The notes under the pieces were generated by a model, which searched no databases, was not told where the DNA came from, and worked only from the letters and a program-made list of their open reading frames with translations. The position numbers and the translations under genes are program-made. Below, piece after piece: positions 1 through 64,000 of a stretch of DNA of 64,000 bases. Positions within the stretch are counted from its first letter, which is position 1; every line of letters begins with the position of its first letter. Location: the IMG/VR virus record IMGVR_UViG_3300012009_000091, positions 62,001-126,000 of that record; one strand, written 5' to 3'. This DNA is from a virus.

Positions 1-8
1 CGCTGAAC

Positions 9-1412
9 ATGATGATCGAAACGTTCAGCATTACGGAGCTGGATAGCGGGCCCTATTACACTTATGTGGAGCAGCTCATTGATTCCTTCGATACAGGTCT
101 GGGTACGTTTTCTGTATTCGCTCGTGCAGAGAATGCCTATTCGTCTTGGAATACGGTTTGTCTGGGGTTGACTGGGGACCTTCTTGGGCCCGGGTATTTC
201 GTTGAGCAAAGTTTGGAGCTGCCGTTACTGCGTACGCTGATCGAGCCTAGCAACGGATTTCAGATAGAAGATGGCGTATTGATCGCAGACCCCGGTTCGC
301 CCGAAATCCCTGAAGGCTCTCTAGTTGAGCTCTATACCACTTCCGATCAGATCACGGTTTTCTATGTTGCGGAGGTTGAGGAAGATGCCACCAGTGTTCG
401 CATCACTTTAGAGACGGCGGCAGGAGATCCACTTGAGTTTTTGGATCACACCATAGATTCTGTTCTGATTCGCGATGTGTCTGGTACTTATCAAGGATTC
501 TTGCGAGCGTCGCTTGAATTGCCTGTTCGGCATACATCTCGTTGCGCCATCGTACCGCCACTGACTGATACACCTATGTTGACCCTGGCTCATCAACAGG
601 TGCAGGACATTGAAGCAGGTGTGGTAGAGCTAGATGAGACGGTCACTTCTCTGACATATGATGCCGCTCTTGGTGGGGTATCATACCGACTAGAGTTGGG
701 TGTTGGTCTGGAAGGACGCGCTGCAATTCGCCTATCCGCTTCTGCCCACGCTTTGTATGTTGGTCGTTTGATTCAGGTGGACTATCGGATGGATTTTCGC
801 AGTGGATACGCTCGAATCTATCCCAACAAGTTTCAATATCCTGGAGTGATCTACGCTTGGAGAGCCCAGTGGGAGCAAGGGCCGCTTTCAAGTCCCGTAC
901 CCACAGCTCCCTCCAGCTCTAGACGAAGAGAGCCAGATAAGCTGTTTGCCGAGGGAGGCGTATTTCGGATCCCCGTTGATGCGGAAGCTCAAGTCACTGC
1001 GGTGTACTCTCCTACGAATCGACAGCCGGATGTGTTAATCGACGGCCTCCGTCGGATTCTTTTTTATGGAACATCACATTTTGTGGTCTCTCTCGTGGGG
1101 AATGCGACTGACTGTTCACTACGAGTGAGTGTCGGCAGTGTCGACTTTGATTCCACTGGATTCACTTTCGCCGCTGAGGATCAGATTGAACTGGTCGTTG
1201 GTGTGACTTATGGCCTGGCTGATGTAAAGTATAAAGTGACGATCAACGACTCGGTCGAGATCGACGAGACGAAAAACTTCGCGGTTTCTGTACCGTACAT
1301 TGACGACTTGGTGACTCCTGGTGCTAGAATATATGTCGGATCAGATCCAAATGGGGGGCACTCATGTCTCGGTCGGATCATCAATCTGAAAGTAGAGGAT
1401 GAAATCACATGA
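9..1412 (+). CDS. Virion protein with C-terminal LamG/concanavalin-like domain (start may lie outside window)
   Basis: A 467-residue protein rich in beta-strand-forming sequence. The last ~150 residues (about 315-467) read like a LamG/concanavalin-A-like jelly roll: alternating hydrophobic strands ending in a YVGSDPNG turn and a final LGRIINLKVED strand. This fold is common in phage tail fibre and baseplate proteins that touch glycans. The frame is open to the window edge, so the ATG at 9 may not be the true start. Its stop overlaps the next start (ATGA), so it belongs to the rightward virion operon. A structural tail or baseplate role is inferred from position and fold only. Confidence 0.55.
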   Translation: MMIETFSITELDSGPYYTYVEQLIDSFDTGLGTFSVFARAENAYSSWNTVCLGLTGDLLGPGYFVEQSLELPLLRTLIEPSNGFQIEDGVLIADPGSPEIPEGSLVELYTTSDQITVFYVAEVEEDATSVRITLETAAGDPLEFLDHTIDSVLIRDVSGTYQGFLRASLELPVRHTSRCAIVPPLTDTPMLTLAHQQVQDIEAGVVELDETVTSLTYDAALGGVSYRLELGVGLEGRAAIRLSASAHALYVGRLIQVDYRMDFRSGYARIYPNKFQYPGVIYAWRAQWEQGPLSSPVPTAPSSSRRREPDKLFAEGGVFRIPVDAEAQVTAVYSPTNRQPDVLIDGLRRILFYGTSHFVVSLVGNATDCSLRVSVGSVDFDSTGFTFAAEDQIELVVGVTYGLADVKYKVTINDSVEIDETKNFAVSVPYIDDLVTPGARIYVGSDPNGGHSCLGRIINLKVEDEIT

Positions 1413-3316
1413 TCACCAGCTTGTTCACCCAGCCTGAGAAACTAGCCGCCGGAGCGTCGAGCTCCATCAAGACTCGAGTGGAAGGGCCGCCGGAGACCTG
1501 GGCCGAACAGGCTATGTCAGATCTCTACGAGGAGCACCCGTACGTCGCGGAGTATCAACCAACCATTGATGTGGTACGCATGGATCCGGACCGCGGATAC
1601 ATGGTGGCGTTCATCAGCATTGAAGGGAACAACAAGAAAATCAATATTCCTGTAATCGTACAGGACCATGAGTTGCTTCCCTACGCCACGTTTGCGTCCG
1701 GCGATCAGATCTTTCCTCTTACGGAGGATCGTTTGGCGTCGGAGTTGCTAGATTATGTAGCGGAGCGAGGGGTCGACATGACTGACCGGGAACTGGAACA
1801 GATGCTCCAGTTTCAAGAGCTCGAGCCGCCGGATAGCACAACTTGGGGTGGGAATCGGACTGTTCTTAGCAAACTCAGCTGGGCGCATATGGACGACTTT
1901 CATGACTTCATGGAGAAGTCCAACAGCGCTGTCTATTCGACGGTGAGAGAGCGTGTTCAGCAGCTTGAGAAGAAAGCGAAACCTCTGTCAAACGGCATCA
2001 CTGCATCGGATTGGGATCCTGTGCACGATACCATGCTCATCGAAACCAGTCCGAAGTCTACGCAGAGATATCGTATCACGTCAACCTCCTCGCAGTTTCT
2101 CAAGTCTGCACATGTTCAAGAGGTGACTCGATCCAAGGCAGCGCAGGTTCTCCCTCCTGAAGTGCTGCAGAAGGCGGGGCAGGTAGGGTATGCCGTGATC
2201 GGCGGGCCTCCGGTCAAACTAGCGATGGAGACGCTTACTGAGGCGGAACAAGTTGATCGCGCAGGTATTTGGAGCGTGAAGACAGATACGGGAATGTCAT
2301 TGACGGGATCCGTGATTCCTCATGTAGTGGATTTCAACGGGCAACTGCTACCGTTGGCCTTGTTCTACAACGGCGCTGTTGCCGCCGTACAGGATCAGAT
2401 TGCGGGGGTGTGCATCTCCGAACTCCGTCTACCACCGACGGAATTGAAGTCACACGGGGAGAGTGCCTTTCTCTTTCGACATCCTAGTGGGGGAATCCGA
2501 GCGACTCTCTCTTTTGTGGTCAACAGTGAAATTCCGACTGAGTTCGGGCCTGCACTCGTCGTTGAGACTTATCTGGGGGATGTAGTGCGGTTGGTGCGGG
2601 ATACGTGTGATTCGCTGGCGCAGGTAGATCCGCAGACGTATTTGATACCTGCCAAGTATAGTCTGGTGAACCTTGGCCATCCCAAAAACCGGGTTTCTCT
2701 TGTGGAGATGCCGGAGGATTACGATGCTTTTCACAAGATGGGCCAACAGAAAGCATTGGAAATTATCGGCAACGGCACGTACGATGTGAAAGGAGGAGAT
2801 GTCGCTCTCCACGACTTGGATGAACGTCAAGCGGAGTTCAACTTGACTGCTTTGGGAGCCCCCGACCCGCCACGCCTACTCAAGGCTGCCAATGTCCTCG
2901 GTTCAGTTCGTCTATACGGCACGCCCCCGGTCGATGGGAGTCAGCAGGTGATGGAAAAGGTCGGGATGATGGAGAAACATGCACGCAAGGTGTGTGATAG
3001 TTGGCGGCCTGACTCGAGTGACCTCATCAATGCTGCCGCTTGGATGCTGGCTGAACCTTCTATGGAGAAGATCGGTAATATTCCGGTCGATACTGTAGAC
3101 AACGTCCTTTCCCTTGGGTTCATTCGACCAGAAAACACTAAGACCTATGTGGATTCTCTAGGAGATCTTGAGGACACTGTGGCCAAGCTTGCGTCTCTCG
3201 TGTTGGCTAGTCAACTCGGCTACTCAGAGATTCCAACTGAAGACGCTATCAATGCGATGGAGGGCATGGAGCGCGTGGTCAAGGGACTGCGGAAGTTGAA
3301 AGCGGAAGTTGGGTAA
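1409..3316 (+). CDS. Large virion-module protein, function unknown
   Basis: A 635-residue protein that starts inside the stop of the upstream gene (ATGA) and ends in TAATG, where the next gene starts. The N-terminus carries PEKLAAG, one of the K-x-A motifs that recur in this phage's virion proteins. The middle is mixed alpha/beta; the C-terminal ~120 residues are helical, with a charged end. Its length is in the portal range and it sits near terL, but I see no portal-like stem or clip pattern, so I do not call it portal. It may instead be a neck, baseplate or internal head protein. Confidence 0.5.
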   Translation: MITSLFTQPEKLAAGASSSIKTRVEGPPETWAEQAMSDLYEEHPYVAEYQPTIDVVRMDPDRGYMVAFISIEGNNKKINIPVIVQDHELLPYATFASGDQIFPLTEDRLASELLDYVAERGVDMTDRELEQMLQFQELEPPDSTTWGGNRTVLSKLSWAHMDDFHDFMEKSNSAVYSTVRERVQQLEKKAKPLSNGITASDWDPVHDTMLIETSPKSTQRYRITSTSSQFLKSAHVQEVTRSKAAQVLPPEVLQKAGQVGYAVIGGPPVKLAMETLTEAEQVDRAGIWSVKTDTGMSLTGSVIPHVVDFNGQLLPLALFYNGAVAAVQDQIAGVCISELRLPPTELKSHGESAFLFRHPSGGIRATLSFVVNSEIPTEFGPALVVETYLGDVVRLVRDTCDSLAQVDPQTYLIPAKYSLVNLGHPKNRVSLVEMPEDYDAFHKMGQQKALEIIGNGTYDVKGGDVALHDLDERQAEFNLTALGAPDPPRLLKAANVLGSVRLYGTPPVDGSQQVMEKVGMMEKHARKVCDSWRPDSSDLINAAAWMLAEPSMEKIGNIPVDTVDNVLSLGFIRPENTKTYVDSLGDLEDTVAKLASLVLASQLGYSEIPTEDAINAMEGMERVVKGLRKLKAEVG

Positions 3317-4155
3317 TGGAGCGAGCCCCCTACGAGCTCTACCTCTCTTTGATGTTGATCCGCAATTACTCGGATGAACAGATTGATGAGGAGCTCCGTT
3401 TGTTGGACTATCTTCTGCCCGACCCAGAGTTGGTCGATTTCCTTCGAGAGGACACGCCAGTTGTTCGACGACGTTTGTTCCGTGCAACCAAGGAACTGCA
3501 AAAATGGGCCGATGATCGGTTCCTAGATCGCGCACTGCTCAACGTTAACTCGAAGCGGGTCTTGAGCGCCCGAAAGATTTGTTTTCATTCTCGCATTCGA
3601 CATGCACTTGAGCTTTGTCTTCTTCGACCTGATATGCCGTGGGAGACTATCGTCGATCAACTCGACGAGATCGGCAATGTTATCGGGCTCACAGAACAGA
3701 TGGTTCAGGATTACCACCAGCTGTTTTGGTCTTTTGATCACATGTCTCTCCCAGCCAAGCGCGCGTATTTAGAGAGTGCAGGTGCGACTGAAGGGGCAAT
3801 GACCGCTATGGGAGGCCATCCTCGAGTAGGGGTGGCGTTGGATCTAGGGATCCATGTCGGTTTGTCGGATGTAGAACGTCTGTCGTTCATGCGTGATGTG
3901 GCTTTCACTCGGTTTGCTCGAGACGCGAGTATAGGTGTTTTGGCTGCAAAGGAAGCTAAAGACTGGTCGTATATCGTAAAGGATATGATGAGCGAGATCA
4001 GGCGGGTGCAACCTCCTACCGAGAAGACCACGGTTGAGTTGGATGCGGGGGTCATTGACCATATTCCTCACATCGATTATCTACAACAAGAAGACGATGA
4101 GTCTTCGGAGGACCACAATGCCAATGCCGACCTCATCCCGTTCCGACAGCGGTAA
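3316..4155 (+). CDS. Helical protein of the virion operon, function unknown
   Basis: A 279-residue protein, mostly helical, with many Leu/Arg/Asp-rich amphipathic stretches and an acidic C-terminus (HIDYLQQEDDESSEDHN). The start overlaps the preceding stop (TAATG) and the end overlaps the next gene by 38 bases, which implies tight translational coupling within one transcript. It lies two genes before terL, a usual place for small terminase or head-completion proteins, but no DNA-binding helix-turn-helix is evident. Function not recognised. Confidence 0.5.
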   Translation: MERAPYELYLSLMLIRNYSDEQIDEELRLLDYLLPDPELVDFLREDTPVVRRRLFRATKELQKWADDRFLDRALLNVNSKRVLSARKICFHSRIRHALELCLLRPDMPWETIVDQLDEIGNVIGLTEQMVQDYHQLFWSFDHMSLPAKRAYLESAGATEGAMTAMGGHPRVGVALDLGIHVGLSDVERLSFMRDVAFTRFARDASIGVLAAKEAKDWSYIVKDMMSEIRRVQPPTEKTTVELDAGVIDHIPHIDYLQQEDDESSEDHNANADLIPFRQR

Positions 4156-4678
4156 GCGTGTCAAGTACGAGTACCGATCTAAGCGTGAACGCGAAGTACT
4201 TCAAGATTCTGAGAATGTCGGGCACCGGCCCACGGCAGTTCCATTTCGTGTATACGAGAAGCAATTCTACGACGTAGAGGTAGTTTTCAAGGCGAACGGT
4301 GATGTAGATTACCATTTCTTTCCGCTTAAAGGGAGATTCGACTTCCCGTTCAGCTTTCGTATTATCGGCCTTTTAATTGAGGATGCGGCAGTTTGGTCTG
4401 TTGGTCCCAGCGTTCAAACAGAGGCGGACTATTTTGACCGGGAGATAGCACAATGGTTCATGCGCGCCGGTGAAGATCCCTCTCGGTCATTAGGGCAGCC
4501 TACCTTCTTTGTCCGCTTTCAAAAAGTCGGACATCGCATGGGTGCTGAGGAGATTCTCATAGATCGTTTCTTGGGACGGCTGGACATGCTACTGAAAGAA
4601 GTGTCGTCAATGTCCATTCGTGGGATTCCAAGCAGTCAGATCTACCAAGACATTCGTGTCAATCGCCGTCGTTCATAA
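4118..4678 (+). CDS. Basic small virion-operon protein, function unknown
   Basis: A 186-residue protein. I chose the ATG at 4118 because GGAGGA lies about five bases upstream; an earlier in-frame ATG at 4034 has no such site and would extend deep into the upstream gene. The N-terminus is basic (SGKRVKYEYRSKRERE), followed by a beta-rich core. It is the last rightward gene before the first leftward island, and its end overlaps the convergent gene at 4659-5021 by 20 bases. Function not recognised. Confidence 0.5.
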   Translation: MPMPTSSRSDSGKRVKYEYRSKREREVLQDSENVGHRPTAVPFRVYEKQFYDVEVVFKANGDVDYHFFPLKGRFDFPFSFRIIGLLIEDAAVWSVGPSVQTEADYFDREIAQWFMRAGEDPSRSLGQPTFFVRFQKVGHRMGAEEILIDRFLGRLDMLLKEVSSMSIRGIPSSQIYQDIRVNRRRS

Positions 4679-5021
4679 TTCGCCCTTTCCTTTTCATTCG
4701 TCGTAAGGTTAAGTGGGTCGTTCCGACTATGTCTGCCGTGATGATATAGCGCCAGCGAGTACCCACTCGATGTCTTTTCGCTCGAACATGTCTGGTCTCA
4801 TGATCTGGTATTGATAGTGCTTGCACCAGCTCTTTGAGAGATTGAGTCAGCTCTTTAGACAGTGCCGTGACGCGAGCTAAGAGAAAAGTCGGATCGCCCA
4901 ACTTTTCTCCCTCTTTGAGAACTACTTCGGCTGATTCGACCATCAGCTCGAGATCCTTTTGGAGGTTTTTAGCCACTAAGCGCGTATTCAGCAATTTCCC
5001 GAGCGGTGAGTTCTTGTCCAT
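4659..5021 (-). CDS. Small leftward protein with helical N-half and basic C-half
   Basis: A 120-residue protein on the minus strand. Residues 1-70 form a likely coiled coil (NLQKDLELMVESAEVVLKEG then ALSKELTQSLKELVQAL); the last 45 residues are strongly basic (RAKRHRVGTRWR, RRMKRKGR). It overlaps the upstream minus gene by 53 bases and lacks a clear ribosome site, so it is probably co-translated with it from the GTATAAG promoter at 5410-5416. Nucleic acid binding is possible from charge only. Function not recognised. Confidence 0.4.
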   Translation of the reverse strand: MDKNSPLGKLLNTRLVAKNLQKDLELMVESAEVVLKEGEKLGDPTFLLARVTALSKELTQSLKELVQALSIPDHETRHVRAKRHRVGTRWRYIITADIVGTTHLTLRRMKRKGRIMNDGD

Positions 5022-5385
5022 GCGGACACAGTATACATCGTTCGTACTGTGAGCACACGAACCCTCTCTTGACTGCCTCGTTCAAACAGACCCGATGACT
5101 CACTGTGGCGATCAGCAGATCCTGAACAGCCCATCGTTGCTCTGTATTGAGTTGCCGAAGAGCTTGTCGATCGATGTTGTGCGCTTGCAGAAGCTCGGCC
5201 ACGTCATCCGCATCGACCGTTCGTATCAGTTTTCGTAGAAGGTCTACATCCCGTAATTCGGCTAGTTTCACTTCCAAGTCCTCAGTGGTTCGGTGTTGAT
5301 ACTGATTCAACACACTTCCGCATCGACAGTCCGAAAAGAATCGCGTCTCTGTCCGTTTTTCTATGATCGTCTGTATAGTACGCAT
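4969..5385 (-). CDS. Small leftward Cys-containing protein
   Basis: A 138-residue protein. The open frame extends to 5541, but the ATG at 5383-5385 has GGAGGA just upstream and a GTATAAG promoter 25 bases before it, so the longer version would start upstream of its own promoter. Cysteines occur as CRC near residue 25 and as C-x6-C-x2-C near residue 115 (SQYERCILCPHG), which could bind zinc. The middle is leucine-rich and helical. It forms a two-gene leftward island between virion genes with 4659-5021. Function not recognised. Confidence 0.5.
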   Translation of the reverse strand: MRTIQTIIEKRTETRFFSDCRCGSVLNQYQHRTTEDLEVKLAELRDVDLLRKLIRTVDADDVAELLQAHNIDRQALRQLNTEQRWAVQDLLIATVSHRVCLNEAVKRGFVCSQYERCILCPHGQELTAREIAEYALSG

Positions 5386-5409
5386 TACTGTCCTCCATGT
5401 GATATGGTT

Positions 5410-5416
5410 CTTATAC
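5410..5416 (-). promoter_or_regulatory. GTATAAG promoter-like motif
   Basis: CTTATAC on the plus strand reads GTATAAG leftwards and lies 25 bases before the start of the minus gene ending at 5385. It overlaps the leader of terL on the other strand. Confidence 0.55.
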
Positions 5417-5425
5417 GGAGGCGTC

Positions 5426-7078
5426 ATGTTGCATATCGAACGTCCGCGTGAACGAGCAGAGTTGAGTGAAAATCGAGCCGTCAGGATATCGACGGCCAAT
5501 TGGATTGACGGGAATTTGCGGGTCAGCGGTAAAGCGCTCAATTTACGTTGGCGACCGTGGTGGAGACTGCCCTACAACTTGGAGCATCATCGATTCCCAG
5601 ATGGTATGTATCGACGTGCATCGGTCATTGTCGCCGGACGACAGGTTGAGAAGTCTACTGCGTTAGCCAATAAACTTTTGAGCGAGAGTCAGGTGCCGTG
5701 GACTAGTTCGCTTTACGTAGCCCCGTCTGCAGCACAGCTCTCTGAATTTAGCTTTCGTCGAATCGATGAAGTGGTCGACACCTCGCCCGCCATTTCGGAG
5801 ACTAAAGATTATGACGCCTGGAGCGTCAGTCGTAAGGGTTTCCTCAATCATTCGAATATTACCTTACGTGCTGCTTTTCGTTCTCCAGATCGAGTCCGAG
5901 GTATTCCTGCTGATGTTCTTGTTCTAGATGAGTCTCAGGATCTTCTGCTCGAAAACATCCCCATCATTCGAGAGACACAAGCGCATTGCATTCGACCGGA
6001 AGGTCCCATCTATCAGATGTTGGGCACTCCAAAGTCCTATGACAATCCATTGGAATATTTCTGGTCTATGACATCCACTCAAGACGAGTGGTGCATCCGG
6101 TGTGAGAGATGTCGAACGTGGGTAGAAGGCATCAGTGAGGATAACATCGGAAAGTCAGGCATTGTCTGCGCGAAATGTGGAAAGTACTTGAACCCATTCG
6201 CCGGCTTGTGGATGCGCACAGGTCCAGAGGATGCCCCTTTGGAGGGGTTTCGGATTCCGCAGTTGCTGCTGCCCTACAGCTATGCCTATGACCCGCGCAT
6301 CTTCTATCGGATATGGAGAGAGATTCTCAACAAGTGGAAGTTGTATCCTCGAGCACAATTTTACAACGAAGTGTTGGGCATTTCGTATGATAGCGGAGAC
6401 AAGCCGATCACTCGAGACGACTTGAAAACTTGTTGTGTCGGAAATCGGATGATACCTCTTCATCTTCCTACCACTGTGTTGGATGCTCGAATCGCCAACG
6501 GTCTGGTATTTTGTGGAGTGGACTGGGGGACAGGGGGCGCGTCTAAGACGGTTTTTTCTGCATGTCATTATCGAGGCGATGTGTTCAACGTCTTCTACAT
6601 GAAGAAATTCGAGGGTCCGGAATCAGACCCTGAATACATCGTGCCGGCAATCTTACAGTTGTTAGAGAGAGTCAAGGCCGATCTGGTGGGGGTAGATTGG
6701 GGTTTTGGATTTGGTCTCAATAGTAGAATTCGGCAGGGCTTTGGAGCGGATCGGACGTTTGAATTTAGCCACTCTCAAATGCAACGCGAAAAGATCAAGT
6801 ACGACTCGTCCGCTAACGTGTTCGTGACGAACCGTACTGCAGTGATGTCTGATTTGTTTCGGCTTATGAAACAAAGGGGTTTTAGCTTGGACGTGTCTTG
6901 GCCTGAGCTAAGAGATTCGGGGTTTTCGCAGGACTTCCTTTGTAACCATCGAGAGGCGACCCGGGTGGGCAAGATGTTATTCAATCACCCACCCGGGACC
7001 GCTGATGACGCGTTACATAGTGTGCTATTTGCGTTTCTCACTTCATTATCGAGATATCCTCGACCTGACTTGAATTAG
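5426..7078 (+). CDS. terL: Terminase large subunit (DNA packaging ATPase-nuclease)
   Basis: A 550-residue packaging motor subunit that would dock on the portal, hydrolyse ATP to pump DNA and cut concatemers. The Walker A is the deviant phage form GRQVEKST (71-78); Walker B is VLVLDES (165-170). The RNase-H-like nuclease shows three acidic motifs: GVDWG (D366), GVDWG again (D424) and TADDALHS (D527/D528). Two Cys pairs (C223/C226 and C248/C251) form a zinc-ribbon insert between the domains. Start chosen at 5426 after a GGAGG site; the ORF is open to 5363. It stands alone between two leftward islands and overlaps the convergent gene by 4 bases. Confidence 0.88.
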   Translation: MLHIERPRERAELSENRAVRISTANWIDGNLRVSGKALNLRWRPWWRLPYNLEHHRFPDGMYRRASVIVAGRQVEKSTALANKLLSESQVPWTSSLYVAPSAAQLSEFSFRRIDEVVDTSPAISETKDYDAWSVSRKGFLNHSNITLRAAFRSPDRVRGIPADVLVLDESQDLLLENIPIIRETQAHCIRPEGPIYQMLGTPKSYDNPLEYFWSMTSTQDEWCIRCERCRTWVEGISEDNIGKSGIVCAKCGKYLNPFAGLWMRTGPEDAPLEGFRIPQLLLPYSYAYDPRIFYRIWREILNKWKLYPRAQFYNEVLGISYDSGDKPITRDDLKTCCVGNRMIPLHLPTTVLDARIANGLVFCGVDWGTGGASKTVFSACHYRGDVFNVFYMKKFEGPESDPEYIVPAILQLLERVKADLVGVDWGFGFGLNSRIRQGFGADRTFEFSHSQMQREKIKYDSSANVFVTNRTAVMSDLFRLMKQRGFSLDVSWPELRDSGFSQDFLCNHREATRVGKMLFNHPPGTADDALHSVLFAFLTSLSRYPRPDLN

Positions 7079-7710
7079 GCGGGGTTGGCTATAGAGGGGG
7101 TTGATAGTTGAGGGTGGAATTGAGGGTAGACGTTAGTGTATGGGTTATGGAGCCGTGTAGCGATTTGCCCGAGCTTGAAGCAAGCGAAAACGCCTAATCC
7201 GATTTTGATGGCGTCCAGAACCCACCCTATATAGGTTGTTCCTTGTCTCGCTTGCACTGCGTCGAGTAGGTGCTCTTCTAGCATGGCGTTGATTTGTTTG
7301 CTTTGTCGCGTTGCCTCTTCAAATGCTTCCGTTGACGCCTCCATTTCTTCTCTCAATGTATCGAGTCCTGCCAATGTGCTGGCCAGGAGTCTTCGATTCT
7401 CTCGTTCGGCTGTGCGTACCCCCTCTTGATCCTTCTGCATCGCGGATATCATCTCACGATGTAGTTCCAGTATGGAGTTGAGATCCATTCCTGCTTCCTC
7501 CGTTTTCTTCTTTTTTGTGTCGCGTTTTAGTTTGGATCGGACTGCATCAACAGCTGCTCCGGATGCACCGGCTAATCGTTCGGCGGCAGATGGCTCTTTC
7601 TCCTTCTTCTGCTTCTTTTTCTCCTTCTCCTGTTTCTTTTCTTCCTCGGAATCTTTGTACGGTGCGAGTTCAGTCGAAGTTCCATAATCCTCTGGCAAAT
7701 TTCCAGGCAT
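7075..7710 (-). CDS. Coiled-coil protein with C-terminal membrane segment
   Basis: A 211-residue protein. Residues 20-45 are a lysine/glutamate-rich low-complexity run (EEEKKQEKEKKKQKKEKE), 70-155 a long coiled coil, and about 160-185 a single hydrophobic segment (WVLDAIKIGLGVFACFKLG) followed by a short proline-rich tail. This suggests a membrane-anchored helical rod. GGAGG precedes the start and a GTATAAG promoter lies 27 bases upstream. A spanin- or holin-like role is conceivable but not supported; it may be an inner virion or host-membrane protein. Confidence 0.5.
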   Translation of the reverse strand: MPGNLPEDYGTSTELAPYKDSEEEKKQEKEKKKQKKEKEPSAAERLAGASGAAVDAVRSKLKRDTKKKKTEEAGMDLNSILELHREMISAMQKDQEGVRTAERENRRLLASTLAGLDTLREEMEASTEAFEEATRQSKQINAMLEEHLLDAVQARQGTTYIGWVLDAIKIGLGVFACFKLGQIATRLHNPYTNVYPQFHPQLSTPSIANPA

Positions 7711-7736
7711 ACACCCTCCGTAGTATGATGTGTTGT

Positions 7737-7743
7737 CTTATAC
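7737..7743 (-). promoter_or_regulatory. GTATAAG promoter-like motif
   Basis: Leftward GTATAAG, 27 bases before the coiled-coil membrane protein and just beyond the stop of the next minus gene, so it can drive that gene independently. Confidence 0.5.
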
Positions 7744-7745
7744 GG

Positions 7746-8435
7746 CTAAGCGGCTTGGGAGGCGAGGATGAGGCCGTCGATAGGTGAGAGGCGGTGGGGG
7801 ATATGGAATTGACATTTCACAAGGGGATAGCTGGGTTCAAAGGCTTCTAGCAAGTACCGGAGGTGTCGGACAGCTAGGAGGACACGAGTCTTCTCTTTTT
7901 TGGTCGATAAGTATGGAAGTAACCGGTGTCCGAGCTTCATCAACCAAATAGGTAATTCTCGAAGTTCGGGATTCTTAAGACAATATTGGACGACCCCTGC
8001 ATTGAAATGTTCCATCGCCAGAATCCAGCGCGCTTTTTCCTCATCGTTGATCGAATCTGGAGTCAGGTTCCTTCGAATCGCTTCTTCCATCAATGATAGA
8101 AGGCGCGTCTTGCTGATTCCATGGCCTCGCAAACTGATCCCCGAGATATGTTCGAGCACCTCTAGTCTTTCGTGAATACTGGATAGCTCGCGCAGATAAG
8201 TCGAATCGAACCCGCGATAGATTGCTTCTGCTTCTTCTTCGCGAGGATCAACTGGTCCAGACGTCGTTCCCATGAGGCGTTCTACATCTAGTCGATCGAT
8301 GAGAACTCGATTCTTTTGTTTCTTTGTTCGTAGGTGTTTTCTGCGGATGTGATAATCGATAGCGCGCACTCCCAAATCGAGTAGATCTGCGGCTTCTTGT
8401 CTAGTAACGAATCTATGTCTCTGGCTAGTTGACAT
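7746..8435 (-). CDS. Helix-turn-helix DNA-binding protein (excisionase-like N-terminus)
   Basis: A 229-residue protein. Residues 5-55 match the excisionase/MerR-type wing-helix pattern: FVTRQEAADLLDLGVRAIDY, then a basic stretch with an RVLIDRLDVERLM wing. The rest is helical and of unknown role. I use the ATG at 8435 (MSTSQRHRF), with GGAG about nine bases upstream; the frame stays open to 8489. It is divergent from the capsid operon and could be its regulator or a terminase small-subunit analogue, which is also an HTH protein next to terL. That is inference. Confidence 0.55.
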   Translation of the reverse strand: MSTSQRHRFVTRQEAADLLDLGVRAIDYHIRRKHLRTKKQKNRVLIDRLDVERLMGTTSGPVDPREEEAEAIYRGFDSTYLRELSSIHERLEVLEHISGISLRGHGISKTRLLSLMEEAIRRNLTPDSINDEEKARWILAMEHFNAGVVQYCLKNPELRELPIWLMKLGHRLLPYLSTKKEKTRVLLAVRHLRYLLEAFEPSYPLVKCQFHIPHRLSPIDGLILASQAA

Positions 8436-8458
8436 GTTGTGTGCTCCTACCCTACGAT
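8429..8458 (+). promoter_or_regulatory. Possible sigma-70-like promoter for the capsid operon
   Basis: TTGACA (8429-8434) and TACGAT (8453-8458) are 18 bases apart in the divergent gap before the capsid operon. No GTATAAG occurs here. The -10 is imperfect and part of the element lies in the start of the leftward HTH gene. Confidence 0.3.
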
Positions 8459-8477
8459 TGCAGAGGAAAACGTCTTT

Positions 8478-9578
8478 GTGGAACCCCAAGAGGCTTCCTT
8501 GAGTGTAACAATTGACAAAGCATTAATCACCAGCCTTGTAGACAAAGCTGCGGATTTGTTCATTGGAGACTGTTCTCCTGACCTGAGTACGGCTGTTGCG
8601 GATGCTATTGGGGATGTGCCATTCAATGAGGACCAGGTGGCGCGAATTGCACAAGCGACTAACCAGACAGTTTGGGCTCGATTGTCGTCCAGCAGAAAAC
8701 CGTGTACGGTAAGGTTTGAGCCCGCAATCGTCGAGGTTATCATGGAAAAGACAAAGGGAGCGCCGGAGAAAACAAAAACGGCGAATCGGGACATGCGCTG
8801 GGCTACAGGTCCTCAAAATCATTTTGAGGACCTGGTAGGTGCAGTTCTTGAGAAGACGGCAGCCAAAAGTAAGAAGCCGTCGGTTAAAAAACAAACCAAG
8901 ATGCGTTCGATCACCCCCAACTATTGGCGGGCACGAAATCTTCGTCGGAAGGGCTCCCAAGCTCCGGGAGCTCCGCCTACAAAAACACCGGAGATCAAAC
9001 GCGCTGCTCAGCTTCTTCCAGATACCCAATCGAGTTGGGGTCGTATTATCGAACAGTTGAAGACTGCGCAAGATGAGCTTGAGCTGCGTTTGCACAAACA
9101 CGAACAAAATTTCGAGGAAGAGCTGTCGGCGTTGAGTAAGACCGCGTCAGATCTTTTGTACGATGGTATCTCCCAGGAGACCGTCGAGAAGGCAGTGCTC
9201 GCTTCAGCAGACGAGCAAACAGGGCCTGCTTTAGTTGCTTGGCTCCAGAAACACGCCTTTCCCAAACATCCTGTGTTCCGAGATGAGTTTTCCTTCTTCG
9301 ATAAAAAGGCTCAACAAGTCTACGGCAACGTTACGGTATGGGATCCGATTTCTCTAGAGAAGACTGCCGAAGCCGACGATGTCGAAGAGTTCGATTCTAC
9401 TGCGCTCAATCCGGATCACCCTCTTGTCAAAGCGGCGGAAAGTTTGTGTGGCTTTCGGGTTGAGGGCCAACGAGCATCTGTCGCCATCGAAAAAATCCAA
9501 CAGCGGATTAAAGAGGCGTCTGATCTGAAACAAGCGGGAATTGAGGTGCCATTTCATGCCAGCGTTGGACACAGCTAA
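8478..9578 (+). CDS. Capsid-operon protein with repeated K-T-A motifs
   Basis: A 366-residue, helix-rich charged protein, first gene of the capsid operon. It contains several copies of the K-T-A motif seen across this virion module (VLEKTAAKSKK, LSKTASDLL, LEKTAEADD). The start is uncertain: GTG at 8478 has AGAGGA about ten bases upstream; the frame runs back to a GTG at 8439 with no ribosome site. It overlaps the next gene by 23 bases. Scaffold or internal head protein is a reasonable guess from position before the protease. Confidence 0.45.
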   Translation: MEPQEASLSVTIDKALITSLVDKAADLFIGDCSPDLSTAVADAIGDVPFNEDQVARIAQATNQTVWARLSSSRKPCTVRFEPAIVEVIMEKTKGAPEKTKTANRDMRWATGPQNHFEDLVGAVLEKTAAKSKKPSVKKQTKMRSITPNYWRARNLRRKGSQAPGAPPTKTPEIKRAAQLLPDTQSSWGRIIEQLKTAQDELELRLHKHEQNFEEELSALSKTASDLLYDGISQETVEKAVLASADEQTGPALVAWLQKHAFPKHPVFRDEFSFFDKKAQQVYGNVTVWDPISLEKTAEADDVEEFDSTALNPDHPLVKAAESLCGFRVEGQRASVAIEKIQQRIKEASDLKQAGIEVPFHASVGHS

Positions 9579-10653
9579 ATCCCTTCTCGGGTTCGGCCGG
9601 GGTACGGTTGATGATACGTTCACAGGTGCCGCTGGGTTAGGTTCTCTAGCCATGTCTGGGTGGTCTCCGTTGAAAGCCTGGACACATCCTCTATACTACA
9701 GCGCAATGGGTCGCTCACCGACAGCGGCGTTGAAGGGGTACGGTACCACCAAACGGCGTCTGTTAGGGTTGCCTGAACCGCGGTCACAGTCCAATCGACA
9801 GCAGTTTCGGAAAACGGGGGAGGAGAGTTCCATGCAGAAGACAGCGCTGGGAAGATTAGTCAGAAAGGCCAAGAATTGGTTGGCACCAGAACTCGGCACT
9901 CTTGCGCGACAAGCAGCTGATCCCGGCCGTCGTACTCTCCGTCCGTCTCTTCGAGCTCCTCTTGCTGTAGCTGGCCTTTCCGCTGCTGCGTATGGAGGCG
10001 CGCAAGGATTAGGATACTTGGGCGATCAAGCTAGTGTAATCGGGCGAGCGCGTGGGTATCGTCAGTTGATGAAAAAGTATGGACCGGAGCTTCACGCGAT
10101 TGCTGAGCAGACACATGTGCCTGTACCTGAAGAGCGGATGCGTGATGTTTATAACGCTCTCTACAAGATGTCTCCAGATGTTGCGAAAGAGCCGACTCTC
10201 GCTGCAGCTCAAATGGCGCCGCTTATTCGTGAAGCTGGTTCTCCGAGTGGGACTATGGAGGGGGCGGAGGGGCCTGTTCCTCGTGTTATGTTGGAGGGGG
10301 GATTGGAACAAATGGCTGTTCCATCTCGTATCCAGTCTGGGATGCCAGACTCGTTTGCGGACCGTACTCAACCATGGGTACGCAGTGCAGTCGGCGCTTT
10401 TGGGGACTACGACTTAAACACGGCGGCCCAACGTGAGATGATGAGAGCTGAGTTTCAGCAACCTGATTTGAAAGCCAAAAGTGACTTGGCGGCTGATCTG
10501 AGTTCGTTGGGTCGTCGACGTATGGAATTGCAAGCTCTCTATCGACAGAAGGCGGATGCTCTGAGAGCTGGAAACCAGACGGCTATTCAAGCTCTTGAAT
10601 CGCGGATTCGCCAACTTCGCACAGGTAGACCAGAGGCAGCGTCGAGGATTTGA
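9556..10653 (+). CDS. Virion-module protein with glycine/alanine-rich hydrophobic segment
   Basis: A 365-residue protein. The ATG at 9556 has GAGGTG seven bases upstream. The N-terminal 100 residues are Gly/Ser-rich and end at SSMQKTALGRLVRKAKNW, which fits the recurring K-T-A motif. A hydrophobic small-residue segment follows (LAVAGLSAAAYGGAQGLGYLG), then a helical region with a Gln-rich coiled coil at the end. The layout resembles internal virion proteins that can insert into membranes on injection. Its stop (TGATG) overlaps the protease start. Confidence 0.45.
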   Translation: MPALDTAKSLLGFGRGTVDDTFTGAAGLGSLAMSGWSPLKAWTHPLYYSAMGRSPTAALKGYGTTKRRLLGLPEPRSQSNRQQFRKTGEESSMQKTALGRLVRKAKNWLAPELGTLARQAADPGRRTLRPSLRAPLAVAGLSAAAYGGAQGLGYLGDQASVIGRARGYRQLMKKYGPELHAIAEQTHVPVPEERMRDVYNALYKMSPDVAKEPTLAAAQMAPLIREAGSPSGTMEGAEGPVPRVMLEGGLEQMAVPSRIQSGMPDSFADRTQPWVRSAVGAFGDYDLNTAAQREMMRAEFQQPDLKAKSDLAADLSSLGRRRMELQALYRQKADALRAGNQTAIQALESRIRQLRTGRPEAASRI

Positions 10654-13340
10654 TGGAGAAGTTCATCAAAATAGGCGCCAGCTCAGGGGGCCATTGGGAC
10701 TCATTTTACCACATCATGCGCGGAGATCGTGCGGACATGGTGAAATGGGCGGCTGCTGGAAGTTATCATCCACGTATCGAAAGATACCTTGCGACAGAGC
10801 CTTTTACTCGTCGTGACCTCGTGCTCGTCGTGGTTCCTTTAGGAGCTCATGAGGCTTGGGGCTGTAATGTCAATGGAGATGCATTCCAGCAAGAGCAGAT
10901 TGAGCCGGCTCATCGAGATTGGGGTCACGAGAGTTTCGTCCATCACGCCAATGCGTTTGTTCATCATCAGAACAAAGATCCACAGAAAGGATTCGGAAAA
11001 GTACCTATTGCGGTATTTGAACCCGTGATGCGGAGAATCGAAGCCGTCTTCAAGCTTGACCGAGACAAGGCGGATCGTGTCGGGGCTGGCACCTATGTCC
11101 GAAAGCTCGATGAGGGGGGGTCAGCTGATCTCAGCATGGGGTGTTTTCCGGCTGGCACGCTCGTTACTATGGCGGACGGTACTCAGAAACCAATCGAGAC
11201 GGTAGTGGTGGGGGATCTGGTTCTGACGAGTACAGGTCGAGCGCAGCGTGTAACGTCATTACACCCTCGTGAGTACGAGGGGCCACTACTGCGCATCAAA
11301 GTTTTTGGGCAGATAGAAGTGCGAGTTACTCCCGAACACCCGTTTTGGGCCACCCCCCGATCTTCGGTGATCAAAAATCGACGTTGGGTAGGAAAGGAGG
11401 ACGGCGCTCAGTGGGTACACGCAAAGTGTTTGCAGGAAGGGGATTATCTCACCACTCCCGTACTCCAAGAGGTTCTGACTCCGTCATATGCGTCACCTGC
11501 GCTGGCGCGACTGCTAGGATACTACCTCGCTGAGGGTCACGTACTCTATAATAAAAAAGGTGAGTACGTCGGCATCGAGCTGGCTGTAAATCGGATGGAC
11601 GCAGTGCTGGACGAGATCGAAAGCCTGTGTCGTGATTTCGGGTCCAGAAACGCGCCAGCTATCCGTCCACGCACAAATTCCAAACACGCGTTGGCAATTC
11701 AGATATTCGACCCACACTTGGCGGAGCTTTGTTTCAACCACTGTGGGAGTTACGCACGCCACAAGCGACTATCCGAAGATGTCATGTGGTGGGATCCAGA
11801 GTTGCAGCGACAATTGATTGGGGCCTACATTAATGGGGACGGGGGACAGTTGGAATCATGGCAACCTGGGGCTGTGGTCCTCTCCACGTTATCTGATCAT
11901 CTCGCCGCGCAGATCCCGCAGCTTCTCTTTCGTTGTGGCGTCAAATCCAACACTCAGTTGTTACGACATGAATCCGGAGGTGGATTCAATAGCAGTGCCA
12001 CCTTTGAACACCAGATCTACATCGGGAAACATCAAGTTCCGTCGTTGTTGGATGTAGCGCGTCTCAAAATGCCAGAACTGAGTCGTGATACGAACCCTGG
12101 GGCAAAGTTGGAAGGCGGCCTTGTCTTCTCGAAACTCCGAGAGATTTCCACGGAGTTTTTTCAAGGTACGGTATTCAACTTCGAGGTGGAAGAAGACGAG
12201 TCGTATGTGGTGGAGGGCCTAGCTGTACACAATTGCAAGGTGCCCTATGACATTTGTTCCATTTGCGGCCAGGAGTCTAAGTCTGTCGCGAATTATTGTA
12301 CCTGTCTCAAAGATGAGATGTTGAAGATCGAACCGGATGGTCGGATTCACTGTGCCTATAATCCTCGTCCTCGATTCTTCGATCTCAGCATTGTTATTGT
12401 TCGGGCAGCTAAAGAAGCTGCCATCCTAGAAAAGGCCGCGGCAGCGGGTATGGTCATGGATCAGAAAGACCCAGTAGATTGGACGACATCTTCCTTTTCA
12501 TTGGATGATGATTCTGGTCTTTATTTGACTAAAGCCGCCAGCGCGAAGGAAGCTGACACCAAACTAGCGGAAATCGAGAAGAAGCTCCCTGAAGTCTTCC
12601 ATGAGATGGTCTGGCCGATGATACGTTCTGAGGAGGCTCTCCCTGAGAGTCTTATGGATCGGTTGTCGGATCATACTCTCCCTAAAAGTCTGGCCTCTAC
12701 TTCTGCTTGTGGGATTGTCCTTCGCCCGCGTGAGTTCCAGCGTTTGTATCTTAGGCGAACAGGGCGCCCAGAAATGGCTGAGGAATTACACAAAAAGCGG
12801 TGTATTTTTTCTCCGCGTGATAGTCGCCATGCTTATCGTCTCCAATCGGATGACATAGAAGAGAAGATTCTCCCCTTGTTACACGATCTCCTCCCGAAGA
12901 GGAGCGTGTTCCAGCCGTTTGTGAGTAAGCGCATTATCATTGTTCGTCTTCGCGGGGAGAGGCCGACTGAACCAGAACTTGTAGAAAAAACCAGTGAGGC
13001 CCTTGACGAAGTCGGAGAAGAGTACGCAAAATATATCAACGGTCTGGCTCGCTTGCCATCTCTGCTTAAATCTGCGATGGTACGACATGGAGATCTTTAT
13101 GATGCATTTGCGGCAGAATCATATGACCCGATGCGAAAGGTCGCCGGATCTCTTGCATCTATCGTTGGGGCTGGTGTTGGTGTCGTATTGCCGGTATACT
13201 TGATGGCGTCAAAGTGGCGTGCAGATGCGACTCGTGGATATGATCCGGGACTACTTAAGGGAATTGTGGCTGATTACCCCGCCACAACATCCATTGGGGT
13301 GTTGACAGGCCTGCGTTATTTGGGCAAAAGAGGGAAGTGA
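10653..13340 (+). CDS. Prohead maturation protease interrupted by an in-frame intein
   Basis: An 895-residue precursor; removal of the 364-residue intein leaves a 531-residue protein. The exteins match the phage head-maturation protease pattern I know as VNGDAF, then a His-rich stretch (FVHHANAFVHHQNKDP), a GKV strand, an ADLSMG motif whose serine is the probable nucleophile, and a zinc-like CKVPYDICSICG plus YCTCL block, then FFDLSIV. The C-terminal half is helical and likely extra. Start is ATG 10653 (TGATG overlap, GAGGA upstream). It precedes scaffold-like and MCP genes, the expected protease position, and would process scaffold and capsid proteins before packaging. Confidence 0.72.
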   Translation: MEKFIKIGASSGGHWDSFYHIMRGDRADMVKWAAAGSYHPRIERYLATEPFTRRDLVLVVVPLGAHEAWGCNVNGDAFQQEQIEPAHRDWGHESFVHHANAFVHHQNKDPQKGFGKVPIAVFEPVMRRIEAVFKLDRDKADRVGAGTYVRKLDEGGSADLSMGCFPAGTLVTMADGTQKPIETVVVGDLVLTSTGRAQRVTSLHPREYEGPLLRIKVFGQIEVRVTPEHPFWATPRSSVIKNRRWVGKEDGAQWVHAKCLQEGDYLTTPVLQEVLTPSYASPALARLLGYYLAEGHVLYNKKGEYVGIELAVNRMDAVLDEIESLCRDFGSRNAPAIRPRTNSKHALAIQIFDPHLAELCFNHCGSYARHKRLSEDVMWWDPELQRQLIGAYINGDGGQLESWQPGAVVLSTLSDHLAAQIPQLLFRCGVKSNTQLLRHESGGGFNSSATFEHQIYIGKHQVPSLLDVARLKMPELSRDTNPGAKLEGGLVFSKLREISTEFFQGTVFNFEVEEDESYVVEGLAVHNCKVPYDICSICGQESKSVANYCTCLKDEMLKIEPDGRIHCAYNPRPRFFDLSIVIVRAAKEAAILEKAAAAGMVMDQKDPVDWTTSSFSLDDDSGLYLTKAASAKEADTKLAEIEKKLPEVFHEMVWPMIRSEEALPESLMDRLSDHTLPKSLASTSACGIVLRPREFQRLYLRRTGRPEMAEELHKKRCIFSPRDSRHAYRLQSDDIEEKILPLLHDLLPKRSVFQPFVSKRIIIVRLRGERPTEPELVEKTSEALDEVGEEYAKYINGLARLPSLLKSAMVRHGDLYDAFAAESYDPMRKVAGSLASIVGAGVGVVLPVYLMASKWRADATRGYDPGLLKGIVADYPATTSIGVLTGLRYLGKRGK
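11142..12233 (+). mobile_element. Intein with LAGLIDADG (DOD) homing endonuclease
   Basis: Codons 164-527 of the protease gene. Block A is CFPAGTLVTMADGTQ starting with Cys1; block B is VRVTPEHPFW with the TxxH motif; two DOD motifs are LLGYYLAEGH and LIGAYINGDGG; block F/G is FNFEVEEDESYVVEGLAVHN, ending in His-Asn with Cys as the +1 extein residue. All splicing residues are present, so it should excise itself and join ADLSMG to CKVPYD. The endonuclease motifs keep their acidic residues (E and D), so homing may still work. It is inserted right after the conserved protease SMG motif. Confidence 0.93.
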
Positions 13341-13348
13341 GGTATCCG

Positions 13349-13639
13349 ATGGTCAACTCGCAAGAACAATTGGCCCAGGCAATTCGACAGTTGGTGAGTT
13401 CTGATGGACGGCTTACCAAGTATGCAGCTGCTCAACATCTCGTTCAGAACGAGCAGTTGATGAAGCTGGCACAAGATCGACAGTACTCTGATGAGCTACA
13501 GGGGCAGATCATGTTCGAATCCTTTCTCGATGAATTGGATAAGATCGCATCTGCTGAAATGGCCACAGGTGAACGTTTTTCTCTGACGGACTATGAGAAA
13601 CGCCATCCCCTCGAGTTCGTTCAATACGTATGGAGCTGA
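13349..13639 (+). CDS. Small virion-operon protein with F-x-x-E-L-x-K-I-A motif
   Basis: A 96-residue protein with ATG at 13349 and GAGG six bases upstream; a GTG start at 13337 is possible. It is helical and carries ESFLDELDKIASAEMATGE, the clearest copy of a motif repeated in several proteins here. Its end overlaps nothing, but the next start follows within two bases. Function not recognised. Confidence 0.5.
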   Translation: MVNSQEQLAQAIRQLVSSDGRLTKYAAAQHLVQNEQLMKLAQDRQYSDELQGQIMFESFLDELDKIASAEMATGERFSLTDYEKRHPLEFVQYVWS

Positions 13640-13640
13640 G

Positions 13641-14432
13641 ATGTCAGGCGATATCCTTTCCAAGTTGTTCTCACAGATCCCTCCTGACCAAGGTGACTTT
13701 CAGAAGACCGCTGGACAATCGGCTCTAACCGACCAGATCCAAGGTTTCTTGGACATGTTCAAGGGTGCCGAAAACAACACCGAGTCGGTGGAAGAGCAAG
13801 CCGAAGAGAAGGCGAAAAAGAAAAAGGAAGAGGCGCGCGGAGCCGCTACGACTTCCGGGAAGGGAACTCAGAGTGAGATCCCGCCCGAATTTCTTGCTCA
13901 GCAAGAGAGTGAGGACAAGAAAAAAGAGGAAGGTTCTGAAAAGGAAGCTTCTTTGAGTCCGGGTGCCGTTCGACAAGCTATCGACTTTTTGGTGCAGAAC
14001 CAACTGCAGTCTTCTTCCGTCAAGCTCGCTGAGGATCAAAAGCGGACCAAGTTGGCCGCCGCTGCCGAGCTGTCTCAAACCAATTGGGGAGGGAAGGTCA
14101 AGGCGGCAGCGGCAGCTGATGAACTGGCCAAGATTGCCTACTATGAAGCGGTCGGTGTTCCCTTCGAGGCTTACTTGAAGATGGCGCAAGGCGCAGATCC
14201 AGCGGCGGCGATGGCTGCCGCAGCTCCGAGTGGTCCTCCGCCTGGAGGCCCCCAGGGACCTCCTCCGGGACCTCCTCCGGGTCCGCCAGCTGAAGGCCCT
14301 CCGGGACCAGGGCCGGGCGGCGGTCCGCCGGTAGATCCCAATGCGGTTCTCGAGGATCTGATGGCACTGCCTCCGGAGGTACAAGCTCAGATCCTCGCAG
14401 CCGTCAGCGGTGGCGGTGGCGGAGGACAGTAG
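13641..14432 (+). CDS. Scaffold-like protein with collagen-like proline/glycine tail
   Basis: A 263-residue protein. Residues ~35-95 are a Lys/Glu-rich charged helix, 100-180 an alanine-rich helix, and ~195-235 a Gly-Pro-rich stretch of collagen-like triplets (for example PPGGPQGPPPGPPPG), followed by an Ala/Leu helix and a glycine tail. GGAG precedes ATG 13641. It lies between protease and MCP, where scaffold genes usually sit; K-T-A and K-E-A motifs could be cleavage sites. The Gly-Pro run could also form a trimeric head fibre. Confidence 0.45.
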   Translation: MSGDILSKLFSQIPPDQGDFQKTAGQSALTDQIQGFLDMFKGAENNTESVEEQAEEKAKKKKEEARGAATTSGKGTQSEIPPEFLAQQESEDKKKEEGSEKEASLSPGAVRQAIDFLVQNQLQSSSVKLAEDQKRTKLAAAAELSQTNWGGKVKAAAAADELAKIAYYEAVGVPFEAYLKMAQGADPAAAMAAAAPSGPPPGGPQGPPPGPPPGPPAEGPPGPGPGGGPPVDPNAVLEDLMALPPEVQAQILAAVSGGGGGGQ

Positions 14433-14457
14433 TTCATCGAACAAGGGAGTCGCGAGG

Positions 14458-15429
14458 ATGAAGTTCTCACAAATCGAAGATATCATCGCCGAGTCGCTCG
14501 AGGCGGCCGAAGAGGAACGGCGTCAACATTTGAAGGTGGCGTCTGTTCCTATTTCAATAGAGGGTGCTGACCTCGATCATCAAGTCGAAAAGTTAGCAGC
14601 TGTTTACGACTATTTGGCTCGGGAGCCCGATGCCATCGCTAAAGTCTCGATGGCACCGCACAATGGGAGTAATTCCCCAGAAGTGCAACCGCCTACAGAC
14701 GAGTCTCGGAGCACCACTGAGATGATGAGTGCGCAGACCACGCCTAACAGTCCTCACACTGATCAGGACGGGGTTGTGTCTGAACCATCCACTGACGTGG
14801 ATCGAGCTACCGCTGACTTTCAAAGTCCAGAGCCGGTCTTGAAGCAGTCGTCAGATTTGCAAGCACATGTTTATGCGACTGCTCAGATCTTCGATGCGGC
14901 CAACAAAAACCGCATGCCTGATATTGATAAGATCGCCGCTGACTCTGGTCTCAGTCCGGATACTGTCCATGGGATCCTGAAGAACATTGTCAGTACCAAG
15001 AAGATGGCTCAGGAGGACATTCCGGCTGCGAAGGAGGAAGAGGAGGGGCCTCCTCCGAAAGAGGAAGGGAACGAAGGACAACAGCCGGCACCTGAACCGA
15101 CAGATCAGCCTCAAGAAAGTAAAGAGAAGGACAAAAAGTCGTCAGACCAGCCTTCTCCCAAAGTAGCCGGGGCGGAAAACGAGTCGGCTGCTTCGCCTAC
15201 CGAGTTCGCGGCTGGCGAGGGAGGGTCCACTTCTCCAGAAGCCCAGTCCTTTTTGTCTACCCACGAGGCGGCTATTTCCTTCAAAAAGAGGCAAGCTAAG
15301 TTGACGAGCAATCAGAAGGCCCTGAATGGCTTGTTTTCTACTAGTGCCTATCAAGACCCCGTCGTCCACCGGCACTTCGAACATGCCAATGAAGCCGGGG
15401 TAAAGACTACGCCGGGAGGGCAGTCATGA
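14458..15429 (+). CDS. Acidic scaffold-like protein
   Basis: A 323-residue acidic protein, low in hydrophobics, rich in Glu, Pro, Ser and Gln. N-terminal helices (IEDIIAESLEAAEEERRQHLK, VEKLAAVYDYLA) are followed by a disordered middle, a small folded block near 150-195, then a second disordered stretch. Composition and place directly before MCP fit a capsid scaffold. ATG 14458 has GGGAG eight bases upstream; the stop overlaps the next start (ATGA). Confidence 0.45.
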   Translation: MKFSQIEDIIAESLEAAEEERRQHLKVASVPISIEGADLDHQVEKLAAVYDYLAREPDAIAKVSMAPHNGSNSPEVQPPTDESRSTTEMMSAQTTPNSPHTDQDGVVSEPSTDVDRATADFQSPEPVLKQSSDLQAHVYATAQIFDAANKNRMPDIDKIAADSGLSPDTVHGILKNIVSTKKMAQEDIPAAKEEEEGPPPKEEGNEGQQPAPEPTDQPQESKEKDKKSSDQPSPKVAGAENESAASPTEFAAGEGGSTSPEAQSFLSTHEAAISFKKRQAKLTSNQKALNGLFSTSAYQDPVVHRHFEHANEAGVKTTPGGQS

Positions 15430-15806
15430 CTGATCAACGTCAAGAATTGTTTGCCAAAACGGCCCAGCTTCTGCGGAATTTGAATTCTGAAAGACTGGCC
15501 GTCATCCGCGAGCGAGACAACGCTCAAGAAAAGGTGGCGGACGCCGAGAAAAAAGATCGTGCATATGCGCTTGCCAAAACGGCCGTCACTCGTGGTATCA
15601 TTGATGATGACTTCGAGAGCGTGCAAAGCTTTGTTGATGATGTTCTCGATTCGAGTCGACCATTTGAGGTCATCGAAGAAGCGACCAAGATGGCGACAAG
15701 CAGTGCACAGTTCTCAGTCCGGGAAGTTCCGGAGGATGAGACAGGAACCGGCGGACGTCGGGTCGATGCTCTGACCAGCTTGATCATGGGGTCTGTAATC
15801 GAGTAG
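15426..15806 (+). CDS. Small helical capsid-operon protein
   Basis: A 126-residue protein starting inside the previous stop codon. The N-terminal half is a coiled coil starting RQELFAKTAQLLRNLNSERL and containing two K-T-A motifs (FAKTAQ and LAKTAV); the C-terminal half is acidic. It may assist head assembly. Function not recognised. Confidence 0.45.
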   Translation: MTDQRQELFAKTAQLLRNLNSERLAVIRERDNAQEKVADAEKKDRAYALAKTAVTRGIIDDDFESVQSFVDDVLDSSRPFEVIEEATKMATSSAQFSVREVPEDETGTGGRRVDALTSLIMGSVIE

Positions 15807-15833
15807 TGAACTCGAGAAGTAAGGAGAATAATC

Positions 15834-16331
15834 GTGTTGAAAGGATTTGGACACTTCCAGGTGCTGACCGCTGAGGAGTTCAACACTCGGTTCGCGCACA
15901 AAGTCGCTGATCCGACTCTACTGAGTCCTATGGACGCAGATGCGTTCGAGCAGGGTGAGTGGCTGAAACCCACCGCCGCTGACGGGACCAAGTTTGAGCG
16001 TGCGGGTGCAGGCGGCAATGGTCCGGGGATCGCATATCCCATAGCGGGCCGGAAAGGCGCGACTGACGCTCAGAGCCGCAAGAAGATCGAACTCTACGCG
16101 GTTTGGGAGCAGGCACACACCACCAGCTTCGATCCCAACGGTACCTACAATGTAGGTACTCCTCTTCGCGTGGAGCTCAAGGATATCGGCGGTGGGGTTA
16201 TGAGATCAGTTCTGACCGATGCTGCAGCCTCCGGTGAAGTTGTAGCAGAGGTGGAAGTACCTCCGGTTGCCCCGCTGACGGATTTCAACCAGATGCGGAT
16301 CAAACGGGCACGATATCAGTTGAATCCCTAG
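15834..16331 (+). CDS. Candidate capsid decoration protein
   Basis: A 165-residue beta-rich protein starting at GTG 15834 with AAGGAGA six bases upstream. It lies immediately before the MCP gene, has many Gly/Pro turns and a C-terminal strand-rich half (TPLRVELKDIGGG, EVVAEVEVPPVAPL). A small beta protein beside MCP is typical of head decoration proteins, but no family match is claimed. Confidence 0.4.
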   Translation: MLKGFGHFQVLTAEEFNTRFAHKVADPTLLSPMDADAFEQGEWLKPTAADGTKFERAGAGGNGPGIAYPIAGRKGATDAQSRKKIELYAVWEQAHTTSFDPNGTYNVGTPLRVELKDIGGGVMRSVLTDAAASGEVVAEVEVPPVAPLTDFNQMRIKRARYQLNP

Positions 16332-16382
16332 TCGGATTAGCTGAGAACGTTCCGAGGACACATCTTCAGGGAGATGAATAGG

Positions 16383-17450
16383 ATGAGTGGAACCAACGAC
16401 CCCATGCAGTTCAATCAGGCTTTCGTGGCCTATTTGGACAATGAAGGGGGAATGCAGAAGATGGCCGCAGCCGGTCGTGCTTTCGTACGTGATCACCTGA
16501 GAGAAGAGTCGGCAGCTCGTCGACTTCTTCCTCCGGAAAGGCTGTCGCCGCAGAGCCCCAGAGTAATTCCGTCGCTCAACTCCGACACGCTAGTTGTGCG
16601 GAAGGACCTTGAGCCTGGGAGCCGCGCCGTTTCATTGACATTTGGCGCTTCTCCTGCAGCCTCGATCGTCAGTACGCAGCGAATCGATATTCCGGTCTTC
16701 ACGATCAGCTCAGAGATGTTCCATATCCGCGAGCAGCATCTGTTGGCGTATGAGGCTCCAGTCACGCGACTCGTCGAAGATAACACTGGGAAGGACATCC
16801 AAGAGATCGAAGATCTCGAGTGGAGGACCTACTCGGAGGCGGCTGTCGTATCAACGGGTCGCGTGGTTCGAGGAGCACAGGCGGCGGCAGATGCTGCTGT
16901 TCACGGCAATGGCTCTGGATTTCGTGGCGAAATTGAGCGTCCGGATTTTGTGGACCTTGCCAACGTTATGTTGGATGACGGCAATCGGAAGCGTCTCAAC
17001 AAAATCTGGATGAACGACATCGACTTCAACACTATCTTGAAGTGGACGGTCGAAGATGTCGGATCGGCTCATCAGGGTGAGACGTTGGTCAAGGGGTACA
17101 CCTACGATAAGGTTCTGAACTACCTCATCGTGCGTACCATCAAGACCGACCTGCTTCAGACGGGCAACGTCTTTGGTTATGCCGAACCGGAGTTTCTCGG
17201 GTTCTTCTTCATCCTGAATGACGTGAAGTTCTACATCGACAAGGTGGCGAACCTCATTCGGTGGCAGGCCTGGGAAGACATCGCAATTTCCATTTCGAAC
17301 ATCTCCTCGGTTGCCAAGGGGGAGCTGTACAACGGTCAAGGTGGGGGGGACAACAGCCCCGACGCGTTGCCCGAGGAAGAGGACCTGTTCCAGCAGACGA
17401 ACCCGGTGTTCCAGGGTGGAACGGCGTTCCCGTCAGTCACTCTCTACTAA
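16383..17450 (+). CDS. Major capsid protein (HK97 fold)
   Basis: A 355-residue protein with the layout of HK97-type capsid subunits: a charged, removable N-terminal arm with MQKMAAAGRAF (another K-x-A motif), a spine-helix region near LEWRTYSEAAVVSTGRVV, and a C-terminal part containing EFLGFFFILNDVKFYIDK and IRWQAWEDIAISISN. It follows protease and scaffold-like genes and is well spaced (52 bases) from the decoration candidate, with AGGGAG nine bases before ATG 16383; ATG 16374 is too close to that site. Likely processed at the arm by the protease. Confidence 0.68.
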   Translation: MSGTNDPMQFNQAFVAYLDNEGGMQKMAAAGRAFVRDHLREESAARRLLPPERLSPQSPRVIPSLNSDTLVVRKDLEPGSRAVSLTFGASPAASIVSTQRIDIPVFTISSEMFHIREQHLLAYEAPVTRLVEDNTGKDIQEIEDLEWRTYSEAAVVSTGRVVRGAQAAADAAVHGNGSGFRGEIERPDFVDLANVMLDDGNRKRLNKIWMNDIDFNTILKWTVEDVGSAHQGETLVKGYTYDKVLNYLIVRTIKTDLLQTGNVFGYAEPEFLGFFFILNDVKFYIDKVANLIRWQAWEDIAISISNISSVAKGELYNGQGGGDNSPDALPEEEDLFQQTNPVFQGGTAFPSVTLY

Positions 17451-17484
17451 TCCAGAAGCAGAGAGTGCGATAAAGGAGGGCTCC

Positions 17485-18006
17485 ATGGCGCCCAAGAAAG
17501 AACGGCGCTTCCACATTCGGAACATTTCCGGTCGTCCGGGGGTAACGCGGACTATCATCCCTTATGGGGGTGTGTCTTCATTACCTCCCGGTACTCACCG
17601 GAGACGTAAGCCCCGACGTAAACCAGGAAGGCATACTGCCATCATTGCCGAATCCGAACTCCGGAGGCTGGTCGGGCTCTATCGAGCTGGGCAGATGAGT
17701 GTTGAGGCCATGGATGGCCTACCTCTTCCTTCTTGGTTGTCGTCTGTACCGCAGACGATAGAGACGGTGGTCGAACAGGAAGCCGATAAGGTCGAACAGG
17801 TCGAACAAAAAGTCGACCAGGTCGAGGCCACGATGGAGAAGCGAGGTGTCGTCTCTCCGTCTGACATGACGGTTTCAGAAATCGGGGTTTGGGCTATGCG
17901 ACAAGATCTCGAAAGCTTGAAAGCGGCCTTGAAGTTGGAATCCGATAACAAAGGTCGGAAAACAGCTTTGCAGGTTCTCCAAGATCGTATCGAGGAGCTG
18001 TCATGA
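17485..18006 (+). CDS. Virion-operon protein with basic N-half and coiled coil
   Basis: A 173-residue protein. Start ATG 17485 follows AAAGGAGGG. Residues 1-50 are very basic (THRRRKPRRKPGRH), residues ~95-120 a heptad-type coiled coil (EADKVEQVEQKVDQVEATM), and the end another helix. It may bind DNA or join capsid parts. The final codons overlap the next gene start (TCATGA). Function not recognised. Confidence 0.5.
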   Translation: MAPKKERRFHIRNISGRPGVTRTIIPYGGVSSLPPGTHRRRKPRRKPGRHTAIIAESELRRLVGLYRAGQMSVEAMDGLPLPSWLSSVPQTIETVVEQEADKVEQVEQKVDQVEATMEKRGVVSPSDMTVSEIGVWAMRQDLESLKAALKLESDNKGRKTALQVLQDRIEELS

Positions 18007-18182
18007 AAGCACGCAAGACAGTGGGCGTGGTTCAAGTAGCCGGAACCTTCCTGCGTCCAGGGGAAAACAAGATCGTAGATACCGACAAGATCACGCCTCA
18101 GCAGCGTAAGTGGCAGGGGTCGTTGATTGAGATCAGAGACATGGGCCACGGGAAGAGCCAAGTGGTTCGTCGCCCGGTCTAG
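18003..18182 (+). CDS. Very small basic virion-operon protein
   Basis: A 59-residue protein starting MKARKTVGVVQVAG and ending HGKSQVVRRPV. ATG 18003 overlaps the previous stop. It is beta-rich and basic; the 3-base overlap on one side and 12-base gap on the other fit the operon, which supports a real gene in spite of its size. Function not recognised. Confidence 0.5.
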   Translation: MKARKTVGVVQVAGTFLRPGENKIVDTDKITPQQRKWQGSLIEIRDMGHGKSQVVRRPV

Positions 18183-18194
18183 AGGGCCGGGTTA

Positions 18195-18683
18195 ATGACC
18201 GTCCAATCTCCAGCTCAAACTCTTCAAACCTTCGTTACCGAAGTCCGGAATTATCTCCGCGATTTTCCTTCTCTCAATCTTCTCTTAAACAATCAGGAGG
18301 AGACGTCTGATCGACAGCTCCTTTGGATTATTGCTGAGGTACTGGATGATTGGAACCAGTCTACGCCTCCGATCGGGTTCTTGGATATCAATCAGATCCC
18401 TCGAAGTTACCTCCTGAAGGGTGTCGTCGCTGAAGTTTTGATGTCGGTGGCTATCTTGAATCTTCGTAACTCCTTGCGATACACTGACGGACAGGTTACG
18501 GTGGACCTGGATAAGTATCAGCAGCTCATGGCTATGCGGCAGATATTGCGACAGGAGTACGAAGCGAAACGGAAGGCGTGGAAGACGTCTCGGAATTTGG
18601 AGATGGCTTTAAGTTCTTCCACTGGTGTACACTCTGAGTACTTCTACGTGAGCTGTGGGTGTTTCAGTACGTACACAGACTAG
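18195..18683 (+). CDS. Putative head-tail connector or neck protein
   Basis: A 162-residue helical protein (TLQTFVTEVRNYLRDF, LLKGVVAEVLMSVAILNL, then YQQLMAMRQILRQEYEAKRK). Position, a few genes after MCP, and helical content resemble head-completion proteins, but this is inference. AGAGGG lies before ATG 18195. Confidence 0.4.
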   Translation: MTVQSPAQTLQTFVTEVRNYLRDFPSLNLLLNNQEETSDRQLLWIIAEVLDDWNQSTPPIGFLDINQIPRSYLLKGVVAEVLMSVAILNLRNSLRYTDGQVTVDLDKYQQLMAMRQILRQEYEAKRKAWKTSRNLEMALSSSTGVHSEYFYVSCGCFSTYTD

Positions 18684-18693
18684 GAGAGATGAG

Positions 18694-19170
18694 ATGAACT
18701 TGTTCGAGCAACTCGTTCTGGGAAAGACGGCTGAAGAAGTTCCGTCGGCAATGACTGAACCGCAGACGGAAGAAGAACAGATCCGGGCTCTAGTCGATGA
18801 GCTGGATATGAACGACCTCTCCAACGAAGAGCTCTTGGAGCTGGCTGAGCAGGCCCGCGCTCAAGAGCTTCAGTTGACTGACGAAGACGACGAGGGCATG
18901 GAAGAGATGGACGCTGGAGCGAAAACTGCGTCTGTCGCAGACTATGAGCAATATGGAGAAGCGCTGAAGCAGGCCAATGCGTTCCTGGGTCGCGTCCGTG
19001 CTCATGCTTTCTGGGATGAACTCGAGAAGATCTCTCAATCTGATGATTTCTCGGAAGAGAAAAAGGACGAGAAGAAGAAGGACAAGAAGAAGAAAGAGGA
19101 GATGGAGAGTGAAAAAGAGGCGAGTTCCAAATTCGCCGAGGCGCTTCGTATCATCTCCGAAGGACTATAG
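18694..19170 (+). CDS. Acidic/charged virion-operon protein with E-L-E-K-I motif
   Basis: A 158-residue protein, start ATG 18694 with AGGAGA upstream. It is very acidic in the first two thirds (TEEEQIRALVDELDMNDL), contains AFWDELEKISQSDDF, a copy of the recurring F-x-x-E-L-x-K-I motif, then a Lys/Glu low-complexity run (about 125-145), ending in a short helix. Possible scaffold or chaperone-like protein; unknown. Confidence 0.45.
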   Translation: MNLFEQLVLGKTAEEVPSAMTEPQTEEEQIRALVDELDMNDLSNEELLELAEQARAQELQLTDEDDEGMEEMDAGAKTASVADYEQYGEALKQANAFLGRVRAHAFWDELEKISQSDDFSEEKKDEKKKDKKKKEEMESEKEASSKFAEALRIISEGL

Positions 19171-19179
19171 GAGAGCACA

Positions 19180-19677
19180 ATGAGCAATCTGTTCATGATT
19201 CCGTTTGTCGAACCCTCTCCGTCGGAAAAAACGGCTTCGGGTGGGCCTGACGAATACGCCCAAGTTTTGGTGTCTGGAGACCCCGAGTCAATCGCATCCA
19301 TCATGAGTGATGAGGATCTGGCCTTTCACAAGTTGGGTGAGGATCTGATGGAGAAATTGGCCGGAGGATCTCCTCTGACCGAGCAGGATGTTGATGTTCT
19401 GGATGACACTGAGGTCGCGGCCCTGTCACTCTTGAGTGATGGAAACGAGCCTGGACCTGAGATCATGTACAAAGTGGCTGCGTATCTCGAGTTCTACAAT
19501 GAACTCGCCGCCAATGAACGCGCTGGCCGTAACTTTGCGCGTGCGTATGTCCAGCAGCAGAAACTGGCTTCTGTCCGACAGGAAGAGGACGTCCAGAAGT
19601 TGGCCAATCATCCGGGTTTTCAGATGGCTATGGCGACGAAGGCACAGCAGATTCTCCACCACCGTGGAGTGAAGTAG
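19180..19677 (+). CDS. Small acidic virion-operon protein
   Basis: A 165-residue acidic helical protein, ATG 19180 after AGGAGA. It carries SEKTASGG near the N-terminus, VQKLANHPG near the end and a LMEKLAGG between, three K-x-A motifs. Function not recognised. Confidence 0.45.
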   Translation: MSNLFMIPFVEPSPSEKTASGGPDEYAQVLVSGDPESIASIMSDEDLAFHKLGEDLMEKLAGGSPLTEQDVDVLDDTEVAALSLLSDGNEPGPEIMYKVAAYLEFYNELAANERAGRNFARAYVQQQKLASVRQEEDVQKLANHPGFQMAMATKAQQILHHRGVK

Positions 19678-19678
19678 C

Positions 19679-20482
19679 GTGCCGTACTCTGCTTTACAGT
19701 TGGGGAGAGCGCATCGCTATCAAGCGGATATGCCTCATCTTCCAGTTGAAGATCGAGCGAGGCATGAACATGCGGCGATGCAGTCCTTTGGGCAGAACCC
19801 AACAGGCTACGTAGCGGAAAGAGGACTTCGCGGTCTTCTCCCCATGGGAGCAACTACTGCTCTTGCGACTGCAGTGGCTGCTCCTAGATTTGCGAGGAAG
19901 TTTCAATACCAAGCGGCAGATGCTTTACATAATCAGGCTACAGGTAGTTGGTTGAGGCTGGCCGGCATACTAGAACCTGACGCCATCAAAGGAGAATTGG
20001 AAAAGCAGGTGGCTCGGCGCCGCTTCACGCAGAAAGGGGTGGACTTCATTGAGAAGGAGGTTCGGCCGCTCGCCGAGTCCCAAATGCAAGCGGCTGAGAA
20101 ACAATTGGGTCGAGTACCGGTTGACCCTTCGACCCTGTCTCGTTCGGTAGACAAACTTCCTACTCCTCAACGAAAGGCTGCGCGGAAAGAGCTGAGGTCT
20201 CTCATTCTGGGGTCTCAGAAAGCTCGTTATTACAAGACTCTCGGCGAGAAAGTATTCGGCCGTCTGCACAAACATAAGCTCCCTTTGATCGCTGGCGCTT
20301 CCATTTTGGGTGGCCTGATTGGTGCCGGAGCCGGAGCTGCTCGATTGTCGAAAGCGGAATCGAAAACGCCTGATGATTACCGAAGAGAGATCGCAGCAGC
20401 AGAAACGGAGCAGGCTATCAACTATCAGAAACCGCGCTCGACGCAAATTGCTGACGTAGCGTGGCAAGCTCTGGCGGAATAG
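19679..20482 (+). CDS. Virion-operon protein with C-terminal glycine-rich hydrophobic segment
   Basis: A 267-residue protein starting at GTG 19679, with GGAGTGA upstream inside the previous gene. A small-residue region near 40-65 and a strong glycine-zipper segment near 200-225 (LIAGASILGGLIGAGAGAA) flank a basic helical middle. It resembles the other Gly-rich segment proteins of this module (9556, 21410, 27294) and may be an ejected or membrane-inserting virion protein. Confidence 0.45.
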   Translation: MPYSALQLGRAHRYQADMPHLPVEDRARHEHAAMQSFGQNPTGYVAERGLRGLLPMGATTALATAVAAPRFARKFQYQAADALHNQATGSWLRLAGILEPDAIKGELEKQVARRRFTQKGVDFIEKEVRPLAESQMQAAEKQLGRVPVDPSTLSRSVDKLPTPQRKAARKELRSLILGSQKARYYKTLGEKVFGRLHKHKLPLIAGASILGGLIGAGAGAARLSKAESKTPDDYRREIAAAETEQAINYQKPRSTQIADVAWQALAE

Positions 20483-20494
20483 GACTCGTGAACT

Positions 20495-21406
20495 GTGTTG
20501 GTCGTTCGGGACATTCGAGTACGCAGCCTCAGCGTAGACTACGCTCATGTCATCTGGCAGATCGAACCGACCACTGAAGACCTCTCTCTTTACAACTTCT
20601 ATGTTCTTCGGTCTGGAGGACAAGAAGGTCCATATGAAACAGTAAGTAGTCCTCTCGTTGATACGTACGTTTGGCGTGATAATTGGAGCCAGGATGTACG
20701 TGCGTGGGGAGGCCATTACTACCGTATTCTCGTCGAGCATCGGGGTACGGGAGAGACTCAAGAGTTCGGTCAACGAACGCCAGAAGAAGTAACTGAAGGC
20801 CACGCAATCGGTGGTGTTTCTTATTTACCGGAACCCACGCCCATTGGACGGGAGATTTCGCGTCGACAGGATCTGGTCAATCGGATTTATGCTGGGAGAG
20901 ACTATTTGATCTTTCAGCGACGTGTGTTCGGACAACGTTGTCCTACGTGTTGGGATCCGATTCAACGTCAAATGTCAGAGAGCCGATGTAAAACCTGTTT
21001 CGGTTCTTCCTTTGTAGGAGGCTACTACCGTCCCATACAGGTTGCTCTTAGTAAGTCCGTGGCGCCTCGAGTAGATGATCTCGGGCCGATGAAAAAACAG
21101 TCGGAGGCCGTGAGTTTTCGTTTAGCAAGCTTTCCAGAGATCAAACCAGGCGATATGATAGTGGAAGTGTTAGGCAACCGAAGGTGGCGTGTGAACCAGG
21201 TCGTTCCGTCATATGTGCAAGGTGCCTTAGTTAGTCAACAGTTGGTAGGTGCATTGATCATCAAGTCCGATATCGAGTACTCTGTACCTGTGAGGGGGAT
21301 CGACCCGATTCGGTTCGAAGCCATTGCAGCGCACCACTACGAGGGTGCAGTGAATACTGAGTCGCAAATCGAAATACGAAATCGTCGCGATCCCCTGGAG
21401 GTGTAA
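20495..21406 (+). CDS. Virion protein with fibronectin-like N-terminus and four-Cys zinc ribbon
   Basis: A 303-residue protein. Residues 1-95 look like an FnIII-type beta sandwich (RVRSLSVDYAHVIWQIEP, YNFYVLRSGG). Near 150-180 two Cys pairs occur (RCPTCWDP and RCKTCFGS), a probable zinc ribbon, followed by a beta-rich domain. It lies in the neck-to-tail part of the operon and could be a neck or tail-terminator component. GTG start at 20495; the ribosome site is weak. Confidence 0.45.
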   Translation: MLVVRDIRVRSLSVDYAHVIWQIEPTTEDLSLYNFYVLRSGGQEGPYETVSSPLVDTYVWRDNWSQDVRAWGGHYYRILVEHRGTGETQEFGQRTPEEVTEGHAIGGVSYLPEPTPIGREISRRQDLVNRIYAGRDYLIFQRRVFGQRCPTCWDPIQRQMSESRCKTCFGSSFVGGYYRPIQVALSKSVAPRVDDLGPMKKQSEAVSFRLASFPEIKPGDMIVEVLGNRRWRVNQVVPSYVQGALVSQQLVGALIIKSDIEYSVPVRGIDPIRFEAIAAHHYEGAVNTESQIEIRNRRDPLEV

Positions 21407-21409
21407 AGA

Positions 21410-22090
21410 ATGAATATCAACGCGCTAGAGTCTTTTGCCTACGAGTTTGAGAAGATCGCTGCGCCGGAGTTCTCTGTGCCGGATGTCGCGGGTTTCTTTA
21501 CGCCGGATCCCACTGCGTCGGCATCGCCATCGTCAGGAGTACGGCGTGGTTCTTCTGGGTTCGGAGTTCTTGGGGGATACGACGAGGAAGACAACGAGGA
21601 GTACCTGGGTTTTTCGTCTGGTTTTGATCCTGGAGATATTACAGACGTTGGTTCTCGTATCGGGGAGACGGTAGCTGGTCCAGCCGGAAACATCGCTGGT
21701 GGTGCTCTTGCCACCGCACTGCCCTTCCTCGCTGCTTACGCGGGTGTTCGGGGATTAGGCCGACGACTCGGGCGTTCGGCTGTTAATCCTCAGACAGGAA
21801 AGGTCGTCGGAAAGGGGCTCAAAGGATGGCTTGCGAAACGGTTTCCTAAGAGCGAGGTACAGGCAACGCGAATCAAGGCCTTGGAAAGGGCTCGCAGGGG
21901 CACCGGATCGAAATTAACAGAGCAAAAGCGCACGATTCGTGATTTGCAAGATCAAATTGATAGTCGGACGCCGTATTGGCGACATCCTGCGACTTTAGTT
22001 GGAGGAGGTGTACTGGGGAGCCAGCTACTTTCTGACGGGTCTGACGGGTCCGGTGGATCTGGTAGAGGTCGGGTAGTTAATGTTGTGTAG
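21410..22090 (+). CDS. Glycine-rich membrane-segment protein with E-K-I-A leader
   Basis: A 226-residue protein. The N-terminus is ALESFAYEFEKIAAPEFSV, a leader-like copy of the recurring motif. A low-complexity acidic region follows, then a hydrophobic Gly/Ala segment (IAGGALATALPFLAAYAGVRG), a basic coiled coil and a Gly/Ser tail. ATG is three bases after the previous stop, with a GGAGG site. Possible ejected virion protein. Confidence 0.45.
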   Translation: MNINALESFAYEFEKIAAPEFSVPDVAGFFTPDPTASASPSSGVRRGSSGFGVLGGYDEEDNEEYLGFSSGFDPGDITDVGSRIGETVAGPAGNIAGGALATALPFLAAYAGVRGLGRRLGRSAVNPQTGKVVGKGLKGWLAKRFPKSEVQATRIKALERARRGTGSKLTEQKRTIRDLQDQIDSRTPYWRHPATLVGGGVLGSQLLSDGSDGSGGSGRGRVVNVV

Positions 22091-22093
22091 AGA

Positions 22094-22876
22094 ATGAGCA
22101 CGATTAACCAACAGGTCCTTTATGGCAATTTCCAAAGTGAGACTCTTCAAGCCATCATTGAAGAGTATCGGCGGATTCGTCCAGACGATGACCTGCCTAG
22201 CGACGCCATTCTCAACACTACATTGATTTTTCTTCGTTCCTTGTTCTTTCTCCTCCCCGCTGATTACTCGTATCGGTGGGAAGGGGATGTCTACGGCGAG
22301 ATGGATGAAGCGGCTTCTGGTATTTGGATTGAAGCTGAACCTGATATCCACTCAGAGAAAATCGAAGTCCGCCCTGCTATCCTCCTAAGTTTAGACGGGC
22401 GTAAGTTCAGCGGTTTGCATTTGGACCAGTTCAAATACCACAGCCTCTTACGCGATGCATATACTCAACACGATCTCATCATGGGATCTCTTCGGACAGA
22501 CGTCATCTCGCGTCATTCAAAGGAGTGTCGGCGCCTCGCTGATTGGATCGGATTGGCGTATCGGCTTTTGGTACGTTATCTGACGTTTGACAGGTTTCAT
22601 TCAATCCACCCTGAGATTGGCTGGACGCCAGTCGGATCTGCAGGGGAAAAAGTTCGAGGGACATCTACATACGAATACCGAATGGCCTCTGTCGTCTTCA
22701 AATATAGTTGGGGATGGACGGGACGAACTGAGCTCAAACCAGATGTACCAGGGTCCTCGAAATGGACTCACCATATCGTCTCTTATGGTACCCCAGTCCT
22801 TGACGGGGGTCCTGATGATGATGGTATAGTCGAGCGTGACAAGGTCACGCACATCCTTGAGGTGGAAGACGAATAA
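22094..22876 (+). CDS. Protein preceding tail sheath (tail completion candidate)
   Basis: A 260-residue alpha/beta protein directly before the sheath gene, overlapping it by one base (TAATG). It lacks recognisable motifs. In many contractile-tailed phages the genes before the sheath encode neck or tail-terminator proteins; that role is inferred from position only. Confidence 0.42.
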   Translation: MSTINQQVLYGNFQSETLQAIIEEYRRIRPDDDLPSDAILNTTLIFLRSLFFLLPADYSYRWEGDVYGEMDEAASGIWIEAEPDIHSEKIEVRPAILLSLDGRKFSGLHLDQFKYHSLLRDAYTQHDLIMGSLRTDVISRHSKECRRLADWIGLAYRLLVRYLTFDRFHSIHPEIGWTPVGSAGEKVRGTSTYEYRMASVVFKYSWGWTGRTELKPDVPGSSKWTHHIVSYGTPVLDGGPDDDGIVERDKVTHILEVEDE

Positions 22877-25578
22877 TGGCTACGATAGCACCAGCAATCA
22901 GAGAACCTTCAGTCGATATCTTTCAGCAGGTTGCTCCGACTGCCACGCCGGCGGCGGTTGTTGGCATGAGCCCCTGTTGTGTGGCTCCGAACTATCAGGT
23001 TGTTCGGGCTCAAGATGACGACGGAAATTTCCGTTCAGCAGCTCTCATGGGAACCTATGAGGATCTGGATGAAACCATCACGTATGCCGTTCCATCTTTG
23101 GAAGATGGGGCTACGTTGGATGATGACAGTCTTCGTGTGTGGTTGAAGATCGGTTCGACCGATCAAGAGCTCGACGGTGAGAGCGATGAAGCGGTCGTTG
23201 TCAGTAGCGAAGCCGATTCGGTTGCGATCAATGGCAGTGAGTTCGATTTGACTGATGCCATTCAGGACTTCGTCGGTAGTGGTGTTCTAGCTAGTCAAGC
23301 GATCAGCGGTTCGGACTATGTTGTTCGGATGCTTGGCACAGATCTACAAACGAGGGACTTCCCCATCACCAATGTTGCGTCTACGGTCTTGACCGTCAGT
23401 CGGGACGCCGAGGGGTACGCGCCTTTACAGGGTGTGCCGCCGGCAACGGATGAGTATGAAGTCATTCTCAATCCGACCAAGTTCGTTGTGAATGCGGCAG
23501 CCATTTCATCTCAGCTTCGAGTTGATACGGAAACCGCCACGCTAACGATTCCTGGAGCAGCCACTCCGAATGGGGATCTGTTATACACTGCGGTTTTGGC
23601 AGGAAACGACGGCAATCAGATCACGGTCGAACATGTCGACGGGGGTGCTGGGTATACACCAATCCTCGTTGAGGTGACGAACTATGTCATCAAAGTGACG
23701 TTCGATGCCTCTGCTGATGATGCTTCGGACATTCGAGATGCTGTGCTGGCTCATGCACAGGCCCCTTTGTTGGTCACTCCGTCGATCAATGTAGACGGGC
23801 TCAGTACAGCAGCCGCTGCTGCTAATCTGACCGGCGGCAGTCACGTCATCTACTCGGCTCCAACAGGGGGTACGGCTGGAGACATCAAGCGGATCCGATA
23901 TGCGGACGGAGGGGCATTGGCGCTGTCGCTCGTCGGAAATGATCTGACGATCACATTGAATACAGGCACCACCACCGACGAAGACATTCGAGATGCCATT
24001 GAGGATCCGCTTGATCCAGCCTACGACTCCACAGTCAATGCCTGGATTAACGCACAGCACTATGGAGGGATAGCAACTCCTGAGGCCGCCGATCTACCCA
24101 ACTACACGAATCTGTCCGGCGGACAAGACGCGGACAGCGTCACTTTGGACGGTAATCTCATCGGCCAGGCGGGTATCAGTGCCAACGTGTATGTGGAATA
24201 TCGGGCGTTGAGACTGGTGTATACAGCCAGTGCTTCAATGGCGACGACGGGAAATAATCCTCGTCTGGTCCAGGCGAACAACCTCACGACCCTCGAGGAG
24301 GTAGTCGGTGAATTTTCCACCGATAATCCTCTTGGTCTGATGATGTATTACGCTCTCCTCAATTTCCCCGGTGGCGCTGTTTATGGGTTGGGGGTGGATG
24401 AGGTTAGCGAGTCGTATCCAGATGGAACCGATGCCGCATGGCAACGAGCTGCTGATTTCATGATCTCTCAGATGCCGTACTTCATGGCGATTGGTTCGCA
24501 ACGCGATGTGGTTCATGACATTTGGGTCAATCACATCAACCTCATGAATGGTGATGGTGTGTCGACAGCTGCTCGAACCGAGCGGTTCTTGTTCATCAAC
24601 AAAGAGACCCCGACCATGAGCCCCGATAGTCTATTGGGGAATGGGGATGATCTGACTGGGTCTGCCGGCACCTATCTCGCCAGCGAGAACTTTTATCTTC
24701 TCGGCGTGGCTGAAGACGACATCCTCGTAGTGGAGGATGGAAGTACGGGACCATATACTCTTCAGAACGGTCTGAAGGGGTACTATTGCAATGCGGCAGC
24801 GGTAGGGAGTCCTTACCAGCTTACTATCAAAGATCCAACGCCTTTGGCGTATCCCAATTTGGCAAGCGATACAAATTGGGCGATCTACAATCCTGGTAGT
24901 GCCCTTCAAACGGCCGGTGTGTGGGACAAAAATCTGATGGCGGAGACTGTCAATCAGTTGGCACAACAAATCTCGAATCGGAAAGTGTCGTACACATTTC
25001 CGGACAATGTGACCGTCACTATCGATGGGGCGGAACAGAGCATTGCCGGGTATTACCGGGACGCCATGCAGATCGGCCAATGTGCAGCTCAGCCGCCACA
25101 ACAATCCAAGTATCGACAATCGCTCACTGGAGCCGAGAGTCTGCGGTTCTCTGGAGACTTCTTCACCGGAGATCAACTGGATCTCATCCAGGGAGGCGGC
25201 GTGTGGGTGTATTATCAGCCTATCCCCAACGGAGCGGTGGTAACGCGACACTCCCTCACTACGGATGTCAGTAACGCGCTTACCCGGAATCCCACTTGCA
25301 GCTGGCAAGTGGACAAGTACTGTCGTGCGGTCCGAACGACCACCCAACGATCACTTGGACCGCCTATCACTCCTGCGCTTCTCTCGAACATCGGAGTGAA
25401 AATCGAAGCAGTCGGACGCTTTTCTGTCGAAAAGGGACAGTTGGCTAGCGCCGGTGTGGATTCCATCGAACAAGGAGATGGGGTCACTGCGGATTACGAC
25501 GAAATCGTGGTCCGCGGAGAGGCCAGTCCGCTGTTACCTAATAATGGTATCAAATACTACGTGGCCATCTCAGCGTAA
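22876..25578 (+). CDS. Contractile tail sheath protein
   Basis: A 900-residue protein, long for a sheath, with an expanded outer domain. The N-terminal strand region (IREPSVDIFQQVAPT) and the C-terminal block (IRVT-type handshake region, SNALTRNPTCSWQVDKYCRA, and IGVKIEAVGRFSVEKGQ) fit the sheath family, where the C-terminal and N-terminal arms interlock subunits. The middle (about 200-420) is a repetitive beta domain with VNVDGLS and LTGGS repeats, probably surface exposed. It is followed by a tube-like protein, the usual gene order. Contraction drives the tube through the envelope. Confidence 0.82.
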   Translation: MATIAPAIREPSVDIFQQVAPTATPAAVVGMSPCCVAPNYQVVRAQDDDGNFRSAALMGTYEDLDETITYAVPSLEDGATLDDDSLRVWLKIGSTDQELDGESDEAVVVSSEADSVAINGSEFDLTDAIQDFVGSGVLASQAISGSDYVVRMLGTDLQTRDFPITNVASTVLTVSRDAEGYAPLQGVPPATDEYEVILNPTKFVVNAAAISSQLRVDTETATLTIPGAATPNGDLLYTAVLAGNDGNQITVEHVDGGAGYTPILVEVTNYVIKVTFDASADDASDIRDAVLAHAQAPLLVTPSINVDGLSTAAAAANLTGGSHVIYSAPTGGTAGDIKRIRYADGGALALSLVGNDLTITLNTGTTTDEDIRDAIEDPLDPAYDSTVNAWINAQHYGGIATPEAADLPNYTNLSGGQDADSVTLDGNLIGQAGISANVYVEYRALRLVYTASASMATTGNNPRLVQANNLTTLEEVVGEFSTDNPLGLMMYYALLNFPGGAVYGLGVDEVSESYPDGTDAAWQRAADFMISQMPYFMAIGSQRDVVHDIWVNHINLMNGDGVSTAARTERFLFINKETPTMSPDSLLGNGDDLTGSAGTYLASENFYLLGVAEDDILVVEDGSTGPYTLQNGLKGYYCNAAAVGSPYQLTIKDPTPLAYPNLASDTNWAIYNPGSALQTAGVWDKNLMAETVNQLAQQISNRKVSYTFPDNVTVTIDGAEQSIAGYYRDAMQIGQCAAQPPQQSKYRQSLTGAESLRFSGDFFTGDQLDLIQGGGVWVYYQPIPNGAVVTRHSLTTDVSNALTRNPTCSWQVDKYCRAVRTTTQRSLGPPITPALLSNIGVKIEAVGRFSVEKGQLASAGVDSIEQGDGVTADYDEIVVRGEASPLLPNNGIKYYVAISA

Positions 25579-25588
25579 GGAGGAGACC

Positions 25589-26371
25589 GTGGCAAAACTC
25601 GAGGAATGGGACTTCTTCAATCGCAATGTCCAGAGTGGTCTGACTGAAGGCCAGTTTATGGCAGCCCAGTATACGATGATCGCTGCTGGACCGCCCAATC
25701 TAGCCTATCTCTCTGATACCAATCCATCAAATGATGATGCTGGAGTGGGTGAGAACGGGAGTGCTGTTGTGTTCCCTATGGGTTGCTCACAGCGATTCGG
25801 GATCAATCAAACACGTCAGCATGCGCGAGTCTGGGAAATTGGCTCTGAAAGGAGCTACTGGATTTCCGGTCGCGCGGTCGGGCAAATCACGCTTGGGAGG
25901 ATCGTATATCACGGTCCTAATCTCTTGCGATCACTATACGCTTACTACAGCACTACGCCGGATCCAGAGACTTTATATCCGTTTCCTTCTCTTATGGGCG
26001 ACAGTCCTGAGATCGAAGAGGCGAATAAAAATCGGAATCCACATAAAATTTCGATCTCTCCAGGGCACAAGAACATCTTCTTGAACCTGGCATCAGATCT
26101 ATTCGCGCAGACAATCGGCTTGCTGATCTACTTCAAGGACAGCAACGATGAGTCGGTGTATGCCTGCTATGCTGAGAATTGTGTGATTCCGACACATAGT
26201 TTAGGGCTCGATGCGGGTGGAACGGTCATGCAGGAGAACGTTCAGATGCAGTTTGAGCGTCTTCAGCCCGTTCACTTGACCAACGTTCTGTCGTTGGTTG
26301 ACATCACTTACTCGGGTTCTATGTCTGGTATTCCAAATAGACGGGACGTCTCGACAGGACGCAACCAGTAG
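25589..26371 (+). CDS. Probable tail tube protein
   Basis: A 260-residue beta-rich protein directly after the sheath, starting at GTG 25589 behind AAGGAGGAG. Position and size fit a tail tube subunit, as do long strands such as KISISPGHKNIFLNL and TIGLLIYFKD. No diagnostic motif was seen, so it could also be another tail structural protein. Confidence 0.5.
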   Translation: MAKLEEWDFFNRNVQSGLTEGQFMAAQYTMIAAGPPNLAYLSDTNPSNDDAGVGENGSAVVFPMGCSQRFGINQTRQHARVWEIGSERSYWISGRAVGQITLGRIVYHGPNLLRSLYAYYSTTPDPETLYPFPSLMGDSPEIEEANKNRNPHKISISPGHKNIFLNLASDLFAQTIGLLIYFKDSNDESVYACYAENCVIPTHSLGLDAGGTVMQENVQMQFERLQPVHLTNVLSLVDITYSGSMSGIPNRRDVSTGRNQ

Positions 26372-26389
26372 ATTCAATGAGGTAGAAAC

Positions 26390-27280
26390 ATGGCAGTAGT
26401 AGACTATTTCGAGACCTTCGAGCCGGTCGAGGAGCCCGATCCGAGGAGTGCTGTTCTGGAGCAGGCCGAAGCAAAGACCTACTCAAGAGTGGGTCGGCAC
26501 GTTCAAGCGTTCGTCGATGATTTGCGTTGGGATGTAGATGACGCTTTCTCCCGATTGGGAAGCGCCCTGTTCCAGAATCCGGACGACAAAGACTTCACCA
26601 AGATGCTGGGTGTGGCGCTGGTGGATGGCAAGATTTCCAACGCAGCGGCGGACAATACCCCTGTGTTCAAGGGTAACTATGCTGCGGAGAAGGATGGTGC
26701 ATCCCCGTCATCTGCCCGGGCGGTTATCGGTTCGGGAAACGGGGAACTCACACTCAATTCTGTGTTTCCTGGTGCAGGTTCCGATGTTCACCCATGCGGC
26801 AACCGCATTCTCATCACGTTCCGCAATCCTGGAACTCTCGGCGCGGCGCTGGCTGTAGATAGTGCGATCATCGAGCTTGGAGATAACGGCCGGAAGTTCT
26901 TCGCGGTTGACGTGTCTCTCGGCACTGATGGAGCAGGCGCACTTGATCCGGCGAAGAATACTGCTACGCTGGTGGCTGCTGCTCTGAATGGAGACGCGGA
27001 TATCAGCTACTTTTTGAAGATTACGGCTGGTGGTACCGGTGCTGATGCAGTCGGCGAATACGATCCGTTCCAACTTGAAGGAGGTGAGGGCGGGATCTAT
27101 TGTGTGATGATCGGTTCGGCCGCCGGGGCGTGGGAGAAAGCTTCCGTGACCACCTGGACTGATACTGCTATCACCATGGGGGACATCGACGGTACCGCAC
27201 ATACAGTTGATGATACTCTCAACTTTCTTGTCTTGGTCAACGGACTTCAGCTCCCCATTTCTGTCCACGTCGTAGCCTAG
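26390..27280 (+). CDS. Tail-region structural protein
   Basis: A 296-residue protein with an acidic N-terminal helix (RVGRHVQAFVDDLRWDVDDAF) and a beta-rich remainder with many Gly turns. It follows the tube candidate with a 19-base gap holding GAGGTAGAAAC. The C-terminal repeat-like strands recall the outer domain of the sheath. Possibly a second tube or tail decoration protein. Confidence 0.42.
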   Translation: MAVVDYFETFEPVEEPDPRSAVLEQAEAKTYSRVGRHVQAFVDDLRWDVDDAFSRLGSALFQNPDDKDFTKMLGVALVDGKISNAAADNTPVFKGNYAAEKDGASPSSARAVIGSGNGELTLNSVFPGAGSDVHPCGNRILITFRNPGTLGAALAVDSAIIELGDNGRKFFAVDVSLGTDGAGALDPAKNTATLVAAALNGDADISYFLKITAGGTGADAVGEYDPFQLEGGEGGIYCVMIGSAAGAWEKASVTTWTDTAITMGDIDGTAHTVDDTLNFLVLVNGLQLPISVHVVA

Positions 27281-27293
27281 TTGGAGAGGTAAC

Positions 27294-27701
27294 GTGGCCA
27301 ATACCGACGCGCTCATGCGGAAATTAGCAGCTGCTGCTCTTGAGAAGTCTGCCTTTACTCCCACTGAGACGGATTTCTGGGCAGCGGCTGCTGGTCCTCC
27401 TGGGGCAGCTTTGTCTGCGCCGGAAGGGCAAGGTACGGTCTCTCTGTTGGGATCTCTTGCCGGTCTGGGAGCGGGCTACTTTCTGGGCAAGAAACTCCAA
27501 CCTACTCTGGCGCGTCGTATGGGAACGAGGCTCGGTGGACTCCTTAGTCGCTATCCACAATATGTAGGTATGGCTGGGGGTTCTTTACTCGGAGCTCGAC
27601 TTGCTCGTAAAGCCCTCGCAGCTCGGGATGTTGAGGACCTAAGCCAGCAGTACGCGCAATATCGTTATGGACCGCCCAACCACTATGGCCCGCCCGGTTG
27701 A
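27294..27701 (+). CDS. Small glycine-zipper membrane-type protein, last gene of virion operon
   Basis: A 135-residue protein starting at GTG 27294 behind GAGAGG. The leader ALMRKLAAAALEKSAF closely resembles that of the isolated gene at 54208-54444 (YIKLARQALEKRAL). Two Gly/Ala-rich hydrophobic segments follow (LLGSLAGLGAGYFLG and VGMAGGSLLGARLA). Such glycine zippers can oligomerise in membranes. It overlaps the convergent gene at 27683 by 19 bases, ending the virion operon. Confidence 0.5.
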   Translation: MANTDALMRKLAAAALEKSAFTPTETDFWAAAAGPPGAALSAPEGQGTVSLLGSLAGLGAGYFLGKKLQPTLARRMGTRLGGLLSRYPQYVGMAGGSLLGARLARKALAARDVEDLSQQYAQYRYGPPNHYGPPG

Positions 27702-28006
27702 ATGATCGGAAACTGACCCATATCGAATTTCCACATTGTATCATGGGGTCCTGGATAGAGGGTCCAGAGTCCTGCACGCTTGCCCACGATGGCCAGTATA
27801 TTGTCGTCCTGCGGGTTCAAGCCGGCTTCAAGGGCTAAGACTCGAATTGATTTCCCGGAGACGATTTGGAGCCTATTCTGAAGCGTCTCGACGAGATCCT
27901 CCGGCACTGGATCTTCGGGAAGAATGGCGAAGCGGTTAGGACCAACATGGTAGATCTTACCATGTTGTCCTGTTTGCACCCACGGGTGTGTACGTAGCCA
28001 GTTCAT
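27683..28006 (-). CDS. Small leftward protein, function unknown
   Basis: A 107-residue protein starting MNWLRTHPWVQTGQHG. The frame is open to 28225, but that part overlaps another gene; ATG 28006 is the best start despite a weak ribosome site. The in-frame residues just upstream (PKLVFLASIGYSSH) look coding-like, so coupling or frameshifting from the upstream 58-residue gene is possible. Mixed alpha/beta, no motif. Confidence 0.4.
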   Translation of the reverse strand: MNWLRTHPWVQTGQHGKIYHVGPNRFAILPEDPVPEDLVETLQNRLQIVSGKSIRVLALEAGLNPQDDNILAIVGKRAGLWTLYPGPHDTMWKFDMGQFPIIQPGGP

Positions 28007-28068
28007 GTGAGAAGAATATCCGATAGAGGCTAAAAAGACCAGTTTGGGCTGGCCTTGGTAGGTAGGTA

Positions 28069-28245
28069 TTAGGGGCGGGACAGGGCTCTCCTGATCCCCG
28101 TCAGAGTAGCAGGTGGAGATGGCACCCGCGCTACCTGTCTTCCCTCGAGGAAGACGAGGATGTGGGTGCCGTCTTGCACTACTATGACCCGCTGACCGCG
28201 GATCTTGCGGGCCCAGCCCGCCCACTGAATTTTTTTACCTTCCAT
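28069..28245 (-). CDS. Very small leftward basic protein
   Basis: A 58-residue protein (MEGKKIQWAGWARKIRGQRV..., ending RALSRP). The start at 28245 has GAGGAAAA upstream and a GTATAAG promoter 32 bases before it. It is basic and beta-rich, perhaps a small barrel. It is the first gene of the transcript that also reaches 27683-28006. Confidence 0.5.
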   Translation of the reverse strand: MEGKKIQWAGWARKIRGQRVIVVQDGTHILVFLEGRQVARVPSPPATLTGIRRALSRP

Positions 28246-28276
28246 GGTATTTTCCTCTCTCTAGTCTTTATATATC

Positions 28277-28283
28277 CTTATAC
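28277..28283 (-). promoter_or_regulatory. GTATAAG promoter-like motif
   Basis: Leftward GTATAAG, 32 bases before the 58-residue gene. It overlaps the stop codon of the upstream gene (28278-28280). Confidence 0.5.
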
Positions 28284-28760
28284 GACTTGCTGGATGTATT
28301 CGATGGGCGGCTCATGGTAAATGTTCCAGTGGTATAACAGCCGTTGTTTGTCTGCCATCCGTGGATTTTTCAACCGACCAGGATACCGACCGTCTCGTAC
28401 CCAAGCTTCCATCAATTCACGGGCAACTAGGATAACACCTGGTTCGTTCTCCAGCTCTTCTTCTGCCTCTTGGACAGCCTGGACGATTGTCGGGGTCAAT
28501 ACGTATTGAACTCGATGGATGGAGAACATCTTTGTGTTGTCCACTTCAGATTTCTTGCCGAGGGATAGCGCAATGCGGCGCTCTCGAGATACTCCAGGAA
28601 CAGTGATCCATTGTCCTGTTGCCAAGTCTTGTTTGTTGAAGCGGTATGAATGCTCCGAACTGAAGTTGGCAATCCAGAATCCCGCGCGTGTGCCGTTGTC
28701 TCGATTTTCCCTTACGCTCATATCTACCCAAATTTTGGGCATTTGATCTAGAGGTCTCAT
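28278..28760 (-). CDS. Leftward single-gene unit, function unknown
   Basis: A 160-residue protein (MRPLDQMPKIWVDMS). AAAGGAGA lies seven bases before ATG 28760 and a GTATAAG promoter 39 bases before it. The first 80 residues are beta-rich with conserved-looking Asn/Arg, the rest helical and acidic then basic. No motif recognised. Confidence 0.5.
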   Translation of the reverse strand: MRPLDQMPKIWVDMSVRENRDNGTRAGFWIANFSSEHSYRFNKQDLATGQWITVPGVSRERRIALSLGKKSEVDNTKMFSIHRVQYVLTPTIVQAVQEAEEELENEPGVILVARELMEAWVRDGRYPGRLKNPRMADKQRLLYHWNIYHEPPIEYIQQVV

Positions 28761-28798
28761 TTCTATTCTCCTTTGTATTAGATGCGGACCGTCTTTGA

Positions 28799-28805
28799 CT
28801 TATAC
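28799..28805 (-). promoter_or_regulatory. GTATAAG promoter-like motif
   Basis: Leftward GTATAAG, just past the terminator-like hairpin of the structured RNA at 28811-28941 and 39 bases before the gene starting at 28760. Confidence 0.55.
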
Positions 28806-28810
28806 TAAGA

Positions 28811-28941
28811 GGGAAGGGAAAATCCCTTCCCCCTACGGGAGGAAACTACCACGCTGCTGACGAGCTTGAGTCGCACAATATGCGTCTCAATATGCTCAAG
28901 CCAACAGCGTTCTAGTTTCCTCGATGCTTGTCCTTGCGTGC
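28811..28941 (-). ncRNA. Candidate structured small RNA 1 (long rod hairpin plus terminator)
   Basis: Between two leftward GTATAAG motifs and with no open frame. Stems seen on the plus-strand coordinates: 28839-28848 with 28913-28922 (10 perfect pairs), 28851-28856 with 28905-28910 (6), 28864-28870 with 28895-28901 (7), and 28872-28875 with 28881-28884 (4), giving one nested rod of about 84 bases with small internal loops. It ends in a 9-pair hairpin (28811-28819 with 28823-28831) that could stop transcription, though without a clear U-run. The promoter at 28948-28954 would start the RNA near 28941. Function unknown. Confidence 0.6.
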
Positions 28942-28947
28942 TACCTA

Positions 28948-28954
28948 CTTATAC
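28948..28954 (-). promoter_or_regulatory. GTATAAG promoter-like motif for small RNA 1
   Basis: Leftward GTATAAG followed by TAG, the same flank as the copy at 29139-29145. It has no protein gene within 180 bases downstream, which points to an RNA gene. Confidence 0.55.
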
Positions 28955-28976
28955 CATAGTAGCTAACACGTCGGGA

Positions 28977-29132
28977 GGGGGACTCCCCCCAGGGTCCGCT
29001 CGGACCATCCCGGTGGCCGCGGAAAGCTTTGCAGCTGAGCGAACCTTAGTCTAGGGTTTTGCCGTTCATAACGACCGCATCCCCGAGCCGCACCGGGTCG
29101 GTAATCGGTACTCACTCCTCCCGAGTGATTTC
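28977..29132 (-). ncRNA. Candidate structured small RNA 2 (three-way junction, GGA-bearing loops)
   Basis: A 155-base stretch without a coding frame, behind the GTATAAG at 29139. On the plus strand: TCACTC-type hairpin at 29112-29128 with loop GGGAG in the RNA; a hairpin of six pairs around 29061-29075; a 9-pair stem 28993-29001 with 29037-29045 enclosing two hairpins, one closed by an AGCT stem with a GCAA tetraloop (29025-29036) and one with loop CCGGGA (29003-29018); and a GC-rich end hairpin 28977-28989. Six GGA triplets occur, at least three in or at loops, which is what CsrA-binding decoy RNAs show. CsrA binding is inference. Confidence 0.58.
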
Positions 29133-29138
29133 ACCCTA

Positions 29139-29145
29139 CTTATAC
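29139..29145 (-). promoter_or_regulatory. GTATAAG promoter-like motif for small RNA 2
   Basis: Leftward GTATAAG, 16 bases beyond the stop of the gene 29161-29394 and directly before the folded region ending near 28977. Confidence 0.55.
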
Positions 29146-29160
29146 CACGGTGAGATGTGT

Positions 29161-29394
29161 TCAAAGTTTGTCAATTAGAATCCGTGTCAAGACCCACCCG
29201 CGCCAGCTGGCATCGTGGGATGTCTCGATGTTCTCATCCCACCCTATATTGATCTCTTCATGGCATCGAGGGCAGGTAATCACCGTTGAATGTCCTGGTT
29301 CTTTCCCAAATCCCCAATGGTCGTGGAAGGATTGCATGCACGAAGGACATGTGAACTCGTCTGTCGGATAGGAGATTGTCACATGTTTATGCAT
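29161..29394 (-). CDS. Small zinc-ribbon protein
   Basis: A 77-residue protein with CPSC (about residue 16) and CPRC (about residue 41), a four-Cys zinc ribbon, and a tryptophan-rich C-terminus. ATG 29394 overlaps the preceding stop, so it is coupled to the RHH-like gene. Such ribbons bind nucleic acid or proteins; the role is unknown. Confidence 0.55.
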   Translation of the reverse strand: MHKHVTISYPTDEFTCPSCMQSFHDHWGFGKEPGHSTVITCPRCHEEINIGWDENIETSHDASWRGWVLTRILIDKL

Positions 29395-29725
29395 CAATCC
29401 CCGCGGAGAAGTCTTCGGCTTCTTCTTCGGTCTGTTGCATCTCTTGGATCACTTGTTCTTCATCTTTTTTCGCGGGCGGAGGTGGAGAATTTTTGACCAT
29501 CTCATAGAATACCATGAGCGCATTCCGAATGATGTGACTCTCGTTTCGTGCATTGGTGTTTGCTAACAGTTCACACAGAGCTTGATGTTCCATCTCGTTC
29601 AACGTAATTGTCATTGAGTAGGGATGTTGTCCTCGCTGCTTTTTCTTCTTCATCTCTTGTCGTCGACGTTTGAGTTTTCTCTTCGCGCCAGGTGGAGGGG
29701 CAGTGTGGGTGTTGTTCTCTGTCAT
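29387..29725 (-). CDS. Putative ribbon-helix-helix DNA-binding regulator
   Basis: A 112-residue protein. A basic N-terminus (KRKLKRRRQEMKKKKQRGQ) precedes YSMTITLNEMEHQALCELL and a second helix (SHIIRNALMVFYEMV), which match the strand-helix-helix pattern of MetJ/Arc repressors. The C-terminus is acidic. AAGGAGA precedes the start. It may autoregulate the leftward block or bind operators such as the TTTACACA sites. Confidence 0.5.
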   Translation of the reverse strand: MTENNTHTAPPPGAKRKLKRRRQEMKKKKQRGQHPYSMTITLNEMEHQALCELLANTNARNESHIIRNALMVFYEMVKNSPPPPAKKDEEQVIQEMQQTEEEAEDFSAGIDA

Positions 29726-29823
29726 TGATCTACTCTCCTTCTTTGTGGTGTGGAGGGGCGGTAAAGGATAGACGTGTCTTACCTTTCACTTCTTATCCCT
29801 CTTACTCCAACGTCACCTTGACT

Positions 29824-30117
29824 TCACTTCTTAGCTCGTAGATTGTCATTCACTTCCGGCGGAGGGCCAGATACCATCTGTGGCCACCCTCCGGTTTTGA
29901 TGTACCAGTAGATGAGATTGCGAACAATTACCTCGGGCGCGATCTTCTCTCTCAATTCGATCCCTAAATCCTTCGCTTCTTTGTTCAGTCGGTGGGCATG
30001 TGAACGTAGTGCCCTCTCCCAACGGTGGGGAATGGGGACCTGTAAATCGAGTGTAAAAACCTCTTCAGTGTGTCTGATCGGCCCCAATAGTATGATATCT
30101 TCCGCTGAGTTCCTCAT
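29824..30117 (-). CDS. Small leftward protein with helical DNA-binding-like fold
   Basis: A 97-residue protein (MRNSAEDIILLGPIRHTEEVF). The middle, VPIPHRWERALRSHAHRLN and IAPEVIVRNLIYWYIKTGG, looks like another strand-helix-helix protein. The start has no ribosome site and lies beside an inverted repeat (GTAAGA/TCTTAC, 30122-30136), so it might be leaderless or tightly controlled. It is the first gene leftwards from the divergent control region. Confidence 0.45.
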   Translation of the reverse strand: MRNSAEDIILLGPIRHTEEVFTLDLQVPIPHRWERALRSHAHRLNKEAKDLGIELREKIAPEVIVRNLIYWYIKTGGWPQMVSGPPPEVNDNLRAKK

Positions 30118-30121
30118 GAGT

Positions 30122-30220
30122 GTAAGATACTCTTACAGTGAGCTTTACACAAGTCTGGAAAGTTCGCTTTGCGCCTAATTGAGATGCTTTTACAGGTAAT
30201 TTTACACAGAGGTTTACACC
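30122..30220 (+). promoter_or_regulatory. Divergent control region with repeated TTTACACA half-sites
   Basis: Contains an inverted repeat GTAAGA-TAC-TCTTAC (30122-30136) and TTTACACA at 30144-30151 and 30201-30208, with a near copy TTTACACC at 30213-30220. The same 8-base word makes both arms of the perfect palindrome at 54793-54811. The region separates the leftward regulators from the rightward accessory block, so it is a likely repressor target. Confidence 0.45.
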
Positions 30221-30231
30221 ACAGTTTATGT

Positions 30232-30238
30232 GTATAAG
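30232..30238 (+). promoter_or_regulatory. GTATAAG promoter-like motif
   Basis: Rightward GTATAAG, 14 bases after a TTTACACC element. RNA would begin near 30245, directly at a strong hairpin, about 90 bases before the start at 30335. Confidence 0.6.
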
Positions 30239-30247
30239 GCGGATGTT

Positions 30248-30294
30248 GAACGCCGGCTTGTGTTGCCTGCTTGGCAGCCGGATCCCCGGCGTTC
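30248..30294 (+). promoter_or_regulatory. Leader hairpin, possible attenuator
   Basis: GAACGCCGG (30248-30256) pairs perfectly with CCGGCGTTC (30286-30294); an inner TGCC-GGCA hairpin lies between. TTCTTTAT follows, so it could act as a terminator, attenuator or 5-prime stabiliser ahead of the gene at 30335. Confidence 0.5.
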
Positions 30295-30334
30295 TTCTTT
30301 ATCATGTAGACCAGTAAATCAAAGGAGAACATTG

Positions 30335-30748
30335 ATGGATGCAAGTACGACATTGGCCGTTACAGCTACGTTTGTACCCCCTGAGCGGGTACTGTCCCTT
30401 TTCCGAGCGGACGGGGTGGTGGTTCTTCATGGACTTTATATTGTCTCGCACGGAGGCAAGGCCAGAGGACCAGTGCAGTTGACTGTGGGAGATACGGAAA
30501 TCCTCTCTTCATCACAAGATCATCGGTGGGGTAATCATGAGCAGGTCAATGCCTGCTCTCCCGTACTGGTGTTAGATCAAGCTGAGATTATTTTCCGTAC
30601 GGAGTCTAGCACGTTGACCAGTACCACTTTCACCGTTCTCGCGTTGTACTCCCCGACGTCCGCGAAAGCGCGGCTGGTTAGGGTACCGCTTGAACCCACC
30701 AGACCTAAGCCTGATCCAGAGAAGGCAAGACGATTGCTTAGTCGCTAA
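30335..30748 (+). CDS. Small beta-rich protein, function unknown
   Basis: A 137-residue protein. The frame is open from 30230, but ATG 30335 follows AAAGGAGAA and lies after the promoter and hairpin. It is rich in Thr, Ser and Val strands (SSTLTSTTFTVLALYSP), with a basic Pro-rich C-terminus. First gene of the rightward accessory block. Confidence 0.5.
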   Translation: MDASTTLAVTATFVPPERVLSLFRADGVVVLHGLYIVSHGGKARGPVQLTVGDTEILSSSQDHRWGNHEQVNACSPVLVLDQAEIIFRTESSTLTSTTFTVLALYSPTSAKARLVRVPLEPTRPKPDPEKARRLLSR

Positions 30749-30778
30749 CCTCACGTCAACACAGAGAGAGATAGAACG

Positions 30779-31162
30779 ATGAAAATATCAATCGAGAGCG
30801 CAGAGAAGATCTTTATCGATGCGGGGTTCAAGAAAGACCATTGTGAGCATCTGGATTGTGAAGCCAGTTTCTACAGACGGGAGGAAACGGATGCTCCTAA
30901 ATGTCTGTGCAACGATCGGATTCCTGTTGTAGGAGTCGAACTATATGACATTCCCCATGGGAATTCCAATTACAGGTCTATTGCATTCGGTCTCACTGGA
31001 AAGGCCCCTTGTGGGTGGGTGCAGATCCGTGTCTACGGATTCGATCTCGATGACCAGGTCCTTGAACAGTACGAAAGATCGTCGTCGGCTCTTTTGGAAT
31101 CTTGGACTGCCTTGTTCCAACAGGCCGAAGGAGCAGACAACGATTGTAGAACTACGGAATAG
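30779..31162 (+). CDS. Small Cys-containing accessory protein
   Basis: A 127-residue protein, ATG 30779. Cysteines at about 21, 27, 42 and 44 (HCEHLDCE, PKCLCND) suggest a metal site in the N-terminal half; the C-terminal half is alpha/beta. No family recognised. Confidence 0.48.
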   Translation: MKISIESAEKIFIDAGFKKDHCEHLDCEASFYRREETDAPKCLCNDRIPVVGVELYDIPHGNSNYRSIAFGLTGKAPCGWVQIRVYGFDLDDQVLEQYERSSSALLESWTALFQQAEGADNDCRTTE

Positions 31163-31180
31163 GACTGAGGACGGGAAAAT

Positions 31181-31456
31181 ATGCGTTGTGATTGTTCAGT
31201 GGATGTAGTCGAAGAGCCAACTCTCTATCGAGAGACGTGGCCTCGTGCTCGAAGACTTTATATGTGTTGTGAGTGTGGGGATAAGATCCACACGGGAGAA
31301 CAGTATCAGTGTACTACGGGTCTATGGGAAGATGAGTGGGCTACGTACCGTACTTGTATGCTGTGTGCGAAGATCCGAACTGACTATTGTGCTTGGGGGT
31401 GGGAATATGGACAGCTTGCTGAAGCACTCTGGGAATGCCTGGAGGTGGAGCTGTGA
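31181..31456 (+). CDS. Cys-rich zinc-binding accessory protein
   Basis: A 91-residue protein with ten cysteines: CDC near the start, CCECGDKIHTGEQYQC in the middle and CMLCAKIRTDYC later, which is a zinc-finger-like arrangement. The acidic C-terminus overlaps the next gene start (GTGA). Function unknown. Confidence 0.5.
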   Translation: MRCDCSVDVVEEPTLYRETWPRARRLYMCCECGDKIHTGEQYQCTTGLWEDEWATYRTCMLCAKIRTDYCAWGWEYGQLAEALWECLEVEL

Positions 31457-31857
31457 TAAAGCTAGAAGAGTGTGACCGATTCATACATGCCGCAGGGGAT
31501 TTGGCACGTTCCATCGCACACATTAACCCGTTTGGGGGACAACCTGTAGGGGTGTTTGAAAAGCTCCCCGAAGAGACCCGAGCGTTAAATCTTCTGTGTG
31601 GAACTTCTACCGCCACATCTTACATTCGTCTGGGCTGTAGGATCAAAGACAGGTCCTTGCTTAATGAAGAGGAGCAAGAGACGGCGATCCTTACATTGGA
31701 TTTGGCTCCGGAGAATGAAAATCAGGGTATCTACCCGCCGTTCAGTCTTCCCTCTCAAGCAACTCAGCAAGCTGATCTCGTCGAGGAAGATCTTGGCGGG
31801 AGATATCGGATTCTGTTTGTGACGAATGCTCAGGCAATAGTCTGTACTATTCTTTAG
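31453..31857 (+). CDS. Small accessory protein, function unknown
   Basis: A 134-residue protein. I choose GTG 31453, overlapping the previous stop and preceded by GGAGGTGGAG; an ATG at 31435 in the same frame is possible. Mixed alpha/beta with no recognisable motif. Confidence 0.45.
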   Translation: MIKLEECDRFIHAAGDLARSIAHINPFGGQPVGVFEKLPEETRALNLLCGTSTATSYIRLGCRIKDRSLLNEEEQETAILTLDLAPENENQGIYPPFSLPSQATQQADLVEEDLGGRYRILFVTNAQAIVCTIL

Positions 31858-31867
31858 GAGGGCGAAT

Positions 31868-32935
31868 ATGGACGATCTCGTAGAACCAAGTGTGAAAGAT
31901 TTGATGACAGTTCTCGTCGACTTTGAGTTCGACGGTAAGAAATTGTTCATCTTCGAATATAAAGGACGGAAGTGTTGTCTCGCTCAGAATCTTGGAGAGG
32001 TTTTGGGATACGGCGAGAAGTCTCTGCCCCGGCGGTTGCTCGAGTGGGGTGATGAACTTGAACTCGGTGAGGATGTGGAAACCCTTACAGGAGAGGATTT
32101 GGCCACATTGAAGCAACTGGTAGCGGTATTCGCTACCGGTGGTTTTCTCGGTGCTAGAGCTGCTCAAGCACAGATCCTATACCGAGGCGGAATTCATCTA
32201 GTGCTGATGAAGACGAACAAACCGATCGGGAAGATGGTCCGGGAGGTTCTCAAGAAGGAGATCTTCCCAAAGCTCGAGGATGGGTATTCCATCGCTCAGA
32301 TCGGAACAGATGCTCAGACTGGATGTACAGATGAAATCTTCCGTGAATGGATTGGTGATCTCAAGATGACCAAGACTCTCCCGCAAGAAGTCTATGAAAG
32401 GCTGTTGATGTCTCTACATGCCGCCCGTCTCAACGCGGCTACGGGTGTGGAGATCGCCAACCATCCCATTCAAACATTGCTCTTTTCTCAAGAGGATGTG
32501 GAAAAGCCCGTTGCACGGCTTCATGATCATCAACGGAAACCCAATCCGGATCAGTGGCGGAGTGTTGGGGATATTGCCCGACGTTACGGCTATAAGGGGG
32601 CTGAGCTCATCCGAAGGATTCTTCAGGACGTCGGTCTTTACCAGGATCGAAGAGGTAAATGGATTGAGCTTGCAGGTGTTTCGTATCTGGATATGAACGA
32701 AGAACATGACCAACCATATCTTCGCTATCATCCAGGAGTAGTGTACGTAGTTCTGCTGGAGATCTGGAGGCGAAGTCGAAAGGACAAGCGGATGGATCAG
32801 GATATTCGGCGGAAACTCGAGTCAGGGAACACTACAATGTGGCCTATGACCACCGATGATTTCGTGAGGTGGGAAAAGAGCGTTCGAGTACAATTGCCCA
32901 AGAAGTTTCTTGAGGCAATCAAGGAGGAGATCTAG
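31868..32935 (+). CDS. BRO-N domain antirepressor-like protein
   Basis: A 355-residue protein. Residues ~20-145 match the BRO/antirepressor N-domain: strand, CCLAQNLGEVLGYGEKSLPR, then GGIHLVLMKTNKPIGKMVREVL with EIFPKLEDGYSI. The C-terminal part has SVGDIARRYGYKGAELIRRI and a KilA-C-like LQDVGLYQDRRGKWI stretch. Phage antirepressors of this type bind DNA or disable repressors. AGGAGGGCG precedes ATG 31868. It may act on a repressor at the TTTACACA sites; that link is inference. Confidence 0.68.
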   Translation: MDDLVEPSVKDLMTVLVDFEFDGKKLFIFEYKGRKCCLAQNLGEVLGYGEKSLPRRLLEWGDELELGEDVETLTGEDLATLKQLVAVFATGGFLGARAAQAQILYRGGIHLVLMKTNKPIGKMVREVLKKEIFPKLEDGYSIAQIGTDAQTGCTDEIFREWIGDLKMTKTLPQEVYERLLMSLHAARLNAATGVEIANHPIQTLLFSQEDVEKPVARLHDHQRKPNPDQWRSVGDIARRYGYKGAELIRRILQDVGLYQDRRGKWIELAGVSYLDMNEEHDQPYLRYHPGVVYVVLLEIWRRSRKDKRMDQDIRRKLESGNTTMWPMTTDDFVRWEKSVRVQLPKKFLEAIKEEI

Positions 32936-32974
32936 ATTTGCAGAGCAGCCGTTCCTCGCGTCTGCTCTTAGTGT

Positions 32975-32981
32975 GTATAAG
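32975..32981 (+). promoter_or_regulatory. GTATAAG promoter-like motif
   Basis: Rightward GTATAAG 46 bases before the chosen start of the double ThyX. It supports a start after 32981 rather than the longer frame from 32910. Confidence 0.55.
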
Positions 32982-33026
32982 AATTTGTCTAGACAGCAGT
33001 TCACACGGAACAACATGGAGAAACAG

Positions 33027-34544
33027 ATGACGAAGGAACAGATGAATGATGAAGATCGGACTCTTCTGAGTAATTTCGTAACCAATGTCGAGGGCGATGT
33101 GTTCGCTCTAAAGAATCTGTCGCCGGAACTTCAGGCGGCCGTATTCGGTCGATACGCTCGCAGCTCTAAGGGAGCACGAACGTTGTTGGTGACGGAATTC
33201 CGCGACCAACTGACTGATCCGGAACAGAGTGAGCGGGCTCGAGAATTCAATAATCGTGTGTTCAACGAGTTCGGACATGCATCATTGTCTCAACTGTGCA
33301 CGGTTCATCTCGGAATCGAGGGCGTGAGCCAGATTGCCACGAAACTCATCGAGCGGAGTCGTCTCTGCAGCTACATGGAGCAGAGTACACGTGCCATCGA
33401 CTGGTCCAACAATCCGCAATACGTAGTCCCGTCCGAGCTCACTAATGTTGGGCTCGAGGAGCCGTACCTGGAAATCTGCGATCGTGCGTTTACCTGGTAC
33501 GCTAAGTGGATGCGTCGTTTACTAGATGCCGTCTACAACCCCCAGAAGAAGCGCCGTATAGACAAGTCTGCGGTGCTGGACATTGTACGCGGAGCTTTGC
33601 CGCTGAGTATCAAGAGCTCACTTGGCATGGTGGGTAGCGCACAGTCCTATGCATCGTTGATTTCGCGATTGTGGACTTCACCGTACGTTGAGGCAGTTGA
33701 GATCGGAGACAAAATATTCGATCAGTTGACACAGGTGGCTCCTACGTTCATGCGTCACACTAAAGACAGTGTGGGATTCCGTACACAGCGTGGTCAGTTC
33801 CTCCTCAACGAGGAGGATGATCTATTGGGTCCAGAGAGCGTGACCCTACAGGGTCCAAGTGTTCGGCTCATTGATTGGGACCAAGACTGGTTGCAGAAAC
33901 TGACGTCGGCCGTACTATTCGAGCGAGGTTATGGGCTCGAATACGGAAGACAGGCGGCCAACAAACTGACGTATGCCCAGGCCCTGAGGCTCGTGGAAGG
34001 CTATTGCGGAGGTCGCAGAGCCTATTGGCAACGTCCGGGTCGAGCACTCGAGTCTGTCTCCTGCGAGTTTGAGTTCGTCACCGACTACGGGATCTTCCGA
34101 GATCTACAACGTCATCGGATGTTGACGTGTGAATGGCAGCGTCCGCGTCTGGAGTTGGGTTTCGACTCCCTTACATGGGCACGGCCAATAGTTGGCGATA
34201 TTTGGAGTGAACTCCATTCATCCTGGATGACGCATATGAACCGGCAGATCAAGGACATCTCTGCATTGGAGAAACAGATGCGTGATAGCCTTGGTGATCT
34301 TGATCCAGTCAATCAGTGCATCATCGACTATGCTAAACCCATGGCGACGTACATTCGCTATCGGATTCGCTGTAACATCAGGGAGCTCATGCACATCCTA
34401 GAGCTGCGTACTCAGCACGGCGGCCATGAAAGTTACCGTAAGATCTGTCAGCAGGCATTTCGAGATGTCCAACACCAGATGCCGCTCATTGCAAGCATCA
34501 TGCTTGTCAATGAAGAGTCCGCCTTGTTGGCGCATTTGCCCTAG
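33027..34544 (+). CDS. thyX: Double-domain ThyX-like flavin-dependent thymidylate synthase
   Basis: A 505-residue protein, about twice the usual ThyX length, with two ThyX-like halves. The first shows LIERSRLCSYMEQSTRAIDW (about 108-126), related to the RHRxxSxNxxSxRY motif but without RHR, then LPLSIKSSLG and a terminal helix pattern. The second keeps LQRHRMLTCEWQRPRL (360-375) and IRELMHILELRTQHGGHESYR. ThyX makes dTMP from dUMP using FAD and methylene-tetrahydrofolate; here active-site residues may be shared between halves. ATG 33027 has GGAG six bases upstream; ATG 33015 is possible. Confidence 0.72.
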   Translation: MTKEQMNDEDRTLLSNFVTNVEGDVFALKNLSPELQAAVFGRYARSSKGARTLLVTEFRDQLTDPEQSERAREFNNRVFNEFGHASLSQLCTVHLGIEGVSQIATKLIERSRLCSYMEQSTRAIDWSNNPQYVVPSELTNVGLEEPYLEICDRAFTWYAKWMRRLLDAVYNPQKKRRIDKSAVLDIVRGALPLSIKSSLGMVGSAQSYASLISRLWTSPYVEAVEIGDKIFDQLTQVAPTFMRHTKDSVGFRTQRGQFLLNEEDDLLGPESVTLQGPSVRLIDWDQDWLQKLTSAVLFERGYGLEYGRQAANKLTYAQALRLVEGYCGGRRAYWQRPGRALESVSCEFEFVTDYGIFRDLQRHRMLTCEWQRPRLELGFDSLTWARPIVGDIWSELHSSWMTHMNRQIKDISALEKQMRDSLGDLDPVNQCIIDYAKPMATYIRYRIRCNIRELMHILELRTQHGGHESYRKICQQAFRDVQHQMPLIASIMLVNEESALLAHLP

Positions 34545-34566
34545 GAGTCGATCTGGAACATCGACA

Positions 34567-34598
34567 AACAGAGAAGAGCGTTTTCGTTCTTCTCTGTT
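34567..34598 (+). terminator. Terminator-like hairpin after the ThyX gene
   Basis: AACAGAGAAGA (34567-34577) pairs perfectly with TCTTCTCTGTT (34588-34598), loop of ten. No U-run follows; a GTATAAG promoter starts 8 bases later. Confidence 0.6.
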
Positions 34599-34605
34599 AG
34601 ATTAC

Positions 34606-34612
34606 GTATAAG
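34606..34612 (+). promoter_or_regulatory. GTATAAG promoter-like motif
   Basis: Rightward GTATAAG 31 bases before the 29-residue gene and just after a terminator-like hairpin. Confidence 0.6.
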
Positions 34613-34642
34613 CGCATATTGTCAACTAGAAGGAGAAGTATC

Positions 34643-34732
34643 ATGAGATTCGGAATCCATCTGAAACATGTCGGCGCGGTCTTTGCCATTTTGAGCGTTC
34701 TGTCCTTGGCAGGACTTTTGGTACGAAGCTAA
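34643..34732 (+). CDS. 29-residue single-pass membrane peptide
   Basis: MRFGIHLKHV then a hydrophobic run of about 17 residues (GAVFAILSVLSLAGLLV) and RS. AAGGAGAA lies seven bases before the ATG and a GTATAAG promoter precedes that, so expression signals are better than for most ORFs this short. Could be a small membrane effector or toxin-like peptide; unknown. Confidence 0.5.
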   Translation: MRFGIHLKHVGAVFAILSVLSLAGLLVRS

Positions 34733-34751
34733 TCAACAAAGGAGAGAGAAG

Positions 34752-34973
34752 ATGATAGGAAAAGCCCCGATCTGGATTGATCAGAGAGTCCACCGCCAGC
34801 TAAAACAATACAGTGAGGAACAGCAGATCTCTTTAACCGCTGCAGCTAGTTTGCTGCTGACCGCAGCATTGAATGATCAGTTGGCTGCCATAAATATGGT
34901 AGGATACCTTATGCACGCTCGCCCCGATGCGGGCGTGTCAATTACCATCACCTCAGACGAGGAGAGTACATGA
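34752..34973 (+). CDS. Small ribbon-helix-helix-like protein
   Basis: A 73-residue protein. IWIDQRVHRQLKQYSEEQQISLTAAAS followed by LLLTAALNDQ fits a strand-helix-helix DNA-binding protein. AAAGGAGAG precedes the start; the stop overlaps the papain-like gene start. Possibly a regulator of that operon. Confidence 0.48.
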   Translation: MIGKAPIWIDQRVHRQLKQYSEEQQISLTAAASLLLTAALNDQLAAINMVGYLMHARPDAGVSITITSDEEST

Positions 34974-35773
34974 GTGAGAAGTTTGTGACCGACGGGTGGA
35001 TTCCAGATCCACCCAATCCAAAGTACTGGAAGTTTGAGCACCTCAAACACTCCTGGAATGCTAAGTCAGGACATGCGGAAAAAACCCTCTTTAAGGGGCT
35101 GGTCGGTGTGGAAGTGGATCTACGTCTCTTCACTAGCCCGCGCCACAATCAGCGATCCACCAAATCTTGTGTGGCCCAATCGGTGATTAAAGCCTTGGAG
35201 ATCAAGACAATCTTACAACATGGACATGATGCGCATGAGGATCTGTCTATCATGCAGCTCTGGTACCTCTGCCGAGAACTCATGGATCCCAAACGAAATC
35301 ATGAGGATTCAGGGACGTACATTTGGCTTGCGTGCGATGTTCTCCGCCGATTCGGTGTGGCTCCTGAAGAGGATTGGGCGTGGGATCCAGAGAAACTCGC
35401 ACACAATCCGAGTTGGAGATCCCTCCGCAAAGCCTATCGACATCGAATTTCTTCCTATTACCGTATCACGTCTGATGGAGAGGATCGGGTAGCCGACGTG
35501 ATCATGGCCCTCTACAATCAAAACCCTGTCGTGTTTGGGACTGTGACGGGGGCGAACTGGCATAACTATGGAGCGGGGGACGTACTTGAAGTACCGAAAG
35601 ATCCTTCTGGTCGACATGCAACCGTCTTGGTCGGCTATAAAGACGGTTTGTTCATCGGAGAGAATAGCTGGGGATCATGGTGGGGTGATGACGGCTTCTA
35701 CTACATGGACCCCAGCGTCATTAAAAGCCCCGGAAGCCGAGATTTCTGGGTCATGCAAGGAGGCGGCGAATGA
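34970..35773 (+). CDS. Papain-like (C1 family) cysteine peptidase
   Basis: A 267-residue protein with the C1 catalytic layout: QRSTKSCVAQSVIKALE (Cys67 nucleophile), GRHATVLVGYKDG (His216) and IGENSWGSWWGDDGFYYM (Asn232, with the typical NSWG and WG-G-Y sequence). No signal peptide or long propeptide is seen, so it probably acts in the cytoplasm of the host. Neighbours are an RHH-like gene before and a lipoprotein after, both overlapping by 4 bases. Target unknown; host-protein cleavage or virion processing are options. Confidence 0.78.
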   Translation: MSEKFVTDGWIPDPPNPKYWKFEHLKHSWNAKSGHAEKTLFKGLVGVEVDLRLFTSPRHNQRSTKSCVAQSVIKALEIKTILQHGHDAHEDLSIMQLWYLCRELMDPKRNHEDSGTYIWLACDVLRRFGVAPEEDWAWDPEKLAHNPSWRSLRKAYRHRISSYYRITSDGEDRVADVIMALYNQNPVVFGTVTGANWHNYGAGDVLEVPKDPSGRHATVLVGYKDGLFIGENSWGSWWGDDGFYYMDPSVIKSPGSRDFWVMQGGGE

Positions 35774-36066
35774 AGTTCATGTGGATCATGCTCGTTTTGT
35801 CCATGAGCGGTTGCGCTCATTGTGAAAGAGGGGTCACTCCTGATCCCGAAGATTCTCATCGCTGTCCAGATGCATGTGCGCATCTTCAAGAGCTTGGGTG
35901 TCCGGAGGGAGACCCTCTTCCCGACGGGACTACATGTACCTCTTGGTGTGTGTATACGCAGGAGCAAGATCATTGGCTCAATCTTCCGTGTATTCTTTCC
36001 ATCGAGAGTTGTGAGGATCTCGAGAGGTGTGAAGAACCCCTCCCAGTGGAGGGGACGGGCTCATGA
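35770..36066 (+). CDS. Small Cys-rich lipoprotein
   Basis: A 98-residue protein with a short signal peptide, MKFMWIMLVLSMSGC, whose Gly-Cys ends a lipobox; the mature part holds eight further cysteines, likely disulfides outside the cytoplasm. Coupled to the peptidase gene (ATGA overlap). A surface or periplasmic role such as superinfection exclusion is possible but not shown. Confidence 0.6.
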   Translation: MKFMWIMLVLSMSGCAHCERGVTPDPEDSHRCPDACAHLQELGCPEGDPLPDGTTCTSWCVYTQEQDHWLNLPCILSIESCEDLERCEEPLPVEGTGS

Positions 36067-36329
36067 AATGTGAACACACAGGTTACACGACAGTAGAGTG
36101 GGTCAACGGGATTCGTTGCCCGCTTTGTGAGGCTGCTGAATTGGCTAGGCAGCAACATGGGGCGCTACATGAGGCCGAGAGGATCTTCAAGCGTGTTCTC
36201 GCTGGGGAAGATGCTGTTCTGGATCTTCTATATACTCGTTCCATCAAGGAGGAAATCGAACGATGGTTAGAGAAGCATACGGGTTGGAAGGGCTCGCAGC
36301 ACGAGAATCCATCATCAGCGACCAAGTAA
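36063..36329 (+). CDS. Small zinc-binding protein
   Basis: An 88-residue protein with C-x2-H (KCEHTG) and CPLC in the first 25 residues, then an amphipathic helix. It overlaps the lipoprotein stop by 4 bases and the next gene by 67. Function unknown. Confidence 0.48.
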   Translation: MKCEHTGYTTVEWVNGIRCPLCEAAELARQQHGALHEAERIFKRVLAGEDAVLDLLYTRSIKEEIERWLEKHTGWKGSQHENPSSATK

Positions 36330-36643
36330 GAGCCAGAGTTCCAATTTGGGTTGTCAACGCCTTCTGGACGGAGTTTGCTCATCGTATTCAGAAAGGGGCC
36401 GAGCTTTCCGTCATGGAAATCGATTCAACAAAATGTCGGCCCATTCGAGATGCATGTCTAGAGGTAATTCTGCCGTCGTCTGACATTGAGACCCATGCTT
36501 TCCTTTTCTTCGTTGATCAATATCCCTCCGCAAACTGGGCACATGATTGTGCTTACGTTCTCGTCGGCAATACGAGAAAATGGGTAGATGCAATGTGGCC
36601 ACCCGAATGCTGTATTGAACTGACCCCAATCACATCGAGATAG
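36263..36643 (+). CDS. Small accessory protein, function unknown
   Basis: A 126-residue protein whose ATG at 36263 follows GGAGGAAATCGAACG inside the upstream gene. Mixed alpha/beta; several Trp and Cys residues (FFVDQYPSANWAHDCAYVLV). No family recognised; the long overlap lowers certainty about the start. Confidence 0.42.
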   Translation: MVREAYGLEGLAARESIISDQVRARVPIWVVNAFWTEFAHRIQKGAELSVMEIDSTKCRPIRDACLEVILPSSDIETHAFLFFVDQYPSANWAHDCAYVLVGNTRKWVDAMWPPECCIELTPITSR

Positions 36644-36691
36644 GTACGAAGGTTCTCTTCGTATGAACTAGTACAGAACATGAGGCGCCAA

Positions 36692-36889
36692 ATGGAAAAC
36701 TGTTATGAGATCGTAAGGCTCTACAACCCCGTCTATGGAAAGCAAGCGGGTAGGCGTGCGAAGGTCATCAAACGAGGGGTGACTCTCGAAGAAGCGCAAG
36801 AACATTGCAATCGTCCGGATACTCATAAGTATATCCAGATAAATGGGGATCGCCACGTCGAGTGGTTCGACGGGTGGCGTGCGTCTTGA
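36692..36889 (+). CDS. Small accessory protein, function unknown
   Basis: A 65-residue protein, MENCYEIVRLYNPVYGKQAG. ATG 36692 has GAGG seven bases upstream; ATG 36680 lacks a site. Basic and compact. No motif. Confidence 0.42.
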   Translation: MENCYEIVRLYNPVYGKQAGRRAKVIKRGVTLEEAQEHCNRPDTHKYIQINGDRHVEWFDGWRAS

Positions 36890-36903
36890 TGAAGCAAGCC
36901 TGT

Positions 36904-36923
36904 CACACACACACACACACACA
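36904..36923 (+). repeat. (CA)10 dinucleotide repeat before a start site
   Basis: Ten CA units directly before TAAAGGAGA and the ATG at 36937. Length variation here would shift spacing upstream of the ribosome site and not the reading frame. Confidence 0.85.
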
Positions 36924-36936
36924 TAAAGGAGACATT

Positions 36937-37674
36937 ATGAGCACTATGGACACCATTGACTCTGTTGTCCTCGACGTCCTTGACGTTATCCTTACTAACG
37001 AAATCGTAAAGAAGATTCTCGTCGAGGCCGCAAATTGTAATGACGACGACGAGGCTGTCCATCTCTACGCCAATGGCACGGTCGGTAGTGGTACCGATTA
37101 TGCCAGCACTGACCCTCCTCCTAGTAGTCACAACCCGGTTATCTTATGGTGGTCATCCATCACGAATCTCAAGGATGTGTGGAATAACGCCAACTTGGGC
37201 TACAACTTATCCGATGTTGCTCGGATTGCCGGTGAGAAAGGCGACGTGGCTCTTCGCAACACGATTCTGCTTTTGACCGATCAAGGTGAAAGATTGGCTG
37301 CCGAAATTGACGCGAAAGGTGAGTGGGATGCTTGCGAGGGTGAACCCGACGACAAGAAGCGAAAACTTGCCATAATCCCATGTTGGAACAGCGTGGCTAT
37401 GATCACCCGAGATGGAGACGTATTGGTTGGGTGTAGCGAAGAAACGTGTCGAGAGGCGATCCAAATGCGTCGTCTCGACTGGATTTCCCAGTCATGGGAT
37501 GGGGGCAGGAACGAGATCTCTCCGCTGGGTGCAATGAAGGAGATACTCCACAGTGAGGATGTTGAGTGGGAGCTCATCAGCGTTTATACACATGGCCATC
37601 GTTTGAACAGTAAGCAGTTAAAGGACCTGGCTGATCGCATGGAGCGGTATCAAGGAGAAATAAATGGCGTTTGA
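36937..37674 (+). CDS. Accessory protein of unknown function
   Basis: A 245-residue protein. ATG 36937 follows AAAGGAGA; the frame extends upstream through the CA repeat, which is less likely coding. Acidic N-terminal helix (DTIDSVVLDVLDVILTN), a middle with Asn/Ser, and a C-terminal helical region. No motif recognised. Next gene overlaps by 11 bases. Confidence 0.48.
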   Translation: MSTMDTIDSVVLDVLDVILTNEIVKKILVEAANCNDDDEAVHLYANGTVGSGTDYASTDPPPSSHNPVILWWSSITNLKDVWNNANLGYNLSDVARIAGEKGDVALRNTILLLTDQGERLAAEIDAKGEWDACEGEPDDKKRKLAIIPCWNSVAMITRDGDVLVGCSEETCREAIQMRRLDWISQSWDGGRNEISPLGAMKEILHSEDVEWELISVYTHGHRLNSKQLKDLADRMERYQGEINGV

Positions 37675-38020
37675 ACTCATGTTTGCGCCTGATTTTTTTG
37701 TTGGACCTCATGACGAAGAGCTGGATTATCCGGTGGATAAACCAAAGTCTGTTTACCAAGCGATCATGTCGCTTGATGAAGAGACGTGGCAAGAGATGGT
37801 AGAAATCGCTTTCGATCCTTGCGATGGCTGCGGGGAGAAGTGCGAAGCATGCCCATTTTCGGAACAACGAAGAGATCACAAGGAGGGAAAAACGAACGAC
37901 TTCATATCTCACGATGAAGTGTTGGAAAAGATCCGAGAAACTAACACGTGTACTGATCTTCGCACTCCAGTAGAAGTGTGGATCGACACGGAAGGATACT
38001 GCACTCTTAAAGTTTACTAG
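37664..38020 (+). CDS. Small acidic Cys-cluster protein
   Basis: A 118-residue acidic protein with C-x2-C-x3-C-x2-C (DPCDGCGEKCEACPF) near residues 52-63, a probable metal cluster. AAGGAGAAA precedes ATG 37664. Function unknown. Confidence 0.48.
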   Translation: MAFELMFAPDFFVGPHDEELDYPVDKPKSVYQAIMSLDEETWQEMVEIAFDPCDGCGEKCEACPFSEQRRDHKEGKTNDFISHDEVLEKIRETNTCTDLRTPVEVWIDTEGYCTLKVY

Positions 38021-38083
38021 ACATCAATGGAAACTACCTCGTCGAATGGTTTGACGAGTATCTCAGGGTGTAGTCGTATGGTC

Positions 38084-38090
38084 GTATAAG
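38084..38090 (+). promoter_or_regulatory. GTATAAG promoter-like motif
   Basis: Rightward GTATAAG 78 bases before the MYG1-type gene. A hairpin CTCGTC/GACGAG (38038-38058) lies upstream, and CATGTG-CACATG forms a hairpin in the leader near 38120. Confidence 0.58.
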
Positions 38091-38168
38091 AACATATAGA
38101 GAAACAGATCTTTCGCCTGCATGTGGTGTTCACATGTTAACGCGGAAGGAACCACAGAGGAGAATACA

Positions 38169-39107
38169 ATGAAGACGATTACAGTAGCCGTTCATGATGG
38201 TGTGTTTCACGCCGACGATGTCTTTTCGGCGTCGGTAGTGGAAATGATGAGCCTGAACCAAGTGGCCATTTTCCGGACACGAATTCCGGAGGAGATTGAA
38301 GCGGTTGATATCGCTATTGATGTCGGAGGGGTGTACGACCCCCTCCGAGGGCGCTTCGACCACCATTTTGTCGGGAGTCCTACCCGACAAAACGGCCTTC
38401 CTTATGCAGCCTTCGGGCTCGTATGGAAGGCATTCGGGGCTGATGTTGTGGCTCAACTGTCCGATGAGTTCGGGGACCTGAATCAGGACGAGCTCGACGA
38501 CACGATCGACCGTGTCGATCAGTTGCTGGTACAGGCCGTGGACGCGGCGGACAACGGCGTCCCGCTCGTTAAGGAGCGGGCTTGGCCAGACGCGCGTCTG
38601 GCTACGGTCAGCTCTATTATCTCGGGGTTCAACCCGGGATGGATGGGGGAGGGAGAGGAGCACGATGTGTGCTTCGAGGAGGCCACAGAGGTGGCCAAGA
38701 TCATTCTCTGGAATACAGTGCGTAGCGCTGTGCAGTGGGTGAAGGCCCGGAGTATTGTTGAGACCTCTCTTCAGGCGGCAGAAGAGGGGGTCATGGTGCT
38801 CACCCGTCCCGTTCCTTGGCAAGAGCACCTCTTCGCTAGCTTGCAAGAGCAGGCGGAGACCGTGCTCTATGTTGTTTTTCCGGGATCTGGCTCCCCGGCC
38901 TGGATGGTACAGTGCGTACCCCCGATGCCGGGGAGTTTCGACAAGCGAAAAGCCCTACCCGAGTCTTGGGCGGGGCTCCGCGATGCGGATATCCAGGAAG
39001 AGACTGCTGCTAGCACCGCAGTATTCTGCCATCCGGGCAGATTCATCTGCGGTGCTGAAGATTTCGAGGATGCAATGAAGATGGCTAAGCTGGCTGTACG
39101 TAGCTAG
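38169..39107 (+). CDS. MYG1-family (UPF0160) DHH-like metal-dependent exonuclease
   Basis: A 312-residue protein. The N-terminal signature VAVHDGVFHADDVFSASVV and DVGGVYDPLRGRFDHHFVG are the metal-binding motifs of the MYG1 family, whose members are 3-prime-5-prime exonucleases. The C-terminus keeps VQCVPP-like and PESWAGLRDADIQEETA blocks of the same family. Start ATG 38169 behind AGAGGAGAA. It sits alone between hairpins with its own promoter. It may degrade RNA or recycle nucleotides. Confidence 0.78.
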   Translation: MKTITVAVHDGVFHADDVFSASVVEMMSLNQVAIFRTRIPEEIEAVDIAIDVGGVYDPLRGRFDHHFVGSPTRQNGLPYAAFGLVWKAFGADVVAQLSDEFGDLNQDELDDTIDRVDQLLVQAVDAADNGVPLVKERAWPDARLATVSSIISGFNPGWMGEGEEHDVCFEEATEVAKIILWNTVRSAVQWVKARSIVETSLQAAEEGVMVLTRPVPWQEHLFASLQEQAETVLYVVFPGSGSPAWMVQCVPPMPGSFDKRKALPESWAGLRDADIQEETAASTAVFCHPGRFICGAEDFEDAMKMAKLAVRS

Positions 39108-39125
39108 CTGTCTTCATTGCATCCG

Positions 39126-39149
39126 ATACACCCGTTTTCTCGGGTGTAT
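39126..39149 (+). terminator. Terminator-like hairpin after MYG1-type gene
   Basis: ATACACCCG (39126-39134) pairs perfectly with CGGGTGTAT (39141-39149), loop TTTTCT. A GTATAAG motif follows 18 bases later. Confidence 0.65.
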
Positions 39150-39166
39150 ATTAGCCTATGTCCAAC

Positions 39167-39173
39167 GTATAAG
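39167..39173 (+). promoter_or_regulatory. GTATAAG promoter-like motif
   Basis: Rightward GTATAAG about 100 bases before ATG 39270. The leader folds: GTCG-TTAG-CGAC hairpin (39189-39200) and an outer GACCAC/GTGGT pairing (about 39175-39231). Confidence 0.58.
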
Positions 39174-39269
39174 TGACCACATTCGGTAGACGTCGTTAGC
39201 GACGCATTTCAATCGGAGATTCATAGTGGTTCAAGCATCAGATTTGTCAACAGTTATAAGGAGGAGAGC

Positions 39270-39464
39270 ATGAGCGTAGATCAGCATAGATACCCACATA
39301 CGCGATTCCGCGAAATCGAGCAAGCCGCACAAGAATTAGTCGACTGGTGCGATGAGTTCGTTCACAACGTTCTCGACGTTCGCGAAAATAGTTTGACGGA
39401 TTCCGGAGAGTGGCCTGAAGTGATTGAAAATCTACGAGAAGCATTACGAGAATCTCATGCCTAG
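39270..39464 (+). CDS. Small acidic helical protein
   Basis: A 64-residue protein (MSVDQHRYPHTRFREIEQAA), helical and acidic, with AAGGAGGAG before the ATG. Resembles in size and composition the small protein at 45226-45441. Function unknown. Confidence 0.48.
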   Translation: MSVDQHRYPHTRFREIEQAAQELVDWCDEFVHNVLDVRENSLTDSGEWPEVIENLREALRESHA

Positions 39465-39690
39465 AAGAGAACCTAGACTACAGCGGTTTTTGGACGACTT
39501 GGCTACTTGTCTTGGACACCTGCCGCAAAAAGATGGTGAAGCGCGAGACAAGTGTTGCTTCTGTAAAAACCCAGTAGGCGACTTCACAGATGAACTTTCT
39601 AGGCAAGAGTATAAAATCTCCGGTGCTTGCCAGAATTGCCAAGACTGGATTTTTGTCGAAGAAGAGGAGGAAGAAGATGGCGACAGATAA
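39457..39690 (+). CDS. Small zinc-ribbon protein with acidic tail
   Basis: A 77-residue protein with CCFCKNP and CQNCQDW pairs (zinc ribbon) and a Glu-rich end. ATG 39457 lies inside the upstream gene; ribosome site weak. Function unknown. Confidence 0.47.
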   Translation: MPRREPRLQRFLDDLATCLGHLPQKDGEARDKCCFCKNPVGDFTDELSRQEYKISGACQNCQDWIFVEEEEEEDGDR

Positions 39691-40411
39691 GAAGTACCCG
39701 AAGAAAGATTGGGATACGCTGAACAGCGACAGTAATTGGATCGATTATGGGGGGAGCTGGCTGGTCAAGGCCTGGGCAGACTTGATGTGGATCATCAAGT
39801 TTGAAAACAAAGAAGATTGGGGAGAACAAGGCTATCTGTGCGAGGTGCGCCTCGCAAGTTTGTCTTCTGCCTCCCTCAGAGACGCTTTGAAATCGGCGGG
39901 CCTGAAGATCAACGATGACTCCGTTTACGACGACATCTACGACTACGAGGGAAATACGGTAGTCAAGTGGAATAAACGGCCGGATCTCTGGAAACTGATA
40001 GTCACGGACGCGCTTCTCGGGTACGGGGCTACAGCTTGTCTGTTCTCTGTAGAAGGAGAATACGACGAAGACAGTGAGGAGGAAATGATAACGGCACAGA
40101 GTCTGATTGACGAAGCCTACCACAAGGTTCTCGAGCTTCAGACGAATATGACGGCACGAAACAAGATTTTGGACAGTGTGGCCAACAAAGTCGGTTCCAC
40201 GTATCGCGACATCATGGATGGCGACTTTCTAGGCGGTCTTCGGCGTAAAGCGCAAAGTATTCTGAACGGCGAGGACCCCGAAATCTCGATGCAAGATCGC
40301 GTTATTCTCGAGATGTACGGAGCTACAGGTGGTCGCACTCTTGGCGGGGAGGTCGAGACCGAAATCGCTCTCGCCGGAAACATGTTGAAGGGCAAACATG
40401 AAGAAGATTGA
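39677..40411 (+). CDS. Accessory protein of unknown function
   Basis: A 244-residue protein. ATG 39677 follows GAGGAGGAAG. First half alpha/beta with many Trp and Tyr (NWIDYGGSWLVKAWADLMW), second half helical with MDGDFLGGLRRKAQSILNGE. No motif. It overlaps its neighbours by 14 bases each, so it is part of one operon from 39270 to 41547. Confidence 0.48.
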   Translation: MATDKKYPKKDWDTLNSDSNWIDYGGSWLVKAWADLMWIIKFENKEDWGEQGYLCEVRLASLSSASLRDALKSAGLKINDDSVYDDIYDYEGNTVVKWNKRPDLWKLIVTDALLGYGATACLFSVEGEYDEDSEEEMITAQSLIDEAYHKVLELQTNMTARNKILDSVANKVGSTYRDIMDGDFLGGLRRKAQSILNGEDPEISMQDRVILEMYGATGGRTLGGEVETEIALAGNMLKGKHEED

Positions 40412-40619
40412 ACAAGTGGTGAAGAAGTGGGCCGCCGTAGACCCATTAGCGGGGGCTGAGCAGAAAGTAATCGAAATGTGTGACGGGGCCTGTGACAGTG
40501 GGATCGCCGAACTCTTGGAGAGTTTATTCGTTGACCGTCAGCGCCTACTGGCTGAGGTAGAAACACTGAAACAGCACCCAAAGCCCGAGACCGATAGAAA
40601 CTGGGAGGAATACAAATGA
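40398..40619 (+). CDS. Small helical protein
   Basis: A 73-residue protein with an amphipathic coiled-coil C-half (LFVDRQRLLAEVETLKQH). Overlaps both neighbours by a few bases. Function unknown. Confidence 0.45.
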   Translation: MKKIEQVVKKWAAVDPLAGAEQKVIEMCDGACDSGIAELLESLFVDRQRLLAEVETLKQHPKPETDRNWEEYK

Positions 40620-41212
40620 CAAACGTAAGGTGCGTGAAGTGCGGTGAACCTTGGGACTATTACGGCATTCCCAATGGTGATATGGATGAGAATGAGGCAA
40701 GGAAATTTATGTCTGGAGACGGATGCCCGTGTTGCGCGTTCGGCACACAATGCCCCTATTGCCAGGGGACAGGGTTCAGAGAACAGTACCCACATACGTG
40801 TCGGACTTGCTGGGACCGCGGATACATCTTGGCCTGGACACCACGCCAGGATCATCCTCAAGCCTCGTATAAAGTGAATGTATTCTACGCCAGCAGTGCC
40901 CTGAGCACAGAGACCCGAAGTATTCCAGAACCCTCATTCGATATTCCGGTAAAGATTGGGGTCCGAGAGTTTCCCGAGAAAATTGAAATTCTAAATTGCC
41001 TGGGAGGCCAATTTGAGAGGTGGTGGGTTCCGTGCCCCGATTGTGATGGGCCGGGCCCGAATTCAGAGAAATGCACAGAATGCGCCGGGACAGGAAAGCT
41101 AGTAACCGCTCACGATAGTGATTTGAACGCCGCACGAGACGAGCTACATGCGAGCGATGAGGACCCGGTAGACATTCTCGAGAGAAGGGAGGGGGAATGT
41201 ATAAAGACATGA
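40616..41212 (+). CDS. DnaJ-type zinc-finger-like protein
   Basis: A 198-residue protein with repeated Cys pairs: CVKC, CPCC, CPYCQGTGF, CRTCWDRGY, and later CPDCDGPG and CTECAGTGK. CxxCxGxG is the DnaJ cysteine-rich-domain repeat, here without a J domain. Such domains bind zinc and unfolded protein. Start overlaps the previous stop. Confidence 0.58.
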   Translation: MTNVRCVKCGEPWDYYGIPNGDMDENEARKFMSGDGCPCCAFGTQCPYCQGTGFREQYPHTCRTCWDRGYILAWTPRQDHPQASYKVNVFYASSALSTETRSIPEPSFDIPVKIGVREFPEKIEILNCLGGQFERWWVPCPDCDGPGPNSEKCTECAGTGKLVTAHDSDLNAARDELHASDEDPVDILERREGECIKT

Positions 41213-41547
41213 AGAGTAAGATTCGAGAATTCGATGGGATTCCTGGGTCACCGGAACCCGGTAGACCATTTATGTTCAAAACCTCGTGCCTATACGCCAG
41301 AGGGAAAGACATTCTCGATATGCGCGACCATCCAAAGTGCCAAAGAGTTACATATAAAACGTTCCGAAAACATTGTTCACACGTTCTGAAGTGGGCAGAA
41401 TTGATGGGGTATGACCGCAAGATTCCGCTCTCTCGAGAGGAAAATGCGGTGTTTTATAAATCGTTCTATTGTGGCCGGCCCTGCTACTACATAGAACATT
41501 CAAGGATAGAGTTCATATGGGTCAAAAAGCGCGCGTTGTTAAGATGA
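41197..41547 (+). CDS. Small basic protein, function unknown
   Basis: A 116-residue basic protein, ATG 41197 after GGGAGGGGGA. It contains several Cys and aromatic residues (FYKSFYCGRPCYYIEHSR). No family recognised. Ends the operon before a terminator-like hairpin. Confidence 0.46.
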   Translation: MYKDMKSKIREFDGIPGSPEPGRPFMFKTSCLYARGKDILDMRDHPKCQRVTYKTFRKHCSHVLKWAELMGYDRKIPLSREENAVFYKSFYCGRPCYYIEHSRIEFIWVKKRALLR

Positions 41548-41551
41548 CCAT

Positions 41552-41573
41552 GCCAACGGGTCTTGACGTTGGC
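41552..41573 (+). terminator. Terminator-like hairpin
   Basis: GCCAACG (41552-41558) pairs with CGTTGGC (41567-41573), loop of eight, right after the stop at 41547. Confidence 0.55.
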
Positions 41574-41621
41574 TAAACTAAAAGGAGGTCGTACAGCGAA
41601 AGACTGGTCTATACTCGTGAT

Positions 41622-41700
41622 GAGATGAGTACAGATTCTCCCATCAAGACTCATCTCCCTGTAAGTACGTGCCCGTTTCCCTCAGCCGTTACGGGCACGT
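41622..41700 (+). ncRNA. Candidate small RNA 3 (two strong hairpins)
   Basis: In a 182-base gap without a gene. TATACT at 41610-41615 could be a -10. Then GAGATGAGT (41622-41630) pairs with ACTCATCTC (41649-41657), and ACGTGCCCGT (41667-41676) pairs with ACGGGCACGT (41691-41700). Start and stop signals are less clear than for the two RNAs at 28.8-29.1 kb; the second hairpin may simply be a terminator. Confidence 0.35.
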
Positions 41701-41729
41701 GCTCATCCACACCTAGCTATAAATAGACA

Positions 41730-42020
41730 ATGAACGACAAAGACTTAGAAGAGATTGCCGAGTGGTCTTGCGTCGGCGTCGAGACCGCTACGCATGTTTT
41801 GAACCAGCAACAGCAAATGACATACACCACCTATGAGATCCCGGTTTATACAGGGAGACGGGCACGCAGGGGCCTGACGCGTATGTGGGGGCTACCTAAT
41901 GCATGTCCCCGGCTCGGAGAGCCGTTATTTGGGCGGAGTAGAGTCGTCTTCGTAGACGACGATCAAGATGGTCAGCCTATGGCCTATTGGGTGCCGGAAA
42001 ACACAAAGGAGAAGACATGA
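41730..42020 (+). CDS. Small accessory protein, function unknown
   Basis: A 96-residue protein (MNDKDLEEIAEWSC). TATAAA lies at 41716, close to the start, and no clear ribosome site is seen. Basic middle with Gly/Arg, acidic end. Overlaps the next gene by four bases. Confidence 0.42.
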   Translation: MNDKDLEEIAEWSCVGVETATHVLNQQQQMTYTTYEIPVYTGRRARRGLTRMWGLPNACPRLGEPLFGRSRVVFVDDDQDGQPMAYWVPENTKEKT

Positions 42021-42619
42021 ATAGAAATGACGAACTGTTCCCCACACCACGTGAATTGTTATTAATCGCGGACACCAGCTGCTGGGGCCTAGAACGCTTA
42101 TGTCGTAATCTCGGATGTTCGGCGGACGAAGAATCCAGTTGGATACAAATTGTTCGGCTGGGTGTGAATTTCAGCACAATCCAATTAAGCAAATGGTACG
42201 AATGGTTGAGGTTCGTGAATAACCGTGCATTTCGGCGGCCGATGTCGGAGGAAGATCGTCAACTCGTCCGTACTGCGCATCCGAAAGGAGAAGACGCGTG
42301 TCTGGCTCACGCGCAGGTGCGTGACTGGCCGCAAGAATTCGTGGCCGTTAACCTGGAGATCCCAATCGATCTTCTGGTCGAGCTCGACTTTGAGGACTGG
42401 CATCAGCAAACATGGCACGACCGACTGGATGAGGTCGAGGGCCGTCCTGACCTGCTCACTCTCAGCGCTGCCTACCGTTTGCACACTGCAGACATGATCG
42501 ATAACAGTGCCCTACGCTATATCGAGAATTTGGTCTGGAGTATCTCGGGACCTGCTGAATGGCGACAGCGAGTGCGCCAACGCCAATTCTCGGAACTAGG
42601 CAAAGGAGACCAGCCATGA
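42017..42619 (+). CDS. Accessory protein before XRE regulator
   Basis: A 200-residue, mostly helical protein, ATG 42017 after AAGGAGAAG. It is Trp-rich (WYEWLRFVNNRAFRR, DWHQQTWHDRL). It is coupled to the XRE gene by a 4-base overlap, so a toxin-antitoxin or regulator-partner pairing is possible, but no toxin motif is seen. Confidence 0.45.
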   Translation: MNRNDELFPTPRELLLIADTSCWGLERLCRNLGCSADEESSWIQIVRLGVNFSTIQLSKWYEWLRFVNNRAFRRPMSEEDRQLVRTAHPKGEDACLAHAQVRDWPQEFVAVNLEIPIDLLVELDFEDWHQQTWHDRLDEVEGRPDLLTLSAAYRLHTADMIDNSALRYIENLVWSISGPAEWRQRVRQRQFSELGKGDQP

Positions 42620-43107
42620 TCCATAACGAGAACGAGTATCGTGAAGCGGTGCAGCGGCTTCACGAGGAGCAAGAGCGGCTCGCGGAACACCGCAAGCGCC
42701 TGGAGGAGACGGGTCTCGCTGCTGACGAAGTGAAGCGAGCGCTCGATCCGCTTCGTTCCTTCCACGAGCAGCTTTCCGAGGAAATAGAGAGCTACAAGCG
42801 CCTGAAGCGCGGAGAGATTGATGAACTCCTGAACCTCCACGGGCTCGGGACCGCGTTAGTGGCTCTACGTATTGCACTCGGGCTAACGCAACGCGAACTC
42901 GCCGAGCGCCTGGGTGTTCATGAGTCACAGGTATCGCGCAGTGAGCGCAATGAATACCGCGCGATCACTGTAGACCGCGCCAGCCGGATCCTCGATGCAC
43001 TCGGCGTCGAGTTACGGCTTGTGTTCGATCAACCAATTATCCGATTGACGCAACGCCAGCCGGATGATGCAACGCCATCCGAATGGGGGCAAAAGAGGAC
43101 TAGATGA
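42616..43107 (+). CDS. XRE-family helix-turn-helix regulator with N-terminal coiled coil
   Basis: A 163-residue protein. Residues 1-75 form a charged coiled coil; residues ~80-140 match the XRE/Cro-CI HTH: LGTALVALRIALGLTQRELAERLGV then ESQVSRSERNEYRAITVDRASRILDALGVEL. Such proteins repress phage or toxin operons. Its codons are visibly richer in G and C than its neighbours (GAGCGCCTGG, CGCAAGCGCC), which hints at separate acquisition. ATG 42616 follows GGAGACC. Confidence 0.68.
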   Translation: MIHNENEYREAVQRLHEEQERLAEHRKRLEETGLAADEVKRALDPLRSFHEQLSEEIESYKRLKRGEIDELLNLHGLGTALVALRIALGLTQRELAERLGVHESQVSRSERNEYRAITVDRASRILDALGVELRLVFDQPIIRLTQRQPDDATPSEWGQKRTR

Positions 43108-43562
43108 AAGGCAAAAAGTTCGCGAAAGACTGGATGGGGAAGATTGTTGAGGTCACTCGTACATTCAACTTCAACCCCAGAAGTGGATATTCCAACCCGC
43201 TTGAAACACTTCGAGGAGAACATTTCGGTTGGATCCATGTGCTCGATGAGCCGATCGTGGGCTGGGTAGTTGGTTACACGTACCGGCGCCAAGGGCACAC
43301 TACATTCTACCCCGAGGAAGGATATGAATGGCGAAGTAGAGGACGTTCTCAACTCGTTTACCTCGTGCGGCCTTGGCCGAGTGCAAAAACTATCGACGCT
43401 ATGCCGGATAGCGTGATGTTGACTGATCTTGAACCATACGCATGGTACTACATGACGGAGTACCAGCGGCAAGAGGCCAGGAAAGACATGGCGCGCACCA
43501 TGGAAGATCAGTGTAGAGACGGCCGGGGTCAATGGGCTTCGCTTGTAACAAAAAGGAAGTAA
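43104..43562 (+). CDS. Accessory protein of unknown function
   Basis: A 152-residue basic beta-rich protein starting MKGKKFAKDWMGKIVEVTRTF. It starts in the XRE stop codon. HVLDEPIVGWVVGYTYRRQG suggests a small barrel. No family recognised. Confidence 0.46.
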   Translation: MKGKKFAKDWMGKIVEVTRTFNFNPRSGYSNPLETLRGEHFGWIHVLDEPIVGWVVGYTYRRQGHTTFYPEEGYEWRSRGRSQLVYLVRPWPSAKTIDAMPDSVMLTDLEPYAWYYMTEYQRQEARKDMARTMEDQCRDGRGQWASLVTKRK

Positions 43563-43566
43563 GAAA

Positions 43567-43815
43567 ATGAAAGAAGGACCAGCAGTTCTCGGAGAACCAT
43601 GCCCAGAATGCATGGGAGATGATTGGATTATCACAGCGACAATGATCAGTTGCCGTGCTTGTGGATCAATGTGGGGACGGGTTAATGGACAGTGGATTGG
43701 TCCAGTTAGCCAAGATAAGATTGTGTACGCTCGTGAGCTAATAAGTAGACCTTACACAACCCTCGATCTGATTGTGTACGCACTTGGAAAAGAGAAGGCA
43801 GAAGATGGAGAATAA
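43567..43815 (+). CDS. Small zinc-ribbon protein
   Basis: An 82-residue protein with CPEC (about 12) and CRAC (about 29), a four-Cys ribbon, and a helical C-terminus. AAGTAAGAAA precedes the ATG. Function unknown. Confidence 0.5.
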   Translation: MKEGPAVLGEPCPECMGDDWIITATMISCRACGSMWGRVNGQWIGPVSQDKIVYARELISRPYTTLDLIVYALGKEKAEDGE

Positions 43816-44212
43816 ACAACGGCACAAGTGGACGGAACAAGAAGATGAAAGTCTCTTGGAAGTGATCGAGTCATTGCGCTCAGTCCAGGACCAATACCCG
43901 CACAAGAAAGATTTCTGGAACGGGGTAGCGGGGGGAATGGCGCATCTCTGCGGCCTCGTGGTCAGCGGGAATTCATGTCGCCATAGGTGGCGGAAGATCA
44001 AGCCCGTAGACAAGTGGGAAGAAGTGACCGAAATAGTAGATGCCCACGAGCTCATGTTGTCTGGAGACATTGAACATGATCTCAAACTGCTGGCCCAGCT
44101 GATCAACAATCATCTGATTGATCTTCGGTTAGAGTTGGAAGCGGTACGCGTCAAAGTCGACTGGCTGGCTAAAGAACTCGGATACCACGAACATCATGAA
44201 GGAACAACATGA
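43805..44212 (+). CDS. Myb/SANT-like DNA-binding domain protein
   Basis: A 135-residue protein. HKWTEQEDESLLEVIESLR, then WNGVAGGMAHLCGLVVSG and SCRHRWRKI, fit the three-helix Myb/SANT pattern with its spaced tryptophans. The C-terminal helices (NNHLIDLRLELEAVRVKVDW) recur in the next gene. ATG 43805 overlaps the previous gene. Likely binds DNA. Confidence 0.55.
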   Translation: MENKQRHKWTEQEDESLLEVIESLRSVQDQYPHKKDFWNGVAGGMAHLCGLVVSGNSCRHRWRKIKPVDKWEEVTEIVDAHELMLSGDIEHDLKLLAQLINNHLIDLRLELEAVRVKVDWLAKELGYHEHHEGTT

Positions 44213-44790
44213 GACATAATCCACTAGAACACTGTTGGGATGAGATGTGTGGGCCTGGAAGGGGGTGGACCTGGTCATGCAACTGTAACTGTCCTAGTTG
44301 TCGAAGCGCTGATGCCAGATCCTCAATCAGCAAAGAAGATGTTGAGCTCAATCGCGTTATGACGAAAGCCGCTGACATGGGTAAAGACCCGTTTGAAGCG
44401 GCTAAGACGTTCAAACAGTTAGTCCACGATCATTTGACGGATATTCGGATTCGGGCTGAGTTGGAAACGTTAGGTCTCGACGTCGACTGGATGGACAAAG
44501 ATCCGTTTGGAGTGGCTAAGAAGACCCAAACTTTGGATGAGGTAAACGAGCAACAAAGGGCGGGAAAGGAAGAGAGAAAAGAGAGAGCAGAAGACCTTGG
44601 GGCGGCAGCGCCAATCGAGTTTCAGACTCGCTCCTTTTTCGTAGATGAACATCATCTAGCTCAGACACTAGTAGCAAGTTTGAGCAGAAATCGTCTACTC
44701 AACATCATCAAGGCCATTGAAAACAAGGTTAATGATAATGGTTTCACGAAAGCAATTCGTGATTGGATAGCCTACGAATACAGGTATTAG
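44209..44790 (+). CDS. Accessory protein sharing a helix block with its neighbour
   Basis: A 193-residue protein with a Cys-rich N-terminus (CNCNCPSC), helices (KTFKQLVHDHLTDIRIRAEL, GLDVDWMDKD) resembling the C-terminus of 43805-44212, a Lys/Glu stretch and a C-terminal helix. It is the last gene before the ATATAAG promoter. Function unknown. Confidence 0.46.
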   Translation: MRHNPLEHCWDEMCGPGRGWTWSCNCNCPSCRSADARSSISKEDVELNRVMTKAADMGKDPFEAAKTFKQLVHDHLTDIRIRAELETLGLDVDWMDKDPFGVAKKTQTLDEVNEQQRAGKEERKERAEDLGAAAPIEFQTRSFFVDEHHLAQTLVASLSRNRLLNIIKAIENKVNDNGFTKAIRDWIAYEYRY

Positions 44791-44799
44791 TGAAAACTC

Positions 44800-44806
44800 A
44801 TATAAG
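44800..44806 (+). promoter_or_regulatory. ATATAAG variant of the GTATAAG motif
   Basis: The only copy with A rather than G at the first base. It lies 50 bases before the 59-residue gene that is coupled to csrA. Confidence 0.4.
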
Positions 44807-44855
44807 TTTGTGTAATCACTAGATTAAAACTACGGAGGAGAAAACGGAAAGGAAT

Positions 44856-45035
44856 ATGAGTGTTGTGACACCTGACAAAGAAATGGAACTCGATGAGGCC
44901 ATTGATCACGCCAAAGAGGCGGCACACCGACTAGCCAAAGAAGGCTGCGATGAATGTTCAAGAGAACACGCACAATTGGCCGAGTGGCTGGAAGAACTAC
45001 GTCGCCTCCGACAAGGACGAGAGGAGTGTGGATGA
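44856..45035 (+). CDS. Small helical protein coupled to csrA
   Basis: A 59-residue acidic helical protein, MSVVTPDKEMELDEAIDHAK, with a CDEC pair and a C-terminal coiled coil (LAEWLEELRRLRQG). GGAG and GGAAAGGA lie upstream. Its stop overlaps the csrA start (ATGA). Short, but the signals and coupling support it. Confidence 0.52.
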   Translation: MSVVTPDKEMELDEAIDHAKEAAHRLAKEGCDECSREHAQLAEWLEELRRLRQGREECG

Positions 45036-45256
45036 CTACATTGACGGTAACGCGGAAGGATCAAGAATGCGTCGTCTTGGTTCTTCCTTCTGGAAAGTAC
45101 ATCACTGTCCGCGTTTGTGCGCGGGTCAAAGGAGGAACACGGCTCGTTATTTCAGCGCCAGAAGATGTGCGAATTTGGCGTGAAGAAGTCCTCGTGAAAG
45201 CAACTGAACAACAGATGGAAGAATCATGCAAACTAATAGAAAACCCCAAGACCTAA
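45032..45256 (+). CDS. csrA: CsrA/RsmA-family RNA-binding translational regulator
   Basis: A 74-residue protein in the CsrA pattern: LTVTRKDQECVVLV at the start, KYITVRV strand, GGTRLVISAPEDV and IWREEV, including the Arg-Glu-Glu that lies at the RNA-binding face in known CsrA. The usual length is about 60; this one has a short tail and a four-residue insert (LPSGKY). CsrA dimers bind GGA in hairpin loops or leaders to block or stabilise mRNA. Here it could act on host or phage mRNA. It overlaps the next gene by 31 bases. Identification is by pattern, not alignment. Confidence 0.78.
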   Translation: MTTLTVTRKDQECVVLVLPSGKYITVRVCARVKGGTRLVISAPEDVRIWREEVLVKATEQQMEESCKLIENPKT

Positions 45257-45441
45257 AGCCGCTGATTGAAGAGCAGTTACAAGAACTTCTGGACTGGGCT
45301 GAGTCCACAGATAACTGGGAACTTGTGGAATTGTCCACGTTGGCCCTTCAGGAAAATGAATTGGCGCAAAATATCTGTGCCGTATTCGTACAAACGCTTC
45401 GAGAGCGCTTGGAAAAGGAGAACATAGACGGTGAAGACTAA
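45226..45441 (+). CDS. Small acidic helical protein
   Basis: A 71-residue protein, MQTNRKPQDLKPLIEEQLQEL, helical and acidic. ATG 45226 has GGAAG upstream inside csrA. Size and composition resemble 39270-39464. Function unknown. Confidence 0.46.
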   Translation: MQTNRKPQDLKPLIEEQLQELLDWAESTDNWELVELSTLALQENELAQNICAVFVQTLRERLEKENIDGED

Positions 45442-45655
45442 GCTGTACATCCCCATTGAGTGTGGAATCAAAACCTGCGCTACGATGGAGGGCAAGATGT
45501 GCAAATACGTGCGCGTGAGGCGTCTCGGTACCGTATGGTATTGTGAGCTCTTCCCCAAAGGTGATCTGAAAACCACGGAGATCGAAGATCGGGGGTGGCT
45601 GTTACGCCATCCTCGGTGTATACAACAAGAACAGGAGGAAGAACGTGACATGTAA
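45431..45655 (+). CDS. Small Cys-containing basic protein
   Basis: A 74-residue protein starting at GTG 45431, with cysteines at about 11, 16, 24 and 38 (ECGIKTC, MCKYV, WYCELF), a possible metal site. AAGGAGAAC lies ten bases upstream. Function unknown. Confidence 0.45.
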   Translation: MKTKLYIPIECGIKTCATMEGKMCKYVRVRRLGTVWYCELFPKGDLKTTEIEDRGWLLRHPRCIQQEQEEERDM

Positions 45656-45878
45656 GCACACTCTATACGAGAGATCCAAGGACATGCCGTTCATGTACTG
45701 TGTGGCCGGCGAGAATTGTGACCCCGCTAGTCATGGTGGGTACAGCGTACGTTACACGTGTACAAAATGCGGTGCGACTCGCCTAGTCAACATCAACCAG
45801 ACGTACATCGAAAAGTCCCCATGGGAACGGCCTTGTCAAGAAGGGGACAACGATAACTCACTCGGCCGTAGAAGCTAG
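45645..45878 (+). CDS. Small Cys-rich zinc-like protein
   Basis: A 77-residue protein from GTG 45645 behind AGGAGGAAG. Cysteines lie at about 3, 19, 25 and 39/42 (MTCKH, MYCVAGENC, YTCTKCGATR). A zinc ribbon is likely. Function unknown. Confidence 0.46.
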   Translation: MTCKHTLYERSKDMPFMYCVAGENCDPASHGGYSVRYTCTKCGATRLVNINQTYIEKSPWERPCQEGDNDNSLGRRS

Positions 45879-45892
45879 GAGGTCTACAATCG

Positions 45893-46858
45893 TTGATTGA
45901 TGTTTATGGACCCGGTGTCCGCGAGTTAGCACGAAAAATCTGGCCATATGATAGGTCCGACGCCTTTGACTATGAACACATTATCTGGGCAGCTGCATTG
46001 GTTTGTCGTGGACAGAACTGGATCATTATCTCGTTGAGGAACGGCTTCTTCGGTCCTCCACGAGATGTCCAGGATGTGTCGGATGCCCTCGGCCTGAGCC
46101 CTGAACATCTTCGAGCTGTTGAACACCAGCTGTATCATACGCTAAGAGTCTTCCTCGATGGGGACCCGAAACCGGGAGATCGGCCTGAGCCGATCAACCT
46201 CATCGAGGAAGACCGACATCGGTTAATGCGGAACAAGGATCTCCTTGCATGGCTGCAGATTGGAGAGAGCATCAAGGACCACTTTTTAGATCTAGGTATG
46301 CCTCACATTCGATTACCCAATCGACGGCGATGGATTCGCTATCGAAAAGTCGATGTAGAGCGCTGGCTTGCGAGATATAAAAAGCCTCGCCCTAAGCCAC
46401 GGGCGAAAGGAGTGTTTGTGAGATTCACCGTACTGAAACCGCACTACAGAACGCAGCCCTGTAGATTCTGTGCAGAGATCAAAGAGCGTGGAGGAGATCT
46501 TCCATGCATACCTTTGTGCGATGGAACAGAGCAAGAGCAAATTGAACCGTATGTCAATTTCGCCTATGTGAATGCGTGTGATATTTTGGATATGATCGAG
46601 GAGTCGTACGACCATAACATCTATGGGCATTGGCCCTTGGACAAACTCCCCATAATTCGCCGCAAGATCATTCACGCCATCAATGTGCCCGCAAATAGAG
46701 CACCCTATCTACGTGATCCCCATGTTGAAACCGGGGCTTCGGGAACGAAGTCGGTTATTGTCGGAACTTCCGAGGAAGCTGTTCTTCGACGGTTGTGGGA
46801 TCTTTTGTCACTGGTGGACTGGGCTCAAGAGCATGGACGTGACCTTTACTATGGATAG
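45893..46858 (+). CDS. Regulator with sigma-70 region-4-like and excisionase-like HTH domains
   Basis: A 321-residue protein starting at TTG 45893 behind AGGAGGT. Residues 42-88 closely follow the sigma-70 region 4 pattern: NWIIISLRNGFFGPPRD then VQDVSDALGLSPEHLRAVEH, ending QLYHTLR. Residues ~113-161 match the excisionase wing-helix (LLAWLQIGESIKD, RWIRYRKVDVERWLARY). A Cys cluster (CRFC ... CIPLC) follows. It could be a phage transcription factor, perhaps for the GTATAAG motif; no sigma region 2 is seen, so it would need other parts. Resemblance is by eye. Confidence 0.52.
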   Translation: MIDVYGPGVRELARKIWPYDRSDAFDYEHIIWAAALVCRGQNWIIISLRNGFFGPPRDVQDVSDALGLSPEHLRAVEHQLYHTLRVFLDGDPKPGDRPEPINLIEEDRHRLMRNKDLLAWLQIGESIKDHFLDLGMPHIRLPNRRRWIRYRKVDVERWLARYKKPRPKPRAKGVFVRFTVLKPHYRTQPCRFCAEIKERGGDLPCIPLCDGTEQEQIEPYVNFAYVNACDILDMIEESYDHNIYGHWPLDKLPIIRRKIIHAINVPANRAPYLRDPHVETGASGTKSVIVGTSEEAVLRRLWDLLSLVDWAQEHGRDLYYG

Positions 46859-47186
46859 AGAGATGAAAGAACAACTACAAAAAGCATTTCCAGCCGCTCA
46901 ATTTGAGTCGGATGGAGAAGACGGGCTGGTATTGGTAGTCGATCAGATCCGACTGCGAGTCCAACGTGATTCAACAGACGGATTCTACACGGTAGACATA
47001 TTCCTCAATGCTGTAGCTGGTCAACAGCCTTTTCGGCTGTCCACTACGCGACCCGGAGAGCTCATAGAAGCTGTGCATTGTGCTCTGGCGTCGATACTGA
47101 GTTGGAACAGTCAGATCTGTACAATGTGTACGACGCTGCACAGCATTCTGTGTCCGGATCTTTATATGGACCCCGCTGATCGCTAA
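46851..47186 (+). CDS. Small accessory protein, function unknown
   Basis: A 111-residue protein. The frame is open from 46683, but ATG 46851 overlaps the upstream stop and ATG 46863 is close. Sequence (KEQLQKAFPAAQFES) is mixed alpha/beta with a C-terminal Cys-rich end (ICTMCTTLHSILCPDL). Ends before a terminator. Confidence 0.45.
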   Translation: MDREMKEQLQKAFPAAQFESDGEDGLVLVVDQIRLRVQRDSTDGFYTVDIFLNAVAGQQPFRLSTTRPGELIEAVHCALASILSWNSQICTMCTTLHSILCPDLYMDPADR

Positions 47187-47191
47187 GACAC

Positions 47192-47219
47192 GAAGACGGG
47201 AGGCCGCGCTCTCGTCTTC
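47192..47219 (+). terminator. Terminator-like hairpin
   Basis: GAAGACGGGAG (47192-47202) pairs with CTCTCGTCTTC (47209-47219) with one G-U pair, loop GCCGCG. A GTATAAG promoter follows four bases later. Confidence 0.65.
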
Positions 47220-47222
47220 TTA

Positions 47223-47229
47223 GTATAAG
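47223..47229 (+). promoter_or_regulatory. GTATAAG promoter-like motif
   Basis: Rightward GTATAAG 81 bases before the deoxynucleoside kinase, right after a terminator-like hairpin. A CCTC-GAGG hairpin lies in the leader at 47275-47285. Confidence 0.6.
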
Positions 47230-47309
47230 GTCGCACGTTGTTCAGTCGTGTAAACCGCGATATACTCTCGCCATCCTCGTAGAGGGTCAAATTCATTTCG
47301 GAGGAATTC

Positions 47310-48023
47310 ATGTCGTATAGTGTTACGATCGTTGAAGGGATCATCGGCGTTGGAAAGAGTACTGTCAGCCAAGAGCTGGGCAAAGCGCTCGAAAAGATCT
47401 CGGAGAAACCGTCTTTGGTTCTTATGGAACCTGACGAGAAAGACAATGCCAATCCCTACTTGGTCGATTTTTACAAGAACCCCGCTCGATGGGCATTTAC
47501 CATGCAAATCCACCTCCTGAGTCGAAGATACCAGATGCATGAACGAGCCCAATGGGCCTGTCTAGACGAAGCTGGCCATGTCGTCTTGGATCGTTCATAC
47601 TTTGGAGATACTGCTTTCGCTCGTCTTCAGATCAAGAATGGAGATATGGAAGAACGCGAGTTCGAGACCTACACCAAGCTGTACCACAATATGCAGGCGC
47701 ATGTTCTGAAGCCTACTGTCTGTCTTCGGTTGTTGGTGAGTCCAGAGACTGCCATCGAACGCATTAATCGGCGTCTTTTTGAACGCGAGGGACGACAATG
47801 TGAGTCCGGTATTACGATTCAGTATCTTCAAGATCTCGACGATGAGATCACCCACATGGCCAATGTTCTGCGTCAACAGGGTGTGCTGATCCTAGACGTC
47901 CCCTGGGATGTGGAGCGGGACAACGCCGATGCACGCGAGAAAGCCGTTCAGAGTCTTGCCCGACGTATCCACAGTTACCGGCCCGTTGATCCTTTTCTCG
48001 ATCTTCACCGGAAAACCGTATGA
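47310..48023 (+). CDS. Deoxynucleoside kinase-family enzyme
   Basis: A 237-residue protein with the P-loop EGIIGVGKST (9-18), LLSRRYQMHERAQ, the DRSYFGDTAFARL motif (Asp-Arg-Ser) and ERINRRLFEREGR in a lid-like position. This is the deoxynucleoside kinase pattern, which phosphorylates deoxynucleosides for DNA synthesis using ATP. Neighbour HD nucleotidase overlaps by 4 bases, so the pair may balance dNMP pools. GGAGGAATTC precedes the ATG. Confidence 0.78.
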   Translation: MSYSVTIVEGIIGVGKSTVSQELGKALEKISEKPSLVLMEPDEKDNANPYLVDFYKNPARWAFTMQIHLLSRRYQMHERAQWACLDEAGHVVLDRSYFGDTAFARLQIKNGDMEEREFETYTKLYHNMQAHVLKPTVCLRLLVSPETAIERINRRLFEREGRQCESGITIQYLQDLDDEITHMANVLRQQGVLILDVPWDVERDNADAREKAVQSLARRIHSYRPVDPFLDLHRKTV

Positions 48024-48562
48024 GCAAAACGCATTCATTTACCGGGAGGGAGATTCGATTTGACCACCCCGAACAGATTGATGTTTGCATTGAAGACATT
48101 GCCCACTCCCTGTCGTTGATCTGCCGGTTCAATGGCCATTGCCACGAGTTCTATTCTGTAGCGCAACATTCTGTATTCGTCAGTTCTCTACTTGATGATG
48201 AGCATGCGCTACCTGGCTTGATGCACGATGCTGCAGAGGCGTATATCGGGGACATCATTGTCCCTGTTCGAGAGACATTTGGCGCTCATCGAATCGATCA
48301 AGTGGAACAGGCGATAGCCTGGAGAATCCAGGAAGTGTTAGAGATTTCTGATTGGACCAATAATCCCGTTGTCTACGCCGCAGATAAGCAGATGTTGGCC
48401 ATTGAGGTGCAATCGTTGATGCACTCTAACGCGTTGAATTGGCCAGATGTACGTAATGCTCGAGTAGATCCAACACGTCAATGCCGGTCCTGGCATCCAA
48501 CTCATGCTGAGCATCAATTTTTGATCAGGTACAAGCATTTGAAGTCAATCACAAGAGTATAG
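48020..48562 (+). CDS. HD-domain phosphohydrolase (YfbR/dNMP nucleotidase-like)
   Basis: A 180-residue protein. SVAQHSVFVSSLL (His50), GLMHDAAEAYIGDI (His69, Asp70) and a later YAADKQMLAIE (Asp) form the HD metal site. This form is typical of 5-prime-deoxynucleotidases that act on dNMP. Paired with the deoxynucleoside kinase upstream. Ends near a 148-base gap with no gene; the gap holds a weak hairpin (CGAGGTC/GATCTCG near 48615). Confidence 0.72.
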   Translation: MSKTHSFTGREIRFDHPEQIDVCIEDIAHSLSLICRFNGHCHEFYSVAQHSVFVSSLLDDEHALPGLMHDAAEAYIGDIIVPVRETFGAHRIDQVEQAIAWRIQEVLEISDWTNNPVVYAADKQMLAIEVQSLMHSNALNWPDVRNARVDPTRQCRSWHPTHAEHQFLIRYKHLKSITRV

Positions 48563-48710
48563 AGCAGTCTATGTTTATGCAGACGTGCCCAGTGCATAAC
48601 TAGTTCTGAGAGCGAGGTCTGTTCCACGGATCTCGTCTTAGCGTCTGTTGCAGATGTCATTGAAGCCAGTGTACACTTTCGCTGAGTAGTTGTGGGACGC
48701 GGAGAATCAC

Positions 48711-49853
48711 ATGTCGTTGCCAGAGTTCTTATCCAGGAAGGTCGATTCGGAGTCCCTTGTTCAAAAACTAGCTCGAGCTGCTCGTACTTCAACACCGGTC
48801 TATCATGGATCTCCAGTTAGGGCTGATATACTTCAGCCCAGACTTGAACACGGTGATCCGATGGTTCCTGACGCGGTCTTCGCTTCCCCGTTTCGAGATT
48901 TTGCGCTCGCCTATGCTGGTCGAAAGTGGAGCGATCGTGATTTCAATCAGAGCATACGACGGAAGAGCGGACAACATGAAATGATCATGCGGGAGATGCG
49001 ACCGAATGCTATCGAGGACACTTATAAGAATGTTCCAGGCTATCTCTATCATTTGGCGCCACAGGAATTCGAGCGAACACAGAGACCAGGATCTACATGG
49101 GAGGTCATCAGTACCAAACCTGTTAAACCGCTCCGCGTAGAAAGCGTAACAGATGTTCTTCAAGCATTAGAGAGTGAACCATCGGTTCGATTAGAGAGGT
49201 ATGATCCTGGCCATCCTGATACTCGGGCCGCGATACGAAGAATGGTCGCCCGGATGAACGAGATGGAAGATCCGTCCGAATATCGTGATTGGCGTTTGGA
49301 GGGGGCTCCGGATGAGATTCGTCGCCTCTTAGAGGAAGAGGAGGCACGGCTCAAGACGGCGAAAGCTCCTGTTATTCAAGCCACATCCTTGGACGATCTG
49401 CGAGATGCCCTGCAGCTCGAGCAAGATCAATGGGGTGATGTGGTATGTCCCAGTCCTCGGGATAAAGTTTTCGTGATCAAGGACAACGATGGTATCGTCG
49501 GTTCTGTACGAGTTAATACTAAACCGCGTGAAACTTGGGATGATGAAGCTGATAAAGTGATGTCGAAGCTGGACCCTCAAGTGTGGGTAACTTCTATTGT
49601 AGTCCGAAAGGATCGGCGAGGCGAAGGTGTCGGTACTGCTTTGCAGCAGAGCTTACAGCAGAAGTATGACCGGATCGCTTTAGGGACAGGGGAGAGGTCT
49701 GACGAGTCAATGAAGCATCTGAGCAAGAGACTCGGATTCAAAAAGGTTCTGTTCCGAAACACAGGAGATGTGAAAGACGTTCATTTCTGGGAACGGGACA
49801 AGACGGCTTCAATTATCAAAAGGGTTCTGTATTCCAAACTTCACGCCGTATGA
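48711..49853 (+). CDS. ART-like plus GNAT acetyltransferase fusion
   Basis: A 380-residue two-domain protein. Residues ~28-160 begin TPVYHGSPVRADILQPR and contain AVFASPFRDFALAYAG, a pattern like ADP-ribosyltransferase-type folds (YHGS, then small Ala-rich helix). Residues ~220-360 are a GNAT: KVFVIKDNDGIVGSVRV, the acetyl-CoA loop VVRKDRRGEGVGTALQQ and LGFKKV. Between them is EARLKTAKAP and near the end ERDKTAS, copies of the virion K-T-A motif. It may be a virion-packaged modifier of host proteins. CGGAGAA precedes ATG 48711. The ART call is weaker than the GNAT call. Confidence 0.55.
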   Translation: MSLPEFLSRKVDSESLVQKLARAARTSTPVYHGSPVRADILQPRLEHGDPMVPDAVFASPFRDFALAYAGRKWSDRDFNQSIRRKSGQHEMIMREMRPNAIEDTYKNVPGYLYHLAPQEFERTQRPGSTWEVISTKPVKPLRVESVTDVLQALESEPSVRLERYDPGHPDTRAAIRRMVARMNEMEDPSEYRDWRLEGAPDEIRRLLEEEEARLKTAKAPVIQATSLDDLRDALQLEQDQWGDVVCPSPRDKVFVIKDNDGIVGSVRVNTKPRETWDDEADKVMSKLDPQVWVTSIVVRKDRRGEGVGTALQQSLQQKYDRIALGTGERSDESMKHLSKRLGFKKVLFRNTGDVKDVHFWERDKTASIIKRVLYSKLHAV

Positions 49854-49863
49854 CGGCTTTTTT
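49845..49863 (+). terminator. Rho-independent terminator overlapping the stop codon
   Basis: GCCGT-ATG-ACGGC (49845-49857) followed by six T. The stop codon 49851-49853 lies inside the hairpin. The best classical terminator in the window. Confidence 0.75.
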
Positions 49864-49958
49864 GTCTTCAACTATCGCTTTGATTTTGCTTCTTGGATCA
49901 CGTGCTAGTTCTTTTCTGTCGCTTTCTGTGAATGGAGAGGCGTCTCTTGACTTTCCAA

Positions 49959-49965
49959 GTATAAG
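49959..49965 (+). promoter_or_regulatory. GTATAAG promoter-like motif
   Basis: Rightward GTATAAG 140 bases before ATG 50105; the stretch between is filled by three hairpins starting about 8 bases downstream. Confidence 0.6.
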
Positions 49966-49972
49966 ACCTAAA

Positions 49973-50079
49973 CTAGCTCTTCCAGCTAGATACCAAGTGG
50001 GCTATTCAGCCCGATGAGACAGCTGGGGCTGAGATCACGATTTCCGATGGTGTGGAAAGAATCTCTAGCCCCAGCTGTC
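49973..50079 (+). ncRNA. Structured leader or small RNA with three consecutive hairpins
   Basis: Hairpin 1: CTAGCT (49973-49978) with AGCTAG (49984-49989). Hairpin 2: GGGCT (49999-50003) with AGCCC (50008-50012). Hairpin 3: 13 perfect pairs, 50018-50030 with 50067-50079, extended by GAGAT/ATCTC (50031-50035 with 50061-50065), with an inner TTTCC/GGAAA stem (50041-50045 with 50054-50058). It starts at the expected transcript 5-prime end, ahead of the gene at 50105. Could be a regulatory leader, an RNA stabiliser or a separate RNA. Confidence 0.6.
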
Positions 50080-50104
50080 ATAATTTTGAACAGAAGGAGG
50101 AAGA

Positions 50105-50371
50105 ATGCACGTGCTCATCCATTGTTTACACTGTCTCCAAGAGACGAGAGAGAATCCTCGAGAAGACGCACGATTGGAGGTCGAACTCGAATTCGAAACT
50201 GGCGCCGATGTCGGAGTCTTGCACTTACGGTGTGTTCGATGCAACCGTTCGATCAGATCGTTTTCAACCGTTGTACCCTCGGAAATACGAGATCTACCAA
50301 ATATGGCTGCGAATCCGTCCGACGGACAGGACGAAGAGGATGAGGGTAAACTAAAGAAGTATCTCAACTAG
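50105..50371 (+). CDS. Small zinc-ribbon protein
   Basis: An 88-residue protein with CLHC (about 7-10) and CVRC (about 43-46), a zinc ribbon, and an acidic C-terminus. AGGAGGAAGA precedes ATG 50105. First gene after the folded leader; may be its target. Function unknown. Confidence 0.5.
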   Translation: MHVLIHCLHCLQETRENPREDARLEVELEFETGADVGVLHLRCVRCNRSIRSFSTVVPSEIRDLPNMAANPSDGQDEEDEGKLKKYLN

Positions 50372-50379
50372 GAGGTGAA

Positions 50380-50604
50380 GTGAATTTCGATGACCTGATG
50401 AGTCGAATCGAGCGACTTCAAGAACAGTGGCAAGCTGTCGAAGGTGATTACAAGCCCGCGAAGAAGCGACGTCAGCGCTTGAGTAAGCGGATCTCCAGAC
50501 TTCATGCTCAATTGAAGGATGGATTGGCAAATCAACAATTTGTCGATCAACAACGTTTCCATTCCATGGAAGAGAATCTCCGTTCACTGGGAGTGATCAG
50601 TTGA
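50380..50604 (+). CDS. Small coiled-coil protein
   Basis: A 74-residue protein from GTG 50380 (MNFDDLMSRIERLQEQWQAV) with AGGAGGTGA upstream. Almost entirely helical and charged. Coupled to the helicase gene. Confidence 0.48.
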   Translation: MNFDDLMSRIERLQEQWQAVEGDYKPAKKRRQRLSKRISRLHAQLKDGLANQQFVDQQRFHSMEENLRSLGVIS

Positions 50605-50622
50605 ACATAGGAAGGTGACTAG

Positions 50623-52608
50623 ATGAAAGCTGAGGAGTACTTCGGGCCAGAAGGTCTTCTGTCAACAGCGTTCGATGGATACGAATACAGGGAGGGCCAA
50701 GAAGCGATGGCGCAGATGGTCTTGGACGCTATAAAAGACCGTCACCGCGTCATCATAGAAGCGGGAACAGGGACAGGGAAGACTCTGGCCTATTTGATTC
50801 CCGCCGCCGTGACGGGCTGTCGAACGGTTGTTTCGACCGCCACGAAAGCCCTCCAAGGTCAATTGATCAACAGCGATGTTCCCAAAGTGCATGCCGCAGG
50901 GCTACCCCTCTCGGCTGCTGTTCTGAAGGGACGAGACAACTACGTCTGTAGACGTAAGCTTCGCCAGTGTCGAAAGAACCCGCCCATTTGGGCTAAGAAA
51001 GATGAGCGCTTGTGGAAGAAATTACAAGTGTGGGTACGTGACGACAAAGGATTTCGAGATCGTGCGACATTCCCGTATCTAGGAGACGACGCATTGGAGT
51101 GGGCTGACGTAACTGTCAGTAGTCAGAACTGTTGGCGAAATACGTGTCCGCTTAAAGACGGGTGCTATGCCGACCAGGCCAGAGGTCGAGCGGCCTCGGC
51201 TCAAGTTCTGATCGTCAACCACCATCTTTTCTTTGCAGACTTGATGTTAAAGTCCGAAGGTGCGCCTGGGCTTCTTCACAATGTGGATTTCGTTGTGTTG
51301 GACGAAGCGCACAAGATGGAATCGGCAGCGACGGGCTTTTTTTCGATTGCTGTTTCCCATGCTCGAGTGAAGCGGCTAATCCGCTCTATCAATTCTCTCG
51401 TCCACACTTACCCTCCTGGTTTTAGAACCAAAATCCAGGAGATGCAAAAGGCTTCCGAAACCTTCTTCGAGCTGCTCTCAAAGGAAGTTCAAGATCGAGT
51501 TGGGAGTGGGTCAATTGAGTGGAGTCGAATTTGTGACGATCGCCTTGCTTCACTCAGTCAAGAGGGGCTAGAGCGAGTGGAAGAGGTGCATGTCCGGCTT
51601 CGAGATTTGAACAATTCGGACATTAAACAGTTCGATGACCCGCCGTTGACAGCGCAAAAGGTGTCATCTATTTTGCGCACAAAGACGCAGCGTTTGATGG
51701 ATGAGTGGGAGGACGTGCTCTGCGATGCGACGGACAATTACGTACAATACGTTCAAGGCCGTCAGTATGGAGCACGTCTGGTTTCCAGCCCAATCTGTCC
51801 GGGCGATGTTCTAGAGCAAGAGATGCTTCCGATCTATCCGGCCATGGCGTTTGTCAGCGCTACGTTGGTAGTAGGAGAGTCGTTCGATTATTTTCGTTCT
51901 CGGGCGGGACTGAGAGACTCGAGCTCTGCTCAAGAATATTGGGTTGAAAGTCCGTTCAACTACGAGAAACAAGCAGCTACCTACGTGCCTACTGCCTTTC
52001 CGGTTCCTAGTAGCCGGGATTTCATTCCGAATGCCGCGGATGTCATTGAAGAGCTAGTCAAGATTACAGGGGGTCGGGCATTTGTTCTGTGTACCAGCTA
52101 TCGGAATATGCACGGGCTGCATAAGGCGCTATCCAACCGGCTCCCTTATCAGATCTTGGTACAGGGAAAAATGGCGAAAGAAACGATTGTCAAGAAGTTC
52201 CAAGAGGAGCCGTCTGTTCTCTTTGCCACGGCCAGTTTTTGGGAAGGAGTCGATATTTCTGGTGAGGCGTTAAGTTTGGTTGTCATCGACAAGATCCCTT
52301 TTGCACCACACACCGATCCTCTCGTCAATGCTCGTGTCGAGCTTCTCAAGGCTGAAGGGAGAAATGCATTCATGGAGTACCAAGTCCCGACGGCCGCACT
52401 GACTTTGAAGCAGGGATTTGGCCGTTTGATTCGTCGAAGAACGGATCGTGGCATAGTCGCTTTTCTCGACACTCGTCTGTTGACCGGACATTACGCGGCA
52501 CAGCTATGGGATGCGCTCCCTCTCTGTTCCGATTGTGAATCAATCGAACAGTTACAGGGGTGGTACCACGATCCTGACAAGTGGATCGACAAGCTGTTGA
52601 AGATGTAA
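50623..52608 (+). CDS. DinG/XPD-family SF2 helicase with iron-sulfur cysteines
   Basis: A 661-residue helicase. Walker A is IIEAGTGTGKT (44-54), the DEAH box is VVLDEAHKM (225-232), and motif VI-like QGFGRLIRRRTDRG lies near the C-terminus. Four cysteines (C109, C170, C175, C181) between motifs I and II match the 4Fe-4S site of DinG/XPD enzymes. They unwind DNA 5-prime to 3-prime in DinG, often at R-loops or D-loops. Acts in phage replication or repair. ATG 50623 follows GGAAGGTGA. Confidence 0.85.
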   Translation: MKAEEYFGPEGLLSTAFDGYEYREGQEAMAQMVLDAIKDRHRVIIEAGTGTGKTLAYLIPAAVTGCRTVVSTATKALQGQLINSDVPKVHAAGLPLSAAVLKGRDNYVCRRKLRQCRKNPPIWAKKDERLWKKLQVWVRDDKGFRDRATFPYLGDDALEWADVTVSSQNCWRNTCPLKDGCYADQARGRAASAQVLIVNHHLFFADLMLKSEGAPGLLHNVDFVVLDEAHKMESAATGFFSIAVSHARVKRLIRSINSLVHTYPPGFRTKIQEMQKASETFFELLSKEVQDRVGSGSIEWSRICDDRLASLSQEGLERVEEVHVRLRDLNNSDIKQFDDPPLTAQKVSSILRTKTQRLMDEWEDVLCDATDNYVQYVQGRQYGARLVSSPICPGDVLEQEMLPIYPAMAFVSATLVVGESFDYFRSRAGLRDSSSAQEYWVESPFNYEKQAATYVPTAFPVPSSRDFIPNAADVIEELVKITGGRAFVLCTSYRNMHGLHKALSNRLPYQILVQGKMAKETIVKKFQEEPSVLFATASFWEGVDISGEALSLVVIDKIPFAPHTDPLVNARVELLKAEGRNAFMEYQVPTAALTLKQGFGRLIRRRTDRGIVAFLDTRLLTGHYAAQLWDALPLCSDCESIEQLQGWYHDPDKWIDKLLKM

Positions 52609-52722
52609 TGTCAAGCCCCCAAAAGTGGGGACGTGTACTTGGTTCGGGATGTGCACACATCTGAATCATTACGTTACAAAGAACTATGTGTTTTAAGGGA
52701 CACATGTAAAAGGAGGATGATC

Positions 52723-52944
52723 ATGGGTTGGATCGGACCGACAGAAAGGGTTCAAGATTGTCTGAAGACCCATGCAGATCGTGATGAGTACGGGCAATAC
52801 ATGATACGAGGGTCGCAAGTCGTATCGTTTTTGGGTGCCGGTGAAGAGTATGTTCTCGGAGACGGCACTGAAATTCGTGTTCAGGGAGAGTGGAAACCGA
52901 TCATCCCGTTATTGTACGGCGGTATACGGGTAACAGTCATTTAG
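52723..52944 (+). CDS. Small accessory protein, function unknown
   Basis: A 73-residue protein (MGWIGPTERVQDCLKTHA) from ATG 52723, six bases after AAGGAGG. Upstream an ATGTGT/ACACAT hairpin and a GATGTG-CA-CACATC palindrome (52648-52661) mark the 114-base gap. Beta-rich. No family. Confidence 0.44.
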   Translation: MGWIGPTERVQDCLKTHADRDEYGQYMIRGSQVVSFLGAGEEYVLGDGTEIRVQGEWKPIIPLLYGGIRVTVI

Positions 52945-52952
52945 GAGGATCA

Positions 52953-53681
52953 ATGGACTTAAGCACAATAGACACAAGCAAATTAGAGGCGATCGCAGAC
53001 TTGCTTCAGCACCAGTTCAGCAAACTGTCTGACAAGTGGACCAAGTGCCAGTGGACCAAGAAGATGGGAACCTTGGGTCTCATTGACCTGAAGAACAGGA
53101 CGGCAGCTGATGTCTATGATCTGATTGTCGGGGCTCGATTTCGTGTCGAAAAACTTCTCTCTACCCTTGCCGATGCGGGGTACGAGTACAAACTTGTGGT
53201 ATCTCTGGCTGATGCCGCAGAGTGGGAAAAATATGGGGAGCAAGTTGACGCTTACCTTCGAGATGTTGAGCGGAGAGCCTATGAGGCGGCGAGGTGTGCT
53301 GGAGAACTTATAGAAGGTATCCAGGACCGTGAACTTGCTTCTGCTTCCATAAAGGCGGCGGAAATTTTGAGACTGGAAAGTGTGCGTCCTTCGGGTCAGT
53401 TCGTTTGGAAGAAGTTCTGTCATACTGTCCAAGAGATCATTCGAGCACTTCAGAGAGGGTGGATACCGCGTTGGACAATTCGAACAGACGATCAACATGT
53501 CATTCTCGGAAATCGTCAAGAAGGAAACAGGTCGGAAGAGGTCTACACGGCCTATGAGTGGAATCGAATGGAAGGAGGTTTTCCCAGTCCATGTAGTTGG
53601 ACGATGAAGTTTGTGGGCGATACGGTTCAATGGCTGTTCAATGGCCAAATTCAAGTCGATCCGAAGGTCGAAGCAGTTTGA
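52953..53681 (+). CDS. Accessory protein of unknown function
   Basis: A 242-residue helical protein starting MDLSTIDTSKLEAIADLLQH; ATG 52953 has AGGAGGATC upstream. Amphipathic helices dominate the first 160 residues; the last 80 are alpha/beta. No motif. Ends in two terminator-like hairpins. Confidence 0.46.
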   Translation: MDLSTIDTSKLEAIADLLQHQFSKLSDKWTKCQWTKKMGTLGLIDLKNRTAADVYDLIVGARFRVEKLLSTLADAGYEYKLVVSLADAAEWEKYGEQVDAYLRDVERRAYEAARCAGELIEGIQDRELASASIKAAEILRLESVRPSGQFVWKKFCHTVQEIIRALQRGWIPRWTIRTDDQHVILGNRQEGNRSEEVYTAYEWNRMEGGFPSPCSWTMKFVGDTVQWLFNGQIQVDPKVEAV

Positions 53682-53732
53682 CTTGCGCTTCTATTTTCAG
53701 GAGCTCAGGGTTGTCGGCTTTTGTATAGAAGA

Positions 53733-53779
53733 GAGCGCTAAATAGCGCTCGTTCTTTTGGGGTCGCGTTCTGCGGCCCC
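53733..53779 (+). terminator. Two adjacent terminator-like hairpins
   Basis: GAGCGCTA/TAGCGCTC (53733-53740, 53743-53750) followed by GTTCTTTT, then GGGGTCGC/GCGGCCCC (53759-53766, 53772-53779) followed by TCTCTTT. A GTATAAG promoter is 18 bases further. Confidence 0.65.
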
Positions 53780-53796
53780 TCTCTTTACCTTCGATT

Positions 53797-53803
53797 GTAT
53801 AAG
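53797..53803 (+). promoter_or_regulatory. GTATAAG promoter-like motif
   Basis: Rightward GTATAAG 28 bases before ATG 53831, after a double terminator. Confidence 0.6.
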
Positions 53804-53830
53804 CAGGTATCACCACGACGAGGAGAAATT

Positions 53831-54211
53831 ATGCGACCGATTCCACAGTGTCTACCACGTTTCTTTTGTGTCAACATTCCATATTCTGTGCCTAAAGAAG
53901 AGATTCCGGACGAGTTTTGGGAGCCCGATCATCCATATCGGCAACCGATGGATATTTGGTTCTTCTTCGGTGGAGAGACACTGGAGACGGGCGAGAACGG
54001 AATACTGCTAACGCTCCAAGATCATACGACGAAGATTTGGCTGGCTCCGAAAAGCGAACTCTCAGAACAGGACGCCAAGTATGCTACTCACGCCATTGGA
54101 AACATTCTGTCGTCATTCGACTTCAACCATGAACACAAAATGGCGATGGCGGCCTATTTGACGGCGGAGTGGTTTGATCTCATACCGAAGGAGGAAGAGG
54201 AGATAGATTAG
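53831..54211 (+). CDS. Accessory protein of unknown function
   Basis: A 126-residue alpha/beta protein; ATG 53831 follows GAGGAGAA. The open frame runs from 53795 through the promoter, so the later start is preferred. Overlaps the convergent gene at 54208 by four bases. No motif. Confidence 0.48.
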   Translation: MRPIPQCLPRFFCVNIPYSVPKEEIPDEFWEPDHPYRQPMDIWFFFGGETLETGENGILLTLQDHTTKIWLAPKSELSEQDAKYATHAIGNILSSFDFNHEHKMAMAAYLTAEWFDLIPKEEEEID

Positions 54212-54444
54212 CGCCCTACTACATGCGGCTTCGGAGGTGCAGGCGGTTGTGGTGCTGCCTTTGATTTGAGTAAACTAGGGCCTGCCAAAGATCCGGCAAC
54301 AGATCCTCCGATCGCTCCGATTTTGGGTGCTTTCTTCAACAAGGTCTTGCCCGCCAATCCTCCTGCCATTCCCCCGATTAGTGATCCAAGCGCGCGCTTC
54401 TCTAGAGCTTGTCGCGCCAATTTGATGTACAGTGGGTTAACCAT
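54208..54444 (-). CDS. Small glycine-zipper protein with K-L-A leader
   Basis: A 78-residue protein: leader YIKLARQALEKRAL, then two small-residue hydrophobic segments (GSLIGGMAGGLAG and IGAIGGSVAGSLAG) and a Pro-rich end. The leader and layout match the last virion gene (27294-27701), suggesting a virion protein moved or placed apart. AGGAGG precedes ATG 54444; a TATAAT-like sequence at 54466-54472 is shared with the divergent gene. Confidence 0.52.
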   Translation of the reverse strand: MVNPLYIKLARQALEKRALGSLIGGMAGGLAGKTLLKKAPKIGAIGGSVAGSLAGPSLLKSKAAPQPPAPPKPHVVGR

Positions 54445-54505
54445 AATTCCGACCTCCTATCGGGATTATAATATACTGAGCACATGACGTATACAAGAGG
54501 AGAAC

Positions 54506-54730
54506 ATGAAAGTACAACTACATCCGGTCGAGACACGCGTGGTCTGTCCGGTTTGTGTTCGCGAGATTCCGAATCCTGATCATACCGGAACAGTTTGGAC
54601 TGAGTACGACTTAACTCGCACCAATGGCGCGTTCTACTGTGAGGTCTGTCGGACTCGATTCACCGAAGTTCACGTATCCATCGATATGAAGGATCAAGCA
54701 GAACATCCTTATTCCGAAGAGAACAGGTAG
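54506..54730 (+). CDS. Small zinc-ribbon protein
   Basis: A 74-residue protein with CPVC (14-17) and CEVC (about 47-50), acidic and beta-rich. AGAGGAGAAC precedes the ATG. Ends in a strong terminator. Function unknown. Confidence 0.5.
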   Translation: MKVQLHPVETRVVCPVCVREIPNPDHTGTVWTEYDLTRTNGAFYCEVCRTRFTEVHVSIDMKDQAEHPYSEENR

Positions 54731-54751
54731 TCAATCAAGAACCAACTTACA

Positions 54752-54786
54752 AGAGTGCGCAGAGGGAAACTGCGTACTCTTTCTTT
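54752..54786 (+). terminator. Strong terminator after the zinc-ribbon gene
   Basis: AGAGTGCGCAG (54752-54762) pairs with CTGCGTACTCT (54770-54780) with one G-U pair, loop AGGGAAA region, followed by TTCTTT. Confidence 0.7.
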
Positions 54787-54792
54787 AGCTCG

Positions 54793-54832
54793 TGTGTAAA
54801 TTGTTTACACAGGCAACTGCGCTATCTAGAAT
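54793..54832 (+). promoter_or_regulatory. Sigma-70-like promoter overlapped by a perfect operator palindrome
   Basis: TTTACA (54804-54809), 17 bases, TAGAAT (54827-54832) matches a standard bacterial promoter. A 19-base palindrome, TGTGTAAA-TTG-TTTACACA (54793-54811), covers the -35. The same half-site word occurs at 30144 and 30201. This promoter differs from the GTATAAG type and drives the endolysin. A repressor site is likely. Confidence 0.6.
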
Positions 54833-54867
54833 TAGCGGTGGATTTTACATAACTACGGAGGACCCCC

Positions 54868-55833
54868 ATGAGTGACACTATCCCTTACGGATTTGATTTG
54901 GACAGCGCCGTTGATTACAACCAACGTAGAGCAAAGGCTTTAGGTTGGTACGACGCCATCCCTGATCATGCTGTTTCAGACCATCCGTGTTTCTTTCATG
55001 ATCCGGTAGAGGGGAACAATGAAGAGAAGAGGAGGTTTGCCCTCGAGGTTCTCAACTTCCAGAGAAAGGCTTTCTCAGACACAGCCGAACATGACGGCAA
55101 ACTGGGACAGGATACGTGGACCCGTTTGCTACAGATCTTTGACAATGTAGACGATGCAGAGAGCTTTGTTCTCTGGAGTGGCCGGCGATTTGCCACTCCT
55201 GAGGCGCACGTGATCTCCTTTGAAGAGTCGAATGGATTCGATCTCCATCGTGCTGGCAATTTCTCTCGGCGCCCAACGGATATCCGCCTGATTGTCCTCC
55301 ACTGGGGAGGAAGCACTGTTCATAATCTATATCGCTACTTCAATACTCCTGAACGAGATTTGTCGACTCATTTCGGCATTGGCCCGATAGGCGCGTACCA
55401 GTTTCTTGATCTCAAACATCGAGCATGGCATGCAGGGTATGTCAATGACTACGCTGTAGGTGTAGATATTTGTCAACAGCCGACTATTGAGTATCGCGAC
55501 TACTATTGTCGCCGCCAAGATTATGACGTTTCGGTTGTACAGAACCCAACGGATCGGGGGAGGACAAAAATCTTGTCGCTGGACGTTGCTATTTGCGATC
55601 AGACGTGTTGGTTGGTCCTTGAGCTATGTAGAGTCTTGAATATTCCATTGAGGGCTCCTAGAGGCGCTGACGGGCTCTCAGAGGACGGGCCGATTTGGCA
55701 TGGAACTTTCGATCGCGATGTTCTCGATAGTGGTCAGTTCCAAGGTGTAGTGGGTCATCATCATGTCAAAGAGACGAAGTGGGATATGGCCTGTTGGTGG
55801 GATATGATTTTCAAGGGTACAGAACTTAGTTAG
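54868..55833 (+). CDS. Endolysin: N-acetylmuramoyl-L-alanine amidase (Amidase_2-like)
   Basis: A 321-residue protein. IRLIVLHWGGST (His145), STHFGIGPIGAYQFLD, RAWHAGYVNDYAVGVDI form the type-2 amidase (PGRP-like) pattern with zinc-ligand histidines; a later VVGHHHVKETKWD may give the last ligand. An N-terminal peptidoglycan-binding-like helix bundle (LEVLNFQRKAFSD, HDGKLGQDTW) precedes it. No signal peptide, so release needs a holin, which was not recognised. GGAGG precedes ATG 54868. Operator-controlled promoter upstream. Confidence 0.75.
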   Translation: MSDTIPYGFDLDSAVDYNQRRAKALGWYDAIPDHAVSDHPCFFHDPVEGNNEEKRRFALEVLNFQRKAFSDTAEHDGKLGQDTWTRLLQIFDNVDDAESFVLWSGRRFATPEAHVISFEESNGFDLHRAGNFSRRPTDIRLIVLHWGGSTVHNLYRYFNTPERDLSTHFGIGPIGAYQFLDLKHRAWHAGYVNDYAVGVDICQQPTIEYRDYYCRRQDYDVSVVQNPTDRGRTKILSLDVAICDQTCWLVLELCRVLNIPLRAPRGADGLSEDGPIWHGTFDRDVLDSGQFQGVVGHHHVKETKWDMACWWDMIFKGTELS

Positions 55834-55886
55834 CTTTGTCCACCTTCTCTACTGCCTCCATTATCTCGTCTTCCTCTCAAAAGTAC

Positions 55887-55893
55887 GTATAAG
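55887..55893 (+). promoter_or_regulatory. GTATAAG promoter-like motif
   Basis: Rightward GTATAAG 115 bases before ATG 56009. The leader has a small GACAT-CGA-ATGTC hairpin near 55944-55957. Confidence 0.58.
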
Positions 55894-56008
55894 CAAGCAT
55901 ACTCGCGTGTCCTTCCGTTCGTTAAGAGAATTGGGATAACGGAGACATCGAATGTCCAGTGCGCGGCAAAGAGTGGCGTACTATAACTGAGAAGACAAGG
56001 AGAAGTAC

Positions 56009-56917
56009 ATGATTAATGACAAGAAGATCTGTTTCTATCACAAGGTAGATCCTGACGGCTGGTGTTCGGCTGCGATTCTCTATGACTACTGGGGTCGTCG
56101 GGATCACGTGTTCTACGGTATTAACCATGGAGACAGATTTCCGTGGGCGCGTATTGACTCGGAAACCGAGGTCTGGATGCTGGATTTCAGCCTGTCTATT
56201 AGCGGTATGATTCGTCTTGCCGAGAAGTGTAAGAGGCTCGTGTGGGTAGACCACCACAAAACGACGCTGGAAGACAAGCACATCTATGAACCGGGATTCG
56301 AGGGCCTGCAACGAGAAGGAGATGCCGGGTGTGAACTACTCTGGGAATTCCTTTACGGCGACGAAGAAATGCCGCAAGCCGTGCACCTCATTGGGCGTTA
56401 TGACGTTTGGAAATGGCATGACGTTCCTGGGTCGCTCGAGTTCACGACAGGACTGCGTAGCAGAGAATGGGCTTCTCGACCCAAAGACTCTTTTTGGACG
56501 GCGCTAATCTCTTCTGAACACCCCGGTCACAATAGTATCGTGAACCACTACATTGAAGATGGAAAACTTCTACTCAAGTGTCGGAATCGTGACTGGCGGA
56601 TATACGTTTTGGGACACGCATTTGCTACTACGCTTATCTTGCCGAACAAGTTTGCAGAGTACTCAGTGGTCGCCTGTAACCGGGGCGGAGTAAACAGCCA
56701 GTTCTTTGACTTCAGAGAACTCGAATCCCTGTTTCACTACGTTGATTTTGCAGTGAATTTTGCGTGGAAACGCGGACAGTGGAAAGTCGGGCTCTGGAAA
56801 CCTGATTGGATTGACAACGATATTCACTGCGGAGACATTGCCAAAACCTTCGGCGGTGGCGGGCACGAAGGAGCCGCGGGTTTCCGGTGTAAGTCCTTAC
56901 CATTCGAGATCGTCTGA
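56009..56917 (+). CDS. DHH/DHHA1-family phosphoesterase
   Basis: A 302-residue protein: HKVDPDGWCSAAIL (Asp14, Asp16), WMLDFSLS (Asp59), VWVDHHKTT (Asp-His-His 81-83), and a C-terminal GGGGHEGAAGF that fits the DHHA1 substrate-binding loop. Such enzymes degrade short oligonucleotides (NrnA-like) or cyclic dinucleotides. Substrate not known; removal of nanoRNA or cyclic signal nucleotides of host defences is possible. AAGGAGAA precedes ATG 56009. Confidence 0.76.
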   Translation: MINDKKICFYHKVDPDGWCSAAILYDYWGRRDHVFYGINHGDRFPWARIDSETEVWMLDFSLSISGMIRLAEKCKRLVWVDHHKTTLEDKHIYEPGFEGLQREGDAGCELLWEFLYGDEEMPQAVHLIGRYDVWKWHDVPGSLEFTTGLRSREWASRPKDSFWTALISSEHPGHNSIVNHYIEDGKLLLKCRNRDWRIYVLGHAFATTLILPNKFAEYSVVACNRGGVNSQFFDFRELESLFHYVDFAVNFAWKRGQWKVGLWKPDWIDNDIHCGDIAKTFGGGGHEGAAGFRCKSLPFEIV

Positions 56918-56950
56918 TAACTCTGACACAGCAGTAATAGGAGAAACAAC

Positions 56951-58003
56951 ATGAACGTACATTTCATCTACAAGCCGCGCAGTGGAGACCGAGTTTTTGC
57001 CATGCGACCGACTCCCGGAATCGCGGTCGTCAAATATGACAACGGCTGCCGGCATGCGGCCGGTGGAATTTTGCTCGGGTGGGATGCCGCCCAACCAGGC
57101 GAATGGTGGAGGTCCACCGCAAAAGCGGTGGTCAGTGCCGTGGTGGAGTGCTGCGGCGGCCTTGCTTGGGACGAGCAAGGAACGATCTGGATGATCATCC
57201 CGGAGAATGGTGCAGACACCGCCCTACGCCTTATCGAGGAAATCAGGGAGATCGATGTGTCTGGCCAGAGCGCTGGGTGGCTTGGCAATCGAGTGCGTCT
57301 CGGCTTGTGGGTAGAAATCGTCGGTACCCGTCTCGGGTGGGCGGCCGATAGCGGGCCAGCTCCAGTCACTCGCCGTCGACACGATGACGGCAAGTGGGAA
57401 TACATCGCCCGCCCCCCCGGGGCGGTGGTGGTCTGGACGGCTCCGTGGGCGTCCGAGGATGCCTGCGAGGAGGTCGAGGCGGAGGTCGAGGCGGAGGCGG
57501 AGGTCGAGGCGGAGGCGTTGGTCGTTACTCCGACCCTGTTGGAGATGGCGGGCGGAATAAACCTCTGCGGGCATCATGCCTACGTCACAATCGACATCCT
57601 GCATGATCTGCTGTCCCGAGGCATCAATCTCCGGGGCGCAATCCGTGTCTTGCGCGTCGACGCATCCACTCCGCAGGAGTGGCGCGATCGCGCTCGAGCC
57701 GAAGACGCGGTAATCCGCGAAGCGAGAGAGGACGGCCTCCGGGTTTCCCCGGAACATCTTGCTGCCCACCCTGATATCTGCTGGACGGTGGGCACGATAC
57801 GATCTGAACTGGCCAAAGCTCCGTCCAGCGACGGACTGATCGGCTGCCAGGAGGTCGAGGCGGCGGCGAACATTATGCGCGAGGATCGAGTCCGGGCGGT
57901 GACGGTCCTGGCACTGCATCAGTGCCAGTCGTACGCCACGTGGGTCGAGCACGCCATCCATGGAATGGCCGATCTCGCGGCTCCCATGCCAGAAAGGTGG
58001 TAG
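56951..58003 (+). CDS. Paralogue A of a duplicated pair; module protein of unknown function
   Basis: A 350-residue protein. The N-terminal ~150 residues (NVHFIYKPRSGDRVFAMRPT) are shared with the next gene. An acidic repeat (EVEAEVEAEAEVEAEA, encoded by GAGGCGGAGGTC-type repeats at about 57473-57520) links to a C-terminal module with TPTLLEMAGGINLCGHHAYVT, RARAEDAVIREAREDGLRVS and SSDGLIGCQEV. Codons are GC-rich compared with paralogue B. Function unknown. Confidence 0.55.
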   Translation: MNVHFIYKPRSGDRVFAMRPTPGIAVVKYDNGCRHAAGGILLGWDAAQPGEWWRSTAKAVVSAVVECCGGLAWDEQGTIWMIIPENGADTALRLIEEIREIDVSGQSAGWLGNRVRLGLWVEIVGTRLGWAADSGPAPVTRRRHDDGKWEYIARPPGAVVVWTAPWASEDACEEVEAEVEAEAEVEAEALVVTPTLLEMAGGINLCGHHAYVTIDILHDLLSRGINLRGAIRVLRVDASTPQEWRDRARAEDAVIREAREDGLRVSPEHLAAHPDICWTVGTIRSELAKAPSSDGLIGCQEVEAAANIMREDRVRAVTVLALHQCQSYATWVEHAIHGMADLAAPMPERW

Positions 58004-58045
58004 GCATGATGTCGCCCAAAGGTAACATAAATAAGGAGACAAAGC

Positions 58046-59719
58046 ATGAATGTACACTTCATTTACAAGCCTCGTAGCGGAGATCGAGTTTTTGCCATGC
58101 GACCGACTCCCGGAATCGCGGTCGTGCAGTACGATAATGGGTGCCTGCATGTGGCAGGCGGCTCGTTGCTCGCGTTTGAGACAGCAGTTCCCGGTAGTTG
58201 GTGGCGGGACAAAGCACGGAAATTGTTTTCGACCGTAGTGCTGTATACCGGTGGAGTTGCATGGGACGACCGGGGCAAGGTGTCTGTGGTTCTCCCGGAA
58301 TTTACGGCGCCGGTCGTACTCGACATCGCGGAAGCGGCTGAGGCCATGGAAGACAATGCACCAGGCTGGTTTGCTAACCGGGCACGTCTTGGAATGTGGT
58401 ATGAAATCATATCCCAGCGTGTGGAGTGCGGCTTAAATGTTTATGAATGGGCGCCTGTGACGCGTCGTGAGGTAGACGGAAAGTGGGCATATACTGCGAA
58501 GCTACCTGGATCCGACGCTCATTGGACAGCCCCCTGGCCGTCTGATGACGCTGACTGCTCTGAGACGACGTCGGTGTCGGATACGGAAGACACCGAGGAC
58601 GTGCCCCGCGTGCCCGAAGACATAGCCGAAGAGAAGACCCTGGGCGTCAAGAGGGGAACGATTTTGACCGTGACCCCGACCCATCTTCTTGGCCTGAGCA
58701 ACCTCGATTTTAGAGGAACTTTTACATACGTGGATATAGATACTCTACGAGACATTGAACACGAAGATTGGGGGAATGATTCCGTCATTCGAGCCCTGTA
58801 CCAAGATGCGAATACCCCGCGGGAATGGTTGACGCGGGCGCGAGCCGAGGACCAAGTGATTCGACGGGCTCTCGACGACGGGCTTCGAGTAACTCCGAAG
58901 CATTTGGCTCGACACCCGGATATTTGCTGGGATGAAGAGCTCATCGAAAAAGAATATCGGCAGGCAGGAGGGTCTTCTGACGGTCTGATCGGGCGGCCTG
59001 AAGTACGGCAGGCACTTTTGTCGGAAAGCGAATCTGATTCCGCCATCAGGGCTTTGAAACTAGAAAAATGCCTGCCTACCGTTGAGGGGGTCGAGTGGCA
59101 AGAACAAGCCATCCACACAATGGCGAATCAAAAATCTGGCTGTGAGAACTGTGCTCAGTCGACCTCTGAAGACAATGACGCTGGCAACAAAGAGAAGAAG
59201 GACTTGAAAAACATTGCGGGCGAACTCATTTTGAAAATGACGCCAACCCATTTCAATAAAGTGTGTGATCGTGATTTGCGGGGGAGTCATGCATATGTGA
59301 CGGTAGACATTCTAGAAGAAATCGCGTGTACGGCTCTGCCGTCTGATGTGCTCACGAGAAAGGATTGGTTGCCCCGCGCGGGAATCGAAGACCAGGTGAT
59401 AAACCAAGTTCAAAATAGCGGACTCCGAGTTACTTTGGACCATTTGTTCCGCAATCCAATTATCCGGTGCTATTGGGATGATGATGACGAAGACGAACAA
59501 TTGGCCGCGATCTCGCGCGTTAATAGGAGCCCGGATGGCCTGATCGGTATTCCGGAGGTGTTTCAGACACGCCTCAGTGAAGCCAACCGCACGAAAGTTC
59601 TCGAGGCTTTGAAGCTGGAACAGAGTCCGGGTAACGCTGAGCAGGTGAGGTGGATCGAGCAAGCTATCTGCGAGATGGCGGACTTTATTGAGCAAAAAGT
59701 CATTGAGGAGAAGAAATGA
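58046..59719 (+). CDS. Paralogue B with two copies of the C-terminal module
   Basis: A 557-residue protein. N-terminal domain as in paralogue A. It has two module copies: one from LTVTPTHLLGLSNLDFRGT to about residue 360, and one from LKMTPTHFNKVCDRDLRGSH to the end. Each has the pattern TPTH..., RxxEDQVI..., GLRVT..H..., SPDGLIG.PEV and a closing helix. AAGGAGACAAAGC precedes ATG 58046. The stop overlaps the first pentapeptide gene. Confidence 0.55.
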   Translation: MNVHFIYKPRSGDRVFAMRPTPGIAVVQYDNGCLHVAGGSLLAFETAVPGSWWRDKARKLFSTVVLYTGGVAWDDRGKVSVVLPEFTAPVVLDIAEAAEAMEDNAPGWFANRARLGMWYEIISQRVECGLNVYEWAPVTRREVDGKWAYTAKLPGSDAHWTAPWPSDDADCSETTSVSDTEDTEDVPRVPEDIAEEKTLGVKRGTILTVTPTHLLGLSNLDFRGTFTYVDIDTLRDIEHEDWGNDSVIRALYQDANTPREWLTRARAEDQVIRRALDDGLRVTPKHLARHPDICWDEELIEKEYRQAGGSSDGLIGRPEVRQALLSESESDSAIRALKLEKCLPTVEGVEWQEQAIHTMANQKSGCENCAQSTSEDNDAGNKEKKDLKNIAGELILKMTPTHFNKVCDRDLRGSHAYVTVDILEEIACTALPSDVLTRKDWLPRAGIEDQVINQVQNSGLRVTLDHLFRNPIIRCYWDDDDEDEQLAAISRVNRSPDGLIGIPEVFQTRLSEANRTKVLEALKLEQSPGNAEQVRWIEQAICEMADFIEQKVIEEKK

Positions 59720-60426
59720 TTCAAGAATCGTACGATAGTGGACTACGCAACTTCTCATATACGCATTTTGCGGGTGTGAATTTGAGAGGCGCGAATCTAC
59801 CGGGTGCCAATTTCACGGGGGCCACACTCACGTATGTGAACTTCGTGGGTGCGTACCTACCGAATACCAATTTCACGAGTGCTAATCTCTCGAATGCGGA
59901 TTTTACGGGGGCCAGGCTCACAGGTGCCCGTCTTTCTGGCACTAACTTCACGGATGCCGTGTTAATACATACCGCGTTCAAAAATGCTAATCTCGTGGGT
60001 GCTAACTTCACGGGTGCCACGCTCACGAACACGAGTCTCATAGGAGTCGATTTTAAGGATACCGTACTCACAGGTACCTGCCTCGACCCGGCGGCGATTG
60101 TTCCGCCTCTCACCGATGAAGAGATTCTTGCCGCTGGTCTAGAAATAGACGGTGAGTGGGTATGCGGGTGGAGGACAGAGAGATCAAGAATCGCAGGAGG
60201 CACAAAGTACGTTCCGCGCACAGAGCCGTATGTGGCTCCCATCTTCAGCGTGGATCAATACACTTCCTGCCATCCTGGCATCTACTTGGCTGATCGTAAG
60301 TGGCTTGCTGACCATTATGGGAAACACGAGCCCGTTGTCCGCTGTCGTTGCAGACGTGATGAACTACTTCACTCCGGATATAAGTGGAGGGCAAAAAGAC
60401 TCTGGATCGAGGCGGAGAAAGAATGA
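59716..60426 (+). CDS. Pentapeptide-repeat protein 1 of 5
   Basis: A 236-residue protein: short N-terminus (MIQESYDSGLRNFSY), about 20 pentapeptides of the A(N/D)FTG/ANLSN type forming a right-handed beta-helix, then a conserved C-terminal domain with CLDPAAIVPPLTDEEILAAG, WVCGWRTERSR, YVPRTEPYVAPIFSV, CHPGIYLADRKWL and WRAKRLWIE. Pentapeptide helices can mimic DNA and protect or inhibit gyrase; no such role is shown here. Next gene overlaps (ATGA). Confidence 0.68.
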   Translation: MIQESYDSGLRNFSYTHFAGVNLRGANLPGANFTGATLTYVNFVGAYLPNTNFTSANLSNADFTGARLTGARLSGTNFTDAVLIHTAFKNANLVGANFTGATLTNTSLIGVDFKDTVLTGTCLDPAAIVPPLTDEEILAAGLEIDGEWVCGWRTERSRIAGGTKYVPRTEPYVAPIFSVDQYTSCHPGIYLADRKWLADHYGKHEPVVRCRCRRDELLHSGYKWRAKRLWIEAEKE

Positions 60427-61052
60427 CTATTCAGGAAGAGTACGATAGAGGGCGACGAGATTTCAGGGACCTTGATCTCAAGGACGCTGATCTCACAAGC
60501 GCTTATCTCGTTAGCGCAGAACTCATGGGCGCGACATTCACGAGAGCATTTCTCAGATATGCTGATCTCACGGGCGCGAATTTCACAGATACTGATCTCA
60601 CAGGCGCGCAGCTTGAACATTCAAAACTCGCGGATGCCGACTTCACAGGAGCAATTCTCACGAATACAAATCTCATGGGAACTAGGCTCACGGGTACCGT
60701 ACTCACAGATACCTGTCTCGACCCGGAAGCAATTATCCCGTCTCTCATCGATGAAGAGATTATGGCCGCTGGTCTAGAAATGGATGGAGAGTGGGTATAT
60801 GGGTGGAGGACAGAACAATCACAATTCGTAGGAAGCACAAAGTACGTTCCGAGAGAGGAACCGTATATTGCCCACGTCTTCAGTGTAGACCAAAATACTC
60901 CTTGTCACCCTGGAATTTATCTGGCTAGTCACGGGTGGCTTGATTACCACTACAAGAGGAGAAAACCTATTGTCCGCTGTCACTGCAAAAGAGATGAGTT
61001 GATTCATGCCGGAGACAAATGGCGGGCAAAAAGACTCTGGATCGAGGAGTAG
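60423..61052 (+). CDS. Pentapeptide-repeat protein 2 of 5
   Basis: A 209-residue paralogue, the shortest full copy. N-terminus MTIQEEYDRGRRDFRD, about 15 pentapeptides (LTSAYLVSAELMGATF), and the same C-terminal domain (MDGEWVYGWRTEQSQF, KYVPREEPYIAHVFSV, CHPGIYLASHGWL). ATG 60423 overlaps the previous stop. Confidence 0.68.
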   Translation: MTIQEEYDRGRRDFRDLDLKDADLTSAYLVSAELMGATFTRAFLRYADLTGANFTDTDLTGAQLEHSKLADADFTGAILTNTNLMGTRLTGTVLTDTCLDPEAIIPSLIDEEIMAAGLEMDGEWVYGWRTEQSQFVGSTKYVPREEPYIAHVFSVDQNTPCHPGIYLASHGWLDYHYKRRKPIVRCHCKRDELIHAGDKWRAKRLWIEE

Positions 61053-61057
61053 AAAGA

Positions 61058-61750
61058 ATGACTATTCAGGAAGAGTATGATGAGGGGAGACGCAATTTCT
61101 CGTATATGCGTTTAGAACACGCATTCCTGAGAGGCGCAAATCTATCGGGTGCAGATTTCACGCATACCGATCTCACGGATGCCATGTTCACGGATGCGGA
61201 CCTCACGGATGCGAACTTCATGAATACACGTTTGATAAACACGATCTTCAAACGTGTTACGCTCACGAACGCGGATTTCAGGGGTGCGGACTTAAATGGC
61301 GCAATCCTCGTAAGTACAAACTTCACGGGAGTCAATCTCACGGATGCGGACTTCGGGGGTACGCACTTGAGGGACATAATTTTCACACGCGCCACGCTCA
61401 CACGTACCTGTTTCGATCCGGAGGCAAGTATCCCGACTCTCACCGATGAAGAGATTCTTGCCGCTGGTCTAGAAATGGATGGAGAGTGGGTATATGGGTG
61501 GAGGACAGAATGGTCGTCTATAAAGCAGGAGAAGTATGTTCCGTGTAAAGAGCCGTATGTGGCACCCGTCTTCAGCGTGAGTCAAAATACTCCTTGCCAC
61601 CCTGGAATCTATCTGGCTGATCGTAAGTGGCTCGTGAGAGAGTACGGAAAGTACGTACCTGTTGTTCGCTGTCGTTGTAAACGATACGAATTAATTCACG
61701 CCGGAGATCAGTGGAGGGCAAAGAGACTCTGGATTGAGGAGGAGAGATGA
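61058..61750 (+). CDS. Pentapeptide-repeat protein 3 of 5
   Basis: A 230-residue paralogue. MTIQEEYDEGRRNFSYM, pentapeptides such as LSGADFTHTDLTDAMFTDAD, then the conserved C-terminal domain (TLTDEEILAAGLEMDGEW). It follows the previous gene after five bases and overlaps a collapsed copy. Confidence 0.68.
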   Translation: MTIQEEYDEGRRNFSYMRLEHAFLRGANLSGADFTHTDLTDAMFTDADLTDANFMNTRLINTIFKRVTLTNADFRGADLNGAILVSTNFTGVNLTDADFGGTHLRDIIFTRATLTRTCFDPEASIPTLTDEEILAAGLEMDGEWVYGWRTEWSSIKQEKYVPCKEPYVAPVFSVSQNTPCHPGIYLADRKWLVREYGKYVPVVRCRCKRYELIHAGDQWRAKRLWIEEER

Positions 61751-61865
61751 GTATTCAGGGTGAGTACGATAGAGGGCGACGAAATTTCACGGGCGCCTGT
61801 CTTGATCGGCGGTGGCGGCATCTTCACCCGCCAACGAATAGATGATTCTGGACTGAGGAGGAGAA
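61747..61865 (+). pseudogene. Collapsed pentapeptide-repeat gene remnant
   Basis: A start identical in form to its neighbours (MSIQGEYDRGRRNF) runs straight into FTGACLD, the end of the repeat region, then into out-of-frame sequence (RRWRHLHPPTNR) and a stop at 61843-61845. Beyond it, ATTCTGGACTGAGGAGGAGA resembles the usual gene end. The repeat helix and C-terminal domain are deleted. Confidence 0.65.
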
Positions 61866-62672
61866 ATGAACATTCAAGAGGAGTACAACGAGGGAAGACG
61901 AGACTTCTCGTATATGCGTTTAGAAGGCGTAAATTTGAAAGGCGCAAATCTATTGGGTGCAGATTTCACGAATGCCGATTTCACGAATGCCGATTTCACA
62001 AATGCCGATTTCACGGGTGCCTACTTCAATGGTGCGTACTTAAAAGACGCGATTTTCACCCGCGCCATTCTCGATGATGCGGACTTCACGGCTGCGTACT
62101 TACACGGCGCAGTTCTCACGAAAACGAATTCCAAGAGCGCGAATTTCAACAGCGCGAACCTCGAGAATTCGACGATCAACGAAGCTAAGTTCAGACATTC
62201 TGAACTTGTGGGTACAGATCTTGAAAATGCGAATCTTGAGGGAACAGATTTCACGGGTGCCGACCTCACGTGGGCCAATCTCATAAAGGCGAATTTCACG
62301 GGTGCCATACTCGATGGCACCTGTATCGATCCGGCAGCACCATTACCGCCTCTCACCGATGAGGAGATTCTTGTTGCTGGCCTATACCCAGAAGGTGAGT
62401 GGGTGTATGGGTGGCGAACAGAGATGTCGGCTATGAAGTGCGAGAAATATGTGCCGAGAGAGGAGCCGTATGTGGCTCCCGTCTTCAGCGTGGATCAGAG
62501 AACTCCTTGTCACCCTGGAATCTATCTGGCTAGCCGCAAGTGGTTAATCGAGGCCCGCTGGGATCTTGTTGTTCGCTGTCGCTGCAGGCGTGATGAGCTG
62601 GTTCACGCCGGAGACAAATGGCGGGCAAAAAGACTCTGGATTGAGGAGGGGAGAAATGAATATTCAAGATGA
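61866..62672 (+). CDS. Pentapeptide-repeat protein 4 of 5
   Basis: A 268-residue paralogue with longer helix: a run of three NADFT-type repeats with near-identical codons (about 61970-62015), then varied pentapeptides. N-terminus MNIQEEYNEGRRDFSYM; the same C-terminal domain, starting with PPLTDEEILVAGLYPEGEW. GGAGGAGA precedes ATG 61866. Confidence 0.68.
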   Translation: MNIQEEYNEGRRDFSYMRLEGVNLKGANLLGADFTNADFTNADFTNADFTGAYFNGAYLKDAIFTRAILDDADFTAAYLHGAVLTKTNSKSANFNSANLENSTINEAKFRHSELVGTDLENANLEGTDFTGADLTWANLIKANFTGAILDGTCIDPAAPLPPLTDEEILVAGLYPEGEWVYGWRTEMSAMKCEKYVPREEPYVAPVFSVDQRTPCHPGIYLASRKWLIEARWDLVVRCRCRRDELVHAGDKWRAKRLWIEEGRNEYSR

Positions 62673-63507
62673 ATACGACAATGGACGGCAAGATTTCAAG
62701 GGCCTTGATCTAACGGGTACGTTTCTCGTTGACGCGGAGCTCAAGCGCGCCGATTTCACGGACGCGAATTTCACGGACGCTGATCTCACAGGTGTGTGTC
62801 TCAACCAGGCAACCTTGATGGGCGCGACATTCACGAGAGTACTTCTCAGATATGCTGATCTCGTGGACGCGAACTTCGCGAAAGCTGATCTCACGGGCGC
62901 GCGTCTTTATCGCGCCGACCTCACGGGTGCCACGCTCACGAATGCGACGCTCACGGACGCGAATTTCACGGATGCGAGTCTTGCACGTGCCACGTTAGCG
63001 GGTGTCGTTCTCGCGAGCACAAATCTATCGTATGTGTCCTTTATGGATGCTGATCTCACGGACGCCGACTTCACAGGAGCAATTCTCGCGAATACAAATC
63101 TCATGGGAACTAGGCTCACGGGTGCTGTGTTCACGAGTACCTGTCTCGACCCGGAAGCAATTATCCCGTCTCTCACGGACAAGGAGATTTTTGCCGCTGG
63201 ATTGCAGCCGGTAGGTGAGTGGGTGTATGGGTGGAGGACAGAGAGATCAAAAATCGCGGGAGACACAAAGTACGTTCTGAGAGAGGAGCCGTATGTGGCG
63301 CCTGTCTTCAGCGTGAGCCAGAATACTCCTTGCCACCCCGGGATCTACTTGGCTAGTCGCAAATGGCTTGCTGACCATTATGGGAAACACGAGCCCGTTG
63401 TCCGCTGTCACTGCAAAAGAGATGAGTTGATTCATGCCGGAGACAAATGGCGGACAAGAAGACTTTGGATTGAGGAGAATCAGACATGGGAGCACAGTCG
63501 TTCATAG
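62656..63507 (+). CDS. Pentapeptide-repeat protein 5 of 5
   Basis: A 283-residue paralogue, the longest helix. MNIQDEYDNGRQDFKGLD, pentapeptides (ADFTDANFTDADLTG and many ALTNA/DANF types), and the conserved C-terminal domain (SLTDKEIFAAG, WVYGWRTERSKI, YVAPVFSV, CHPGIYLASRKWL). ATG 62656 overlaps the previous gene by 17 bases. Confidence 0.68.
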   Translation: MNIQDEYDNGRQDFKGLDLTGTFLVDAELKRADFTDANFTDADLTGVCLNQATLMGATFTRVLLRYADLVDANFAKADLTGARLYRADLTGATLTNATLTDANFTDASLARATLAGVVLASTNLSYVSFMDADLTDADFTGAILANTNLMGTRLTGAVFTSTCLDPEAIIPSLTDKEIFAAGLQPVGEWVYGWRTERSKIAGDTKYVLREEPYVAPVFSVSQNTPCHPGIYLASRKWLADHYGKHEPVVRCHCKRDELIHAGDKWRTRRLWIEENQTWEHSRS

Positions 63508-63803
63508 TAGAAATTTGGGCGCGCTCGGAACACCAGGCGTTTAGAAAGGCTCGAGAAGATGCGCACTGGGAACATGGACAAGGAGGGTATACGGGGTCCA
63601 TCGCCGAGAAAAATCGGTTCCAAATGGTTTGGACCTCCCCTGAAGAGGAACCGGTCGACTTGGCAGAAAAACTTCTTGAAGATGATGATTCCGAATTCAG
63701 CAAGTGGGGTCCAGCTGGGTGCATTATGACTCCGCATAAACGGGTAATAGACAGCGGTAGAACCGAGTACAAGTACCTGTTTTTCGGGTGGGCGTCATGC
63801 TGA
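63486..63803 (+). CDS. Small accessory protein, function unknown
   Basis: A 105-residue protein (MGAQSFIVEIWARSEHQAFR) whose ATG 63486 overlaps the last pentapeptide gene by 22 bases, with GAGGAGAAT upstream. Mixed alpha/beta. No motif. Confidence 0.46.
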   Translation: MGAQSFIVEIWARSEHQAFRKAREDAHWEHGQGGYTGSIAEKNRFQMVWTSPEEEPVDLAEKLLEDDDSEFSKWGPAGCIMTPHKRVIDSGRTEYKYLFFGWASC

Positions 63804-64000
63804 AAACCGTAATGGAAAGATTGACGCCTGAGTCCCGTGCAAACGTGTTATGCACAGGATGTAGCTGGATTATTCGGGAGCGGGGGGCAGAGCATCTACC
63901 TGACCATTGCCCTCAATGCGAAAAAGAGAGGTTAGAGTCAGATTGGGAAGGGCTGGCCAGGTACGATGCAGCTCGCCGCCTCTTCCAGGACTTCTGTGAG
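63797..64000 (+). CDS. Zinc-ribbon protein, cut by window end
   Basis: Open to the right edge; 68 codons visible. Starts MLKTVMERLTPESRAN and has C-x2-C twice (CTGC and CPQC), a zinc ribbon, then a charged helix. ATG 63797 overlaps the previous stop. Partial, so no role is given. Confidence 0.5.
   Translation, partial: MLKTVMERLTPESRANVLCTGCSWIIRERGAEHLPDHCPQCEKERLESDWEGLARYDAARRLFQDFCE

Follow-up and report, generated by a model that had tools for sequence, protein, structure and literature searches.

A candidate two-member family of structured RNAs in two diverged phages and an adjacent putative hairpin RNA behind GTATAAG promoter-like motifs

Phages of the phi29 type encode a packaging RNA (pRNA) of about 170 nt that contains a three-way junction. 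Large ornate structured non-coding RNAs, such as GOLLD, ROOL and OLE, some of them phage-borne, are known mainly from comparative genomics (PMC12286853). The locus described here lies in a stretch of 64,000 nucleotides (the window), corresponding to positions 62001–126000 of a 167,069-base virus record, and carries two candidate RNAs, RNA A and RNA B.

Both candidates are located in a gap without protein genes of about 400 bases, between ORF 28278–28760 and ORF 29161–29397, both on the minus strand. Such a protein-free gap was claimed in the original prediction, and convincing ORFs are indeed absent; the longest frames inside it, a 62-codon TTG frame on the plus strand and a 50-codon GTG frame on the minus strand, have no counterpart in the related phage G001. 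A small coding ORF was rejected as an explanation of RNA A, since no frame is common to both phages. All features of RNA A and RNA B are on the minus strand, which the original prediction had left unspecified, and the entire 341-nt stretch folds with −160.2 kcal/mol (z = −6.6). RNA A has minus-strand accessory genes on either side and is 22 kb away from the terminase gene (the large terminase of this phage is of the phrog_675 type). The features of the locus are as follows.

29139–29145, minus strand: promoter-like GTATAAG of RNA A, exact match, extended GGTATAAGTAG at 29136–29146
28962–29132, minus strand: RNA A, about 170 nt, from comparison, with both ends inferred from where the promoter and the conserved 3′ GTTAGC lie
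29061–29075, minus strand: P3 hairpin GUCGUU-AUG-AACGGC (GUCUC-AGGAA-GAGGC in G001)
29054–29063, minus strand: invariant GGCAAAACCC, comprising the 3′ side of P3 and single-stranded AAAACCC, identical in G001
28993–29045, minus strand: three-way junction of RNA A, formed by P5, P5a and P5b
29037–29045 with 28993–29001, minus strand: P5, the closing stem
29025–29036, minus strand: P5a with a GCAA loop (GUGA in G001)
29002–29018, minus strand: P5b
28977–28990, minus strand: 3′ G/C hairpin GGGGG-GAGU-CCCCC, after CU, in both phages
28962–28967, minus strand: conserved 3′ GUUAGC, in both phages
28948–28954, minus strand: promoter-like GTATAAG of RNA B, exact match, extended GGTATAAGTAG at 28945–28955
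28808–28942, minus strand: RNA B, about 135 nt, with a fold z-score of −8.8 relative to dinucleotide shuffles
28839–28922, minus strand: rod of RNA B, 84 nt, nested stems, from folding
28808–28834, minus strand: terminator-like 12-bp hairpin of RNA B, then TTAG, from folding
28799–28805, minus strand: third GTATAAG, putatively serving ORF 28278–28760, with 38 nt from the motif end to the ATG

The two GTATAAG sites that had been proposed as promoters on the same strand, each before strongly folded sequence, are thus both exact matches on the minus strand; the third, unmentioned in the original prediction, follows directly after the terminator hairpin of RNA B. The window contains 15 copies of the motif where 2.9 are expected, none of 100 shuffles reached 15, and most of the copies listed are located 20–140 nt upstream of an ORF bearing a ribosome binding site. 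From this placement and enrichment we infer that GTATAAG is a promoter. It looks like a single-element promoter, since no −35-like element was visible among 44 GTATAAG sites of this record and the relative. A phage sigma factor reading the motif was also considered and rejected, the sole sigma-like match being below the family cut-off and reading as a helix-turn-helix protein; a search for a single-subunit RNA polymerase was uninformative, its control being silent. The promoter-like motifs support separate transcription of the putative RNAs A and B. A recurring module was also observed, in which a terminator hairpin is followed nearly without gaps by TCTTAG or TTCTTAG and then GTATAAG, the terminator abutting the next promoter; it is found at 28799–28834 and 47200–47229 of the window and at about 9000 and 10170 of contig L101 of the relative. 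Behind terminator hairpins, TTAG is overrepresented in the relative and not clearly so in this phage.

The relative G001 (L009) is a 51,685-base contig whose major capsid protein is 76% identical to that of this phage. It is the only close relative found: a search with the major capsid protein returned 80 loci, of which one was close enough, the next relatives being at about 50% identity or lower, while a tail-tube protein search gave four loci and searches with the adjacent ORF and the tail sheath gave no relatives. These next relatives displayed no clear GTATAAG enrichment. The gene order flanking the gap is common to both phages on both sides, and the G001 copy of RNA A occupies the syntenic place, on the same relative strand and behind the same GTATAAGTA, with a spacing from GTATAAGTA to GGCAAAACC / GGCAAAACCC (read from the sequences) of 73 nt here and 71 nt in G001.

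A covariance model built from the G001 RNA alone found RNA A as its best match in 720 kb, with 34.3 bits (E 5.4e-6), followed by a match of 12.1 bits, and the same 123 positions modelled without base pairs gave zero matches up to E 10. In the reverse direction, the model built from RNA A of the window alone had the G001 RNA as its best non-self match, with 17.5 bits, corresponding to an E of 0.97 over 770 kb and of 7.5e-4 within the syntenic 601 bases; this weaker result is partly due to the model having misplaced P5. The original prediction had named covariation with homologues as a check, and for RNA A compensatory changes are present. In the alignment of the two RNA A sequences, a single pairwise comparison fitted to the model, 98.5% of cells are paired, only one of the 68 testable cells breaks, and 11 base pairs are changed on both sides, a number that drops to between 0 and 2 when partners are slid by 1–3 columns. 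Eight of these pairs belong to the three-way junction, where none is broken, and two to P3, where three others are unchanged. These pair counts used the model-fitted alignment, as MAFFT misaligned both RNAs, and shuffles are a weak control with two sequences; the comparison of models with and without structure is the stronger argument. Across 5.2 million strand-bases, six distinct sites had the junction shape, RNA A and its G001 counterpart among them; this is supportive only, as the descriptor was written after both of these had been seen.

The minimum-energy fold of RNA A contains the three-way junction that had been predicted, with its 9-bp closing stem and GCAA tetraloop. The G-rich arm of the 3′ hairpin could pair with the CCC of AAAACCC instead of forming that hairpin; in the same fold it pairs with the upstream CCCUAG, and in the minimum-energy fold of G001 it uses the downstream hairpin. 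The two pairings are mutually exclusive. Both phages also allow a larger closing fold (P1, P2, P6, P4), which is not claimed because it lies 7 kcal/mol above the G001 minimum. The folding energy of RNA A is ordinary for its composition (z = −1.8, and −0.7 for the G001 copy), so the case for it is comparative. Such ordinary energies would suit a reading in which GC-rich intergenic DNA with terminator hairpins folds by chance and a functional RNA is absent; however, the compensatory changes, seen in a copy that is syntenic and follows the same promoter, strongly disfavour this for RNA A, and we regard it as highly improbable. The comparison shows RNA A to be a genuine conserved RNA, with a predicted core fold kept by compensatory change. 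In two diverged phages, the junction, the GNRA-capped arm and the AAAACCC segment were kept while much of the stem sequence was rewritten. Phage non-coding RNAs with a comparatively proven fold are few, and RNA A offers a defined, testable case.

Searches for further members gave chance matches only, as judged by shape and model checks. Viral contigs were scanned with GTATAAGTA-N55..85-GGCAAAACC and with GGCAAAACC-N-CCCTGGGGG, and 84,980 prokaryote genomes with a similar one. Weak model matches in L132/L104 (14.8 bits) and L144 (21.2 bits) were rejected as homologues; the one in L104 lies within an ORF.

RNA B is far more stable than expected by chance. It folds with −71.7 kcal/mol on the minus strand versus −61.7 kcal/mol on the other, and the outer 21-nt arms of its rod (28839–28859/28902–28922) are 86% complementary. 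The claimed 84-base rod is present, and the hairpin that ends it, at 28808–28834, measures 12 bp. The original prediction went somewhat too far in calling this the most structured piece of the window, as RNA B ranks second in a sliding scan of fold z-scores, outranked by 39001–39150. The top 150-base window of that scan starts at 39001 (z = −10.6), and the region 38990–39170 consists of the end of a MYG1-family ORF and a terminator hairpin with a GTATAAG promoter immediately after it. RNA B is single-copy in the record, its matches in phage records are only fragments of 26–28 bases, and it is absent from the syntenic place in G001. As no homologue was detected, its structure rests on folding energy. 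The chance reading set out above would take it for inverted repeats plus a terminator, against which stands its z-score; RNA B likely exists as an RNA.

It could also be proposed that RNA A and RNA B are halves of one transcript of about 330 nt that cooperate with each other, the inner GTATAAG being a secondary start. A clear terminator is missing between them, and the 3′ end of RNA A and the start of RNA B can pair in a joint fold. On the other hand, G001 has RNA A without RNA B, and the inner GTATAAGTA of RNA B matches as well as the outer one of RNA A, which leads us to consider a single transcript unlikely.

The reading we prefer, to which we give an even chance, is that RNA A is a stand-alone, trans-acting structured RNA and RNA B a second, lineage-specific hairpin RNA. 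RNA A, with the probable ends listed above, would be made from its own GTATAAGTA promoter. Its predicted core would comprise the P3 hairpin, single-stranded AAAACCC, the three-way junction with its GNRA-capped arm, the G/C hairpin and the 3′ GUUAGC. It would act in trans as a folded RNA, and not as a messenger or antisense RNA, and might attach to a protein of the host or the phage through its shape and AAAACCC segment, a guess based on the absence of long conserved single strands. Since RNA A lies among accessory genes and has its own putative promoter, the partner may serve host takeover or counter-defence. RNA B would be transcribed from the next promoter and ended by its own terminator hairpin.

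The main rival is that RNA A is a cis-acting 5′ leader, a switch or attenuator in which two partners compete for the G-rich segment, the CCC of AAAACCC upstream and CCCC downstream, with the outcome controlling what follows. Several features of G001 suit this: RNA A takes up the leader preceding a 106-codon ORF, with 219 nt from the motif end to the ATG, and the modelled core ends only about 35 nt before a start codon bearing a ribosome binding site. The predicted mutually exclusive pairings of the G-rich arm, upstream in the minimum-energy fold here and downstream in that of G001, also fit. However, RNA A is followed in this phage by RNA B, a terminator hairpin and a promoter, with no ORF directly after it, and its shape is kept regardless of this difference. 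The genes downstream in the two phages have no similarity at E up to 1e-5, so that, in the two cases available, the neighbours differ and the RNA is not always upstream of one gene family. A U-run terminator is missing after the hairpin of RNA A in both phages, and no riboswitch family in Rfam matches it. Cis control of ORF 28278–28760 is unlikely, since a terminator hairpin and the third promoter intervene; together with the differing downstream genes, they favour a free-standing trans RNA. We regard a leader role as the less likely reading.

Other candidate elements were observed in the phage and its relative. In another part of the record, L006:14088–13640 (minus strand) lies downstream of a GTATAAGTA, contains the repeat GGCGCACCAACCCCGCCTTTACAATGGGAGGCC twice and shares part of its length with a 76-codon GTG frame; Rfam gave no match there at the gathering threshold or up to E 1, two weak matches being located elsewhere. 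L006:11680–11570 (minus strand), with a T-arm-like GGGTTCGATTCCC and flanking GC-rich pairing, resembles the 3′ half of a tRNA, and ARAGORN predicts no tRNA in it. At L006:8035–7920 (minus strand), GTATAAGTA precedes about 110 ORF-free nt and a terminator-like hairpin, making a third candidate small RNA of this phage. In G001, L101:491–285 (minus strand) holds a GTATAAG, then about 190 nt, then the hairpin GGTGGGGAAGGGTCCCCACC with a U-run; a model search found no similarity between this candidate small RNA and RNA A. Within the window, 10650–13340 encodes an ORF of 896 aa with matches to intein-like Hint and LAGLIDADG domains.

Outside the window, G000:C1:133300–138700 of this record (L006 about 7800–13200, minus strand) contains about 5 kb of back-to-back near-perfect hairpins, coding and non-coding. 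ORF 137493–138656 in this region (minus strand; L006:11993–13156, 387 aa) is the most structured of 197 ORFs tested, its folding energy exceeding that of synonymous shuffles by 51% (z about −13). It has a P-loop-like start and C-terminal Cas_csx3 domains (PF09620, E 2.6e-25, two matched stretches), and no relatives were found in the phage records searched or, by peptide pattern, in viral contigs. Csx3 has been described as a cA4-specific ring nuclease of type III CRISPR (PMC7371418), and type III activation has been reported to depend on target RNA structure (PMC8682760). One could hypothesise that GTATAAG transcripts, coding and non-coding, are densely folded to blunt RNA-directed defence, e.g., type III CRISPR, with RNA B serving as a decoy or representing an extreme example. 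This is favoured by the Csx3 domains of the most hyper-structured ORF, by the survival of the excess under synonymous-codon shuffling, and by the transcribed strand being the more structured in most of the hottest windows of the 133–139 kb stretch. Against it, the ORF next to the two RNAs shows no such excess of structure (z = −0.9) and there is no direct link to either RNA; we consider the hypothesis quite doubtful. Two more ORFs with a 26–28% excess of structure over synonymous shuffles were seen at L007:16280–17302 (minus strand; G000:161280–162302), downstream of a GTATAAG at 162376.

The original prediction claimed that the locus fits no known family, and neither RNA reaches any Rfam family. 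With 4227 Rfam families, no match at the gathering threshold was found in the window or in 125 kb taken from elsewhere in the record and from the relative; at E up to 10 there were none around RNA A and only far-below-threshold matches around RNA B. ARAGORN detected no tRNA or tmRNA in the window or the other scanned parts of the record. The pRNA of phi29-like phages is like RNA A in being phage-encoded, in size (about 170 nt) and in its three-way junction, but RNA A has no Rfam match to it even at E up to 10 and sits amid accessory genes, far from the terminase gene; none of the tests supports a pRNA role. Like GOLLD, ROOL and OLE, both RNA A and RNA B are structured and non-coding, but they are much smaller and have no Rfam match, and there is no tRNA gene in the parts of the record scanned. 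The candidate structured RNAs obtained by comparative genomics (e.g., PMC2864571) rest on the same type of evidence as RNA A, namely a fold with covariation and an unassigned function. With two members so far and a place outside the Rfam families searched, RNA A is best described, on the sequence comparison, as a candidate new RNA family of two members.
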